From IMG/VR virus record IMGVR_UViG_3300049783_000569, positions 1 to 42,112 of that record: a stretch of 42,112 bases of DNA; one strand, given 5' to 3'. Origin of the DNA: a virus. A program made the position numbers and the translations under genes. Below, piece by piece: positions 1-42,112 of the stretch. The notes beneath the pieces are model-generated. The model saw nothing but the letters and a program-made list of their open reading frames with translations, ran no database searches and was not told the DNA's origin. Each line of letters starts with the position of its first letter. Positions within the stretch are counted from its first letter, which is position 1.

Positions 1-2085
1 AAGACCGTCGAGCTCGAGTGGAGCTCCCTCCCGGGCCTCCTGCGCGGCATCGCCCTCACATCGGGCCTGCCGAGTGAAAAGCGCATGGGCCTGTGCTGGT
101 CCCCCGTCCGGCTGAAGCCTGGGAAGGACACACGGGCCAATGGCAACGTCGCCACGCTCTCTGCCCTCGTCCTCGACTACGACTTCGACCCTGAAAAGAA
201 AGCCTTCGGTGCCACACTCGAGCAGGTCAAGGAAGTCTGGGCCGACTGGACCTCCTGGGTCCACACCACTTGGTCCCACGACCCCGGCACCACGGGCCCT
301 GGCGGAATCGGGGGCCCCACACCCGCACGTCCACGCTGCCGCATCATCCTTCCCTTCTCCCGTGAGGTCACTCCACGCGAGTACAAGCAAATCTGGGCCT
401 GGGCAAACGACCGTGGCACAAACGCGGGCCTGGTCGCCGACGAGCAAACCAAAGACCTCTCCCGTATGTGGTTCTTCCCCTACGACCGCCCGGGCTACCA
501 GAGCGACGAGTGGGAAGGTGGTGGCACGCTGCCCCTCACCGACATCTTGGCTGGGGCCTTTGAAGAAGAACGCCTCGGTGCCCCCACGGGCCTCATCGAC
601 GGCTGGCCAGTCAACACCCTCTTCCGCTCCGAAGCGGGCCCCGTGGCCATCTCCGACTGGGCAAAAGGTGCAGACCCGGGCATGAAGCTCAAGGGCTACT
701 GTCCATCGGACAACAAGTCCTCCTTCGGCTCGGCCTTCCTACGCCGCACAGCCGCGGGCGTTCTCTTCTGCTGCACCAGCCACTCCCATGCCCATGACGG
801 AGAGCTCAAGCTGTGGTGGCAGGACCCCGACGTTGAAGGGCGCCAGGTCGCGGGGGACCGCAAGGTCCTCTCCCAACTGCAGTGGAACTTGAACAAGGAC
901 GGCGACCGCAAGGGACTGAAGACCACACTGGACAACCTGCGCACCATCCTCTCCTTCGACACCCGCTGGCAGGGCCGCTTCTGGCTTGACACCTTTCGCA
1001 ACCAGCGGATGCTCGACGATGAACCTCTGCAGGACAACGACTACCTGAACATGCTGTGCTGGCTCGAGCGGGCCTACGAAGCAGCGTGGAACAAGGGCGC
1101 CGTCATCGACGCGGTCAACCAGGCGTGCGACGACGACGAGCGGAACCCGCTGACCGATGAGCTCGGCAGCTACTCCTGGGATGGCATCGCTCGTCTCGAG
1201 GAGTTCTTCATCAAGTCCGCGGGCTGTGAGGACACCCCTCTCATCCGGGCCTACGGCAAGAAGTTCTTGGTCGGTGCCATCGCACGGGCCTACGACCCGG
1301 GCTGCAAGGTGGACACAATGCCTGTCCTCTCCGGGCCCCAGGGGTTCCTGAAGTCCAGCATCTTCCGGGCCCTCGCCAGTGGCGAATGGTTCAGTGACAG
1401 TGCCATCGACCTACGCAGCAAGGATGCCTACTCCATGCTCGACGGTGTGTGGATTTACGAGATTGCCGAGATGGAGGCGATGAACAAAGCCGATGTCAGC
1501 CGGGTCAAGCAGTTCTTGTCCAGCCAGGTAGACCAGTACCGTCCGCCCTATGGCCGTGCCAAAATCACTCGGTCCCGCCAGACGGTCTTCATCGGCACAA
1601 CCAATGAGCAGGGCGTCCTGCGTGACACCACGGGCTCCCGACGCTTCTGGGCTGTCCACACCGGGCCCAAGGCGGACCTGCAGTGGGTCAAGGACAACCG
1701 GGTGCAGCTGTGGGCTGAAGCCCGCATGGCTTACGAAGCTGGGGCCATCTGGTGGCTAACGAACGAAGAAGACCGCATGAGGGCCAAGGGCAACGAAGAG
1801 TTCCAGTCCCAAGACCCCTGGGCCGAACCCGTCCGTGCTGCCCTGTCCGTCTGCACCATCATCACCGCGTCATCCCTGCTGACAGACACGCTCGAGATTG
1901 AAGTGGCCCGTCAGACCACCCGTGACCTGCAGCGCGTGGGCTCAATTCTCGCCGTGATGCCCATGTGGAAACGTGACAGGTTGTGGCTAAAAGGAGGCAT
2001 CCACACGTATTATCATTCTGAAGGTCTCGAGCGTGAGGACGCCCGCGAGATGATGAAATCCCAACTCACCGGAGCCATACATTGA
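1..2085 (+). CDS. Primase / VapE-type helicase (main part; start lies across the contig junction)
   Basis: Predicted replicative primase-helicase. The frame is open from base 1; joining the contig end adds six codons and an ATG at 42095, giving a 700-residue protein. The N-terminal third resembles archaeo-eukaryotic-type primases of phages: an acidic VLDYDFD strand (about 169-189), a WSHD segment and an RMWFFPYD segment. The C-terminal half is a VapE-family P-loop helicase: Walker A SGPQGFLKSS (1330-1359), an acidic strand VWIYEIAEME (1447-1476), a sensor strand ending GTTNE near 1600, and a TGSRRFW arginine-finger motif near 1630. Residues upstream of the first in-window ATG (85) fit the primase domain, so 85 is unlikely to be the true start. 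It is the first gene of the right-going block, back to back with the left-going replication operon. Domain assignment is confident; activity is inferred. Confidence 0.85.
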   Translation, partial: KTVELEWSSLPGLLRGIALTSGLPSEKRMGLCWSPVRLKPGKDTRANGNVATLSALVLDYDFDPEKKAFGATLEQVKEVWADWTSWVHTTWSHDPGTTGPGGIGGPTPARPRCRIILPFSREVTPREYKQIWAWANDRGTNAGLVADEQTKDLSRMWFFPYDRPGYQSDEWEGGGTLPLTDILAGAFEEERLGAPTGLIDGWPVNTLFRSEAGPVAISDWAKGADPGMKLKGYCPSDNKSSFGSAFLRRTAAGVLFCCTSHSHAHDGELKLWWQDPDVEGRQVAGDRKVLSQLQWNLNKDGDRKGLKTTLDNLRTILSFDTRWQGRFWLDTFRNQRMLDDEPLQDNDYLNMLCWLERAYEAAWNKGAVIDAVNQACDDDERNPLTDELGSYSWDGIARLEEFFIKSAGCEDTPLIRAYGKKFLVGAIARAYDPGCKVDTMPVLSGPQGFLKSSIFRALASGEWFSDSAIDLRSKDAYSMLDGVWIYEIAEMEAMNKADVSRVKQFLSSQVDQYRPPYGRAKITRSRQTVFIGTTNEQGVLRDTTGSRRFWAVHTGPKADLQWVKDNRVQLWAEARMAYEAGAIWWLTNEEDRMRAKGNEEFQSQDPWAEPVRAALSVCTIITASSLLTDTLEIEVARQTTRDLQRVGSILAVMPMWKRDRLWLKGGIHTYYHSEGLEREDAREMMKSQLTGAIH

Positions 2086-2162
2086 CACCAGCCAACCTGT
2101 CCTGTTACACGCCTACATGCAGTCATAGGGCTCTCGTCCTTTGTGTTGCGGGTTGGCACCCA

Positions 2163-2209
2163 GAGTGTCTGGTTGGGGGGCGTCGATGACTCACCCCAAT
2201 CAGACACTC
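2163..2209 (+). promoter_or_regulatory. Long hairpin around the ribosome binding site and start codon of the zinc-ribbon gene
   Basis: An inverted repeat pairs 2163-2178 (GAGTGTCTGGTTGGGG) with 2194-2209 (CCCCAATCAGACACTC): 15 of 16 pairs are Watson-Crick and the other is G-U in RNA. The 15-base loop holds the ATG at 2186, and the G-run that would serve as Shine-Dalgarno lies in the 5' arm. No T-run follows on either strand, so it does not look like a terminator. A translational switch or RNA-protein binding site is the likeliest role (inference). Confidence 0.65.
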
Positions 2210-2668
2210 GCTGCCACAGCCCAACGTATGACCGACCAATGCGACTGGGCAATCGAGTGGGAGCCCAGGCTGGAACGCTGGGTCGCCACGGAACCCGGGG
2301 CTGACCCAGACATTCAATGTGTCCTGTACGCCCGCACCCTCGGGGCCCTGGACAAGCGCCTCCGGGCCATCGGCGTGATGCCTGCTGCACGCACGGTGCG
2401 CCAGACGAGGGAAGAAGGGATTGTACCGGAGTTGTACAAGAAGCACTTCGACATTGACGTGCCCGACGACGCTGACAAGAACACAGCCGAGCGGAAGGCA
2501 GAGTTCATTGAGGCCATGCAGTTCCATGAAGAAGTGCCTGATGTGTTCCCCGGTGACACCCCGCACCCGCGCTGCCAGATGTGCGGCAGCACTGTGCTCG
2601 TGCGCGCGCGCGCCGGTGTGTTCTGCCGCCGCTGCGGCCACCGGGCAGAAGCCGCGGGCGGTGAGTGA
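2186..2668 (+). CDS. Unknown protein with C-terminal zinc ribbon
   Basis: A 160-residue protein of unknown function. The C-terminus has two CxxC knuckles, CQMCG and CRRCG, about 15 residues apart, which should bind one zinc ion. The N-terminal two thirds is mostly helical and charged, with no domain I recognise. I chose ATG 2186 because a G-run lies just upstream; the frame is also open to a TTG at 2141, which would add 15 residues. The start sits in the loop of a strong hairpin (2163-2209), suggesting controlled translation. The stop overlaps the next start (TGATG), so the two are probably co-translated. Its place after the primase suggests an early or DNA-metabolism role, but this is only positional. 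Confidence 0.7.
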   Translation: MTHPNQTLAATAQRMTDQCDWAIEWEPRLERWVATEPGADPDIQCVLYARTLGALDKRLRAIGVMPAARTVRQTREEGIVPELYKKHFDIDVPDDADKNTAERKAEFIEAMQFHEEVPDVFPGDTPHPRCQMCGSTVLVRARAGVFCRRCGHRAEAAGGE

Positions 2669-3066
2669 TGGCAAATAACCAAGCGCCCCCCGGTGTCGGG
2701 ATTCGTCGAGGGAGTCCTGTAGCGCCAACCTCCGAAGGGGTGTGGACAAACCCGCAAGGACACGGAAACTCGAAAAAGGCGCGGAGCGTAGTGCGCGAAA
2801 ACGTGTGGACAGCTCCCAAGTTTGAAGACCGGACCTGTTACCTGTGCGACTGGGGAAATCAAGAGCTGCTTAACTGCCGCCTAGACCTCACCGACCCCAC
2901 CGGCAGAATGCACGCCGCATGGGCCATCATCGACAGCCCCGGCTGGGAGGATGTGATGGGTGAGTGGGAAGGGCTCTTTGCCAAGATTCAAACTGGCATG
3001 GATTGCACCGCAGAAGAAGTCGCTCGGCTTGCGGCTCTCATGTGGCACATCGTGGGTACAGAGTGA
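2668..3066 (+). CDS. Unknown small protein with a CxxC motif
   Basis: A 132-residue hypothetical protein. The first 50 residues are polar and glycine/proline-rich and probably disordered, with the short motif VWT appearing twice. The second half has a CYLC pair followed by another cysteine (NC) about ten residues on, then a tryptophan-rich helical region (WAIIDSPGW, LAALMWHIV). One metal site is possible but incomplete. The ATG at 2668 overlaps the upstream stop as TGATG; a GTG three bases earlier is a less likely start. It belongs to a run of four overlapping unknown genes between the primase and the packaging genes. Confidence 0.6.
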   Translation: MANNQAPPGVGIRRGSPVAPTSEGVWTNPQGHGNSKKARSVVRENVWTAPKFEDRTCYLCDWGNQELLNCRLDLTDPTGRMHAAWAIIDSPGWEDVMGEWEGLFAKIQTGMDCTAEEVARLAALMWHIVGTE

Positions 3067-3380
3067 TGCAACTTCCATCATTCGGCACCCGCTTATACAT
3101 CCGCATCATCAGGGGCAAAGGGGTTATTCTCCAGTGCGACGGGGGCCTAAAGCCTCCCCCTGAACAGCTTTTTGTCAGTGCTGCTATCTACCGCATCGGT
3201 TTGGGCTGGGACACAGACCTGCCCTTACGCCCCTGGCCCGCATGTCATATGGACTTGCTCACTAAGGCCCCAAAAGTACATGAGCGCGCAGTCAGGCAGG
3301 ACTTCTGTATTGCCTTCTTCGGTCTATACTTTGGCTACACCGTTTATTGGGACCTAGCACAAATTGAAGACGCGCCATGA
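3066..3380 (+). CDS. Unknown small protein
   Basis: A 104-residue hypothetical protein starting MQLPSF. It has aromatic and hydrophobic strands (LYIRIIRGKGVIL, FFGLYFGYTVYW) but no membrane segment I would commit to. The frame stays open upstream to 2964, but the ATG at 3066 overlaps the preceding stop (TGATG), the pattern used by its neighbours, so I take the shorter form. The end overlaps the next start as ATGA. Co-translation with the flanking genes is likely; the function is unknown. Confidence 0.55.
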   Translation: MQLPSFGTRLYIRIIRGKGVILQCDGGLKPPPEQLFVSAAIYRIGLGWDTDLPLRPWPACHMDLLTKAPKVHERAVRQDFCIAFFGLYFGYTVYWDLAQIEDAP

Positions 3381-4123
3381 ACGACTTCTTGGCCGACGTG
3401 CATCCCAGCAAGCAGTTGTACGATGGGGCAATGTCTTGGTTCACATGGGAACACCCACTGATTCAACTCGTGCGGTCTGTGTCTCCCATGCCCATCCACA
3501 TCCCCATCTCGGAAGGCCAGCACCCGGCGACACAACTCCGGGCCTTGCGTGAGTCGTGGGACCTCGGTTCCTACTTCGGCATGTGCTCCGAGTGGGTCAT
3601 GGGACCAACCTACCTGCATCCACCCCCCGGGTGGGACCTGGCGCCTGCAGCGACCCGCGGCTGGCCCGCCCCATGGGCCGTGGCCAACATGAGTTGCACC
3701 TGGCGTGCTATGTGCGAGACCATCCCGGGCATCGTCTGCATGGCCATGGGCATCGAGAAGGGCTGGATTGATGCGTGGTTGGGACCGGCCTGGCCTGTGC
3801 TCGAGTCCATCGCCCTCATCGAGTCAGAGAACCTGGGCTTGTGCATCTGGTGGTTCAACATTGACATGGAGAACATTCCGACGCTGAAGGAGGAGTTCGC
3901 CGGGGTCAACCTCATCCGGTGGGAGAAGGCCATCCTGAACCCATGGAAAATCACGGGGTTGAACGGGTGGAAGTGCTCGGACCTGTGGCATATGTTTGAG
4001 CGGAACGAGCTCAAGCAGCGCCGCCGTCCTCGCCCCCAGACCAAGAAGCAGGCTATCATTGTACCCTCGGAGGATGACCGATGGCTAGGACTGCCGAAGA
4101 CGATGAGACCCAAGAGCATGTGA
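3377..4123 (+). CDS. Unknown tryptophan-rich protein
   Basis: A 248-residue protein of unknown function. It is unusually rich in tryptophan (MSWFTWEH, GWIDAWLGPAW, LCIWWFN, NGWKCSDLW) and ends in a basic tail (QRRRPRPQTKK) that could contact nucleic acid. I do not recognise a catalytic motif. The start overlaps the previous stop by four bases (ATGA). Its 3' end overlaps the next gene by 43 bases in another frame, so one of those starts may be annotated too far upstream. It lies immediately before the terminase genes. Confidence 0.6.
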   Translation: MNDFLADVHPSKQLYDGAMSWFTWEHPLIQLVRSVSPMPIHIPISEGQHPATQLRALRESWDLGSYFGMCSEWVMGPTYLHPPPGWDLAPAATRGWPAPWAVANMSCTWRAMCETIPGIVCMAMGIEKGWIDAWLGPAWPVLESIALIESENLGLCIWWFNIDMENIPTLKEEFAGVNLIRWEKAILNPWKITGLNGWKCSDLWHMFERNELKQRRRPRPQTKKQAIIVPSEDDRWLGLPKTMRPKSM

Positions 4124-4548
4124 GCAAGAAGAAGACCAAGAAGGACAAGGGGCCAAACGCCTCTGCCATGAAGGGTTCATCCTTCATGGAGTACAACCTT
4201 GTTGTCTCCGAAGCTGACCGGGAGGCGAACGCTGCCATCCTCAAGCATCCGCTGCACACCCTGGAAGAACTGGGTGCTGCAGGGCAGAAGATTGCGCGTG
4301 AGGTCCTGCGGGGCAAGCTGCCACCGGACATTGCACGCTCTGCCTACGAGGGCTTGAAGATGTCCTACGCCACGATGGCATCCAAGCATCGCCAGGACCA
4401 ACTGACCCAGCAGGGTGGAGAGGGCATCGTCGTTGCGCTGTTCGCCTCCAAGGGCCCAGCGCGTCAGATTGAGGCCTACTACACAGACGGGCCAGAAGAG
4501 TTCAAGCCCACTGAAGTCATCGACGTGGCTGTGGAGGATGTTGGGTGA
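4081..4548 (+). CDS. Probable terminase small subunit
   Basis: A 155-residue protein directly upstream of the large terminase, with a GTGA stop/start overlap. The lysine-rich N-terminus (KKKTKKDKG) and the helical middle (EANAAILKHPLHTLEELG, then REVLRGKLPPDIARSAYEGLKMSYATMA) suit a DNA-recognition subunit, and the acidic C-terminus (VIDVAVEDVG) could dock to the large subunit. I cannot identify a family from sequence, so the call rests on position and composition. It would recognise phage DNA for packaging. A later start at the ATG in KGSSFMEYN would remove the overlap with the previous gene. Confidence 0.5.
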   Translation: MARTAEDDETQEHVSKKKTKKDKGPNASAMKGSSFMEYNLVVSEADREANAAILKHPLHTLEELGAAGQKIAREVLRGKLPPDIARSAYEGLKMSYATMASKHRQDQLTQQGGEGIVVALFASKGPARQIEAYYTDGPEEFKPTEVIDVAVEDVG

Positions 4549-6299
4549 GCTTCGACTTTGCCAACCTGCCACCAGAGCAGCTGAAAGAAGCCCGTGAACG
4601 TCTCGCCGACCCCAGATTCTCCCTGCCAACCTATGGCAAGGTGCTGGACATGGCGACGGACACCGCGGTCCAGTACGACCCTGACCGCATAGCCAAGAAG
4701 ATTCAGCGCACCATCCTGTCCTACGCAGGGGCACCCCCGGAGAATGACCACGGGCAGTACCGCTGGCTGGTCCTGCTGACCTCACGACAGGCGGGCAAGT
4801 CCACGGCCACTGCAATGGCCAGCTACGCGCTGTGCGGCTACACACCGGGTGCTGACCACCTCTGCTTGGCTGATACCAAGGACCGGGCCAACTACCTCCA
4901 CGGTCGCGTGGTGTTCACGCACGAGCACTGGCCCAAGGCTGTGCGTAGCCCGACCACCAACCGGAAGGAAACACGCCAGCTGACCTTCGACCCGAATGCC
5001 CGGCTCGGTGGGAAGATGCGTACAGCATCCCTCGAGACCAACGCTGTTGGTGTCGGTGCAAGCCCCGCGTTCCTGCACTGGTCCGAAGTCGGCCTGTGCG
5101 ACAACACCGAAGAACAGTGGTCGATGCTCCGGCCTGCCATGACCAACCGGAACAACTCACGGGCCATCTTCGAGTGTACTCCGACCCTGGCTGGCATGGC
5201 TGGCACGGACTTCTGGAAGGGGATGGTCGATGACGCGAAGAAGGGCGGACGCTACGTCTATGCCTTCTTCCCCTACTGGGACACGATTCTCAATCGACGG
5301 AAGTGGAACAAGGGAGACCGGCTAGACTCTGTTGAAGAGAAGCTGATGGAGAAGTTCGGCCCCAAGGGCATGAAGCTCGAGAACATCGCCTTCCGCCGCT
5401 CGGCAATGGACGAGGACCGGGAGATTCGCCGGAACCCCGACCTCTTCGATGTCTTCTACCCGAAGGATGACATCTCCTGCTGGGTCGGTGCCTCGTCGGG
5501 CGTCATCCCCCGGGCTTCCCTGCAGCGTCACATTGACAGCATCCTCATCCCGTGGGCCCAGTACGATGTGTACAAGGAGTACAAGGAGCCGCGCGAAGGT
5601 GCTATCTACGCCATCGGTGCCGACCCCGCGGGCTTTGGCGCACGCGACCATGCTTCCTTCCAAGTGCTCGAGCTCTGGGATGGTGAGTGGACACAGGTGG
5701 CGACCTACGCGGGTGTCACAGACCCCGTGGAGTTCCCGAAGAAGCTGATGGCAGCGGGCAAGCGGTACAACAACGCCGCGATTGGAGTGGAGCGGAACGG
5801 CGTTGGTGCGGGTACCCTCGTGGCACTCGAGACCGCGGGCTACACCAACATCTTCTACGAGAAGATGGGTTCACCGGGCATCTGGACATCGGCCCAGAGC
5901 CTTGACAAAATGACGACACATCTTGTTGACGCACTGATGGATGAGCTCACCATCTACGACGAGGACTTGGTCAACCAATTCTTGTCGTACCGCCATGACA
6001 AGCGAACTGAAGACGGGGTGAACACTGAAATCCTCCGTGGTGGTGGCACCGGACGCCGCCGTCGTGACCGACATCACTGGGACAAAGTGTCGGCGATGCT
6101 CATGGCTGTGGCCGTGGCCAGGACGCTGCCACAGCGCGTCAAGCCGGGGGCCATCCCGAAGGCCTCCGAGAATGTTGTCATGTACCAAGACATGACCTGG
6201 GATAAGGTGAGAGCCTTCGAGGTGAAGTCAAGGCAGGCAAAGAAGGGTAAGGCTGGACGACCGAAGCTCAAGAAGACAAAATACCGGAGGCGTAAATGA
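4545..6299 (+). CDS. terL: Terminase large subunit
   Basis: The ATP-driven packaging motor and nuclease, 584 residues. The ATPase half has Walker A TSRQAGKST (K85), a Walker B-like strand FLHWSE and a coupling motif ECTP. The nuclease half has GADPAGFGARDHA (D360, D368), an acidic strand GVERNG and HHWD (D513), the three acidic clusters of the RNase H-fold terminase nuclease. Length is normal. The start is a GTG overlapping the preceding stop. The C-terminus is very basic (KKGKAGRPKLKKTKYRRRK). It would cut concatemers and pump DNA through the portal. Its subfamily, and so the cos, pac or terminal-repeat mode, cannot be settled by eye. Confidence 0.93.
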   Translation: MSFDFANLPPEQLKEARERLADPRFSLPTYGKVLDMATDTAVQYDPDRIAKKIQRTILSYAGAPPENDHGQYRWLVLLTSRQAGKSTATAMASYALCGYTPGADHLCLADTKDRANYLHGRVVFTHEHWPKAVRSPTTNRKETRQLTFDPNARLGGKMRTASLETNAVGVGASPAFLHWSEVGLCDNTEEQWSMLRPAMTNRNNSRAIFECTPTLAGMAGTDFWKGMVDDAKKGGRYVYAFFPYWDTILNRRKWNKGDRLDSVEEKLMEKFGPKGMKLENIAFRRSAMDEDREIRRNPDLFDVFYPKDDISCWVGASSGVIPRASLQRHIDSILIPWAQYDVYKEYKEPREGAIYAIGADPAGFGARDHASFQVLELWDGEWTQVATYAGVTDPVEFPKKLMAAGKRYNNAAIGVERNGVGAGTLVALETAGYTNIFYEKMGSPGIWTSAQSLDKMTTHLVDALMDELTIYDEDLVNQFLSYRHDKRTEDGVNTEILRGGGTGRRRRDRHHWDKVSAMLMAVAVARTLPQRVKPGAIPKASENVVMYQDMTWDKVRAFEVKSRQAKKGKAGRPKLKKTKYRRRK

Positions 6300-6502
6300 A
6301 GATGGACACCCACAAGGCGAAGCTCGAAGCGTACAACGCTGCGGCTGAAAAGGCCTTGTCCGACGCAGGTTCAATCCTCGCGGCGAAGAAGGAAGGCCCA
6401 GGGGGCCCGGAGCCCTTGAGTGCCATGCAGCCCATGGCGTCCATGGAGTTGATGGCTGGTGCGTCTTCCATGGATGACCTCGACACCGACTTGGAGCTCT
6501 GA
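6296..6502 (+). CDS. Small unknown protein between terminase and portal
   Basis: A 68-residue protein starting MKMDTHKAK. The N-terminal half is a likely alanine/lysine-rich helix; the rest is methionine/serine-rich and ends acidic (DDLDTDLEL). The start overlaps the terminase stop (ATGA) and its stop overlaps the next start, so all are probably co-translated. No family is recognised. Such small genes here are often packaging or head accessory proteins, but that is positional inference only. Confidence 0.55.
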   Translation: MKMDTHKAKLEAYNAAAEKALSDAGSILAAKKEGPGGPEPLSAMQPMASMELMAGASSMDDLDTDLEL

Positions 6503-6744
6503 TGCCCGAGCGCATGAAGAAGCCAGCAGCATCGGCCCAGACCCATGAGGCCCGCAAGAAGGCCGCCCAGGGATTGCTCTCGGACAAAGTGCCAGTGCGT
6601 TCCGTGTCCTACGAGATGGATGCGAAGGAGAGAGCAGAGGTCAACGCGGAAATCAAGGCGGCTGAAAGCGCGGCATCTCGTGACAGTGAACACCAGCGGG
6701 CCATCGAAGCGGATAGGCGTCGGCGTGAGAACGGAGGCATCTGA
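6502..6744 (+). CDS. Small charged helical protein
   Basis: An 80-residue, strongly charged protein. From residue 38 onward the pattern (KERAEVNAEIKAAESAASRD, then HQRAIEADRRRREN) is that of a continuous helix or coiled coil. Both ends overlap neighbours (TGATG), including the portal gene downstream. The function is unknown; a head-assembly accessory is possible. Confidence 0.55.
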   Translation: MPERMKKPAASAQTHEARKKAAQGLLSDKVPVRSVSYEMDAKERAEVNAEIKAAESAASRDSEHQRAIEADRRRRENGGI

Positions 6745-8567
6745 TGGCCATGGACTTCAACCAACTCAACAACCTCATCAAAACCCACAAGACCCGTGGG
6801 CAACATGAGCAGAAGGAACTTGACCGCAACCGGCGCTTCTACCAAGGACGCTGGCAAGACGACATGCAGGACCAGAATGTCGTAGTGGACGAGGGTGAGA
6901 CCGAAGAAGAGTTGCTGACGGAGACGAACTACAGCTTCGCCTTCGTGGACTCCATGGTCGCCAATGTCTGCCCGACCAACCCACGCATCTCCACGACATC
7001 TCCTCACAAGGAATCCAAGGAAGCTGCGCGGTACCGTGAGGCCCTGGTCAATGAGACCTTCTTCCGTGGCAAGACCCACGAGAAGCTGTGGAGCCTGGCC
7101 ACCAAGTCATCGGTCTACCCACGGTCATTCCTGAAGGCCTTGTGGAACGCCCGCACGAATCGCCCCATCTTCCGGGTGCTGGACCCGCGGAATGTGTGGT
7201 TCGACCGTTCCACAGCAGAATGGGATGACATCAAGTACATCATTGAAGTCGTCGTGCTTGACAAGGCTGCGTTCGCTGCCCGGGTCGAGAAGAAACAGTA
7301 CACGGGCAAGGCGGCAGAGAACCCAGCGTTCAGCGCCTACCCCCGCTGGTTGAAGCCACCGAAGCAAGCGTCCCAGAGTGCGCTGGACATCTTCGAGTGG
7401 GCCATCGTCTACGAGGTTTACGACTTCACAGACCCGGATGTGAAGTTCTACCACTTCTCCGACACCAATCCCGAGCCACTGTACAAGGGCTCTCGCCCTT
7501 ACACGTTCCTGCGCAACCCCTACTCCATGCTCACGTTCAATGAGAACTTGGAAGATGGTGGTGGCATGTCTGATGTCAGCCTCATCGCAGCCCAGAATGA
7601 CCGGCTCAATGAACTGGACAGCCTGCAGTTGCAGCACGTCCAGGCCTCCATCCCGCAGACAATCTTCAACAAGTCTGCCTCGGATGACCCCGCAGCCTTT
7701 GAAGCTGCAATCAGCACACCGAGCATCGGGGGCCTCATTGGTGTCTCATTGGGTCGTCAGTACAAGCTGTCCGACCTGATGGCCACGACGCCGACCCCTT
7801 CACTCGAGCACAGCTGGTCGGCCATCCGGGCTTCCATTGAAGGCAGCATCACCTTCACGCTGGGCCTCCCTGACTTCGACCGGGGCAAGCTCGGCGCCGA
7901 CGTGGCGACTGAAGTGGCCTTGGCTGACTCGAGCCGCCGCACGCGACTCGGGCGCCGCCAGCGCAAAATCTACGACATCATGGCGTGGATGGCAGAGAGC
8001 ATCGTCAGCCTGTACGAACAGTTCTTGGCGGATGGGGATGAACTTCCCGTGCGCCTCGCGGGCCGTCGCACCGAGCTCGTTGACCGTGAGATGTTGGACT
8101 TCAGGCCAAAGGGCTCCACCGAACCGGGCAAGGCGTTCTACTACGAAGCCATCCCGTATTCGGCCATGGAGAACAACCGTGTCTCCCAGCTGAAGCGGAT
8201 GCAGGAGAACTGGCCGGTCCTCCAAGAGCTCGCAGCAGCGGGCATGATTGACAATGGGCGTCTGGCTGACAAGCTCCTTGAGCTCATGCTTATGCCCGAC
8301 CTGCGCCTCGACGAAGAAGAGGAGGCAGCAGCCAAGGCGGAAGCACAAGCTGCACAAGCGCCACCGGGTGCTCCCGACATGGGAGCGATGCCGGCACCGA
8401 TGGATGAAGAGGCCATGGCCACGGGCGGACTGCCCGATGGGCTCGAAGAACCCCCACCTGTTGACGGCGCGTTTGACCAAGCCGGTGGGCCGGGCAATGG
8501 CGGTTCAGGTGGTGTGGCCCGTGGTATGTCTGCATTCCCCTCTGATGACCCCTTCGATACTCTCTAG
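6744..8567 (+). CDS. Portal protein
   Basis: The dodecameric portal through which DNA enters and leaves the head, 607 residues. Supporting features are the position after the terminase, the length, an N-terminal helical region (QKELDRNRRFYQGRW), a central segment giving DPRNVWFD, and a long C-terminal-domain helix (TRLGRRQRKIYDIMAWMAE, then SIVSLYEQFL) typical of podovirus and siphovirus portals. About the last 90 residues are alanine-, methionine-, proline- and glycine-rich and acidic, probably a disordered tail facing the head interior. The ATG at 6744 overlaps the previous stop. I see no protease motif. Confidence 0.85.
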   Translation: MAMDFNQLNNLIKTHKTRGQHEQKELDRNRRFYQGRWQDDMQDQNVVVDEGETEEELLTETNYSFAFVDSMVANVCPTNPRISTTSPHKESKEAARYREALVNETFFRGKTHEKLWSLATKSSVYPRSFLKALWNARTNRPIFRVLDPRNVWFDRSTAEWDDIKYIIEVVVLDKAAFAARVEKKQYTGKAAENPAFSAYPRWLKPPKQASQSALDIFEWAIVYEVYDFTDPDVKFYHFSDTNPEPLYKGSRPYTFLRNPYSMLTFNENLEDGGGMSDVSLIAAQNDRLNELDSLQLQHVQASIPQTIFNKSASDDPAAFEAAISTPSIGGLIGVSLGRQYKLSDLMATTPTPSLEHSWSAIRASIEGSITFTLGLPDFDRGKLGADVATEVALADSSRRTRLGRRQRKIYDIMAWMAESIVSLYEQFLADGDELPVRLAGRRTELVDREMLDFRPKGSTEPGKAFYYEAIPYSAMENNRVSQLKRMQENWPVLQELAAAGMIDNGRLADKLLELMLMPDLRLDEEEEAAAKAEAQAAQAPPGAPDMGAMPAPMDEEAMATGGLPDGLEEPPPVDGAFDQAGGPGNGGSGGVARGMSAFPSDDPFDTL

Positions 8568-8576
8568 GAGCACACC

Positions 8577-9299
8577 ATGCCAGGCAACGGAAGACCCCCT
8601 TGGAACCCAGCGAACCGAGACAACATCTTGTCGGACACAAAGCCACTGGTTGACCCCTCTGACCTTGACACTGACTTGGTGGATGTGCGTACTGGGAAGG
8701 AGCCCCGCGCGTGGACACCAAAAACATCGCGCAGCAATCTTTTTGGGCGCGATGACCTTCAAATGTCTGAAGACACCCCGCTGTACTTCCACAATGGACA
8801 GTGGCGGAAACGCTGGTTTAATGGTGACTACAGTGATGTGGACCAACCGATGCAAAACAGGGCAGAAGCCCTATTCAGAGGGCAGAACAACGGAGTGGGC
8901 ACCTCGGAGTACCTAACACGGCGCGACAGGTCTATGGAGGACGCCCAGGGGGATGAAACCCACACGGATGAGCGCCAGCGTGCAGTAGACACCGCATGGG
9001 AGATGCATGGCCTTGAGCCTGACTTTGGGTCCGCCCCAGATTACAGCCCGCAGGACAAGACCCCATATGTGGTGCTGACAGCAGAGATGGACCCGGCACC
9101 CCCCGGGCAGAAGCCACATCCCAACACACCATTCATCCACCCTGATAAGGTGTCGCCTGGCACCCAACGGAGGGATGCCTACCGACACGAGGGGGCCCCC
9201 GCGGGCCTCGGCACTCGTGCAGCATCAGCTGGGTTTGAAGCCGTTGACGCAGCACGAGATGAAGAGATTGAACGGGCCCGCGCCGCACGGCGCGAATAG
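8577..9299 (+). CDS. Unknown virion-region protein
   Basis: A 240-residue hydrophilic protein with few hydrophobic blocks, many Asp/Arg/Pro residues and an alanine/arginine-rich helical C-terminus (DEEIERARAARRE). A good Shine-Dalgarno (AGGAG) lies nine bases before the ATG. It sits between portal and scaffold genes, where head accessory proteins usually lie. No family is recognised. The low-complexity, probably disordered composition argues against an enzyme. Confidence 0.6.
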   Translation: MPGNGRPPWNPANRDNILSDTKPLVDPSDLDTDLVDVRTGKEPRAWTPKTSRSNLFGRDDLQMSEDTPLYFHNGQWRKRWFNGDYSDVDQPMQNRAEALFRGQNNGVGTSEYLTRRDRSMEDAQGDETHTDERQRAVDTAWEMHGLEPDFGSAPDYSPQDKTPYVVLTAEMDPAPPGQKPHPNTPFIHPDKVSPGTQRRDAYRHEGAPAGLGTRAASAGFEAVDAARDEEIERARAARRE

Positions 9300-9301
9300 C
9301 G

Positions 9302-9685
9302 ATGCCCCTGTACGACGTGCATTGCCCCGCCTGCGGGCTTGAAGAAGATGATGTCTGCGTAAGTCTTGCTGACTGGAAGCCAGAGGGCATTCCATGTTCA
9401 GCCTGCACGGGCATGGCCAAGCGCAAGCTCTACCCCATCGCCTCCCCAGGGCCCTGCGATGACAAGCCTCTCGTGGTTGAGCAGATTGGCCGCACATTCA
9501 CTTCGCAGAAGCAAGTGGACGCCTACGAGAAGGCATCAGGAAATTGTTTGGTGGCACCAAATGACACATCCTTTACACGCAACCATGACATGGCGCATGA
9601 AAAAGCAGATGCTAAGGCCAGAAAGGCCGGACACAGCGACTTCCGTGCACGCCAGAAGACGATGAAGAAAACGGTTAAAGCGTAG
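9302..9685 (+). CDS. FmdB-like zinc-ribbon protein
   Basis: A 127-residue protein opening with MPLYDVHCPACG, the start expected of the FmdB/CxxC zinc-ribbon family, with the second knuckle CSAC about 22 residues later. The rest is helical and lysine-rich (HEKADAKARKAGHSDFRARQ). Phages often carry such a gene between portal and capsid genes; its role is not established. The ATG lies three bases after the previous stop, without a strong Shine-Dalgarno. The zinc ribbon is seen; any regulatory role is only a possibility. Confidence 0.65.
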   Translation: MPLYDVHCPACGLEEDDVCVSLADWKPEGIPCSACTGMAKRKLYPIASPGPCDDKPLVVEQIGRTFTSQKQVDAYEKASGNCLVAPNDTSFTRNHDMAHEKADAKARKAGHSDFRARQKTMKKTVKA

Positions 9686-9692
9686 ACAAATC

Positions 9693-9716
9693 TTGACGTG
9701 AACAAATCCGTATAGT
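9693..9716 (+). promoter_or_regulatory. Possible weak promoter upstream of the scaffold/capsid genes
   Basis: The short AT-richer gap 9686-9741 holds TTGACG (9693-9698) and TATAGT (9711-9716), both close to sigma-70 boxes. Their spacing is 12 bases rather than about 17, which weakens the case. A hairpin with arms GAACTC (9719-9724) and GAGTTC (9733-9738) follows and overlaps the next gene's Shine-Dalgarno. A local start for abundant capsid transcripts is plausible but unproven. Confidence 0.25.
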
Positions 9717-9741
9717 ACGAACTCTGTACCCGGAGTTCATC

Positions 9742-10014
9742 TTGACCAAGACACCTGCAGCAGCCCTCGAAGAACTCGGTGCCCCAGATGGTGCCGCAGC
9801 CGTCAAGGAACTTGAGTCCATGGGCTTCAAGATTGAGTCTACAGGTGCGCCTGCAGCCGAGTCTGACGAGCTCCCCGGCTTGGATGACATGCCGGATGAC
9901 ATGCCGGATGACATGCCTGCTGACATGCCTGCTGACGACGCGCCCATGGACTTTGATGCCATGCGGACCAAGGCTGTTGACAAGGCTGGCGAGAAGTACG
10001 GGTTGAGCGAGTAA
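9742..10014 (+). CDS. Small acidic repeat protein
   Basis: A 90-residue, strongly acidic protein starting at a TTG eight bases after a GGAG Shine-Dalgarno; no better ATG exists in frame. The middle carries an in-frame tetrapeptide repeat (DDMP, DDMP, DDMP, ADMP) encoded by a 12-base tandem repeat. The N-terminus (LEELGAPDGAAAVKELESMGF) and C-terminus (MRTKAVDKAGEKYGL) look helical. Its stop overlaps the scaffold start (TAATG). A scaffold or head-assembly partner is plausible by position. Confidence 0.55.
   Translation: MTKTPAAALEELGAPDGAAAVKELESMGFKIESTGAPAAESDELPGLDDMPDDMPDDMPADMPADDAPMDFDAMRTKAVDKAGEKYGLSE
9883..9930 (+). repeat. 12-base tandem repeat coding for DDMP units
   Basis: Four consecutive 12-base units, GATGACATGCCG twice, then GATGACATGCCT and GCTGACATGCCT. 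They keep frame inside the small acidic gene and add four residues each, so copy-number change would lengthen or shorten the linker without a frameshift. Confidence 0.85.
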
Positions 10015-10910
10015 TGGCAGTGCCAGCCGCCACTGAACTAGGTGTGCCGGCAGCTTCGCTGCCCCCGGGGCCCACTGCATCCGTGCCAGAAGTTGTCATC
10101 GACACTCCTGTTGTCGAGACACCTGTAGACCCTGCGTCTACAGAAGTATTGGACGAGGCACAAGTCGAGACACCTGTAGCAACCCCTCCGTTCGATTGGA
10201 CGGCATGGGACGGTGCTGCTGAATCGTTGTCTGAAGAACAGCAAGGAGCCCATGCGTTCTGGAATGCCAAGCTCTCTGACACGAACGACGCGCTTGAAGA
10301 CACCAAGCGGCTCCTGCAACTGTTCAGCGCCGACGAAGGAGTCTCACCAGAAGACCTCCAAAAGCTGCAGGAAACCGTCACTACGGTTGAAAAAGCACTT
10401 GCTGCCGCTAAGACGGAAGCTGATGCCATGCGCGCGGAAGCTGCCAAGAATGCCACAGAGCGCGACGAGTACAAGACACAGTTTGACACCGAAGTAGAAG
10501 CGGACGCCACCGCGTACCGTGAACACATCGCTGTCGAGTACAAAGATGTCTTGGACCATCCCAAGGCCCGCGTGGCTATTTCAGCACGCCTGGACCATGA
10601 TTGGGACTTCGAGGTTGCCGCGAAGTCGGCACGTCGCGGCGCAGAGTTCCTGAAGACCGTCGATGCACAGTGGAAGAAGCTGGTCAACACCCACTCCATC
10701 GACAAGTACACTGCTTCCAAGCTGGCCTATGACCATGCAGAAGCTACACTGGGGGCCACTGTCCCAGCCGTAAACACCTCAACGTCACTTGTGGCTGGTG
10801 CTGAATCGGCGGTCCCGTCAGGGCGCCCACGTCAGCGTGAGACCACTGCTGACATGAGCCATGACGAACGCCTGCTGCGTATAGCCGGCAAGCATCTTTC
10901 AAAGCGATAA
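10014..10910 (+). CDS. Probable capsid scaffolding protein
   Basis: A 298-residue acidic protein just before the major capsid gene. It begins with a proline/valine/threonine-rich disordered part, followed by a long coiled-coil stretch (residues about 75-175, including LQETVTTVEKALAAAKTEA), and ends basic (RLLRIAGKHLSKR). That layout matches scaffolds, which guide capsid assembly and contact the coat protein through a basic C-terminal helix-turn-helix. A segment in the acidic part recurs with variation (ETPV near residues 35 and 52). The start overlaps the previous stop. Scaffold is inferred from position and architecture, not from a recognised family. Confidence 0.7.
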   Translation: MAVPAATELGVPAASLPPGPTASVPEVVIDTPVVETPVDPASTEVLDEAQVETPVATPPFDWTAWDGAAESLSEEQQGAHAFWNAKLSDTNDALEDTKRLLQLFSADEGVSPEDLQKLQETVTTVEKALAAAKTEADAMRAEAAKNATERDEYKTQFDTEVEADATAYREHIAVEYKDVLDHPKARVAISARLDHDWDFEVAAKSARRGAEFLKTVDAQWKKLVNTHSIDKYTASKLAYDHAEATLGATVPAVNTSTSLVAGAESAVPSGRPRQRETTADMSHDERLLRIAGKHLSKR

Positions 10911-10919
10911 GGAGCCACC

Positions 10920-11987
10920 ATGGCCATCAGCCCAGACGTATTCGCCTCTGTCCTCCAAGAGTTGACCCCCGGCTACAGTGAGATGTTCACCAAGTGGCAT
11001 CCTCTCATGGAGAATGTGGTTCTTCGCGGCAACGTGCCGAACAGCCAAGGCCAAGGACCATACCGTGAGTTCGCGGTTGTCACTGGCGGTCCTGGCCGCG
11101 TGACACAAATCAACTCGGGCTCCGAGCTCGTTCGTGGCGGACGCCGGCAGAATGCCATCAAGGGCAACGCCTACGCACCCCGTCAAATCTACGTCTTCGA
11201 TGTACCCAAGAAGGACCTTGCTGACGCCAATGGCAAGCAAGACTTGGTGCAACTCATCAAGCGTTACCCGGAGACCGCCCTGTCGGACTTCCACGAGCGC
11301 ATCAGCAATCAGGTCGCATCGGGCAATGGTGAAGATGTCAGTGGGTTTATGACCCTGAACGGCAACGCCACCTACTCCCCTGATGGCACCAGCCGCGCTG
11401 GCGTCTTCAAGCCAGAGGCCACCGGTCTCCAGACCGGCACTGTCTTCGGTCTCGACAAGGCCGCGGTAGATGGCTGGAACCACCAGTACGCCAACATCAC
11501 GGGCTTTGGCTCTGATGGCCGGCGCCAGTTGCGCAAGGCGTACTACGCCGCTTCCCGTCAAGGCTCGAAGACGGATGGCCTGGTAGACCTCCTCCTGGCC
11601 GATGAAGGCACCTACCTGAACTACCTCGATGACCTCGATGACCAAGTTCGCGTGGTCAATGGCAAGGTCAGCGGTGACAGTGCCCCCAATGACGTTCGCC
11701 AAGGCATCGCCTTTATGAACGCCATGATGTACCTCGAGGACTCCATTCAGTTGGACCAGTTCGCCGACAACGCCGCCAATGGCGTCTGCTACATGCTTCA
11801 CACTGCCAGCTGGCAGAAGTGGACCAAGGGTGGCGCGGGCCCAGAGACCAAGGGTGACTTCGTTGTCGAAGGTCCAATTGACCTCCCTGACGGCGATATG
11901 GTGCGCTACCGCATCATCCTCAACATGAACTTCTACTGTGACCACTTGCGCCGCAACGCTCTAGTGACCGGTGGAGCCACAGCTTAA
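10920..11987 (+). CDS. Major capsid protein
   Basis: A 355-residue coat protein, probably of the HK97 fold. Evidence is the position after the scaffold, a strong Shine-Dalgarno (AAGGAG) before the ATG, and segments typical of podovirus coat proteins: an N-terminal FASVLQELTPGYSEMFTKWHPLMENV region, a REFAVVTGGPGRV strand, and a C-terminal region ending in IILNMNFYCDHLRR. There is no sign of an N-terminal delta domain or protease-cleaved leader, in line with the separate scaffold gene. It forms the icosahedral shell together with the decoration-like protein downstream. Confidence 0.82.
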   Translation: MAISPDVFASVLQELTPGYSEMFTKWHPLMENVVLRGNVPNSQGQGPYREFAVVTGGPGRVTQINSGSELVRGGRRQNAIKGNAYAPRQIYVFDVPKKDLADANGKQDLVQLIKRYPETALSDFHERISNQVASGNGEDVSGFMTLNGNATYSPDGTSRAGVFKPEATGLQTGTVFGLDKAAVDGWNHQYANITGFGSDGRRQLRKAYYAASRQGSKTDGLVDLLLADEGTYLNYLDDLDDQVRVVNGKVSGDSAPNDVRQGIAFMNAMMYLEDSIQLDQFADNAANGVCYMLHTASWQKWTKGGAGPETKGDFVVEGPIDLPDGDMVRYRIILNMNFYCDHLRRNALVTGGATA

Positions 11988-12005
11988 TCCAGTCATAGGC
12001 TGGAT
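11987..12005 (+). promoter_or_regulatory. Small intergenic hairpin between capsid and decoration genes
   Basis: ATCCAG (11987-11992) pairs with CTGGAT (12000-12005) around a 7-base loop, immediately before the GGAG Shine-Dalgarno of the next gene. No T-run follows. It could stabilise an mRNA end or tune translation; the evidence is structural only. Confidence 0.4.
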
Positions 12006-12017
12006 ACGGAGTTTCCA

Positions 12018-12545
12018 ATGAGTCAGACAATGTTCGGCATCGACGTTACCGATGTCACCACTACTGCGCAGGCACCACTTGGCGCGTGCCTGGTTGCACC
12101 ATCGACATCTGCTGGCGCTGACCAAGACACGGGCGAACACGTCTGGGTCTACGTCAAGAATGAAGAGGCTTCGACCGCTTGGGTCGTGGGCCAGGTCGTG
12201 GCGCGCAAGGCTGCAACCGGCACCTACGGCGGCATCATTGCCCCTGTGAGTACACCGTCGAATCGAATCCTCGGAGTTGCCCAGCACGCCATTGCTGCGG
12301 GCTCCTATGGCTTCATCCTCCGCACCGGCAAGGGCTCTGTCCTTGCAGGTTCAGAGACGATTGAAGTGGACAAAGGCGTCTACGTCTCAAAGGCAGTCGC
12401 AGGCGCCGGCCAGGACCCAGTGACCCCCCTGGTGGACGCCAACACTGCCATCACTGAAGTCCACCTGGCCGGGCCTTTCGCCACCGGACTCGCCGACGCA
12501 GCAAGCACCGCCCTGGGCCTGTGCTTCCTTGACTGCCGCGGGTAG
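12018..12545 (+). CDS. Probable capsid decoration (cement) protein
   Basis: A 175-residue protein rich in Gly/Ala/Val/Thr with a beta-strand pattern (VVGQVVARKAATGTYGGII, then RILGVAQHAIAAGSYGFIL, then IEVDKGVYVS). This is the profile of small beta-rich cement proteins encoded directly downstream of coat proteins. A GGAG Shine-Dalgarno precedes the ATG. A terminator follows the gene, so it shares the abundant capsid transcript. It would bind the outer capsid and stabilise it. The call rests on profile and position. Confidence 0.6.
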   Translation: MSQTMFGIDVTDVTTTAQAPLGACLVAPSTSAGADQDTGEHVWVYVKNEEASTAWVVGQVVARKAATGTYGGIIAPVSTPSNRILGVAQHAIAAGSYGFILRTGKGSVLAGSETIEVDKGVYVSKAVAGAGQDPVTPLVDANTAITEVHLAGPFATGLADAASTALGLCFLDCRG

Positions 12546-12562
12546 TCTGTCGCGGTGAGCTC

Positions 12563-12604
12563 AAGCCCTCGTCGGTCCTTTGGCCCACGGGGGCTTTGCT
12601 TTAG
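12563..12604 (+). terminator. Rho-independent terminator between head and tail genes
   Basis: A 9-pair stem, AAGCCCTCG (12563-12571) with CGGGGGCTT (12588-12596) and one G-U pair, encloses a 16-base loop with a further small stem, followed by TGCTTTA. It lies in the 84-base gap after the decoration gene. Read-through would allow reduced expression of the tail genes relative to capsid genes. The T-run is short, so termination may be partial. Confidence 0.6.
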
Positions 12605-12629
12605 GTTACTATCTGACACAGGGTGACTC

Positions 12630-14183
12630 ATGGCGACATTGAAAGCAATCAGACAGGCAGTGTTCGACCAGTTGGACTGGTCCCCGAGCTCGTCTGCAGA
12701 GGCCAAGCGGAAGGTCAACGGTGCCATCCAGCGGGCCCTGAACCGACTCGTGCTGGACGCCCCCTTTGCCTTCTTCCAGGCAGAGCACACGCTGGTTACC
12801 CAAGCTGGGTTTGACAGTGGCAACACCACGTTCAGTGGCACTGCATCGGCCACGAACACTGGGGCCTTGGCCGATGGTGTCACACCCTACGCGGGCACGA
12901 CGTTCACCTCGCACACCGCTGCGGACAACCATGTTGTCATCCGCGACATGCAGATTGACTCCACCACACGGGCCAATGCGTGGCCTGTGGATGGGACCAT
13001 GGACGGGCGCACCCTGGAGATAGAGGTGGCTACCGGGGATTGGCGCATCTACAAAGTCAGCGCCGTATTTGACCTGCCCACCAGCACCTTCGCAGAGAAC
13101 ACAGCGGGGCATATCCACCAGGCCATTGTGCTCGACCAGCCTGTCCCCACGGGCACCAGCTTCGCCTACAGGTTGTACGAGAACACGCTGTACCTGCCAA
13201 GAGATGTGGTTGAGGTCAAGTCGGCACGCATCGTCAACGACCTGCGCCAATGGCCTCTGACCATTCTGACACAAGAGACTGCGGAGAACATGGGGGTCAC
13301 AGATGGCCCCCGCTTTGGCGTGGGCGGGATGCCCAACTCTGTTTTCTGGCGTGCAAACTTTGACATGGATTCACCCAAGCGGGCTGTGGCCGGTTTTGTT
13401 GGGGGCTTCACCTGGGATGGGGACACGCCAGCCGGCTCATTCAGGTACAAAATCACCTACGCCTGGGGCGCACGGCCCTCCACTGGGATGGAAACTTCAG
13501 ACTTTGCCGAACCACTTTGGGAGTCTGAAGCCTCACCTGAAAGCGAGTTGTTCACGGTGACTCGGGGTGCCCAATGCCCAGAACTTCTCCTACCCAACAT
13601 AGACTTCTTCCTGGGCCACGCCAGAAGCACCGCGGCACTGTTGAGGGACTACGGTGGCAGTGGTGTGTACATCCGCGTCTACCGGAAGCGTGTGACACTA
13701 GCCGACGCATCAGCACCGCTGGGGGGCACCGAGCAAGAGTTTGATGATGCCTACTACCTCTTGGGGCAACGCGAATCTGCAGCGGTATTCCTAGACACGG
13801 GCAAACTGCAGGACCAAAGCGCCCGACTGGTGGACTCTGGCAGCTACCGCGGGCTGGCGCTCTACCCTACACCCGATGAACGCTTTGTCATCAAACTCCG
13901 TACAGCAAGGCAGCCCGATGTGCTGGTCGATGACCAAGATGCGCCTGCTGTCTACGATGAAGCCGTTGAAATCTTGGTCACAGCCACACTGATGCGGATG
14001 TACGAACAAGATGGCAACTGGAATGCTGTGGACCGGAAGAAGATGGATTACGAGGCAGAGTTGCAACTGCTGCGCCGCAGAATCGGTGGGCGCCAATTCT
14101 CGGGGCAACCGACCCGGATAAAACCGGCTAGGGTGAGCAGGCGCCGCCGTCTCACTGGGCGCAACCAACTAGAGAGAGAATAG
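12630..14183 (+). CDS. Probable head-tail adaptor / tail-tube protein
   Basis: A 517-residue virion protein. The N-terminus (LKAIRQAVFDQLDWSP, then KRKVNGAIQRALNRL) and the C-terminal region (YDEAVEILVTATLMRMYEQDGNWNAVDRKK) look like the helical ends of podovirus adaptor proteins that bind the portal ring. Between them lie long beta-rich parts, including an Fn3- or Ig-like strand set around FRYKITYAWG. At 517 residues it is longer than a bare adaptor, consistent with inserted beta domains. It is the first gene after the terminator and precedes the nozzle candidate. The C-terminus is very basic. Adaptor is an inference from shape and order. Confidence 0.55.
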   Translation: MATLKAIRQAVFDQLDWSPSSSAEAKRKVNGAIQRALNRLVLDAPFAFFQAEHTLVTQAGFDSGNTTFSGTASATNTGALADGVTPYAGTTFTSHTAADNHVVIRDMQIDSTTRANAWPVDGTMDGRTLEIEVATGDWRIYKVSAVFDLPTSTFAENTAGHIHQAIVLDQPVPTGTSFAYRLYENTLYLPRDVVEVKSARIVNDLRQWPLTILTQETAENMGVTDGPRFGVGGMPNSVFWRANFDMDSPKRAVAGFVGGFTWDGDTPAGSFRYKITYAWGARPSTGMETSDFAEPLWESEASPESELFTVTRGAQCPELLLPNIDFFLGHARSTAALLRDYGGSGVYIRVYRKRVTLADASAPLGGTEQEFDDAYYLLGQRESAAVFLDTGKLQDQSARLVDSGSYRGLALYPTPDERFVIKLRTARQPDVLVDDQDAPAVYDEAVEILVTATLMRMYEQDGNWNAVDRKKMDYEAELQLLRRRIGGRQFSGQPTRIKPARVSRRRRLTGRNQLERE

Positions 14184-14187
14184 TAAC

Positions 14188-14529
14188 ATGGCAGACAAGC
14201 AACCCCGTATCCTACTCGTTACGGGCACTATCATCACACGCAAGACCCCATCAGGGGAAGAGTGGGCCACCATCGGTCCCGTGGAGCGCAAGAACGGACA
14301 CCTGTTCTGCACCCTGCAACGCCAGGGCTACCCAGATGAACAGGTGGGCGAGAAGGACCTGGCTGAAGCCACCTGGGAAATCTGTGTGCAGGAGCGGCAC
14401 GCGCGGGACGCCTACCCGGGCATCCCAGACCTCAACGGTGCTGCCCCGGATATCTGTGTCAGGGTGGAAGACAACGAGTTGCCCACACCCAGCGGCAACC
14501 CCAGCGACGACCCCATCGAGGACCTGTAA
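14188..14529 (+). CDS. Unknown small protein between adaptor and nozzle genes
   Basis: A 113-residue protein. The first half looks like a small beta fold (RILLVTGTIITRKTPSGEEWATIGPV), the second half is acidic and ends in a disordered tail (SGNPSDDPIEDL). A purine-rich stretch (GAGAGAGAA) precedes the ATG. It is tightly spaced with the genes on both sides, so it is probably a virion or assembly component. No family is recognised. Confidence 0.55.
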   Translation: MADKQPRILLVTGTIITRKTPSGEEWATIGPVERKNGHLFCTLQRQGYPDEQVGEKDLAEATWEICVQERHARDAYPGIPDLNGAAPDICVRVEDNELPTPSGNPSDDPIEDL

Positions 14530-14531
14530 GC

Positions 14532-16889
14532 ATGGCGGACCCGCGCCATCGTGACAAAGCGGGTCCGCTTGTGCTCCGCGTTGAGAGTGACAAGTTCTTG
14601 GTGCCCTCGGATGTAGCCGGGCGCATCGAGAACATGGTCGTGACTGCTGAAGGCACCATGCGCAGCACCCCGGGCTTCTGCCCCTGGTTGCCCGACTATG
14701 TCAGTTGGCCAGGGGCCCCGGGCAACTCCAGTACGCCCAGGACAACCAAGCCCACGATTTACGGAGACTACTCCCACGGTATCTGCCACGCACGCATCAA
14801 CTCCCGTGACATTCTCCTACTGCAGACCAATGACCAGCTGTGGGTGTTCCGGGGGGCCTCCCGCGACTGGGAGGCATTGGTGGTCCCCTCGGGCGCCACA
14901 GCAATCCAGTTGAACCAGACGCTACTCTACGGGGACGATGTGGCCTGGGCCACCCAGTTTGAAGTCATGCCCAACGGCATCGTCATCATTCCCTACCGTG
15001 GTCGGGCTCTGTTCTACGACGGCGTCTGCATTGCACCTCTAGGCTACTCCAGGGCTCCAGCGCCCCCTGAAGGCTCCGGGCCCGCCACTCCATCCGATGG
15101 GGGGCACCCAAGCGTGGCCCAGGCTGTGAGTGCCAGGACGCACCCGAACACTGTGGGCTACGCGCATGACCGCAACCCGAATGAGCCCTGGCGCAGTGAC
15201 AACCCACGCACTTGGAGCCTCGGCCAGCCAGAAGAGAGCTTTCAGACTTCCATGCACCCCAGCTTCGGCTTTGGGCGCGTGGGGACCATGTCAAAGGAGC
15301 ATGTCTCCATGGAGTTTGAGACTATCGGAGCTACCCGAGACTACACTCGATACGGGAGCTCTGCGGGCTATTTGGAAGCTGGGCAGTACAGGGCAGCAAC
15401 ACAGTGGGTAGACCGCTGGGGCAACCTGTCCCCCCTCTCCGGGCCCTCTGCTGATGTGAGCTTCCTGCGTCAGACCGCGCACCCCCACAAGGTGGCGCGC
15501 ACAGCGAATACAACAGAGGACCCGTATCCAACGGAGTACCTGCTGAAGCACTTGCTCTGGACTGGCATCGACCCTGGGCCTACTCGCACTTTAGGTCGTA
15601 TCTTGTACCGCACCAAGGACCTGCAGAATGCGGGGACGGACAAGTTTTACGAGGTCCCCGCAGACGCGATGACCACCACCACGGGCTTCGCAACACTCAA
15701 TGACAACAGCAACACCATCTGGCCCGACAACACACCGGATGCTTGGCTGCTGCGTGAGGCCCAGGATGTCATCTCCTTCCCCTCTGATGCTGCGTTCGCC
15801 CGCAAGGCATTCGGTCGGTTGTTCATCCTGACACACCAGGGGCAACTCCGGGCTTCCATGCCAGGTCGCTGGGGCACATTCCTGCGTGATGATGTGTGGT
15901 ACCCAGACCTCGAGGGCCAAGAGATTCGCGGCATGTGGGCCCACGCCTCCGGGCTGCTCGTCTTCTCCGAGACTTCTACCTTCTTGCTGGCCCCATCAGA
16001 CTCATCCGGTGAGTTCGTGCTGCGGCGCATCCATACGTCGTTGGGCTGCGTTGCGCCGAACAGCTGTGCCACACTCCAAGACGGTCGTGCTGTTTGGCTG
16101 GCCCGTGATGGCTTCGTGGCCTGGGACGGAGAGATGCTGGTTGTCATCTCCGATGACAAGGCGACGACACTTCGTGGCATCAACAAAGCACGCCGGGTCC
16201 AATCTGTAGCTGTCGTGGACCCCACCTCTGGTGAGTACCGTTGCTTCTTGCCCCTGGACGGCGCCGATTCAAACACACTTGCTCTCGTGTACAGTTCAGG
16301 CGATGGCTGGCGCACATACCGGGTCGGTGTGTACCCCACTGACATCTGCGTCACCCAAGACCATAGGCAATACCTGCTGGCCGTGGGTAACACAGTATTG
16401 GGTGACAATGGTGTGTGGCTGCTCGACCATGCTGTCACAGGCTGGGACATCATTGAGCCACAAGCTATCTTCGAGACAGCTTGGATAGAAGCCCGGGCAT
16501 CGCGCACTCGGAAGTCTGCCCGGTCTATATCCTTCTGGCTCCGTGAGACATCGAGTCAGAATGCCAAAATCACTGTGTTCCGGGACTGGAAGCTGACCAA
16601 TGGCGAGGTCTATTCCGGTCAGCCCGAGCTTGAGCCCTTTGCCCTCATCCCCCCTGACGACATTCCGTCCATGTGGGGTGTGACGGCATGGGATGCTGAA
16701 GGCGCAGTGTGGGAGCGCAGACGCCCCTTCTGGCGTCGGTACGACATTGACGTAGCCTCCTGTGAGGTCTACCGTGTACGCATCGAGGCCTCCCCCGCAA
16801 CCAGCAGCAGCCCCCGGGGGCTAGAGGTGATTGGATTGACTGTTGAAGACAACCCCAAGGGTGACAGCGGTTTGAGGACCCCAAGATGA
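14532..16889 (+). CDS. Probable tail nozzle (beta-propeller-like) protein
   Basis: A 785-residue, beta-rich protein. The C-terminal half contains a repeated strand pattern typical of podovirus tail-nozzle proteins, notably GCVAPNSCATLQDGRAVWLA followed by RDGFVAWDG and a run with SDDK. Other blade-like strands include ARKAFGRLFILTHQG and GLLVFSETSTFLL. In this family the protein forms the distal ring of a short tail, like T7 gp12. A disordered proline/serine-rich loop lies around residues 178-215. The ATG lies two bases after the previous stop, and the end overlaps the next start (ATGA). The nozzle call is based on strand pattern and gene order. Confidence 0.65.
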   Translation: MADPRHRDKAGPLVLRVESDKFLVPSDVAGRIENMVVTAEGTMRSTPGFCPWLPDYVSWPGAPGNSSTPRTTKPTIYGDYSHGICHARINSRDILLLQTNDQLWVFRGASRDWEALVVPSGATAIQLNQTLLYGDDVAWATQFEVMPNGIVIIPYRGRALFYDGVCIAPLGYSRAPAPPEGSGPATPSDGGHPSVAQAVSARTHPNTVGYAHDRNPNEPWRSDNPRTWSLGQPEESFQTSMHPSFGFGRVGTMSKEHVSMEFETIGATRDYTRYGSSAGYLEAGQYRAATQWVDRWGNLSPLSGPSADVSFLRQTAHPHKVARTANTTEDPYPTEYLLKHLLWTGIDPGPTRTLGRILYRTKDLQNAGTDKFYEVPADAMTTTTGFATLNDNSNTIWPDNTPDAWLLREAQDVISFPSDAAFARKAFGRLFILTHQGQLRASMPGRWGTFLRDDVWYPDLEGQEIRGMWAHASGLLVFSETSTFLLAPSDSSGEFVLRRIHTSLGCVAPNSCATLQDGRAVWLARDGFVAWDGEMLVVISDDKATTLRGINKARRVQSVAVVDPTSGEYRCFLPLDGADSNTLALVYSSGDGWRTYRVGVYPTDICVTQDHRQYLLAVGNTVLGDNGVWLLDHAVTGWDIIEPQAIFETAWIEARASRTRKSARSISFWLRETSSQNAKITVFRDWKLTNGEVYSGQPELEPFALIPPDDIPSMWGVTAWDAEGAVWERRRPFWRRYDIDVASCEVYRVRIEASPATSSSPRGLEVIGLTVEDNPKGDSGLRTPR

Positions 16890-17578
16890 CCTGGCGCTAC
16901 CCGAAGTGGGTCATCAAAGACACCCAACCCCTCGACCTCGATGACCTCAACGAGAACTTCTACGCCATGACAGAAGACTTGTATGGGCAGTTGAACGAGC
17001 ACAATTTCGCCACTTCAGCCTTCGACCGTGAGGACCTGGCAGACGACGTAGCTGTACAGCTGCACCAAGCGGCGGCATACGCCTCCCCCGGTGCCCGTGC
17101 GCTTCCAGCCAACGCCCTGACAGTGCAGAGCAATGCTGACTGGAGCGTGGTGGAAACCCATACGTTCCAGAATGTCCGTGAGTCCATGCTGCACATCATC
17201 TGGACCTTCCAAGCGGGCATACAACTGGAGACTCTTGCGGGCGCCTATGGGGACTACTCTGCCGCATCATCAGGTTGGGACTTTGCCCTCCGCATCAACG
17301 GTGCATTGGTGCCAGAGACCATATCGGGCACAGCCGACAGAGCCAATGAGAGTATGTCTATTGGGTTCACCCCAGGAGGCCTTCAAGTTGCCGGTGACGA
17401 AGATGTTAGGTGGTCTCCTGGCATCACGCATAATCGGTACCCTGTGCTGCTGGACGCTGTCATTCCTGTTGATGCTGGGGACGTTGTGGTAGAGCTCGTT
17501 GCCAGGATGTACGCGCCTTCCCTGCACAGGTTCGCGGTGTTCTCGCGTGAAGTCATTGGCTGGGAGATGGTGCGATGA
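16886..17578 (+). CDS. Tail appendage protein (first of three in tandem)
   Basis: A 230-residue probable tail protein. It opens with a short helical segment (LDLDDLNENFYAMTEDLYGQL) like the virion-anchoring ends of fibre or appendage proteins, then becomes beta-rich (WDFALRINGALV, VLLDAVIPVDAGDVVVELVARM). Both ends overlap neighbours by ATGA. The next two genes have a similar size and layout, suggesting a set of related or interacting appendage proteins. No receptor-binding motif is seen. Confidence 0.5.
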   Translation: MTWRYPKWVIKDTQPLDLDDLNENFYAMTEDLYGQLNEHNFATSAFDREDLADDVAVQLHQAAAYASPGARALPANALTVQSNADWSVVETHTFQNVRESMLHIIWTFQAGIQLETLAGAYGDYSAASSGWDFALRINGALVPETISGTADRANESMSIGFTPGGLQVAGDEDVRWSPGITHNRYPVLLDAVIPVDAGDVVVELVARMYAPSLHRFAVFSREVIGWEMVR

Positions 17579-18378
17579 GCTTTGATGCATACCAGCCAGG
17601 CGACTTCATCACAGCCAGCGGGTTGAACTCACGGTTCGCTACTATTGTTGCCCGGATTGACGGGCTCCCCGCTGATGCCCTACAGGATGCAGCACTGGAC
17701 CACACCCACAGGGGTACTGGGGCTGATGTTGTGGTGGCGAGCTTCACGGAGACAGTGCAGGGCAACATCATTGACACCCGCACAAACCCCTGGGTAGCCG
17801 ACGATTCAGACACTATGTCAGCGTCCACAGCGGGCACCGACCCCGGCTGGGGCGTGGTGGGCAACTCATCTAGTGATGCCCTGCAGACTACTTGGACAGG
17901 CATCGTTCTTGGCATGGCGGGTGCGGACAGGATTGCAGCAGCCTTTGTGCGGGCCAACGTGGAAGTGCTGCACATCAGGTATATCGATGCCGCAGTCACG
18001 GGCCAGCAGGTGGCACAATCCAATGCACTCACATCGGCCTTCGGCATCCAAATCTCCGGTCTTGTGTCGGGCGTAGACACATGGAAGACGCTGCCCCGTA
18101 CAGTGCGCCACTTGTCCGCCACAACCGTATCCGGCTGGGATGGTACTAGCGTTATACTATCCCATGCACCCGCTTTTCACGATGTGCCCCTGGCTACTTT
18201 GGTGACTGCACAAGACCTCACTGACCTGGGCATGACCAATCTGACCGGAATCCGTGTCGTCTCGGCCCTCTGCAATAACTTGACGTTTGACGCTACCGCC
18301 GCGGCCACCATAGCGCGCACAGTGTATCTGGGTGCCAGTCATATGACAGTGCTGCACTTGCACGCAGGAGATGCCTGA
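17575..18378 (+). CDS. Tail appendage protein (second of three)
   Basis: A 267-residue probable tail protein. The N-terminus (FITASGLNSRFATIVARIDGL) again looks like a helical anchor; the body is small-residue-rich and beta-like. A sequence near residues 45-55 (DHTHRGTGADVVV) resembles trimeric fibre strands with histidine-rich turns. It overlaps its neighbours (ATGA upstream, TGATG downstream). The gene contains a 10-pair hairpin at 18136-18164. Function is inferred from position. Confidence 0.5.
   Translation: MSFDAYQPGDFITASGLNSRFATIVARIDGLPADALQDAALDHTHRGTGADVVVASFTETVQGNIIDTRTNPWVADDSDTMSASTAGTDPGWGVVGNSSSDALQTTWTGIVLGMAGADRIAAAFVRANVEVLHIRYIDAAVTGQQVAQSNALTSAFGIQISGLVSGVDTWKTLPRTVRHLSATTVSGWDGTSVILSHAPAFHDVPLATLVTAQDLTDLGMTNLTGIRVVSALCNNLTFDATAAATIARTVYLGASHMTVLHLHAGDA
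18136..18164 (+). other. Intragenic hairpin with a TATACT box
   Basis: TGGGATGGTA (18136-18145) pairs with TACTATCCCA (18155-18164), 10 pairs including one G-U, around the loop CTAGCGTTA. The 3' side contains TATACT (18153-18158), close to a -10 box, but there is no matching -35 at the right spacing. It may be chance or an RNA structure in the tail mRNA. Confidence 0.35.
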
Positions 18379-19133
18379 TGGCAGGAATCGGCACCATAAC
18401 GAACGTGTTCGTCTCGGGCGTGCTGACGGACGCGGCCACCCTGGGCGCGAACCTTTACGACCCTTCGATAGCCACGTCGCTCGAGTTGCAGAATGGTAGG
18501 CTTGACGCAGGTAACCTTGCACCCGGTGTGGAGTTGCCTGCTCGAAAGTTCAAACCAGGCACGTTCACAGAAGCGAAGATGGTGGGCTGCACCGTCAACC
18601 GTGACCTCTTCCAGTCCGTATTGCCAGGGGGCTCCAATGTCGTGCGCCACCAGTCAGGGACCATCGCAGATGACCCTGCAGCTTTCATCCCACTGCCCGG
18701 TGGCATGGTCGAGTTCTACTTAGCCCATGCCCGTCCTGTCCTGTTCAGTTGGCAGGTCAACGCCACCAACGATGCGTACTGTGGGAATGTAAGTCCAGCT
18801 GTCCGCGCAGACCACAGATGCGGGGCCCTCCGCTTCGGCATCGACGGCACCTTCTATGGCTGGCAACGCCGTGCCCTCCGTGGCCGTGCCTTCCTTGCCA
18901 ATGTGTCAGCTGGCTCAAACCTAGAGTCTGCTGACCTCTTGTCCCACTTCGACCAACGCTGGTCGGGCCACCACTTCATCACAAGCATGTCTGCTGGCTG
19001 GCATCGGGCAGGCCTCTTTGTCGCGGGGGACTCCTTGGATATGTATTCATCCGGGGCCTTCAGCCGCACCGACGCCACGGGCCCCGGACAAACACGGGCG
19101 CGGACAACCAACATCAAGTACATAGCCTTGTAA
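18378..19133 (+). CDS. Tail appendage protein (third of three)
   Basis: A 251-residue probable tail protein, beta-rich after an N-terminal part with LTDAATLGANLYDPSIATSL. The region LELQNGRLDAGNLAPG resembles linker segments of fibre proteins. Aromatic and histidine-rich strands in the second half (WSGHHFITSMSAGWH) could form a binding surface. Its start overlaps the previous stop (TGATG). It closes the overlapping three-gene set; a Shine-Dalgarno-led gene follows after 15 bases. Receptor binding is possible but not shown. Confidence 0.5.
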   Translation: MAGIGTITNVFVSGVLTDAATLGANLYDPSIATSLELQNGRLDAGNLAPGVELPARKFKPGTFTEAKMVGCTVNRDLFQSVLPGGSNVVRHQSGTIADDPAAFIPLPGGMVEFYLAHARPVLFSWQVNATNDAYCGNVSPAVRADHRCGALRFGIDGTFYGWQRRALRGRAFLANVSAGSNLESADLLSHFDQRWSGHHFITSMSAGWHRAGLFVAGDSLDMYSSGAFSRTDATGPGQTRARTTNIKYIAL

Positions 19134-19148
19134 AACTTTGGAGGCCCC

Positions 19149-19586
19149 ATGCCCCTGGCAGACATTCCGGCAAATCTCGTGACCATGCTAGACAACGCTG
19201 TCAAAGCTGGCGATGCCATCCACGCCTTGAAGAAGTGGGGTTCAACTATCCAGTTGGGTACCCGGCTCAAGCTCATCGCTGACCCAACACCCCTTGATGG
19301 TGGCGCACTGACTGACGCTGCGTCTGTTGCTGTCGCCACCACGGCACCTGGGCGCACGGACTACACCCTGAACGTCGGCACCGAGACGCGCGAGTTGGCC
19401 CCATCAGGCACGGGCACTGCCTACGTCACTGTCACCATCGCGGCCACAGGGGGGCTCACGTTCCCCACGGGTATGCGAGTTGCGGGCACCGTGCCGGCTG
19501 CAGGTCTCTGCGCCGTGACATTCCTATACAATGTAGCCGAAGCCCAGTTCCATGCAGCTGTTGGCGAACTGGCAGTCAGCGCATAA
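19149..19586 (+). CDS. Unknown virion-region protein
   Basis: A 145-residue protein with its own strong Shine-Dalgarno (TTGGAGG). A helical start (IPANLVTMLDNAVKAGDAIHALKKWG) is followed by beta strands (YVTVTIAATGGLTF, AVTFLYNVAEAQFHAAV). It probably belongs to the virion, since it lies between tail appendage and internal virion protein genes. No family is recognised. Confidence 0.5.
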   Translation: MPLADIPANLVTMLDNAVKAGDAIHALKKWGSTIQLGTRLKLIADPTPLDGGALTDAASVAVATTAPGRTDYTLNVGTETRELAPSGTGTAYVTVTIAATGGLTFPTGMRVAGTVPAAGLCAVTFLYNVAEAQFHAAVGELAVSA

Positions 19587-19606
19587 GCAGCGCACTAGGA
19601 GACATC

Positions 19607-20080
19607 ATGGCAGGCGACTACTACAAGGGTGACTTCGGCGGTGCCTCTGGGCGCAACTTCAAAGCCAGGAAGGCACACAAGGCAAACCTCCGTTCAGGTC
19701 AAGCCGAAGCCAGCCTGGGTGTCAACCGGGGTGAGGTGGAGCGCGCCGCGAACACTGCAGCCACCGGGGCATCACAGCAGGTCGCAGCCCAGCAACGTGA
19801 GATGACACGCCAGAACATGGGCTCCGGTGTGCAGGCATCCGGTGCTGCTGGTGTGGCTCAACGCGGGTTGGCCAAGCAAGCAGCATCAGCTGGTGCTGCT
19901 GCCAAGATGTCTGCCCATGACATCGCTACACAAGCAGCAGAAGCCCGCAAGCAGCGGGCCTACGCACTTACAGAGCGTGAACGGGAGCGCAGACGCCAGA
20001 ACTCACAGTACGCTGGTGAGCTCGCTCTGAAGGGCGTTGAAGCCGCCTCTTCTGTTGCCGGCGCTGTATTGACCCCATAG
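19607..20080 (+). CDS. Small internal virion protein candidate
   Basis: A 157-residue, alanine-, glutamine- and arginine-rich helical protein (GASQQVAAQQREMTRQNMG, AEARKQRAYALTERERERRR). Size, composition and position just before two large helical proteins match the smallest ejection protein of T7-like phages (gp14-like), which enters the cell envelope during DNA ejection. The C-terminal ALKGVEAASSVAGAVLTP is mildly hydrophobic. A good Shine-Dalgarno (TAGGAGA) precedes the ATG. The call is by analogy; no sequence family is recognised. Confidence 0.5.
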   Translation: MAGDYYKGDFGGASGRNFKARKAHKANLRSGQAEASLGVNRGEVERAANTAATGASQQVAAQQREMTRQNMGSGVQASGAAGVAQRGLAKQAASAGAAAKMSAHDIATQAAEARKQRAYALTERERERRRQNSQYAGELALKGVEAASSVAGAVLTP

Positions 20081-20095
20081 ACTTAGGGAGGCATC

Positions 20096-22444
20096 ATGCC
20101 CACAGACGCAGAACGCATGGCCGCAATCAAAGCAGTTCATCAGCGTAACAACCCAGAGTTGTACAACGCCAATGGTGAATTGTTCTCTGACCTCGAGGAG
20201 CTTGATGAACTGACTGCACTCGGAGAGCGGGGAGGCCCATCGGAGGGGTGGGCCGAACGCTGGGATGCAGCAGCACAGGTGGATAATCCCGACTGGGTTG
20301 ACCCTGATGAACCTTTTGAACCGTCCACAGAGCATGAAGCCCGACAAGCCCTGGCCCGTGGGCCCGTGTCTCGTGGCGACCTGATGAACCAGTTGCGGCT
20401 CGCGCGCATCGACAGACGGCGACACACTATGGAGCAAGTGCGCCGTGGCATCACAGCCGGGGGAGACTCGCTTTCGGGCACCCCTGTCGGTGTTGCCGTG
20501 GCACGCCAGCGTGGAGGGGCTGACAACAGTGCGGAGCTCCAAGCCGGGTACATGGAGCAACTGGGTGAGCTCGAGACCGAGCGGGCCAAGCTGCGTGCTG
20601 GGATGCTCACAACCGGGGACGACAGGCAGGCCCAGATTGCTGACCTAGCTATGACCATGCTGGCCAACAAGATGATTCAGGAGGGGCACAGTAGTAGGTC
20701 TGCCATGGCTGATGCGCAACTTTCCTACGGTGCGACCATGGCTGTGGCAGGGCGGTATTGGGACCTTGATGCCGGCGTACAAGACGCTCTGCTAGAGGCA
20801 GGCATTTTGGGCGGCGGTGGCGCCACCTCTGGTGACCCCCGACTAGTTGAAGCCTTCGACGCATGGTTCGCAGCAAACGAAGACGACCCAACGAGTGACA
20901 AAGCAGGGGCCCAGTTGCGGGCCGCGTTCCCTGCCAATGATGAACGCGGCAGGGCTACTATGCTGGGTTGGGCAAAGAGCTTGCCTGGTGTGGAAGAAGC
21001 CATTGGGCGTGAAGAGGCAGCACGAGCTCAAGGCGAGCGCGGCACCGATGGGCGCTCCCGCGTCACCTCTGGCTGGGGCCAGGTGGTCCTAAGCACGCAA
21101 TCCGACCGGCGCCATCTAGGCTCACTCCTGGGTGAGCCCCCTCGTGGTGACGATGGCGAAGTGTTGCTGGACGAAAACGGAGAGCCACTGCCCCCCAACA
21201 CGGGCACGCTCATGCTGCAGCCAGAATCCCGCAGAGCCGCTGATGCCGCGTTGACCAAGCTACAGGAAATCTCGACTTTCGGCAGGTCTGATGACATCGG
21301 GACCTCTACCGCTGCCTATCTCGAGCAAGCTGCAGAACTCTTCGACGCGGGAGAGGGCCGCGCCAGGCTTGAAGAAGAGATTGCCAACTTCGGTAAGCCC
21401 TTGCAGGCACAGCTTGAAGGCAAGATTGCAGCCTTGGACCGCCCAACCACTGTCCGTGGCCAGCGTGACTCACTGCGTGAATCGGACGCTTTGCTCCCTC
21501 TCATGGAGTCAATAGCCTTGGAACAAGGGGTCAGCGTAAACGAGATTGACCGCGGTGTTGCACTCAACAAAGCAGAGAAGATGGAGCGCATCGAGTCCCA
21601 CGCAGCCCGTCAACGTACCCGGCGTGGCTCTAGGGACCTCATGGGTGACGCTGCCAGCACCACCAGGCGCCAGCTACTTAGTGGCCCTGGCAACTACCCC
21701 ACGGCGCCCGAAGCCCCAGCACCAGCCGGCACGGGCAATGAGGGTGTGGGCAGCACGGAGGCTTCAGCAGTGCCCTCGGGTGCTGACGCTCCCGAAGAAG
21801 AGGCACAGCGGGGCGCTGTTGGGGGTGCAGCAAGGGCATTGGCCTCTAGCGGCGATGAAGCTGAAGCTGTAGATGAGGGCGCATCGAATGCAGTGGAGGG
21901 GCCAGAGCAGGCTCCCATGTATGCTGCAGGAACCGCGTCGGCCCAGCGTCAAGCGATTGATGCCTACACCCAAGCTGCAGCAGCGAGCGCCCGTGGGGGT
22001 TCGGGGGCAGCAGGGGAAAGCACGAACCCTCCAGAGGGCATGGCTGATGTTGTACAGAAGGAGATTGAGGCCCGCACCCAGGCTGCGTATGCTGATGCCA
22101 ATTCTGCCGCAGAGTCGCCACCCCGTGCCACAAGTGCGCACAGGTTTTCTGACTGGCTCTCCAGCGGGCAGGTATTGACGGATGCGGGAGAACTTGTCCA
22201 ACGGGCCTCCGCACGGGGCCCCAGCGGCTATGCAGGGATGCCAAGGGGCAGGGGAACATCTGTCCACGACGCGGGCTCGCCTGGCCCCGGGGGGGCACAG
22301 CTGGCAGAAGCCGCTGACCCCACGGGGGCTGTGACCGCACGGATGGAAGCCCTAGCCATCAGGCGCCAAGTAGAGAGGCAGCGCAATGCGAAGACTCTCG
22401 TGGTAGACCCCTATGACCCTTATTCAGACCAGCCTTTGGAGTAG
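20096..22444 (+). CDS. Internal virion (ejection) protein, 782 residues
   Basis: A long, mostly helical, charged protein with a strong Shine-Dalgarno (AGGGAGG). Residues about 1-530 are helix-rich; roughly 530-700 is a low-complexity Ala/Gly/Pro/Glu linker (PEAPAPAGTGNEGVGSTE and similar), and the rest is Ala/Arg-rich. Length and position match the middle ejection protein of T7-like phages (gp15, about 750 residues), which forms part of the conduit across the envelope. No enzymatic motif is seen. It lies four bases before the giant protein gene. Confidence 0.55.
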   Translation: MPTDAERMAAIKAVHQRNNPELYNANGELFSDLEELDELTALGERGGPSEGWAERWDAAAQVDNPDWVDPDEPFEPSTEHEARQALARGPVSRGDLMNQLRLARIDRRRHTMEQVRRGITAGGDSLSGTPVGVAVARQRGGADNSAELQAGYMEQLGELETERAKLRAGMLTTGDDRQAQIADLAMTMLANKMIQEGHSSRSAMADAQLSYGATMAVAGRYWDLDAGVQDALLEAGILGGGGATSGDPRLVEAFDAWFAANEDDPTSDKAGAQLRAAFPANDERGRATMLGWAKSLPGVEEAIGREEAARAQGERGTDGRSRVTSGWGQVVLSTQSDRRHLGSLLGEPPRGDDGEVLLDENGEPLPPNTGTLMLQPESRRAADAALTKLQEISTFGRSDDIGTSTAAYLEQAAELFDAGEGRARLEEEIANFGKPLQAQLEGKIAALDRPTTVRGQRDSLRESDALLPLMESIALEQGVSVNEIDRGVALNKAEKMERIESHAARQRTRRGSRDLMGDAASTTRRQLLSGPGNYPTAPEAPAPAGTGNEGVGSTEASAVPSGADAPEEEAQRGAVGGAARALASSGDEAEAVDEGASNAVEGPEQAPMYAAGTASAQRQAIDAYTQAAAASARGGSGAAGESTNPPEGMADVVQKEIEARTQAAYADANSAAESPPRATSAHRFSDWLSSGQVLTDAGELVQRASARGPSGYAGMPRGRGTSVHDAGSPGPGGAQLAEAADPTGAVTARMEALAIRRQVERQRNAKTLVVDPYDPYSDQPLE

Positions 22445-22447
22445 CCC

Positions 22448-25400
22448 ATGCCCATCCCGAACCTAGCCGAGACCACCAGAGAGCAGACAGCGTTGGTGGA
22501 AGCCCGCATTGAGCGGGACCGGAAGGCTCGGGAAGATGCCGTTGCCCGGCGTGATGCACAGCGGGCAACGGTAGCGGCAGCACCCCCAGAGACCGTGGCA
22601 CCTGAATCTCCCGCTGCCCCTGAAGTGCCCGAGTATTCGGAGCCCGTGGGCACAGAGCAGCAGGCCCCCTCGTTGGGGAAGAAGCTGGTACGGGCAGCGT
22701 CACTCTTAACGACATCCCCCTATGACCCAGCTTCGGGCACTTTGAATTATGGGCTGCGCTCTGGGCTCCCAGGGTTCTTGACAGAGCTCTATGAAGAACT
22801 CACGGGCAACCCGTCATCGAAGAACCCCCTGTACCGGCCAACCATAGACACGGTGGCCCGGGGGGTCCAAGACTTGTACTCCGCTCGGGGAGAGCAAGTC
22901 GGCATCGAGGAGGCCAATGACCGCGTCCGCTACGACGCAGCGAGGACACTGGGTGCTACGGAAGAAGAAGCACGCAACATCAATTATGGCACCCCCCGGG
23001 CCCAGACAGAGATGATGGTAGCCTGGGGTGCTGACCTACTGGAGCGCAACAATGCAGCAGGGCGTGACCCGGCTGACACGATGTGGCTCACGGAAGGCGA
23101 GGGGCCAGAGAGCCCATGGGAGACACTGGACCTGACGCAGAGCCCGGATGGCGTCTACATCGACGAGGGGGCATACTTCCGTCGCCACTACTCCAGTCAA
23201 TATGACCGGCTGGTTCGTGAGAACCCGGCCATGCCTGACAGTGCTCGTCGGGCTCAAGCGGAGGCATCAGCCCGGGAGACCATGATGCGCTTCAAGGCCG
23301 GCACGGGCCTGGCCATTCCCTTCGTCATTGACGACCCCGAAGGGCACTACGCTTGGGTGAAGAGTGCGCCGTGGATGTTCCGTCCGTTCCTGGCGATGGC
23401 AACACCATCGCAGCAGTTTGTGCATCAGCGGTCGGGCACCAGGCGCGTCTTCAAGCACAACGGAGTGCTTGACTGGATGGGGCGCATCAGCATGACTACC
23501 TTGCTGTCTGCGTCTGTCATGGCAGAAGCGGACAGTGTGCATGGCGCATCGGAGAGCATAGGGGCGGCTACACATCGCTTGGCCCGCTACAGCACGGGCT
23601 TCTTGGGCCAACTGGGCCTGCATCTGCTGTCTCCAGATGAAGGTGTGGACAGCATCAGCGTCTACGACTTCGCCAACTCTGACCGGGTTCAGAAGTACCT
23701 GATGGATGGTGGGGATGCCTTCGACGCTACCATCCCAGTAGGCCTCGCGGTCAAGCGCCAACTGGGCAATCCAGAATGGGGTGACAGGGATGACTCGTGG
23801 AATGAAGCTGCTTGGCTCGGTGTGCCAGCGGTCTTCATGGGCATAATGGTAGAGCCCGACATCTTCGGGCCCGTCGTTGGTATGGCAGGTGGTGCCATCC
23901 GTGGAGGCTTGAAGGGGCTGGTAGCCACGCGCATGACGAAGCTGGCGACATTCATGGACAACGTGCCGTCTCGCTTGGGTAGTGCCGAAGACATGGCTAC
24001 TGTCACTGCACGTCTCACAGATGGGGGTGCCCTCGAGGCCACGCCCACCGTCCTGGCCCGTCTGGCAGAAGAAGACGGCATGGCCAGAGCACTTGAGCGC
24101 ATGGCTGGAGATGATGGGGTGCCACCCACCCTGGAGAGCCTGGTGGCCAGTGAGGGATTGCCCGGTGTGCTTGCCCGCCTGAAGGCAGAGAAGCAAAGAG
24201 TTGGGGTGAAGGCATTGCTCGCTGACCTGCGGGCCACCACAGCTTTGGGCCCAACGGCATCACACATCTTTGAGTTCGATGTGCTGGCCAAGATGAACGG
24301 CAACGGGGGCCTAGCAGCGACAGTCAATGACATGATTTACGCTTCCGATGTGGCCAAAAGCGCAGTCATGGCATTGGACTTGGAGCTCGCAGCTGCCCGT
24401 GGGACGGCTGAAGCTGAAGGCATTGCGCTCCAACGAGTCTACGCAGAGCAGTTTGCTGCCTTGGCTGAACGAGAGGCATTGCGCCTCCGGGTCCAAGCCG
24501 CGGAGTTTACCACCATCCGAATCGGAGGGGCTGCATCTGGTGTGACCGAAGCGACTGTCAAGGCAGAGCTCGCCACGATTGACGCGAGGCTGAAGGAACT
24601 GATGAGTGCCCCGGAGATTGCAACTATCCGCCGCACTGCGGACGCGGCAGATAAGCAAGTCGCCAAGTACGAGCGTCAGGCTGACAGACTGCAGACAAAC
24701 GCTGCCAGGCTTCCATCAATGTCCAGCGGCCAACGCGAGGCCTACCGGGCAATCGCAAATGCCCCACAATGGGCGGCGCCACCCCCGGGCACTCACAAGC
24801 GCGTGCTGAACAATCTAGTCCGCAAGGGCCTGATTGAGATGGACGATGCGGGTAAGGTGCGCCCGGTGGCACTCACCCCCTGGAGGGTTTCACCCCAGTT
24901 CACTACGGCGATGGACAACCTGGGCATTGCACAGAAGCAAGCCCTACGCCTGCGGGACACCCTTGAAGACACCATCAGGAAAGCACTGGGCGCATCGAGC
25001 CAGGAGCGCGCCAGGCTGATGCAACAGGGGGCCAAACTCCTCGAGCAAGCCCGGGCATTGGATGCTGTGAAGCAAGCCAAGAAGCTGCGGGCTGCACTGA
25101 ATGTACGGGACCGGATGATAGCCCGGATGCAGAAGGGCAAGTGGGCCAAAGCTGACATTCGGAGTGCCAAGGCTACCACCAAGTACGCAAAGATGTACAC
25201 CCAGGTCCAGGCAAACGCGGGCAAGATTGACATGGCAGCGTTGTACAAGGAAGCGTTCGCCCGTACATCGAAGGAATGGGGCCAGTCCCTCCGGTCCTTT
25301 GTGAAGATGATGGACGAGCCCTTGGACACGCAGCCTCACCGGGGGCTGCTCAAGGCTGCATTCAAGGGCAGACAAGATGGCAAGGTCGGCATTGACATTG

Positions 25401-28400
25401 CTGAACTGAACAGGCTGGTCAGCAAGACATTCGATGAAGGTGTGTTGGAAGAAGCTGCATCACGCGCGGGCCAAGGTGGCAGCAATCAGATGCGCTACTT
25501 GTTCGAGGTCATGGACAGTGCCACGGGGGGTGCCATCCCCTTCCCCGGCAGGGCAATGGAGGCCCCCAAGGCAATCAGTTGGCGCACTCCGAAGCAGATT
25601 CAGTTGCTCCAAGAGGGCCTGGAGCAAGTGGACATTGTGCGCAAGCAGATGAAGGTGGGACCCGCAAAACAGGCAGACCTGCTCATGCGGACCTACCTCA
25701 ATGACCCCGGGGCCCCGCTCAACGAAAACCTCATCAGCCGGGGCCTGCGCCAGATGACTCGCTGGGTCTATGGCTCCCTTGATGGCTTCGCTGTGGACAA
25801 GCAGCGCATGGGCAACTTCTCCGAGTTCATCTATCAGACATACCGGGGTGCGTCAGACAAGGCAGAACGGGCCAGGCATGAGATAGGGCGCCTGACGGAC
25901 GCCTCTGTGTTCAGAGAGCCCGGAATGTTGTTGGCGAATCTGGATGCCTGGATGACAACTACCGGGGCTATCAACATTCCCAATGCAGCACGCCTCCCGG
26001 GTGTGCTCGAGTCCACCTTATTCAACACCTCGTCCAGTCTGGCTCCTTGGGACCGCTTGGTCCTGTACACCCTGGAGATGAAGAGGGCAAAGCGCAAGCT
26101 GGGGGACAACAAGGCCCTCGAGGCCCTGGCCCGGGCTGCACTGCCTGAAGGCACATCGCTGCCCCAGGACATCAAAAGCGACCTGCTGGGCATTGCGTAC
26201 CGTGCGCTGACAGAGACCGGCGGCTTCCAAGGGGCTGTGGGGCGCACACCTGAAGCGTTCCTAGCCAGGTACAAACAGATGGCGGCAACCCAGATACAGC
26301 GCAGCACAGGCGGCATGGACCGTGCGCTACCCTCTCACCCCGGCACTCGAGCAGAAGTCATCGACAAGGGGCTACGCAGCCTGGAGAGCTTGAAGTTCGA
26401 CTTCGAGTACCGGAACCTCCGTGTCATGCGTATCTTTGCCGGTGCAGCCGCCCATGCGTCGGTCATGCGCCAAGCGACCAAAGAAGTCACCGCAGGTCTG
26501 GCTGGGGGCCTCTCTGTGGAAGAAGCCCGGGCACTGGCAAAGTGGGTTGATGGGCTGACCCCAGGAGCTCACGACCTAGACGCATGGCACTCTGTCATGC
26601 AGAAGCTAGGCATCACCTTCTTCCAGCGTGAACCGGAAGTCGTCTCGGGCATCCAGCAGATGAGCAAGGCTGCGCGTAGCCTAGACGCCCTCGAGATTCT
26701 GGACCGCACTGCGGGGCTGCAAGGGTTGAAAGGTGCGGGTGAACTCGGGCCTGCGTCCCGCTATGGCTACATCCCGACTGCGATGGCAACCGCCCTCGAG
26801 GGCTCCGTGGCTGACCTCATCAAGACACTGGATGCCAGGTCCTCGAAGGAATCTGCCAATGGCATAGTTGGTGACGCCTTCCGCACATACATCCAGCTTT
26901 GGAAGATTGGCAAGGTCACGGGCATTCTCATCCCGCGCCCGAAGTATTGGACGAACATGCTCATTGGAGACTGGGGCCAGATGATGGTGGAGCGCGGCAT
27001 TGTGGCTGCGACTCGAGTGTCCTTCCAGGCAGTGCCCGCGTTGCTTCCCTGGGGGCGCCACATCTCCGATGCTGCGGCAGAGATGTCCATGAAGTTCAAG
27101 GGCAAGCCCGTGTTGGGTGGACTGATGAATGCGCTCATCAACCCCCACATCGGGCGCATCTTCAGCGGCAAGGCTGGGCACTTGGAGACCGCTGCCGGTG
27201 ACTTCTATACCTATGACCGTGCGCGGGACTTCCTTGTCCGAGACGGCGTGATGGACAACATTGTCTCTGAAGAGTTGCTGCGCAGTTGGGACGAGATTGG
27301 ATGGGACAAACTGGGCATACTGTCGAAGGTGGGCAAGAAGATAGGCGTTGATGGGTCCTGGCAGAAGGCCCTGGCCGACCATGCCCGACTTGCCCAGCAG
27401 CGCCAGCGAGCGTTGCTCTACCTCGATGTGCTGCAACAGGGGGGCACCCGGGCAGAGGCGACGAAGGCTGTGCGTGATGCTCTGTACGACTGGAAGCACG
27501 GCATTGGCGCCTGGGACAGTGCTGCCTGGGCCGCGTTGCTCCCATTCTGGCGCTTCTGGAAGCTGGCCATGCGCCAAGCCATGCGTGGGGCAATCGAGCC
27601 CATGACGCGCCCAGAGGCCACCATCAGAGCCCTGGATGGACAGGGCGCCATCTCACAGACCATCAAGCAAGCGCGGATTGCCCAGGGCATCCCCTACTGG
27701 TCCACGATGCAGGACCCGGATGGGGACTATGACCAAACGCAGGAGTATTTCAACATTGCCTCCCTGTTCACGACCAATCAAGGCTGGGCTTCAGAGTCAG
27801 CTGTGGTGCTGTCCGCATGGGACAAGGCAGACCGTGACCAGTATTACGCAGCCACCGGGCGCGAAGCCCAAGGCTCAATGACCGTGCTGCCCCCGCTCAC
27901 ATCCATTGACACCATGGGGCCCTTGCTCACTACGGCGTTCTGGATGGCAGGGGGCGCTGTGGCCGCGGTACATCCTGACGTGTCAATGCCAGAAGACCCG
28001 GCTGGGGTCATGCTTGAGATTCTTGGTGTCTGGAAAGACCTCGTTGGTGGTCCCGTGCCAGAGATGTTGGAGTTGGCCAGCCAAGGCCCAGATGGGGCAG
28101 GCCGCACGCGGTCAGCATCCCAGGGGGCCATCGCCAAGTGGGAGCTCGTCAGAGGCGTCACAGGTGTCAACCTTGGGTTGGCGACGGCCAATGCAGATGG
28201 CACCGGGGGCACAGAGATGTCCACGATGCTCCGCGCGTTCGATGCCCTGGTGCCCGCGATTGGGGGTGAACTGACAGACATCTTCTCCTCTGTCAGCAAC
28301 AACCCACAGTACGAGGATGAGTTTATGAACCACTACTTCGTGGCAGTCAAGCACCTGCTGGGCATCCGTGAATACCCACAGGATGTGGAGACTCAAGTGG

Positions 28401-28498
28401 GGCGTTCCAATGCCCGTGTTAGTGCTGGTATGTCACGCGCTGTTGACCTAACAGAGCGCACCAACGAGTATACTCGAATCCAAGATGGAGAGAAGTGA
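22448..28498 (+). CDS. Giant internal virion protein, 2016 residues
   Basis: The largest gene, about 14% of the window. The N-terminus (residues 1-75) is charged then proline-rich. A hydrophobic, glycine-rich segment lies near residues 455-500 (AAWLGVPAVFMGIMVE, then GPVVGMAGGAIRGG) and could insert in membranes. Residues about 550-960 are long charged helices and coiled coils. The C-terminal part includes PKYWTNMLIGDWGQ and then LLPFWRFWKLAMRQ, an aromatic motif seen in large virion proteins of other phages. By size and position it matches the largest ejection protein (T7 gp16 is about 1300 residues). I see no transglycosylase or polymerase motif, but cannot exclude one. Confidence 0.6.
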   Translation: MPIPNLAETTREQTALVEARIERDRKAREDAVARRDAQRATVAAAPPETVAPESPAAPEVPEYSEPVGTEQQAPSLGKKLVRAASLLTTSPYDPASGTLNYGLRSGLPGFLTELYEELTGNPSSKNPLYRPTIDTVARGVQDLYSARGEQVGIEEANDRVRYDAARTLGATEEEARNINYGTPRAQTEMMVAWGADLLERNNAAGRDPADTMWLTEGEGPESPWETLDLTQSPDGVYIDEGAYFRRHYSSQYDRLVRENPAMPDSARRAQAEASARETMMRFKAGTGLAIPFVIDDPEGHYAWVKSAPWMFRPFLAMATPSQQFVHQRSGTRRVFKHNGVLDWMGRISMTTLLSASVMAEADSVHGASESIGAATHRLARYSTGFLGQLGLHLLSPDEGVDSISVYDFANSDRVQKYLMDGGDAFDATIPVGLAVKRQLGNPEWGDRDDSWNEAAWLGVPAVFMGIMVEPDIFGPVVGMAGGAIRGGLKGLVATRMTKLATFMDNVPSRLGSAEDMATVTARLTDGGALEATPTVLARLAEEDGMARALERMAGDDGVPPTLESLVASEGLPGVLARLKAEKQRVGVKALLADLRATTALGPTASHIFEFDVLAKMNGNGGLAATVNDMIYASDVAKSAVMALDLELAAARGTAEAEGIALQRVYAEQFAALAEREALRLRVQAAEFTTIRIGGAASGVTEATVKAELATIDARLKELMSAPEIATIRRTADAADKQVAKYERQADRLQTNAARLPSMSSGQREAYRAIANAPQWAAPPPGTHKRVLNNLVRKGLIEMDDAGKVRPVALTPWRVSPQFTTAMDNLGIAQKQALRLRDTLEDTIRKALGASSQERARLMQQGAKLLEQARALDAVKQAKKLRAALNVRDRMIARMQKGKWAKADIRSAKATTKYAKMYTQVQANAGKIDMAALYKEAFARTSKEWGQSLRSFVKMMDEPLDTQPHRGLLKAAFKGRQDGKVGIDIAELNRLVSKTFDEGVLEEAASRAGQGGSNQMRYLFEVMDSATGGAIPFPGRAMEAPKAISWRTPKQIQLLQEGLEQVDIVRKQMKVGPAKQADLLMRTYLNDPGAPLNENLISRGLRQMTRWVYGSLDGFAVDKQRMGNFSEFIYQTYRGASDKAERARHEIGRLTDASVFREPGMLLANLDAWMTTTGAINIPNAARLPGVLESTLFNTSSSLAPWDRLVLYTLEMKRAKRKLGDNKALEALARAALPEGTSLPQDIKSDLLGIAYRALTETGGFQGAVGRTPEAFLARYKQMAATQIQRSTGGMDRALPSHPGTRAEVIDKGLRSLESLKFDFEYRNLRVMRIFAGAAAHASVMRQATKEVTAGLAGGLSVEEARALAKWVDGLTPGAHDLDAWHSVMQKLGITFFQREPEVVSGIQQMSKAARSLDALEILDRTAGLQGLKGAGELGPASRYGYIPTAMATALEGSVADLIKTLDARSSKESANGIVGDAFRTYIQLWKIGKVTGILIPRPKYWTNMLIGDWGQMMVERGIVAATRVSFQAVPALLPWGRHISDAAAEMSMKFKGKPVLGGLMNALINPHIGRIFSGKAGHLETAAGDFYTYDRARDFLVRDGVMDNIVSEELLRSWDEIGWDKLGILSKVGKKIGVDGSWQKALADHARLAQQRQRALLYLDVLQQGGTRAEATKAVRDALYDWKHGIGAWDSAAWAALLPFWRFWKLAMRQAMRGAIEPMTRPEATIRALDGQGAISQTIKQARIAQGIPYWSTMQDPDGDYDQTQEYFNIASLFTTNQGWASESAVVLSAWDKADRDQYYAATGREAQGSMTVLPPLTSIDTMGPLLTTAFWMAGGAVAAVHPDVSMPEDPAGVMLEILGVWKDLVGGPVPEMLELASQGPDGAGRTRSASQGAIAKWELVRGVTGVNLGLATANADGTGGTEMSTMLRAFDALVPAIGGELTDIFSSVSNNPQYEDEFMNHYFVAVKHLLGIREYPQDVETQVGRSNARVSAGMSRAVDLTERTNEYTRIQDGEK

Positions 28499-28911
28499 TG
28501 GCCGCCAGACCCGCGAATGCAGACAAGTGGAACGAACAAGAATCATGCCGCATGTACACGGAGGGTGCCATTGAGAAGTTCGACCTCTGTGCCACGGTGG
28601 GGCTCAATGGGGCTTCGGCCCTGGTAGCCCCAGCGGACAACCGAACAGTGCTGGCCTCTGAAGGACGCCTGCTCATCAGCGTCTACGCCCGGGGCGACTC
28701 GGGCCTGTCGCGCGGTGTCCCCTGGGCGCTCATCAAGGCCGCCGAAATCAAGGACCCTTCCTTGCTCGAGGCGAAGGTGGGCACTCGGTTGTACCTGGGT
28801 GAAGATGGTAAGCCCACCGTGACCAAGCCCACAGCCAAGAACCGGGCCAAGCGCGTTGTTGGCAAGGTCATTGAGGGCGGCATCATGCTCACACCCAATG
28901 AGGTGAACTGA
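28498..28911 (+). CDS. Small probable structural protein (decoration-like)
   Basis: A 137-residue protein. Residues after about 60 form a strand-rich module (RLLISVYARGD, VGTRLYLGEDGKPTV, AKRVVGKVIEGGIMLTPNE) similar in style to small capsid cement proteins, including the one at 12018. The ATG overlaps the previous stop (TGATG); a GTG one codon earlier is less likely. Its distance from the capsid gene makes decoration only a possibility; a tail or head accessory is equally open. Confidence 0.45.
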   Translation: MAARPANADKWNEQESCRMYTEGAIEKFDLCATVGLNGASALVAPADNRTVLASEGRLLISVYARGDSGLSRGVPWALIKAAEIKDPSLLEAKVGTRLYLGEDGKPTVTKPTAKNRAKRVVGKVIEGGIMLTPNEVN

Positions 28912-29333
28912 TGGGCAACCGGCAAAAGGTGGGTGTCAGCGCGGCTGCTGCACTCTCCCTGCTGACCACAGCCAACCTCATCATCCCTGTCGGGGCCAAC
29001 ACGGGCGTTGTCGCGTCCGCTGAAGCGCTGCCCGGTGGGTTCTTCGGCGGCTGGGTTCACCTGCCTCTGTCAGCCATCGCTGGTGGTGCTGCTACTGCCA
29101 CTGTCTACCTGGCAGCAGATGCAGCGGGTGACATTCCAATCACCACTGCCGAGACAGTAGCCATCACCATCGGGGCCACTACGTCCACATCCGGTGCTGT
29201 CAACATCAACTGGAATCTGCCGGTCATACGGACGAACCAGTGGGCAGGGGACAGCCTGTACATGGTTGTGAAACTCGACGCGGGCACGGCGACCTGCACG
29301 GTTGCGCAACTCTTCTGGACACTGCGAGGCTAG
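28911..29333 (+). CDS. Small beta-rich virion-region protein
   Basis: A 140-residue, Ala/Gly/Thr-rich protein with alternating hydrophobic strands (TATVYLAADAAGDI, VAITIGATTSTSGAVNI, SLYMVVKLDAGTATCTVAQLFW). The N-terminal VGVSAAAALSLLTTANLIIPV is hydrophobic but lacks a clear signal cleavage site. The start overlaps the previous stop (TGATG). The jelly-roll or Ig-like strand pattern suggests a capsid- or tail-surface protein. No family is recognised. Confidence 0.5.
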   Translation: MGNRQKVGVSAAAALSLLTTANLIIPVGANTGVVASAEALPGGFFGGWVHLPLSAIAGGAATATVYLAADAAGDIPITTAETVAITIGATTSTSGAVNINWNLPVIRTNQWAGDSLYMVVKLDAGTATCTVAQLFWTLRG

Positions 29334-29336
29334 GCC

Positions 29337-29594
29337 ATGGCAATCTTGAACAAGTATGTCGTATGCCCCGTACCGGCTGACGATGACCCAGTGTGGGCTT
29401 TGGTCGTGTCCGGGGACAACCTCACTTACTCACTAGATGGGGGGCGGGTTATCCTCAAGTGGCCGGGTTCTGAAATGCCCCCCGAGGCAGAGTGTGCCCG
29501 GCTGAACGGCACCTGCTACAACTCTACGGAAGTGCTGGTCGTTTTGGCCGGGGCTGATTGGAAGCCTGCTGAAGCAGTAGTTGGGGGTAAGTGA
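29337..29594 (+). CDS. Small unknown protein
   Basis: An 85-residue beta-rich protein (KYVVCPVPADDDPVWALVVSG, GGRVILKWPGSEM) with three cysteines but no metal-binding spacing. The stop overlaps the next start (TGATG), so it is probably co-translated with the LamG-like gene and may assist it. No family is recognised. Confidence 0.5.
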   Translation: MAILNKYVVCPVPADDDPVWALVVSGDNLTYSLDGGRVILKWPGSEMPPEAECARLNGTCYNSTEVLVVLAGADWKPAEAVVGGK

Positions 29595-30358
29595 TGTTTG
29601 AGCTCTTTGGGCTATTGACTGCAGGCCTAGCTGTCACGCCGATGGCTGTCCAGCTAGACGGCGTGGACGAGTCCATCACAATCGGCGCGCTGTTCGCTGG
29701 ACGAATCACCGGCAACAGGACCGACCCTTTTTCCTGGGGCATCAGCGCGCAGACGACGACAGGTAATGCGGCGCTTGTGGGGCTCGATGCGGGTGGCGCG
29801 GCCTTCGATGCGCCTGCGTACATGCAGACAGTTGGTGATGTCGGCTTTCGCAGCGCGGCTAAGCGCACATCGTCCCGCATCTATTTCGACAGCACCACAT
29901 CCGGCACCGTCTCATCCGGGGCCACCTTCCGGGGCGCAGCGGTATGGGATGGGGCAATGACCGAGCCCCGAGTGTTCGTTGACGCAGCGCAGAGCGCCGG
30001 TGGTCTCGCAGCCTGGTATGGGTCCAACACATCCACGGGCGCGGAAGTGCTGTCAATCGGCATTATGTCTGGGGCTTCCCGCTTTGCGGGATACGTGTGG
30101 GCTTTCTGGTGGTGTCCGGTCGCAATGTCGGACGCACAAGTGAGCGCACTGGATGCCTTGATTGCAGCTGGTACACTGGCATCCTATACAGCCGCCCGTG
30201 ATTACCTGCTCGCACTCTCGGCAGATTCAGTGTTCATCCCGGTACTGTCCACTGACAGTACCGACAGTGCAGCAGGCGGCTCACTTCAGGACATGTGCGG
30301 AAACTTCAATGGAACGCCAGTCAACACCGAAGCCGTGCGCCTCGTTGCCATCCCATAA
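29594..30358 (+). CDS. LamG/concanavalin-like candidate receptor-binding protein
   Basis: A 254-residue protein resembling a single LamG/concanavalin A-like beta-sandwich. Typical pieces are a starting strand AVQLDGVDESITIG, FSWGISAQTT, the W-D-G turn AAVWDGAMTEPRVFVD, and the closing strand-helix YVWAFWWCPVAMSDAQVSALDALIAAG. Phages use this fold in tail fibres and spikes to bind cell-surface sugars. A short hydrophobic start (FELFGLLTAGLAVTP) precedes it. It sits just before the lysis cassette. Carbohydrate binding is inferred from the fold; no calcium site was traced. A perfect 10-pair hairpin lies near its 3' end. Confidence 0.6.
   Translation: MFELFGLLTAGLAVTPMAVQLDGVDESITIGALFAGRITGNRTDPFSWGISAQTTTGNAALVGLDAGGAAFDAPAYMQTVGDVGFRSAAKRTSSRIYFDSTTSGTVSSGATFRGAAVWDGAMTEPRVFVDAAQSAGGLAAWYGSNTSTGAEVLSIGIMSGASRFAGYVWAFWWCPVAMSDAQVSALDALIAAGTLASYTAARDYLLALSADSVFIPVLSTDSTDSAAGGSLQDMCGNFNGTPVNTEAVRLVAIP
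30240..30263 (+). other. Perfect 10-pair hairpin near the 3' end of the LamG-like gene
   Basis: CGGTACTGTC (30240-30249) pairs fully with GACAGTACCG (30254-30263) around the loop CACT. No T-run follows. It could be an mRNA-stabilising or protein-binding structure before the downstream genes, or chance. Confidence 0.5.
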
Positions 30359-30372
30359 CGCCCGGAGCCTCC

Positions 30373-30732
30373 ATGAAACTGATACTGAACCTCCATGCTG
30401 AAGACCTCGATGACCAAGTCGAATCCCTAGTCGAAGCCGGGCTTGCCCGTGTTGAAGCCCAGGAACACGTCGCTGCATTCCTACAGAGTGCTGTTGAACA
30501 GGACCGGGCCAACGCGGACCTGCTGGACACGATGTTCAACTTCAACGCCCTTGGCTCTGTCGGCGCCATCATTGAGAAGCGCGACGACAAGTTGTTCCTG
30601 GCCATCCTGACCGGGCTTCGTAAGCTCCGTGAGTTGCTACGGAAAGACCCACAGCGCAAGGCGGCGCGTAAGGCCCGCAAGGCAAAACGAAAGAAGGCCC
30701 GCAAGGCCCGGAGGACAGCCCGCAATGACTGA
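30373..30732 (+). CDS. Small helical protein with strongly basic tail
   Basis: A 119-residue protein. The first 85 residues are helical and acidic (LHAEDLDDQVESLVEAG and onward); the last 30 form a lysine/arginine/alanine repeat (KARKAKRKKARKARR) likely to bind DNA, RNA or phosphates. I chose ATG 30373 because GGAG lies seven bases upstream; an earlier in-frame start would run back into the LamG gene. Its 3' end overlaps the next gene by eight bases. Function unknown. Confidence 0.55.
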   Translation: MKLILNLHAEDLDDQVESLVEAGLARVEAQEHVAAFLQSAVEQDRANADLLDTMFNFNALGSVGAIIEKRDDKLFLAILTGLRKLRELLRKDPQRKAARKARKAKRKKARKARRTARND

Positions 30733-30931
30733 ACCCATGTTGGAATGGTTCACCTTTGAACACCTACCAGCGCACTTGAAGGTGGTTTCCGCCCCCTTCT
30801 GTGAGCTCGCTGCGCACACTGCGGACAGCTTGCCCCGCACCCCAGAGCGGACAGTTGCGCTGCGTAAGTTGCTCGAGGCCAAAGATGCTGCAGTGCGCTG
30901 TGCCGTCAAGGCCCGCAAGGAGAACTCGTGA
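30725..30931 (+). CDS. Short protein resembling the Acb2/Tad1 anti-defence hairpin family
   Basis: A 68-residue, two-helix protein starting MTEPMLEWFTFEHLP. The segment PERTVALRKLLEAKDAAVR matches the second-helix pattern of small phage proteins in the Acb2/Tad1 hairpin group, some of which sequester cyclic nucleotide signals of CBASS and Thoeris immunity. The first helix (FTFEHLP followed by PFCELA) also fits the layout. Similar short proteins without tested function are widespread in phages, so anti-defence activity is a hypothesis. It overlaps the upstream gene by eight bases and the holin start by GTGA, so it is expressed with the lysis genes. Confidence 0.45.
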   Translation: MTEPMLEWFTFEHLPAHLKVVSAPFCELAAHTADSLPRTPERTVALRKLLEAKDAAVRCAVKARKENS

Positions 30932-31272
30932 ACCCAGAGCCCATCGTTGATTTCATTACCAGCCAGGCATTCCTGACACTCGTGTCACTTTTCTTCAGTT
31001 GGGCCTTGACCCAAGGTGTGAAGAAGTGGAAGCCCGGGCTCGACAAAGGGGCCATTCCCCCCATTGCAGGAACCCTAGCGACCATCGTTGCCTTGGCCCT
31101 GGTCGCCGCAATCAATGCCATCACACCCGCTGCCCTGCCCTTCTGGGCCACGGTCCAACTCGGGCTTTCAGCCGGCATGGGTGCTGTCATGGCACACTAC
31201 TCACCGAAGGCCCTTGGCAGCGGCACCAGTTATGTCATAGCATGGCTGCAATCTGCACACGGGCAGAAGTAG
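30928..31272 (+). CDS. Holin (three membrane segments)
   Basis: A 114-residue membrane protein with three hydrophobic helices at about residues 13-32 (AFLTLVSLFFSWALTQG), 43-65 (IPPIAGTLATIVALALVAAI) and 70-90 (LPFWATVQLGLSAGMGAVMA), joined by a basic loop (KKWKPGLDKG). Size, three segments and position directly before the amidase fit a class I-type holin that opens the inner membrane at the timed end of infection. It starts with GTG overlapping the previous stop (GTGA). The holin call is from topology and context. Confidence 0.7.
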   Translation: MNPEPIVDFITSQAFLTLVSLFFSWALTQGVKKWKPGLDKGAIPPIAGTLATIVALALVAAINAITPAALPFWATVQLGLSAGMGAVMAHYSPKALGSGTSYVIAWLQSAHGQK

Positions 31273-31301
31273 CCACTACCCCACCCACCTGTGAGCCCTC
31301 C

Positions 31302-31961
31302 ATGCCCAAAGTCTACCCTCACCTGATTGTAGATTACGGCCATGGGGGGCTTATTGATGGGGTGTACCAGACCCCGGGCAAACGGTTCGTGTTCACCTTC
31401 AGCACTAGTCCGGTGGTGTTCTTCGAGGGCGTGCAGAACAGAGTCATCGCAGCGGGCATTATCAATGACCAACTGTCCCTTGGGCGCAAGGTCTATGACT
31501 GCACAGCGGGCGTATGGCGCACACAGCCCGTGAAGTGGTGGGACCTCGAGCAAGAGGATGTTTCACTTAGCACCCGTGTCCGCCATGCCAACCAGCCAAG
31601 CACCCGCACGGGCTTGGGCATCTCCATCCATTCAAACGCAATGGGCATGGTGCATCAGGGCACCGGGACAGAAGCCACAGGCTGGGAACTCTTCACCAGC
31701 CCGGGTGAGACCCAGTCCGACCGGGCTGCGAGCCACATGGGGCGCCAGTTGCAGGCCCGGGGGGTTAAGGTCCGGGCCGACTACACCGATGGTGACATTG
31801 ATAAAGAAGCCCTCTTCGCCGTGGTCAAGCAGACCGATGGGGCTTTTGTCCTCGTTGAGCATGGGTTCCACTCCACCTGGGAAGAGGCCAGGCGAATGCT
31901 GAACCATCCCGAGAAGATTGTTGCTGACTACGTCCATGCACTCGAGGGCCTTATTAAATGA
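31302..31961 (+). CDS. Endolysin, N-acetylmuramoyl-L-alanine amidase (Amidase_3)
   Basis: A 219-residue zinc amidase that cuts the bond between muramic acid and the stem peptide in peptidoglycan. The Amidase_3 residues are visible: H14 in VDYGHGG, E42 in FFEGVQNR, H110 in SIHSNA as zinc ligands, and E186 in VLVEHGF as the catalytic glutamate. There is no signal peptide and no cell-wall-binding domain, so export depends on the holin. I use the ATG at 31302 because the longer frame back to 30999 overlaps the holin gene and encodes unrelated sequence. The stop overlaps the next start. Confidence 0.85.
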   Translation: MPKVYPHLIVDYGHGGLIDGVYQTPGKRFVFTFSTSPVVFFEGVQNRVIAAGIINDQLSLGRKVYDCTAGVWRTQPVKWWDLEQEDVSLSTRVRHANQPSTRTGLGISIHSNAMGMVHQGTGTEATGWELFTSPGETQSDRAASHMGRQLQARGVKVRADYTDGDIDKEALFAVVKQTDGAFVLVEHGFHSTWEEARRMLNHPEKIVADYVHALEGLIK

Positions 31962-32401
31962 GTGACGCAATACTGACCGGCATCAATCGGCTGCAAGGTG
32001 ACTTCGCTGACTTGAGAGTCGCACAGGCGAAAACTGACGAGCGTGCATCAGGGGCCTTAGAGTTCCGTTCAATGGCGATGGGAAAGTTCTCCACATATGA
32101 TGCAGACATCTCCGACCTCAAGGCCAGCGATGCCAGCCAGGCATCGAAGATAGATGCCATCCTGGCGAATACAGCTGCAATCAAGGACAGGGAAACCATG
32201 GTGACAGTCATCGCCAAGAATCCCAGAGTTGCCGCCGCGGCCTTCGTAGCCCTGCTGGTCTTCATCCTGTTCTTGAGCGGTGCCCTGCATTCCTTCTCCG
32301 GGGAAGCCCTGGGCAACAAGGTCGGCATCAATGCAGCAAAGGCAGTGGCCCCCATTGAGCCCCAGATAGAGTCAGATGGCTCACCTGCCCTAGAGCCCTA
32401 G
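31958..32401 (+). CDS. Coiled-coil protein with one membrane segment (lysis-associated)
   Basis: A 147-residue protein: a charged, heptad-like region at residues 1-85 (DADISDLKASDASQASKIDAI), one membrane helix around 92-112 (VAAAAFVALLVFILFLSGAL), and a short acidic/proline C-terminal tail. The layout recalls XhlA-type lysis accessory proteins, and the start overlaps the amidase stop (ATGA). It could be a second holin, a holin regulator or a spanin-like part; no lipobox is present. It is the last right-going gene and overlaps the convergent HTH gene by 12 bases. Confidence 0.5.
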   Translation: MSDAILTGINRLQGDFADLRVAQAKTDERASGALEFRSMAMGKFSTYDADISDLKASDASQASKIDAILANTAAIKDRETMVTVIAKNPRVAAAAFVALLVFILFLSGALHSFSGEALGNKVGINAAKAVAPIEPQIESDGSPALEP

Positions 32402-32578
32402 CGCGTCTTCGTAAGGCATCCGGTAGAACCTAACGAGCTCCAGTGCCCGCGTGACAACATCCCGTCTGACCTCTAGTCGGTGCGCCCATTCCTTCACTGT
32501 CAAGTCTGGCCCCAACACACACAAAACCCGGGCAACGTCTTCAAGACGTGCCCGGGCTGCGATTTGTTCAGCGGTCAA
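32390..32578 (-). CDS. Small helix-turn-helix DNA-binding protein
   Basis: A 62-residue protein. Residues 27-62 (LTVKEWAHRLEVRRDVVTRAL, then FYRMPYEDALGL) match a helix-turn-helix followed by the short EDAL-type ending common in small phage DNA-binding proteins. It starts with a TTG one base beyond the ATPase stop. A perfect 14-pair inverted repeat with a T-rich run on this strand lies within its first 20 codons, so full-length mRNA may need read-through. It is the last left-going gene. A regulatory role is inferred. Confidence 0.5.
   Translation of the reverse strand: MTAEQIAARARLEDVARVLCVLGPDLTVKEWAHRLEVRRDVVTRALELVRFYRMPYEDALGL
32527..32556 (-). terminator. Strong terminator-like hairpin inside the HTH gene
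   Basis: CCCGGGC plus ACGTCTT (32527-32533, 32535-32541, with one bulged A) pairs completely with AAGACGT plus GCCCGGG (32543-32556): 14 pairs around C32542. On the left-going strand TTTTGTGTG follows, as in a Rho-independent terminator. In the other direction the run (CTGCGATTTG) is weaker. It lies about 125 bases past the end of the right-going block, so it may terminate both converging transcripts. Confidence 0.65.
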
Positions 32579-32579
32579 G

Positions 32580-33785
32580 CTACCAGCCTTTCGACGCCAT
32601 CTTCAATGGCTTGAATCCGTCCATCGGGGCGCCACGGGGCTTCGTCACACACTGAATGAACGTCACACCCGGGCACTCGCGAAGTGCTGTGGCCAGGTAG
32701 TTCAGGTGGTCCTTGTCAATGGACTTGTCTGGCGTGATGATGAGGGGCAATGGCATGTTGGCCAGCTTAATCATAGACTCTGCAGCAACCCGACAGAACG
32801 CGGCGTGCATGATGACACGCTGGGCGCCTGACAAAGACGGGCGCTTCTCGGTACCATCAGTGCCAATCTCCGGGACCCCTGCGAGCTTGATGTACACGGG
32901 CTTCGGCGTGAACTTCGACAGTGCGTTCTCAATGGCTTCCAGCTTGCTCTTGACCTTCGCCAGAATGATGCCATCGGCCTTCTTGATGCGCGCCACTGCG
33001 CCCGCAATCACAGCCTTGGTCTCGGCTACCAGTTCTTCATACCGGGCAATGGTGGACCGTGGCACTGTCACACCTTCACCACCACGGGCCTCGAGCTTTT
33101 CATGCACAGAAGCGTGACGGGCCCCAATCACTTCTGGGTCGGCTGTCTGCCCACACACACCGCACTTCGGCATGTTGTTGGCCGCCTGGAAGTTCATCAG
33201 CGTGTCCATTGCCTGCAGGACAGCCGCCTTTTCCCCGATGGCAAGCCCGTTGAGCGTATCAAGCACGGGCTGGTATTCCTTCAACAGCTTCTCCGCGTCC
33301 TTCTTCACTTCGGTTGCAGCAGCAACTTCGATGAGGGGTGCCCGGTCGTGGCTGGCTAGGATGTAGGTGTACAGGAAGGTCACAAGAGTCTTCTGGTTGC
33401 CCTTGGTCGCGGCCTCCACTTCTGTCCACAGGTCAAGGAACTCAAACGCTGGGCCTTCAATGTGGCTCTTGCCATCACGGACGGCAACCTTCGTCACCGT
33501 GCCCGAAATCTCAACCCCAAGGTTGCAGGTGACCGACGATGCGTCCCGGTGCAGGGACCACTTGGTGTGCAGCGTAGACGTTGGGCTGCGGCCCGCTACG
33601 TCGGTCGCCTTGACACCAAGTGCGTCTTGCACGGCGTTGAGCAGCTTGGTCTTGCCAGAACCGTTGGGGCCCACAAGTAGGAATTGGCTGCCATTGAGGT
33701 TGGCCGTTATCTCTTCCGGCTGCGCATGGTTGTAGAGCAATTTCTTAAGGCGGACTGTGCGGTACTGGACTTCGGTGTCGGACAT
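32580..33785 (-). CDS. Compact Rad50/SMC-like ATPase with zinc hook
   Basis: A 401-residue ABC-type DNA-repair ATPase. Walker A is GPNGSGKT (39-46), the signature is SLSGAQ (317-322), and the Walker B region is LPLIITPDKSID (D353). Two short coiled-coil arms (about 155-205 and 222-290) flank a CGVC motif (C208, C211), the Rad50 zinc hook. This is far shorter than cellular Rad50/SbcC, whose arms are hundreds of residues. Such proteins bridge or load nucleases at DNA ends. No SbcD/Mre11 phosphoesterase gene is seen here; the Cas4-like nuclease at 38646-39683 might be its partner. AGGAG precedes the ATG. Domain call is strong; role is inferred. Confidence 0.75.
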   Translation of the reverse strand: MSDTEVQYRTVRLKKLLYNHAQPEEITANLNGSQFLLVGPNGSGKTKLLNAVQDALGVKATDVAGRSPTSTLHTKWSLHRDASSVTCNLGVEISGTVTKVAVRDGKSHIEGPAFEFLDLWTEVEAATKGNQKTLVTFLYTYILASHDRAPLIEVAAATEVKKDAEKLLKEYQPVLDTLNGLAIGEKAAVLQAMDTLMNFQAANNMPKCGVCGQTADPEVIGARHASVHEKLEARGGEGVTVPRSTIARYEELVAETKAVIAGAVARIKKADGIILAKVKSKLEAIENALSKFTPKPVYIKLAGVPEIGTDGTEKRPSLSGAQRVIMHAAFCRVAAESMIKLANMPLPLIITPDKSIDKDHLNYLATALRECPGVTFIQCVTKPRGAPMDGFKPLKMASKGW

Positions 33786-33867
33786 GATGTCTCCTGTTGG
33801 GTGAAAGCTATCTACTGTGCTGGGGTCAGTTCGTGTGTCTTGGCCTGTCGCACTGTGTCTGTGGCTG

Positions 33868-36597
33868 TCATGCTTCCTTCACGGGCAGCACAAGGTCTGC
33901 GATGTTGCACCCTGCCTTGGCCATGCGCCCGAACCACAACGCCATGGACTCATCGTCCTGTTGGCGCGGCAATTCCTTCTGCAACCTGCGTTCTTCAAAG
34001 CGGATGGAAGTCTCAAGGGGCCCGGGGAGGTCCAACCACGGGCTACTCTCTGCCTCTGCCGTGAAGGTCACATCCAACTGCGGGACCGTCACCACCATGT
34101 CACGGTCGAGGATGGCAGTGGCGGCAGCAGCATCTTCGTTGCGCACCCGGAAGTACAGAGCATCGTGGCCCTGAATGACCAAGCCCGTGGTGGGGTCAGC
34201 CCCGATGAGGCCTGCCCGGGTCAGCGAGCGCAGTGCCTTGAACATGCCCATGTGGACAATGGCCGCGCCGCCAAACTGGACCTCTGTATTGATGACCGTG
34301 TTGTACTCTTCCCCGTTGGCGAAGTGCCGCTTGAGGTCCCACACCGTCTCTTGAATGAACCCACAGTCCCGGTACTTCTCAATCTGGTTGTCCCACCAGC
34401 GTTTAATCTCGGGCACAGCCTTGAGCCACCGCATGTGGATGAACCGAATCTCTGCCAGGGACCTGTGCCGATGGGCAGGTGACTGGATGATGATGCCGTG
34501 AATAGTCTTGAGCGAAGCCCCATACAGCGCACCATAGGTGAACGTCTTGATGAGGTCCCGCATGTCTTTGAACTTGCCCTTGCCCTTCTTGCGCGGGTCG
34601 GTCGGGGCCCCCTGGCGGTTCCAATATTCCTGGCCAAAGACCAGCTGGCCCGTGAGGTTGTGCGTGTCAATCTCATCGTCTTTGAATGCGTTGAGGTACA
34701 GCTTGGCCCCAGCGAGTGCAGCCAGGTAGCGGAGCTCCAGCTGGTCGTAGTCGATGCCGATGAACGTGTACCCATCGCCCGCGTAAAAGCAGTCCCGCAG
34801 GTAGTAGATGATGTTCTGGAAGTTGGGCCCGCTCGAGGACAGACGCCAGCCGACAGTGCCCGTGGCGTTCCAGTCTGGGTACATGAATCCATCCCACACC
34901 CACGGGCTTGAGGGATGCCACTTGTCAATGAAGTAGGACAGGGCTGTGCTGGCCTTGCGGTAGGCCCGGAGCTCATCGACGTACGCCTTGGTCGCAGCGG
35001 GCACAGTGGGGTCGCCAAGCAGCATCAGGAGCGCGCTGTCCTTGGTGCTGGCCTCGCCCGTGTCTGTGTACTCCCCGATGGGGCAGTTCCATGTGGTGTA
35101 CAGCAAGGCCTGCTGGGCTTGCACGGAGTTGGGGTTCATCTCGGGCTTACCCGACATCTGGCGCATCATGCCCGTGTGGAGTCGCTTGGCCTTCTCGAGT
35201 CTGACCTTGTGAAGCCCGCGGCGGAACTCATCGACTTCCAGTCCCAGCTTGTGCATGGAGACAGCCACACGCTGAACGCGGGTGCGCCTCTTGTACAGGT
35301 GCAGCTGGCCTTGGTCCCGAGCCTTGTCACGCACGATGGGCAGCAGCCGGGACGTGATGCAGATGTCTCGAGCACAGTAGAAGAACAGTTCCGCGTTGGT
35401 CCTGGCTGTGACCGCTGTGTGCTCTGACTTCCACGCGGGCGCATCGAGGTAGAAGGACGCCGCTGCGCCAAGGCCCTGGAAGTATTCGCTCATCCCCAAC
35501 TTCTGCAGCACCATCCCATCGAGGTAGAGCAGGCAGGTGACACCCAAGCGGGCTTCGATGACCATCCTGTCGTAGTAGCCGTTGTTCCACCCGCCCTTCA
35601 CGATGTCTGGTCTCACGAAGAAGCGGCGTAGAATCTTGAGTATCTTGACCCACTGTTCCTTCGTGTACCACTTGCTCCACTTCAGGTGCCGCTCACCGGG
35701 CTCAACGGACTCGAAGGGCACCACCATGGCCTTGTCCGCATTGCCGAAGCCGATGCAGCGCAGCACATCTCGGGAGGCATCGAAGACGGGCTTGTTGTCG
35801 TCGGTGAACTTGGATGCCCGGGTCTCCACGTCGTAGACCATGACCTTGCCAACGTGTTCTTCAATGAAGGCTTCGAGTTCTTCAGGGGTCGGGACCGTGA
35901 CCATGTCGGGCTCAACCCAGTCGAGCCGGCCATCGAAGTAGCGGAACGCCCGGGCCAGGTCCTTGCGGACGATGGGCTTCCACATGGGGTTGCGCTGCCA
36001 GTCGAGCCGAGTGGCGATGAGCAGCTTCCCATCTGCTGTACGGGTCGGGGCCCCACGGAAGGACTGCAGCGAGGGCCCGCGTTCAATGATGTCGGTGCCC
36101 AGTGCGGGGTTGCTGGTGCGTGTGCCCGTGGCCTTGATGGTGCTGGCCCCCAGGGCGATGACGTTGTCCACCTGGGCAAGTTCTGCATCGAGCCGCGGGG
36201 TGCAGCAGGTCTCGGGCGTAGGGATTGCTGCCTCACCCTTGCGGAGCCGTGCCCGGTTGCGCTTCTTCAGGACTGCGTGGAAACTCTTGGGGTCGTCGTT
36301 GGGGTACCGGCACGCAACAACGTAGGTCCAGTTCAGGTCGTGCCGGGTCTTACGCCCTTCCTTCTTGACCATCTGCAGGAGGTCAGCACCCGTGGCACCG
36401 ACGAAGGGGCGCGTCTTGAGGACTTCCTGCTTGCCCGGGGAGGGTGCAAGGATGACAGTCGGGGCCCCATTGAGCTCACCGGGCACTGGGTTGAACACGC
36501 CCAGCTTGCGCAGCTTCGTCCCCAAGGGGCAGAGTTCGCAGTTGGCTTTGTTCAGGCAGGCGACGGCGTCGGGCTGCTCGGTGGTGAGGCTCGACAT
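33868..36597 (-). CDS. Family A DNA polymerase fused to an N-terminal UDG4-like Fe-S domain
   Basis: A 909-residue replicative polymerase. Residues 1-230 look like family-4 uracil-DNA glycosylase with four cluster cysteines (C20, C23, C96, C131 or C132) and RPFVGATG, but the catalytic GEAPG-type motif reads APSPG and the HPS-type motif is not seen. The 3'-5' exonuclease has DVET (near 255), NNGYYD (near 340) and YCARD (near 408). The polymerase has motif A DYDQLELR (616-623), an O-helix RDLIKTFTYGALYG (R680, K684, Y688, Y692) and motif C HDA (811-813) where HDE is usual. I chose ATG 36597, two bases after the previous stop, over an upstream extension that overlaps the membrane gene. Confidence 0.88.
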   Translation of the reverse strand: MSSLTTEQPDAVACLNKANCELCPLGTKLRKLGVFNPVPGELNGAPTVILAPSPGKQEVLKTRPFVGATGADLLQMVKKEGRKTRHDLNWTYVVACRYPNDDPKSFHAVLKKRNRARLRKGEAAIPTPETCCTPRLDAELAQVDNVIALGASTIKATGTRTSNPALGTDIIERGPSLQSFRGAPTRTADGKLLIATRLDWQRNPMWKPIVRKDLARAFRYFDGRLDWVEPDMVTVPTPEELEAFIEEHVGKVMVYDVETRASKFTDDNKPVFDASRDVLRCIGFGNADKAMVVPFESVEPGERHLKWSKWYTKEQWVKILKILRRFFVRPDIVKGGWNNGYYDRMVIEARLGVTCLLYLDGMVLQKLGMSEYFQGLGAAASFYLDAPAWKSEHTAVTARTNAELFFYCARDICITSRLLPIVRDKARDQGQLHLYKRRTRVQRVAVSMHKLGLEVDEFRRGLHKVRLEKAKRLHTGMMRQMSGKPEMNPNSVQAQQALLYTTWNCPIGEYTDTGEASTKDSALLMLLGDPTVPAATKAYVDELRAYRKASTALSYFIDKWHPSSPWVWDGFMYPDWNATGTVGWRLSSSGPNFQNIIYYLRDCFYAGDGYTFIGIDYDQLELRYLAALAGAKLYLNAFKDDEIDTHNLTGQLVFGQEYWNRQGAPTDPRKKGKGKFKDMRDLIKTFTYGALYGASLKTIHGIIIQSPAHRHRSLAEIRFIHMRWLKAVPEIKRWWDNQIEKYRDCGFIQETVWDLKRHFANGEEYNTVINTEVQFGGAAIVHMGMFKALRSLTRAGLIGADPTTGLVIQGHDALYFRVRNEDAAAATAILDRDMVVTVPQLDVTFTAEAESSPWLDLPGPLETSIRFEERRLQKELPRQQDDESMALWFGRMAKAGCNIADLVLPVKEA

Positions 36598-36599
36598 GG

Positions 36600-36854
36600 C
36601 TAGAACTGCGCCAGGATGGCGACGAGCATCAGGTCTAGTGGCCCCGCTGCGCAGCAAGTCAAGCCCGTAGCGAACACCGACACGATGGAAAGGAACAGTG
36701 CCCACTCCACCAGGCCCCCAGGCAGCACCAGCCGCTCATGCGGAGGAGCAGCCCTTTGGGCCTGTAAGCCCCTAGTTAGGCAGAAAAGCCAGGCGAAGCT
36801 GAAGATGGTTGCAGTCAGGATAGTGCATATGAGGGCAATTTGAATGGGCGGCAT
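36600..36854 (-). CDS. Small membrane protein upstream of the polymerase
   Basis: An 84-residue protein with a clear N-terminal membrane helix (IQIALICTILTATIFSFAWL), a short polar loop (RAAPPHERLVLPGG) and a second hydrophobic region (VEWALFLSIVSVFATGL) continuing into LMLVAILAQF. I chose ATG 36854 because GGAG lies eight bases upstream; a longer frame to 36887 would read through the terminator hairpin. Its stop is two bases before the polymerase start. Possible roles are membrane anchoring of replication or a host-takeover factor; none is shown. Confidence 0.55.
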   Translation of the reverse strand: MPPIQIALICTILTATIFSFAWLFCLTRGLQAQRAAPPHERLVLPGGLVEWALFLSIVSVFATGLTCCAAGPLDLMLVAILAQF

Positions 36855-36873
36855 GGTTGACTCCAAAGAGAAA

Positions 36874-36902
36874 GGGCCCCTCGCCAATCAAACGAGGGGC
36901 CC
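36874..36902 (-). terminator. Terminator-like hairpin before the membrane protein and polymerase genes
   Basis: A perfect 10-pair stem, GGGCCCCTCG (36874-36883) with CGAGGGGCCC (36893-36902), 9-base loop. On the left-going strand TTTCTCTTT follows. It lies in the 140-base gap between the SSB-like gene and the membrane protein, only about 20 bases before the latter's start, so it probably lowers, rather than blocks, expression of the polymerase genes. The rest of the gap (36903-36994) holds only a weak GCTGCTG/CAGCAGC inverted repeat. Confidence 0.7.
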
Positions 36903-36994
36903 ATTGGGGGTTGTGTGGGGCTGCTGTAATGTGGGGAACAACCAGCAGCAGGGCTTACTTAGCAGGAGGCCCAAAGCGCCACACCGCCTAGAGG

Positions 36995-37627
36995 TTACCC
37001 GAGTGCGTCAAGCGGGTCGAGGTCATCAGCCGGTGCTGCCTTGGCAGGTGCCTTGGCAGGTGCCTTGGCAGGTGCCTTGGCCTTCGGCTTGGCGGCTGGC
37101 TTCTCTTCTTCAAGCTCAATGTCGCCGTCGAGGTTGAGGTCATCTTCAGCAGGGGCCAGGTCGTTGGAGCCCGCTTCGACTGGCTCTGGGGGCTTGTAGT
37201 TCTCGATGCGCTCGGCATACTGGTCGGCTTGCAGGACGATGACTTCACCGTACTGACGGCCCAGGTCCACGTTCTTGGCCTTGTACTCAAAGGCAATCTC
37301 GCGGTTCAAGAAGTGCGCTGGCTTGATGGACTTGACCTTAGCCTTGACCGCTTCTTCCTTGTGACCACAGGCCATGTAGAAGGCGAGCCAGAACCCAAGG
37401 TTCTTGCTTGTGGGGGCCATCTGGGTCAGCCGCGCTGACTGTCCGATGCAGTTGTCATCGGTGCCCGACTTGATTGTGATGAAATAGATGGCTTGACTAT
37501 TGGGGCCCACGCTGGTGTCACCCACGCCAACAGAGGTGATGATGCCCTTGAAAAGCCCATCGGTGTCTAGGCGGGCGCCGGTTGCCGGCGTGGTGTCTTT
37601 GAAGTCTACGGGGAAGTTGAACGACAT
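36995..37627 (-). CDS. Single-stranded DNA-binding-like protein
   Basis: A 210-residue protein. Residues 1-150 look like a beta-rich OB-type domain (LFKGIITSVGVGDTS, AIYFITIKSGTDDN, EIAFEYKAKNVDLG, EVIVLQADQYAERI), followed by an acidic and KAPA-repeat linker and a short acidic tip (DDLDPLDALG), the layout of SSB proteins, whose acidic tip recruits partners. Its place between polymerase and recombination ATPase genes supports this. AAGGA lies upstream of the ATG. The exact family is not certain. Confidence 0.6.
   Translation of the reverse strand: MSFNFPVDFKDTTPATGARLDTDGLFKGIITSVGVGDTSVGPNSQAIYFITIKSGTDDNCIGQSARLTQMAPTSKNLGFWLAFYMACGHKEEAVKAKVKSIKPAHFLNREIAFEYKAKNVDLGRQYGEVIVLQADQYAERIENYKPPEPVEAGSNDLAPAEDDLNLDGDIELEEEKPAAKPKAKAPAKAPAKAPAKAAPADDLDPLDALG
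37038..37080 (-). repeat. 12-base tandem repeat encoding KAPA linker units
   Basis: GCCTTGGCAGGT is repeated three times with a partial fourth (written on the + strand). On the left-going strand it encodes KAPA-type units in the linker of the SSB-like protein. It keeps frame, so copy number can change linker length without disrupting the gene. Confidence 0.85.
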
Positions 37628-37677
37628 TGTGTCGGTATCCTTGGTCTTGGTTGGTGGGCACTAGTTGCCCAGGTAAT

Positions 37678-38646
37678 CTAAAGGGGTGAGCCGCTCGAGG
37701 CGAGTCGTGAAACAAACGATGACAGTCCTTCTTCAGCACTGTTGGCTTTGCGAAGGAAGGCACGGGCATGGGCATCCCAGAGGACCCAACGGGCATGGCG
37801 CCACGTTCCGCCCTTCTGCTGCAGTGCCTTCTTCAAGGCGACCTCGCCATACTTCTTCAGCACTTCATCGGCGATGGCATCGGGGACGAGCAGCGCAACA
37901 GCTGTGGCCTCGACGTACTTCTCCATCCACTCGAAGCCCTTGGGGCGCCCAATGGCACGGCCTGTGTAGGCCAGGGCCTCCGCCATGTTCATGGGGATGC
38001 GACCTGCTGTGGACAGCTTGTCCGTCCGGTCTTTCGTGACCCAGCTGGGGTCGGGGCCCACTTGGTAGACGTAAGGCCATGAGCCCCCCAGGTTCTCATC
38101 CCACACCGCACGGGCCACAATGCTGGCGAAGCCCGGGTAGGAGTCTGGAAGCTGGTAGCCTGGTACCATAGGGACACCCTTGATTTGGAAGGACTGGCCC
38201 TCGATGGGGTTGCCCTCCTTGTCCTTCTTGCCACCGACCCGCGGGGCCTTCTCGTGGTGGGTGAAGTGGGCGTATGCGCTGACGTTCTCAATGACGTCAA
38301 CGAGTTGCATCACCTTCTTGTAGAGCAGGTCGAAGACCTTGAATCCGTTGGACTCACGGGCCTGGAGAATCAGCTTCTCCTGCTCAATGATGTACTGCAT
38401 GTCATCGAAGGTGAGGATGGAGACCTTGTCACCGTACTTGCGGGTGAAGTTGATGGCGCCGGTCAGCCCGTTTGTGGGCTCAACACAGCGGCCCCCAAGG
38501 TCGATGTCGAAGAAGCTTTGGCACTCGAGCGCAGACTTCTTTGCGTAGAAGGCACCTTCAGCGCCGGAGCCAATTGCGGCTGTGGTCTTGCCACTGCCCG
38601 GGACGCCGTAGCTGATTGCGATGGTTGGTTGGACACTAGCGGCCAT
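37678..38646 (-). CDS. Sak4-like RecA-fold ATPase
   Basis: A 322-residue single-domain P-loop ATPase: Walker A GVPGSGKTTAA (K20) at the very N-terminus and a Walker B strand VSILTFDDM (D81, D82). The layout fits the AAA_24/Sak4 group of phage RecA-like annealing ATPases, which often sit beside an SSB gene, as here. Its predicted role is strand annealing or exchange during recombination-dependent replication. It starts where the upstream nuclease gene stops (TAATG overlap), so the two are coupled. Other P-loop ATPase roles, such as helicase loading, are not excluded. Confidence 0.6.
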   Translation of the reverse strand: MAASVQPTIAISYGVPGSGKTTAAIGSGAEGAFYAKKSALECQSFFDIDLGGRCVEPTNGLTGAINFTRKYGDKVSILTFDDMQYIIEQEKLILQARESNGFKVFDLLYKKVMQLVDVIENVSAYAHFTHHEKAPRVGGKKDKEGNPIEGQSFQIKGVPMVPGYQLPDSYPGFASIVARAVWDENLGGSWPYVYQVGPDPSWVTKDRTDKLSTAGRIPMNMAEALAYTGRAIGRPKGFEWMEKYVEATAVALLVPDAIADEVLKKYGEVALKKALQQKGGTWRHARWVLWDAHARAFLRKANSAEEGLSSFVSRLASSGSPL

Positions 38647-39683
38647 TATTCAAATCCTCTTGCACAGGTATCGACGTGGGCACAAGGGCCCCATTTGCCA
38701 TAGCAGGCTTCGTTCCAGACGCCCGGGCGTTCCATTGCTGGCACCCCTTCCCAGCGGTCACGGGCAGCGCGGGACATCTGCACCGTCTGGCGGAAGGTCT
38801 CGATGGCGCCCAGTGGAACCTCGTGGATGACACGCTGGAAGGCGGTCTTCTTGCCCTGGGGCATGTTGATGAAGTTGAGGATGACACCACCGAACTTGGC
38901 CCCGAAGCGGGCACGGCCCAGCAGGTGATAGCCAATCATCTGGCCTGACAGGCGGTACATGCCCATGATGCGCTTCTCATGCTTGGGCAAGCGGTAGGTC
39001 GTCTTGTGGTCTACGAGGTAGACGAGGCCCTTCCAGATGATGATGAGGTCAACACTCTGGCAGTAGCGGATGCGCTTGCCCTCGTGCATCCACGTCACCT
39101 GCTGTAGATGCTCGACACCCACGGGCTTCCACGTCTCTGCCCGGTAGAACTTGGCGTAGTCCTCACCAGCTTCGAGGATGCGGTCAGCCCACTCACGTTG
39201 GATGGGCCCGTCGTTGCGGACGAGTTCGATGGCCTGCTCTGGCGTGGCCCAGTCATCTACTGGGGTGCCATCAATGCGTGCCTTCTTGCGGGCATAGTGC
39301 TGGCCGATGACGGCATGGAACATGGTGCCCTTGACGAGCGGCGCGCGTTCAGTGTCATCAGATAGGACAGGGAGGCGAGGGCACTTGAGCAGGAGCTCTG
39401 TGCCATGCCAGCCATCCGGGCCAGATGAGCCCGTGTCTACGAGCTTGGGCATGTTGTCAGGGTCAAGGACCATTGGGGTCACCGTGGTTGGTTGAGGTTG
39501 GGCCAGCACTGTATCGTGGCAGGGGGCCAGAATATGTCCGCCTGTGTCTTCGGCGGTCGAGTTTTGTCTAGGAGGGGCTGAAGCCCAGTGCCAAGCACAC
39601 CTTGTGCAACAGTAGAGAGCTTCAGCCCACAGCGTTGCGGCGGCTTTGCACCGGGGGCACTTGGGCACCCTAGTAGATGCCAC
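38646..39683 (-). CDS. Cas4/AddB-like PD-(D/E)XK nuclease with Fe-S cluster and zinc ribbon
   Basis: A 345-residue nuclease. An N-terminal zinc ribbon (C9, C12, C26, C29) and a low-complexity linker precede the core. The core has KCPR (C101), GTMFH (H123), SVDLI (D212), LVDHKTT (D225, K227) and GQMIGYH (Q248), then C327, C334 and C340: the four-cysteine Fe-S arrangement of Cas4/AddB nucleases. It would resect DNA ends to give single strands for the neighbouring ATPase and SSB. The GTG at 39683 overlaps the upstream stop by 14 bases; a GTG at 39668 would also keep the zinc ribbon. Family is clear; role is inferred. Confidence 0.75.
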   Translation of the reverse strand: MASTRVPKCPRCKAAATLWAEALYCCTRCAWHWASAPPRQNSTAEDTGGHILAPCHDTVLAQPQPTTVTPMVLDPDNMPKLVDTGSSGPDGWHGTELLLKCPRLPVLSDDTERAPLVKGTMFHAVIGQHYARKKARIDGTPVDDWATPEQAIELVRNDGPIQREWADRILEAGEDYAKFYRAETWKPVGVEHLQQVTWMHEGKRIRYCQSVDLIIIWKGLVYLVDHKTTYRLPKHEKRIMGMYRLSGQMIGYHLLGRARFGAKFGGVILNFINMPQGKKTAFQRVIHEVPLGAIETFRQTVQMSRAARDRWEGVPAMERPGVWNEACYGKWGPCAHVDTCARGFE

Positions 39684-39975
39684 CGGACAGGCCGGACAGC
39701 ATCGCTGTATCCCGGGCTGCTCGGTTTGCTCGAGCTCGAGGGGAAGTGGTGGGCTTGCCCCCGTTACTCACACTGATTGTGTGGGCACGCATGGCCTTGA
39801 GGCCCCGACGCTTGGCCCATTGGCGCTTCTGGCGTGCGCCCACGGCCAACTTCTGCTCGTAGGTCCAGCCCTGCACATCCGGGCCCCTCCAGGCCAGCAC
39901 TTTGTCTACTTCCTGCTTATTCAAGCCCACTGTGGTCAGAATCTTGCGGTTTTCACGGGCTACACGTCCATTCAT
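39670..39975 (-). CDS. Small basic unknown protein
   Basis: A 101-residue, arginine/lysine-rich protein starting MNGRVARENRK. The middle (EVDKVLAWRGPDVQGWTYEQKLAVGARQKRQWAK, shown in part) is helical and basic, and the C-terminus is glycine/serine-rich. GGAGAGA precedes the ATG. Its composition suggests nucleic-acid binding, but no family is recognised. It lies between the helicase and nuclease genes and overlaps the nuclease start. Confidence 0.55.
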   Translation of the reverse strand: MNGRVARENRKILTTVGLNKQEVDKVLAWRGPDVQGWTYEQKLAVGARQKRQWAKRRGLKAMRAHTISVSNGGKPTTSPRARANRAARDTAMLSGLSGGIY

Positions 39976-39987
39976 CGTCTCTCTCCT

Positions 39988-41622
39988 TCAGTATGCGGCC
40001 AAAAGCCGCGCCATTATCTCATCTTGGTCACCGATGAGGGTCAGTTCGACCCCACCAGCCTCGGACTGCACACCCAGCTGGGCTACAGTTGAATCTACCT
40101 GTTGCAGCTTGCCAATCAGCAGTTCTGCAACCTCTTCATCGACAGTTCCTTCCGCAATGGGGAAGATGATGAGGACCGAGCGGTCCTGGCCCAGTCGAAT
40201 GAACCTGCCTTCCCATTGTTCAATCTCTGCGGGTGTCCACGGCAACATCTGGAAGATGACGAGGTCCGTGAACTGCATTCCGTCAATGCCTTCACCGAAT
40301 GCGGCGCCGGTACCGATGAGACACGCAGCCCCGGGCGTTGACCCGTAGACCTGGCACATCGAGAAGCGTTCGTCCTGGCTATCCTCACCATCACCACTCT
40401 GGATGACAGCGTCTACCTTCAGCCTCCGCAACTCCACTTCGATGGCTTCTCGGGTGGACTTCACCTCTTCCTTGCGCCCGGTGAAGATGGTGACGTGCTG
40501 CCCGCGGGCCAGGTACTCGGCTGCTGTGGCTGCGACCCATGCCCGCTTGCGGGACGCCGCTTCGGCCAGCTTGGCCTCGAATAGCATCTGCTTGCCCTGC
40601 TTGGCAGCACGGGCCATGTGCCGCTTGAACGCTGGTGCCCGGGATTGTTCCGCCCTGCGGATGAGGGCCATCTGCCTACGCTTGGGCGGAAGCTGGGCAC
40701 TCACCTCGTTCTGGCGAACGATGGACACAATCTCCTTGAGCCGTTGGTTGAGCTCATCCTTGTGGGTGGTGCCCGATGTGTCGAGGCCTCCATGCTTGCC
40801 CGGCTTGGCGTCACAGTGACGGTGGACGAAGGCCCAGTTGGTGCCCCAACAGTTGGGCTCCAAGATGTCCAGCTGTGACCAGAGGTCCGCGAGGGTGTTG
40901 CGGAAGGGTGTGGCTGTCAGCCCCGCACTACGGGCACAGACCTTGGACAGATTGGCCGCGGCTGTGGTGATGTTCACCATCGGGCGCCATGCCACCTCGC
41001 CCCTATCACTGACATACTTCTCGGTGCGCTTGTACGACTTGGCCTTGTGGAGTTCATCCCACAGCACCGTCGCGTTGCCACCACTGACGAAGTCGAGCAG
41101 GTCTGTGCGGTAGGGCAGTAGCTCCCAGCCGATGCTCACTGCCCGTGTGCCGACAGGGATGGGGTCTTCGTTCGGGTCTTGCCCCTCCATGACATAGACC
41201 TTCACGTCACTAATGCGCTCAAGCTCCCGGGCGAACTGGTACTTCACACCTGCCCGGGTGACGATGACGATGGGACCGGGCAAGCCCAGTGCCCAGTAGC
41301 AGGCAGCAACCGTCTTGCCCGCACCGCAGGCCCACCACAAGGCCCAGCCTGACGAGTGCCAGAAGCGTTGAATCTCCCGGCGTTGGTACTCGGTGAACCA
41401 TTCGGCCACCCAGTCATGGGCACCTGGGGGGACAGGGAACTCCGTGGGGGCAGGCAGTTCCGCTGGCCTGGGCTCAATGAACCGGCGCATGTTGCGCGGT
41501 GTGGTCAGCACCTTCTGCCCCCACGGGGGCAGCTCGGGGTCTTCATGCCCGGGCATGTGCAGCAGCCCACGGACCTGCTTGGAGAATCTTTGCGGTTGGG
41601 GCCTGGCAACACTGATGGTCAT
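39988..41622 (-). CDS. SNF2-type superfamily 2 helicase
   Basis: A 544-residue DNA-dependent ATPase/helicase. Motifs: I WACGAGKT (near 41310-41330), II DELH (near 41050), III LTATPFR (near 40905), V GTGAAFGEGID (near 40295-40320) and VI QWEGRFIRLGQ (near 40187-40220). The last is the SNF2/SWI2-style ending seen in phage helicases that remodel DNA or forks. I chose ATG 41622, preceded by GAAGGA; a GTG at 41700 overlapping the upstream stop would add 26 low-complexity residues and cannot be excluded. It probably helps the primase-helicase at forks or in recombination. Confidence 0.8.
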   Translation of the reverse strand: MTISVARPQPQRFSKQVRGLLHMPGHEDPELPPWGQKVLTTPRNMRRFIEPRPAELPAPTEFPVPPGAHDWVAEWFTEYQRREIQRFWHSSGWALWWACGAGKTVAACYWALGLPGPIVIVTRAGVKYQFARELERISDVKVYVMEGQDPNEDPIPVGTRAVSIGWELLPYRTDLLDFVSGGNATVLWDELHKAKSYKRTEKYVSDRGEVAWRPMVNITTAAANLSKVCARSAGLTATPFRNTLADLWSQLDILEPNCWGTNWAFVHRHCDAKPGKHGGLDTSGTTHKDELNQRLKEIVSIVRQNEVSAQLPPKRRQMALIRRAEQSRAPAFKRHMARAAKQGKQMLFEAKLAEAASRKRAWVAATAAEYLARGQHVTIFTGRKEEVKSTREAIEVELRRLKVDAVIQSGDGEDSQDERFSMCQVYGSTPGAACLIGTGAAFGEGIDGMQFTDLVIFQMLPWTPAEIEQWEGRFIRLGQDRSVLIIFPIAEGTVDEEVAELLIGKLQQVDSTVAQLGVQSEAGGVELTLIGDQDEIMARLLAAY

Positions 41623-41696
41623 GGGGTAGGGTTCCTTCGTAGGTTTCGCGAGTTGCTTCGTTGGTTGGGCTAGAGGGGTGAGTTCTTGGTTGGGGC

Positions 41697-42071
41697 TCAC
41701 CCCTCTTCTTCGTCATCCATCAATCGTGATGGGCGCACTGTCACCGCACGGTAGGCTTCATCCACGCCACTGTCGTCGATGAACTTGTCCGGCTTGTACC
41801 GTGCTTCCGGGTCGCCGGATGCAGCCTGGGCAATGCGGCTCAAGCGGTAGATGTGTGCCCGGTCGATGCCCCGCAGGGGATGCTCCCGTAGGTTCCGCAC
41901 GCCCTCCGCTGCGAGTGCATCCACACGGGCCTTGGCGAGCTCACGGTTCTCCTGGGTGACAGGGATGCGCAACAGTTGCAGTGCGCCGTCAATGCCGGGG
42001 GCCCGCTGCCATGCCTCAACGAAGACCTCGTCTACTGGGGTGCCGACGTTGCGGAGGGGGTCAAACGCCAC
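41697..42071 (-). CDS. Unknown helical protein, first gene of the left-going operon
   Basis: A 124-residue, mostly helical protein with an acidic tail (RLMDDEEEG). It starts with GTG, nine bases after AGGAG. It is divergent from the primase-helicase start at 42095 across a 23-base gap. No family is recognised. As the first gene of the left arm it may be early and highly expressed. Confidence 0.6.
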   Translation of the reverse strand: MAFDPLRNVGTPVDEVFVEAWQRAPGIDGALQLLRIPVTQENRELAKARVDALAAEGVRNLREHPLRGIDRAHIYRLSRIAQAASGDPEARYKPDKFIDDSGVDEAYRAVTVRPSRLMDDEEEG

Positions 42072-42094
42072 TGGGGCCTGCTCCTATTGAGTAC

Positions 42095-42112
42095 ATGCCA
42101 CGGGCCTTGACC
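42095..42112 (+). CDS. 5' end of the primase-helicase gene (continues at base 1)
   Basis: These 18 bases are six codons (MPRALT) that run in frame into KTVELEW at base 1 if the contig is circular. No convincing Shine-Dalgarno sequence precedes the ATG. The divergent left-going gene starts at 42071, leaving 23 bases between the two starts, so promoters for the two arms would have to overlap coding sequence. The joined N-terminus fits phage primases, where a helical segment precedes the WSPVR-like strand. This depends on circularity, which I infer rather than see. Confidence 0.6.

Follow-up and report, generated by a model that had tools for sequence, protein, structure and literature searches.

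Locus and domain architecture

The window, i.e., the whole stretch of DNA that was analysed, is a 42,112-base fragment from an IMG/VR virus record, and its minus strand carries a gene (33868..36597, with the ATG at 36597 and the stop at 33868) for a 909-aa fusion of a uracil-DNA glycosylase (UDG) domain, a 3′-5′ exonuclease and a family A polymerase (PolA). The UDG-superfamily N-terminus (aa 1-222, 35932..36597, minus strand, as are all features of the gene given below) is followed by the exonuclease domain (about aa 235-425, 35323..35895), which keeps D256, E258, D343, Y407 and D411, and then by the polymerase domain (about aa 430-855, 34033..35310), which keeps D616, R680, K684, Y692, H811 and D812 and for which a Pfam search of the 909-aa protein returned a DNA_pol_A match at aa 471-851 (E 4e-36). 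Indeed, D256, E258, D411, D616, K684 and D812 are invariant in our alignment (A6), i.e., the polymerase and proofreading residues are intact. With this architecture, the protein belongs to the UDG-PolA fusion polymerases, as a variant with an eroded glycosylase active site. The full-length model of the polymerase is a confident single body (pLDDT 87.2, pTM 0.84), which suggests that the UDG domain is held in a fixed position on the polymerase.

The gene lies among genes for a VapE-type helicase/primase, an SNF2-like helicase, a PD-(D/E)XK exonuclease, a Sak4-like recombinase and an AAA ATPase; this region therefore represents the replication block of the phage. Note that 36995-37627 (minus strand) encodes a protein of 210 aa with a linker rich in KAPA and an acidic end (DDLDPLDALG); its placement resembles that of a phage single-strand DNA-binding protein, and no family match was found for it.

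Fold of the N-terminal domain

The N-terminal domain displays the alpha/beta fold of the UDG superfamily in its predicted structure. Pfam gave a PF03167 match at aa 44-155 (E 5.6e-6, 26.9 bits against a cut-off of 24.3), and the AlphaFold2 model of the domain, computed with 52 relatives, reached a mean pLDDT of 88.8 and a pTM of 0.86. Using Foldseek and VIA-align, the best match of this model was the UDG of S. tokodaii (4zbx, Z 21.1), followed by T. maritima UDG (Z 20) and TthUDG (1ui1, Z 19.5), with UdgX (Z 18-19) and then family 5 (Z 16.8) lower down. The first-pass annotation, which had proposed a polymerase fused to a UDG4-like domain and structure prediction against TthUDG as a check, is thus borne out as to the predicted fold. 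At the sequence level, the nearest NCBIfam UDG models are also archaeal or type-4, but all score far under their curated cut-offs (for TIGR00758, 31.7 bits against 125.3).

When compared to family-4 UDGs (TthUDG 1UI0, TM0511 1L9G/1VK2 and 4ZBX), the domain shares the fold, the order of the four cysteines and the RG and PxxE landmarks, whereas it has lost motif 1, the Asn80 motif and motif 2, is fused to a polymerase and, between Cys3 and Cys4, carries a basic insert of 19 residues that family-4 UDGs do not have. Since the three defining catalytic features fail, we did not file the domain as a family-4 UDG enzyme despite its fold and Fe-S signature. At the boundary with the polymerase, W227 and P230 are conserved, and D213 is near-invariant.

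Losses in the active site

Using Tth numbering anchored on the 1UI0 alignment, Glu41 of motif 1, Asn80 and His155 of motif 2 were all found replaced in the window. Motif 1, which reads GEAPG in active relatives, is reduced to A51-P-S-P-G55 (36433..36447) within the context LAPSPG, with Pro52 as the Glu41 equivalent and Ser53 in place of Tth G42. Tyr92 (36322..36324) occupies the uracil-binding Asn site (Tth N80), i.e., the Asn of the 'TNxxxC' motif preceding Cys3. In motif 2 (HPxxLLRNP in UDG4), the remnant T196-RLDWQRNP204 (35986..36012) has two residues deleted and no HPS or HPA, and Arg197 stands for His155. The first reading had correctly reported both the change of GEAPG to APSPG and the missing HPS-type motif, but had overlooked the third loss, from Asn to Tyr92. 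Among the other pocket positions, Tth N89 aligns with Asp101 (adjoined by Asn100), and both E58 (Tth E47) and F65 (Tth F54, which stacks on uracil) are retained.

In TthUDG, the substitutions E41Q, N80A and H155S lower k2/Km about 900-, 40- and 2,500-fold, respectively (PMC5387724). The changes E41→P, N80→Y and H155→R should therefore leave the window protein without useful uracil excision, and from the combined loss of three key residues we infer that this activity is gone. As for the source of these losses, an assembly error or a pseudogene was considered and rejected: a second contig (L001) overlaps the window over 14,242 bases with 10 differences, none of them in the polymerase gene, and such identity argues against an assembly error.

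The clade of the window polymerase

Scans of IMG/VR that used polymerase-domain motifs as patterns, and no part of the UDG domain, recruited more than 70 full-length relatives (27-39% identity), so that the cysteines conserved among them (see below) are not a selection artefact. As a clue to the host, genome contigs yielded only two full relatives, both in proteobacterial metagenome bins (L180 and L181). In a tree of 76 sequences built from polymerase columns only, the window is sister to a 49-member group (SH-aLRT 97) and sits on a long branch (2.25).

On this tree, just 7 of the 217 domain columns are invariant, and the cysteines account for 4 of these (hypergeometric P 3.9e-7), whereas the E41, N80 and H155 sites changed 12, 13 and 11 times, close to the domain column median of 14. 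Scoring the 76 sequences for E or D, N and H at these sites, 21 are intact, 25 lack N only, 10 lack H only, 16 lack both N and H, and 3 lack E and N; the loss of all three occurs once, in the window. Many clade members thus retain E/D and H, which means that erosion is partial across the clade. Since the window polymerase lies on a long branch, its triple loss could also be part of a general fast change. As judged from the aligned sequences, active-site erosion with kept Fe-S cysteines is a feature of the whole clade, which comprises mostly uncultured phages, to a varying degree. Within this clade, the alignment of UDG-PolA fusions that the first-pass annotation had proposed as a further check shows unchanged cysteines beside drifting E, N and H sites.

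The nearest relative of the window domain (L135, IMG/VR 3300024344_000029, 44% identity) shares GKQEV, ACRYPND and PTPETCCxPRL with it and, as it keeps GEAPG, Asn and HP, represents the intact counterpart of the window protein: GEAPGKQEV stands against APSPGKQEV, TNTVACRYPND against TYVVACRYPND, and TLHPQSV against TRLDWQ.

Selection was estimated by Nei-Gojobori dN/dS on pairs from the clade (the window itself has no close non-identical relative, the L001 gene being identical), and pairs were excluded as saturated once their dN exceeded about 0.3. In unsaturated pairs, the UDG domain displayed dN/dS values of about 0.05-0.12, equal to those in the exonuclease and polymerase domains. Even when N and H were missing from both sequences of a pair (L157/L092, L097/L100, L093/L094 and L146/L150), values were 0.04-0.22 for the domain vs 0.06-0.18 for the polymerase. 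These low values indicate that the domain is not decaying and that selection keeps it where excision should be impaired.

Fe-S cysteines and the basic insert

The predicted Fe-S ligands are Cys20 (36538..36540), Cys23 (36529..36531), Cys96 (36310..36312) and Cys132 (36202..36204), which follow the C-x2-C...C...C order and show no change on the clade tree. The first reading had named C20, C23, C96 and C131/132; all are present, and since C132 is invariant over the 76 relatives while C131 is A or C, C132 is the likely fourth ligand. In an ordinary family-4 UDG, Cys→Ser changes cost only about 40% of excision, so that the cluster is dispensable for this activity, and it is thought to steady a loop (PMC5295032). 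A cluster that is not needed for excision, together with cysteines that outlast catalysis, argues for a role in stability or loop holding. By analogy with what has been proposed for other replication Fe-S proteins, the oxidation state of the cluster might instead tune the DNA affinity of the polymerase; that the four ligands never vary, whatever the state of the catalytic sites, would agree with such redox control, but a structural need predicts the same invariance, and we consider this explanation extremely improbable.

Between Cys3 and Cys4, a basic helix is inserted (aa 103-119, 36241..36291), which is modelled with confidence and lies at the site of the UdgX R-loop. An insert of 16-20 residues with a pattern like [DN]PK.[YF]LA.L[KR]..NR[KR]R occurs at this place in almost all clade members, with no conserved His among them. 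In addition, the net charge is +14 for the window domain and +8 for the clade median, compared to -3 to +5 in 7 of the 8 other fusions checked (the eighth, L010, reaches +13). The positive net charge and the basic insert only suggest a contact with DNA.

UdgX of M. smegmatis (6AIL and others) likewise has an insert with basic residues at this site, between ligands 3 and 4, but its R-loop (KRRIH) bears a His nucleophile and its motifs read GEQPG and HPS, whereas the window domain has none of these and its insert is longer and helical. A UdgX-like covalent trap was accordingly rejected, as the insert has no conserved His and APSPG replaces GEQPG. More broadly, the domain could still be a glycosylase of another chemistry or substrate, with a UdgX-like or MUG-like use of other residues, since catalytic residues differ among UDG families, the insert falls where UdgX bears its nucleophile, and other clade members retain E/D and H. 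We consider this very unlikely for the window protein, in which motif 1 has no Asn, Asp or Glu, motif 2 has no His or Asn, and the insert offers no conserved His.

Other UDG-polymerase fusions

UDG-PolA fusions as such are already known (PaBG gp205, SPO1 gp31 and phiLo), and what is new is a clade with eroded sites. The UDG-exonuclease-PolA architecture was published for gp205 of Pseudomonas phage PaBG and for the Lupandier group, and this type of fusion was proposed to help accurate replication (PMC7412058). These proteins share the architecture of the window protein, but no test made here places them in its clade. The family A polymerase of the Thermus phage phiLo (PDB 9QHS, for which our literature search found no publication) likewise has an N-terminal UDG domain with four cysteines; unlike the window domain, it keeps GEAPG, TNVSMC and HPSF and has no basic insert. 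Note that 9QHS was not among the best 50 matches to the full-length window model, which were Klenow-type chains.

Most of the about 39 other PolA fusions that we collected keep E/D, Asn and HP. Two of them (L013 and L072) have lost Asn and HP and kept the four cysteines, and seem to have reached the pattern of the window separately. The reverse pattern was observed in L021, L024 and L025, which have lost the Fe-S cysteines and kept HP, GEAPG and Asn. SPO1 gp31 (L088), with a UDG-like N-terminus, exonuclease and PolA as in the window, also shows the reverse of the window's losses, since its cysteines are gone, motif 1 reads QENPF, a Ser stands at the Asn position and HP is kept.

The domain retained in fusions without cysteines shows that the Fe-S site is not always required for folding, and this bears on the idea of a pure architectural relic, in which the domain would buttress the exonuclease/polymerase body or its folding with no DNA contact, the Fe-S site being needed to fold. 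The conserved boundary residues W227 and P230, the near-invariant D213, the purifying selection and the high-confidence single-body model are all consistent with such a relic. However, SPO1, L021, L024 and L025 still keep the domain without its cysteines, and the inserted basic helix and the strongly positive charge also speak against a relic, so that we regard it as unlikely.

Fusion is not restricted to PolA: DnaE-type polymerases of Nickievirus and Rhizobium phages also carry a UDG domain, here at the C-terminus and joined to the replicative polymerase independently. In two such proteins, from Pseudomonas phage ZY21 (L089) and Rhizobium phage V1VFA-S (L090), the UDG-like domain at the C-terminus of the polymerase III alpha subunit has eroded motifs.

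Modified bases and other uracil-related genes

The first-pass annotation had pointed to UDG-like N-termini on the polymerases of SPO1-type phages with modified thymine. The precedent in domain architecture is sound, but the tie to modified thymine is not supported. The SPO1 gene lies near a dUMP hydroxymethylase gene, whereas PF00303 (thymidylate synthase/dUMP hydroxymethylase) was detected neither in the window nor in any of 45 clade records (these records being incomplete, such absence is not proof), and the SPO1 domain shows the reverse losses. Among 28 records of other fusions, 3 had PF00303 (E<=0.001) and 25 did not. Modified thymine was thus rejected as the reason for the domain. More generally, the window, the 45 clade records and the 5.6 kb by which L001 extends beyond the window end, a segment with no Pfam match, yielded no base-modification gene. 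As a separate observation, 7-deazaguanine synthesis genes lie a few genes upstream of the UDG-PolA gene in Brevundimonas phage StAshley (L175).

In each of 46 records, the fused domain gave the single UDG match, i.e., no compensating stand-alone UDG was detected, and a dUTPase was found in none of 48 records, which are fragments, so that its absence is not proof.

Archaeal family B polymerases have a uracil pocket and provide the model for a non-cutting reader of bases, a role of the kind that the first-pass annotation had suggested. By this analogy, the remodelled pocket would bind a flipped template base (uracil, deaminated or modified) and stall or redirect the polymerase. The retained F65 and E58, the repeated joining of UDG to replicative polymerases (N-terminal on PolA, C-terminal on the DnaE type) and the fused domain being the sole UDG of its record are consistent with this idea. 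However, Tyr replaces the Asn that contacts N3 and O4 of uracil, and Pro replaces Glu41, which holds O2 through its main chain; moreover, the Asn site varies freely in the clade (N, Y, H and T), unlike a conserved reading pocket, and this variability argues against a conserved uracil pocket. As base-modification genes were also not found in the window or clade records, we give a base reader little probability.

Role of the domain in the polymerase

Altogether, frozen ligands beside drifting chemistry are best explained by a fold and an Fe-S loop that serve the polymerase directly, and we consider that the domain is probably a fixed, Fe-S-stabilised, non-cutting part of the replicative polymerase, with a DNA-holding or structural role. 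A family-4 UDG would have arrived already fused to the polymerase and would then have lost base excision, through E41→P, N80→Y and H155→R in the window phage, while keeping its fold, the Fe-S site with four cysteines and, in the Fe-S loop, a basic helix specific to the clade; with this helix, the domain may grip the template or the exiting DNA. More tentatively, this could apply to a widespread clade of replicases, in which a pseudo-glycosylase would have turned the UDG4 fold to Fe-S-dependent DNA sensing or clamping at the fork by means of a new basic helix, the cluster having outlived the chemistry; such an extension is possible, although we consider it rather unlikely.

What the [4Fe-4S] cluster does in family-4 UDGs has been unclear because cysteine mutations hardly affect uracil removal. 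Here, evolution appears to have done the opposite experiment, since catalysis was lost stepwise while the four cysteines stayed unchanged in a domain that is fused to a replicative polymerase. The intact L135 protein and the graded partial losses offer a direct test system for functions of the cluster and of the UDG fold beyond excision. It also follows that the annotation 'UDG-domain polymerase' is not proof of built-in uracil repair.

Additional gene arrangements

Two further arrangements were observed among the fusions. In L027, L037 and L060, UDG-PolA genes occur in tandem, the first with VGEFPS, TTKxPC and a kept HP and the second intact, and a division of labour between these paralogues is possible. 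In L228 and L229 (IMGVR 3300036870_000026 and 3300036869_000017), the polymerase ORF is about 1182 aa long and an intein-like start, CLDAATPVLCVGDRILTVDENG, comes right after GKPF, so that the UDG domain seems to be interrupted by an intein-like element.
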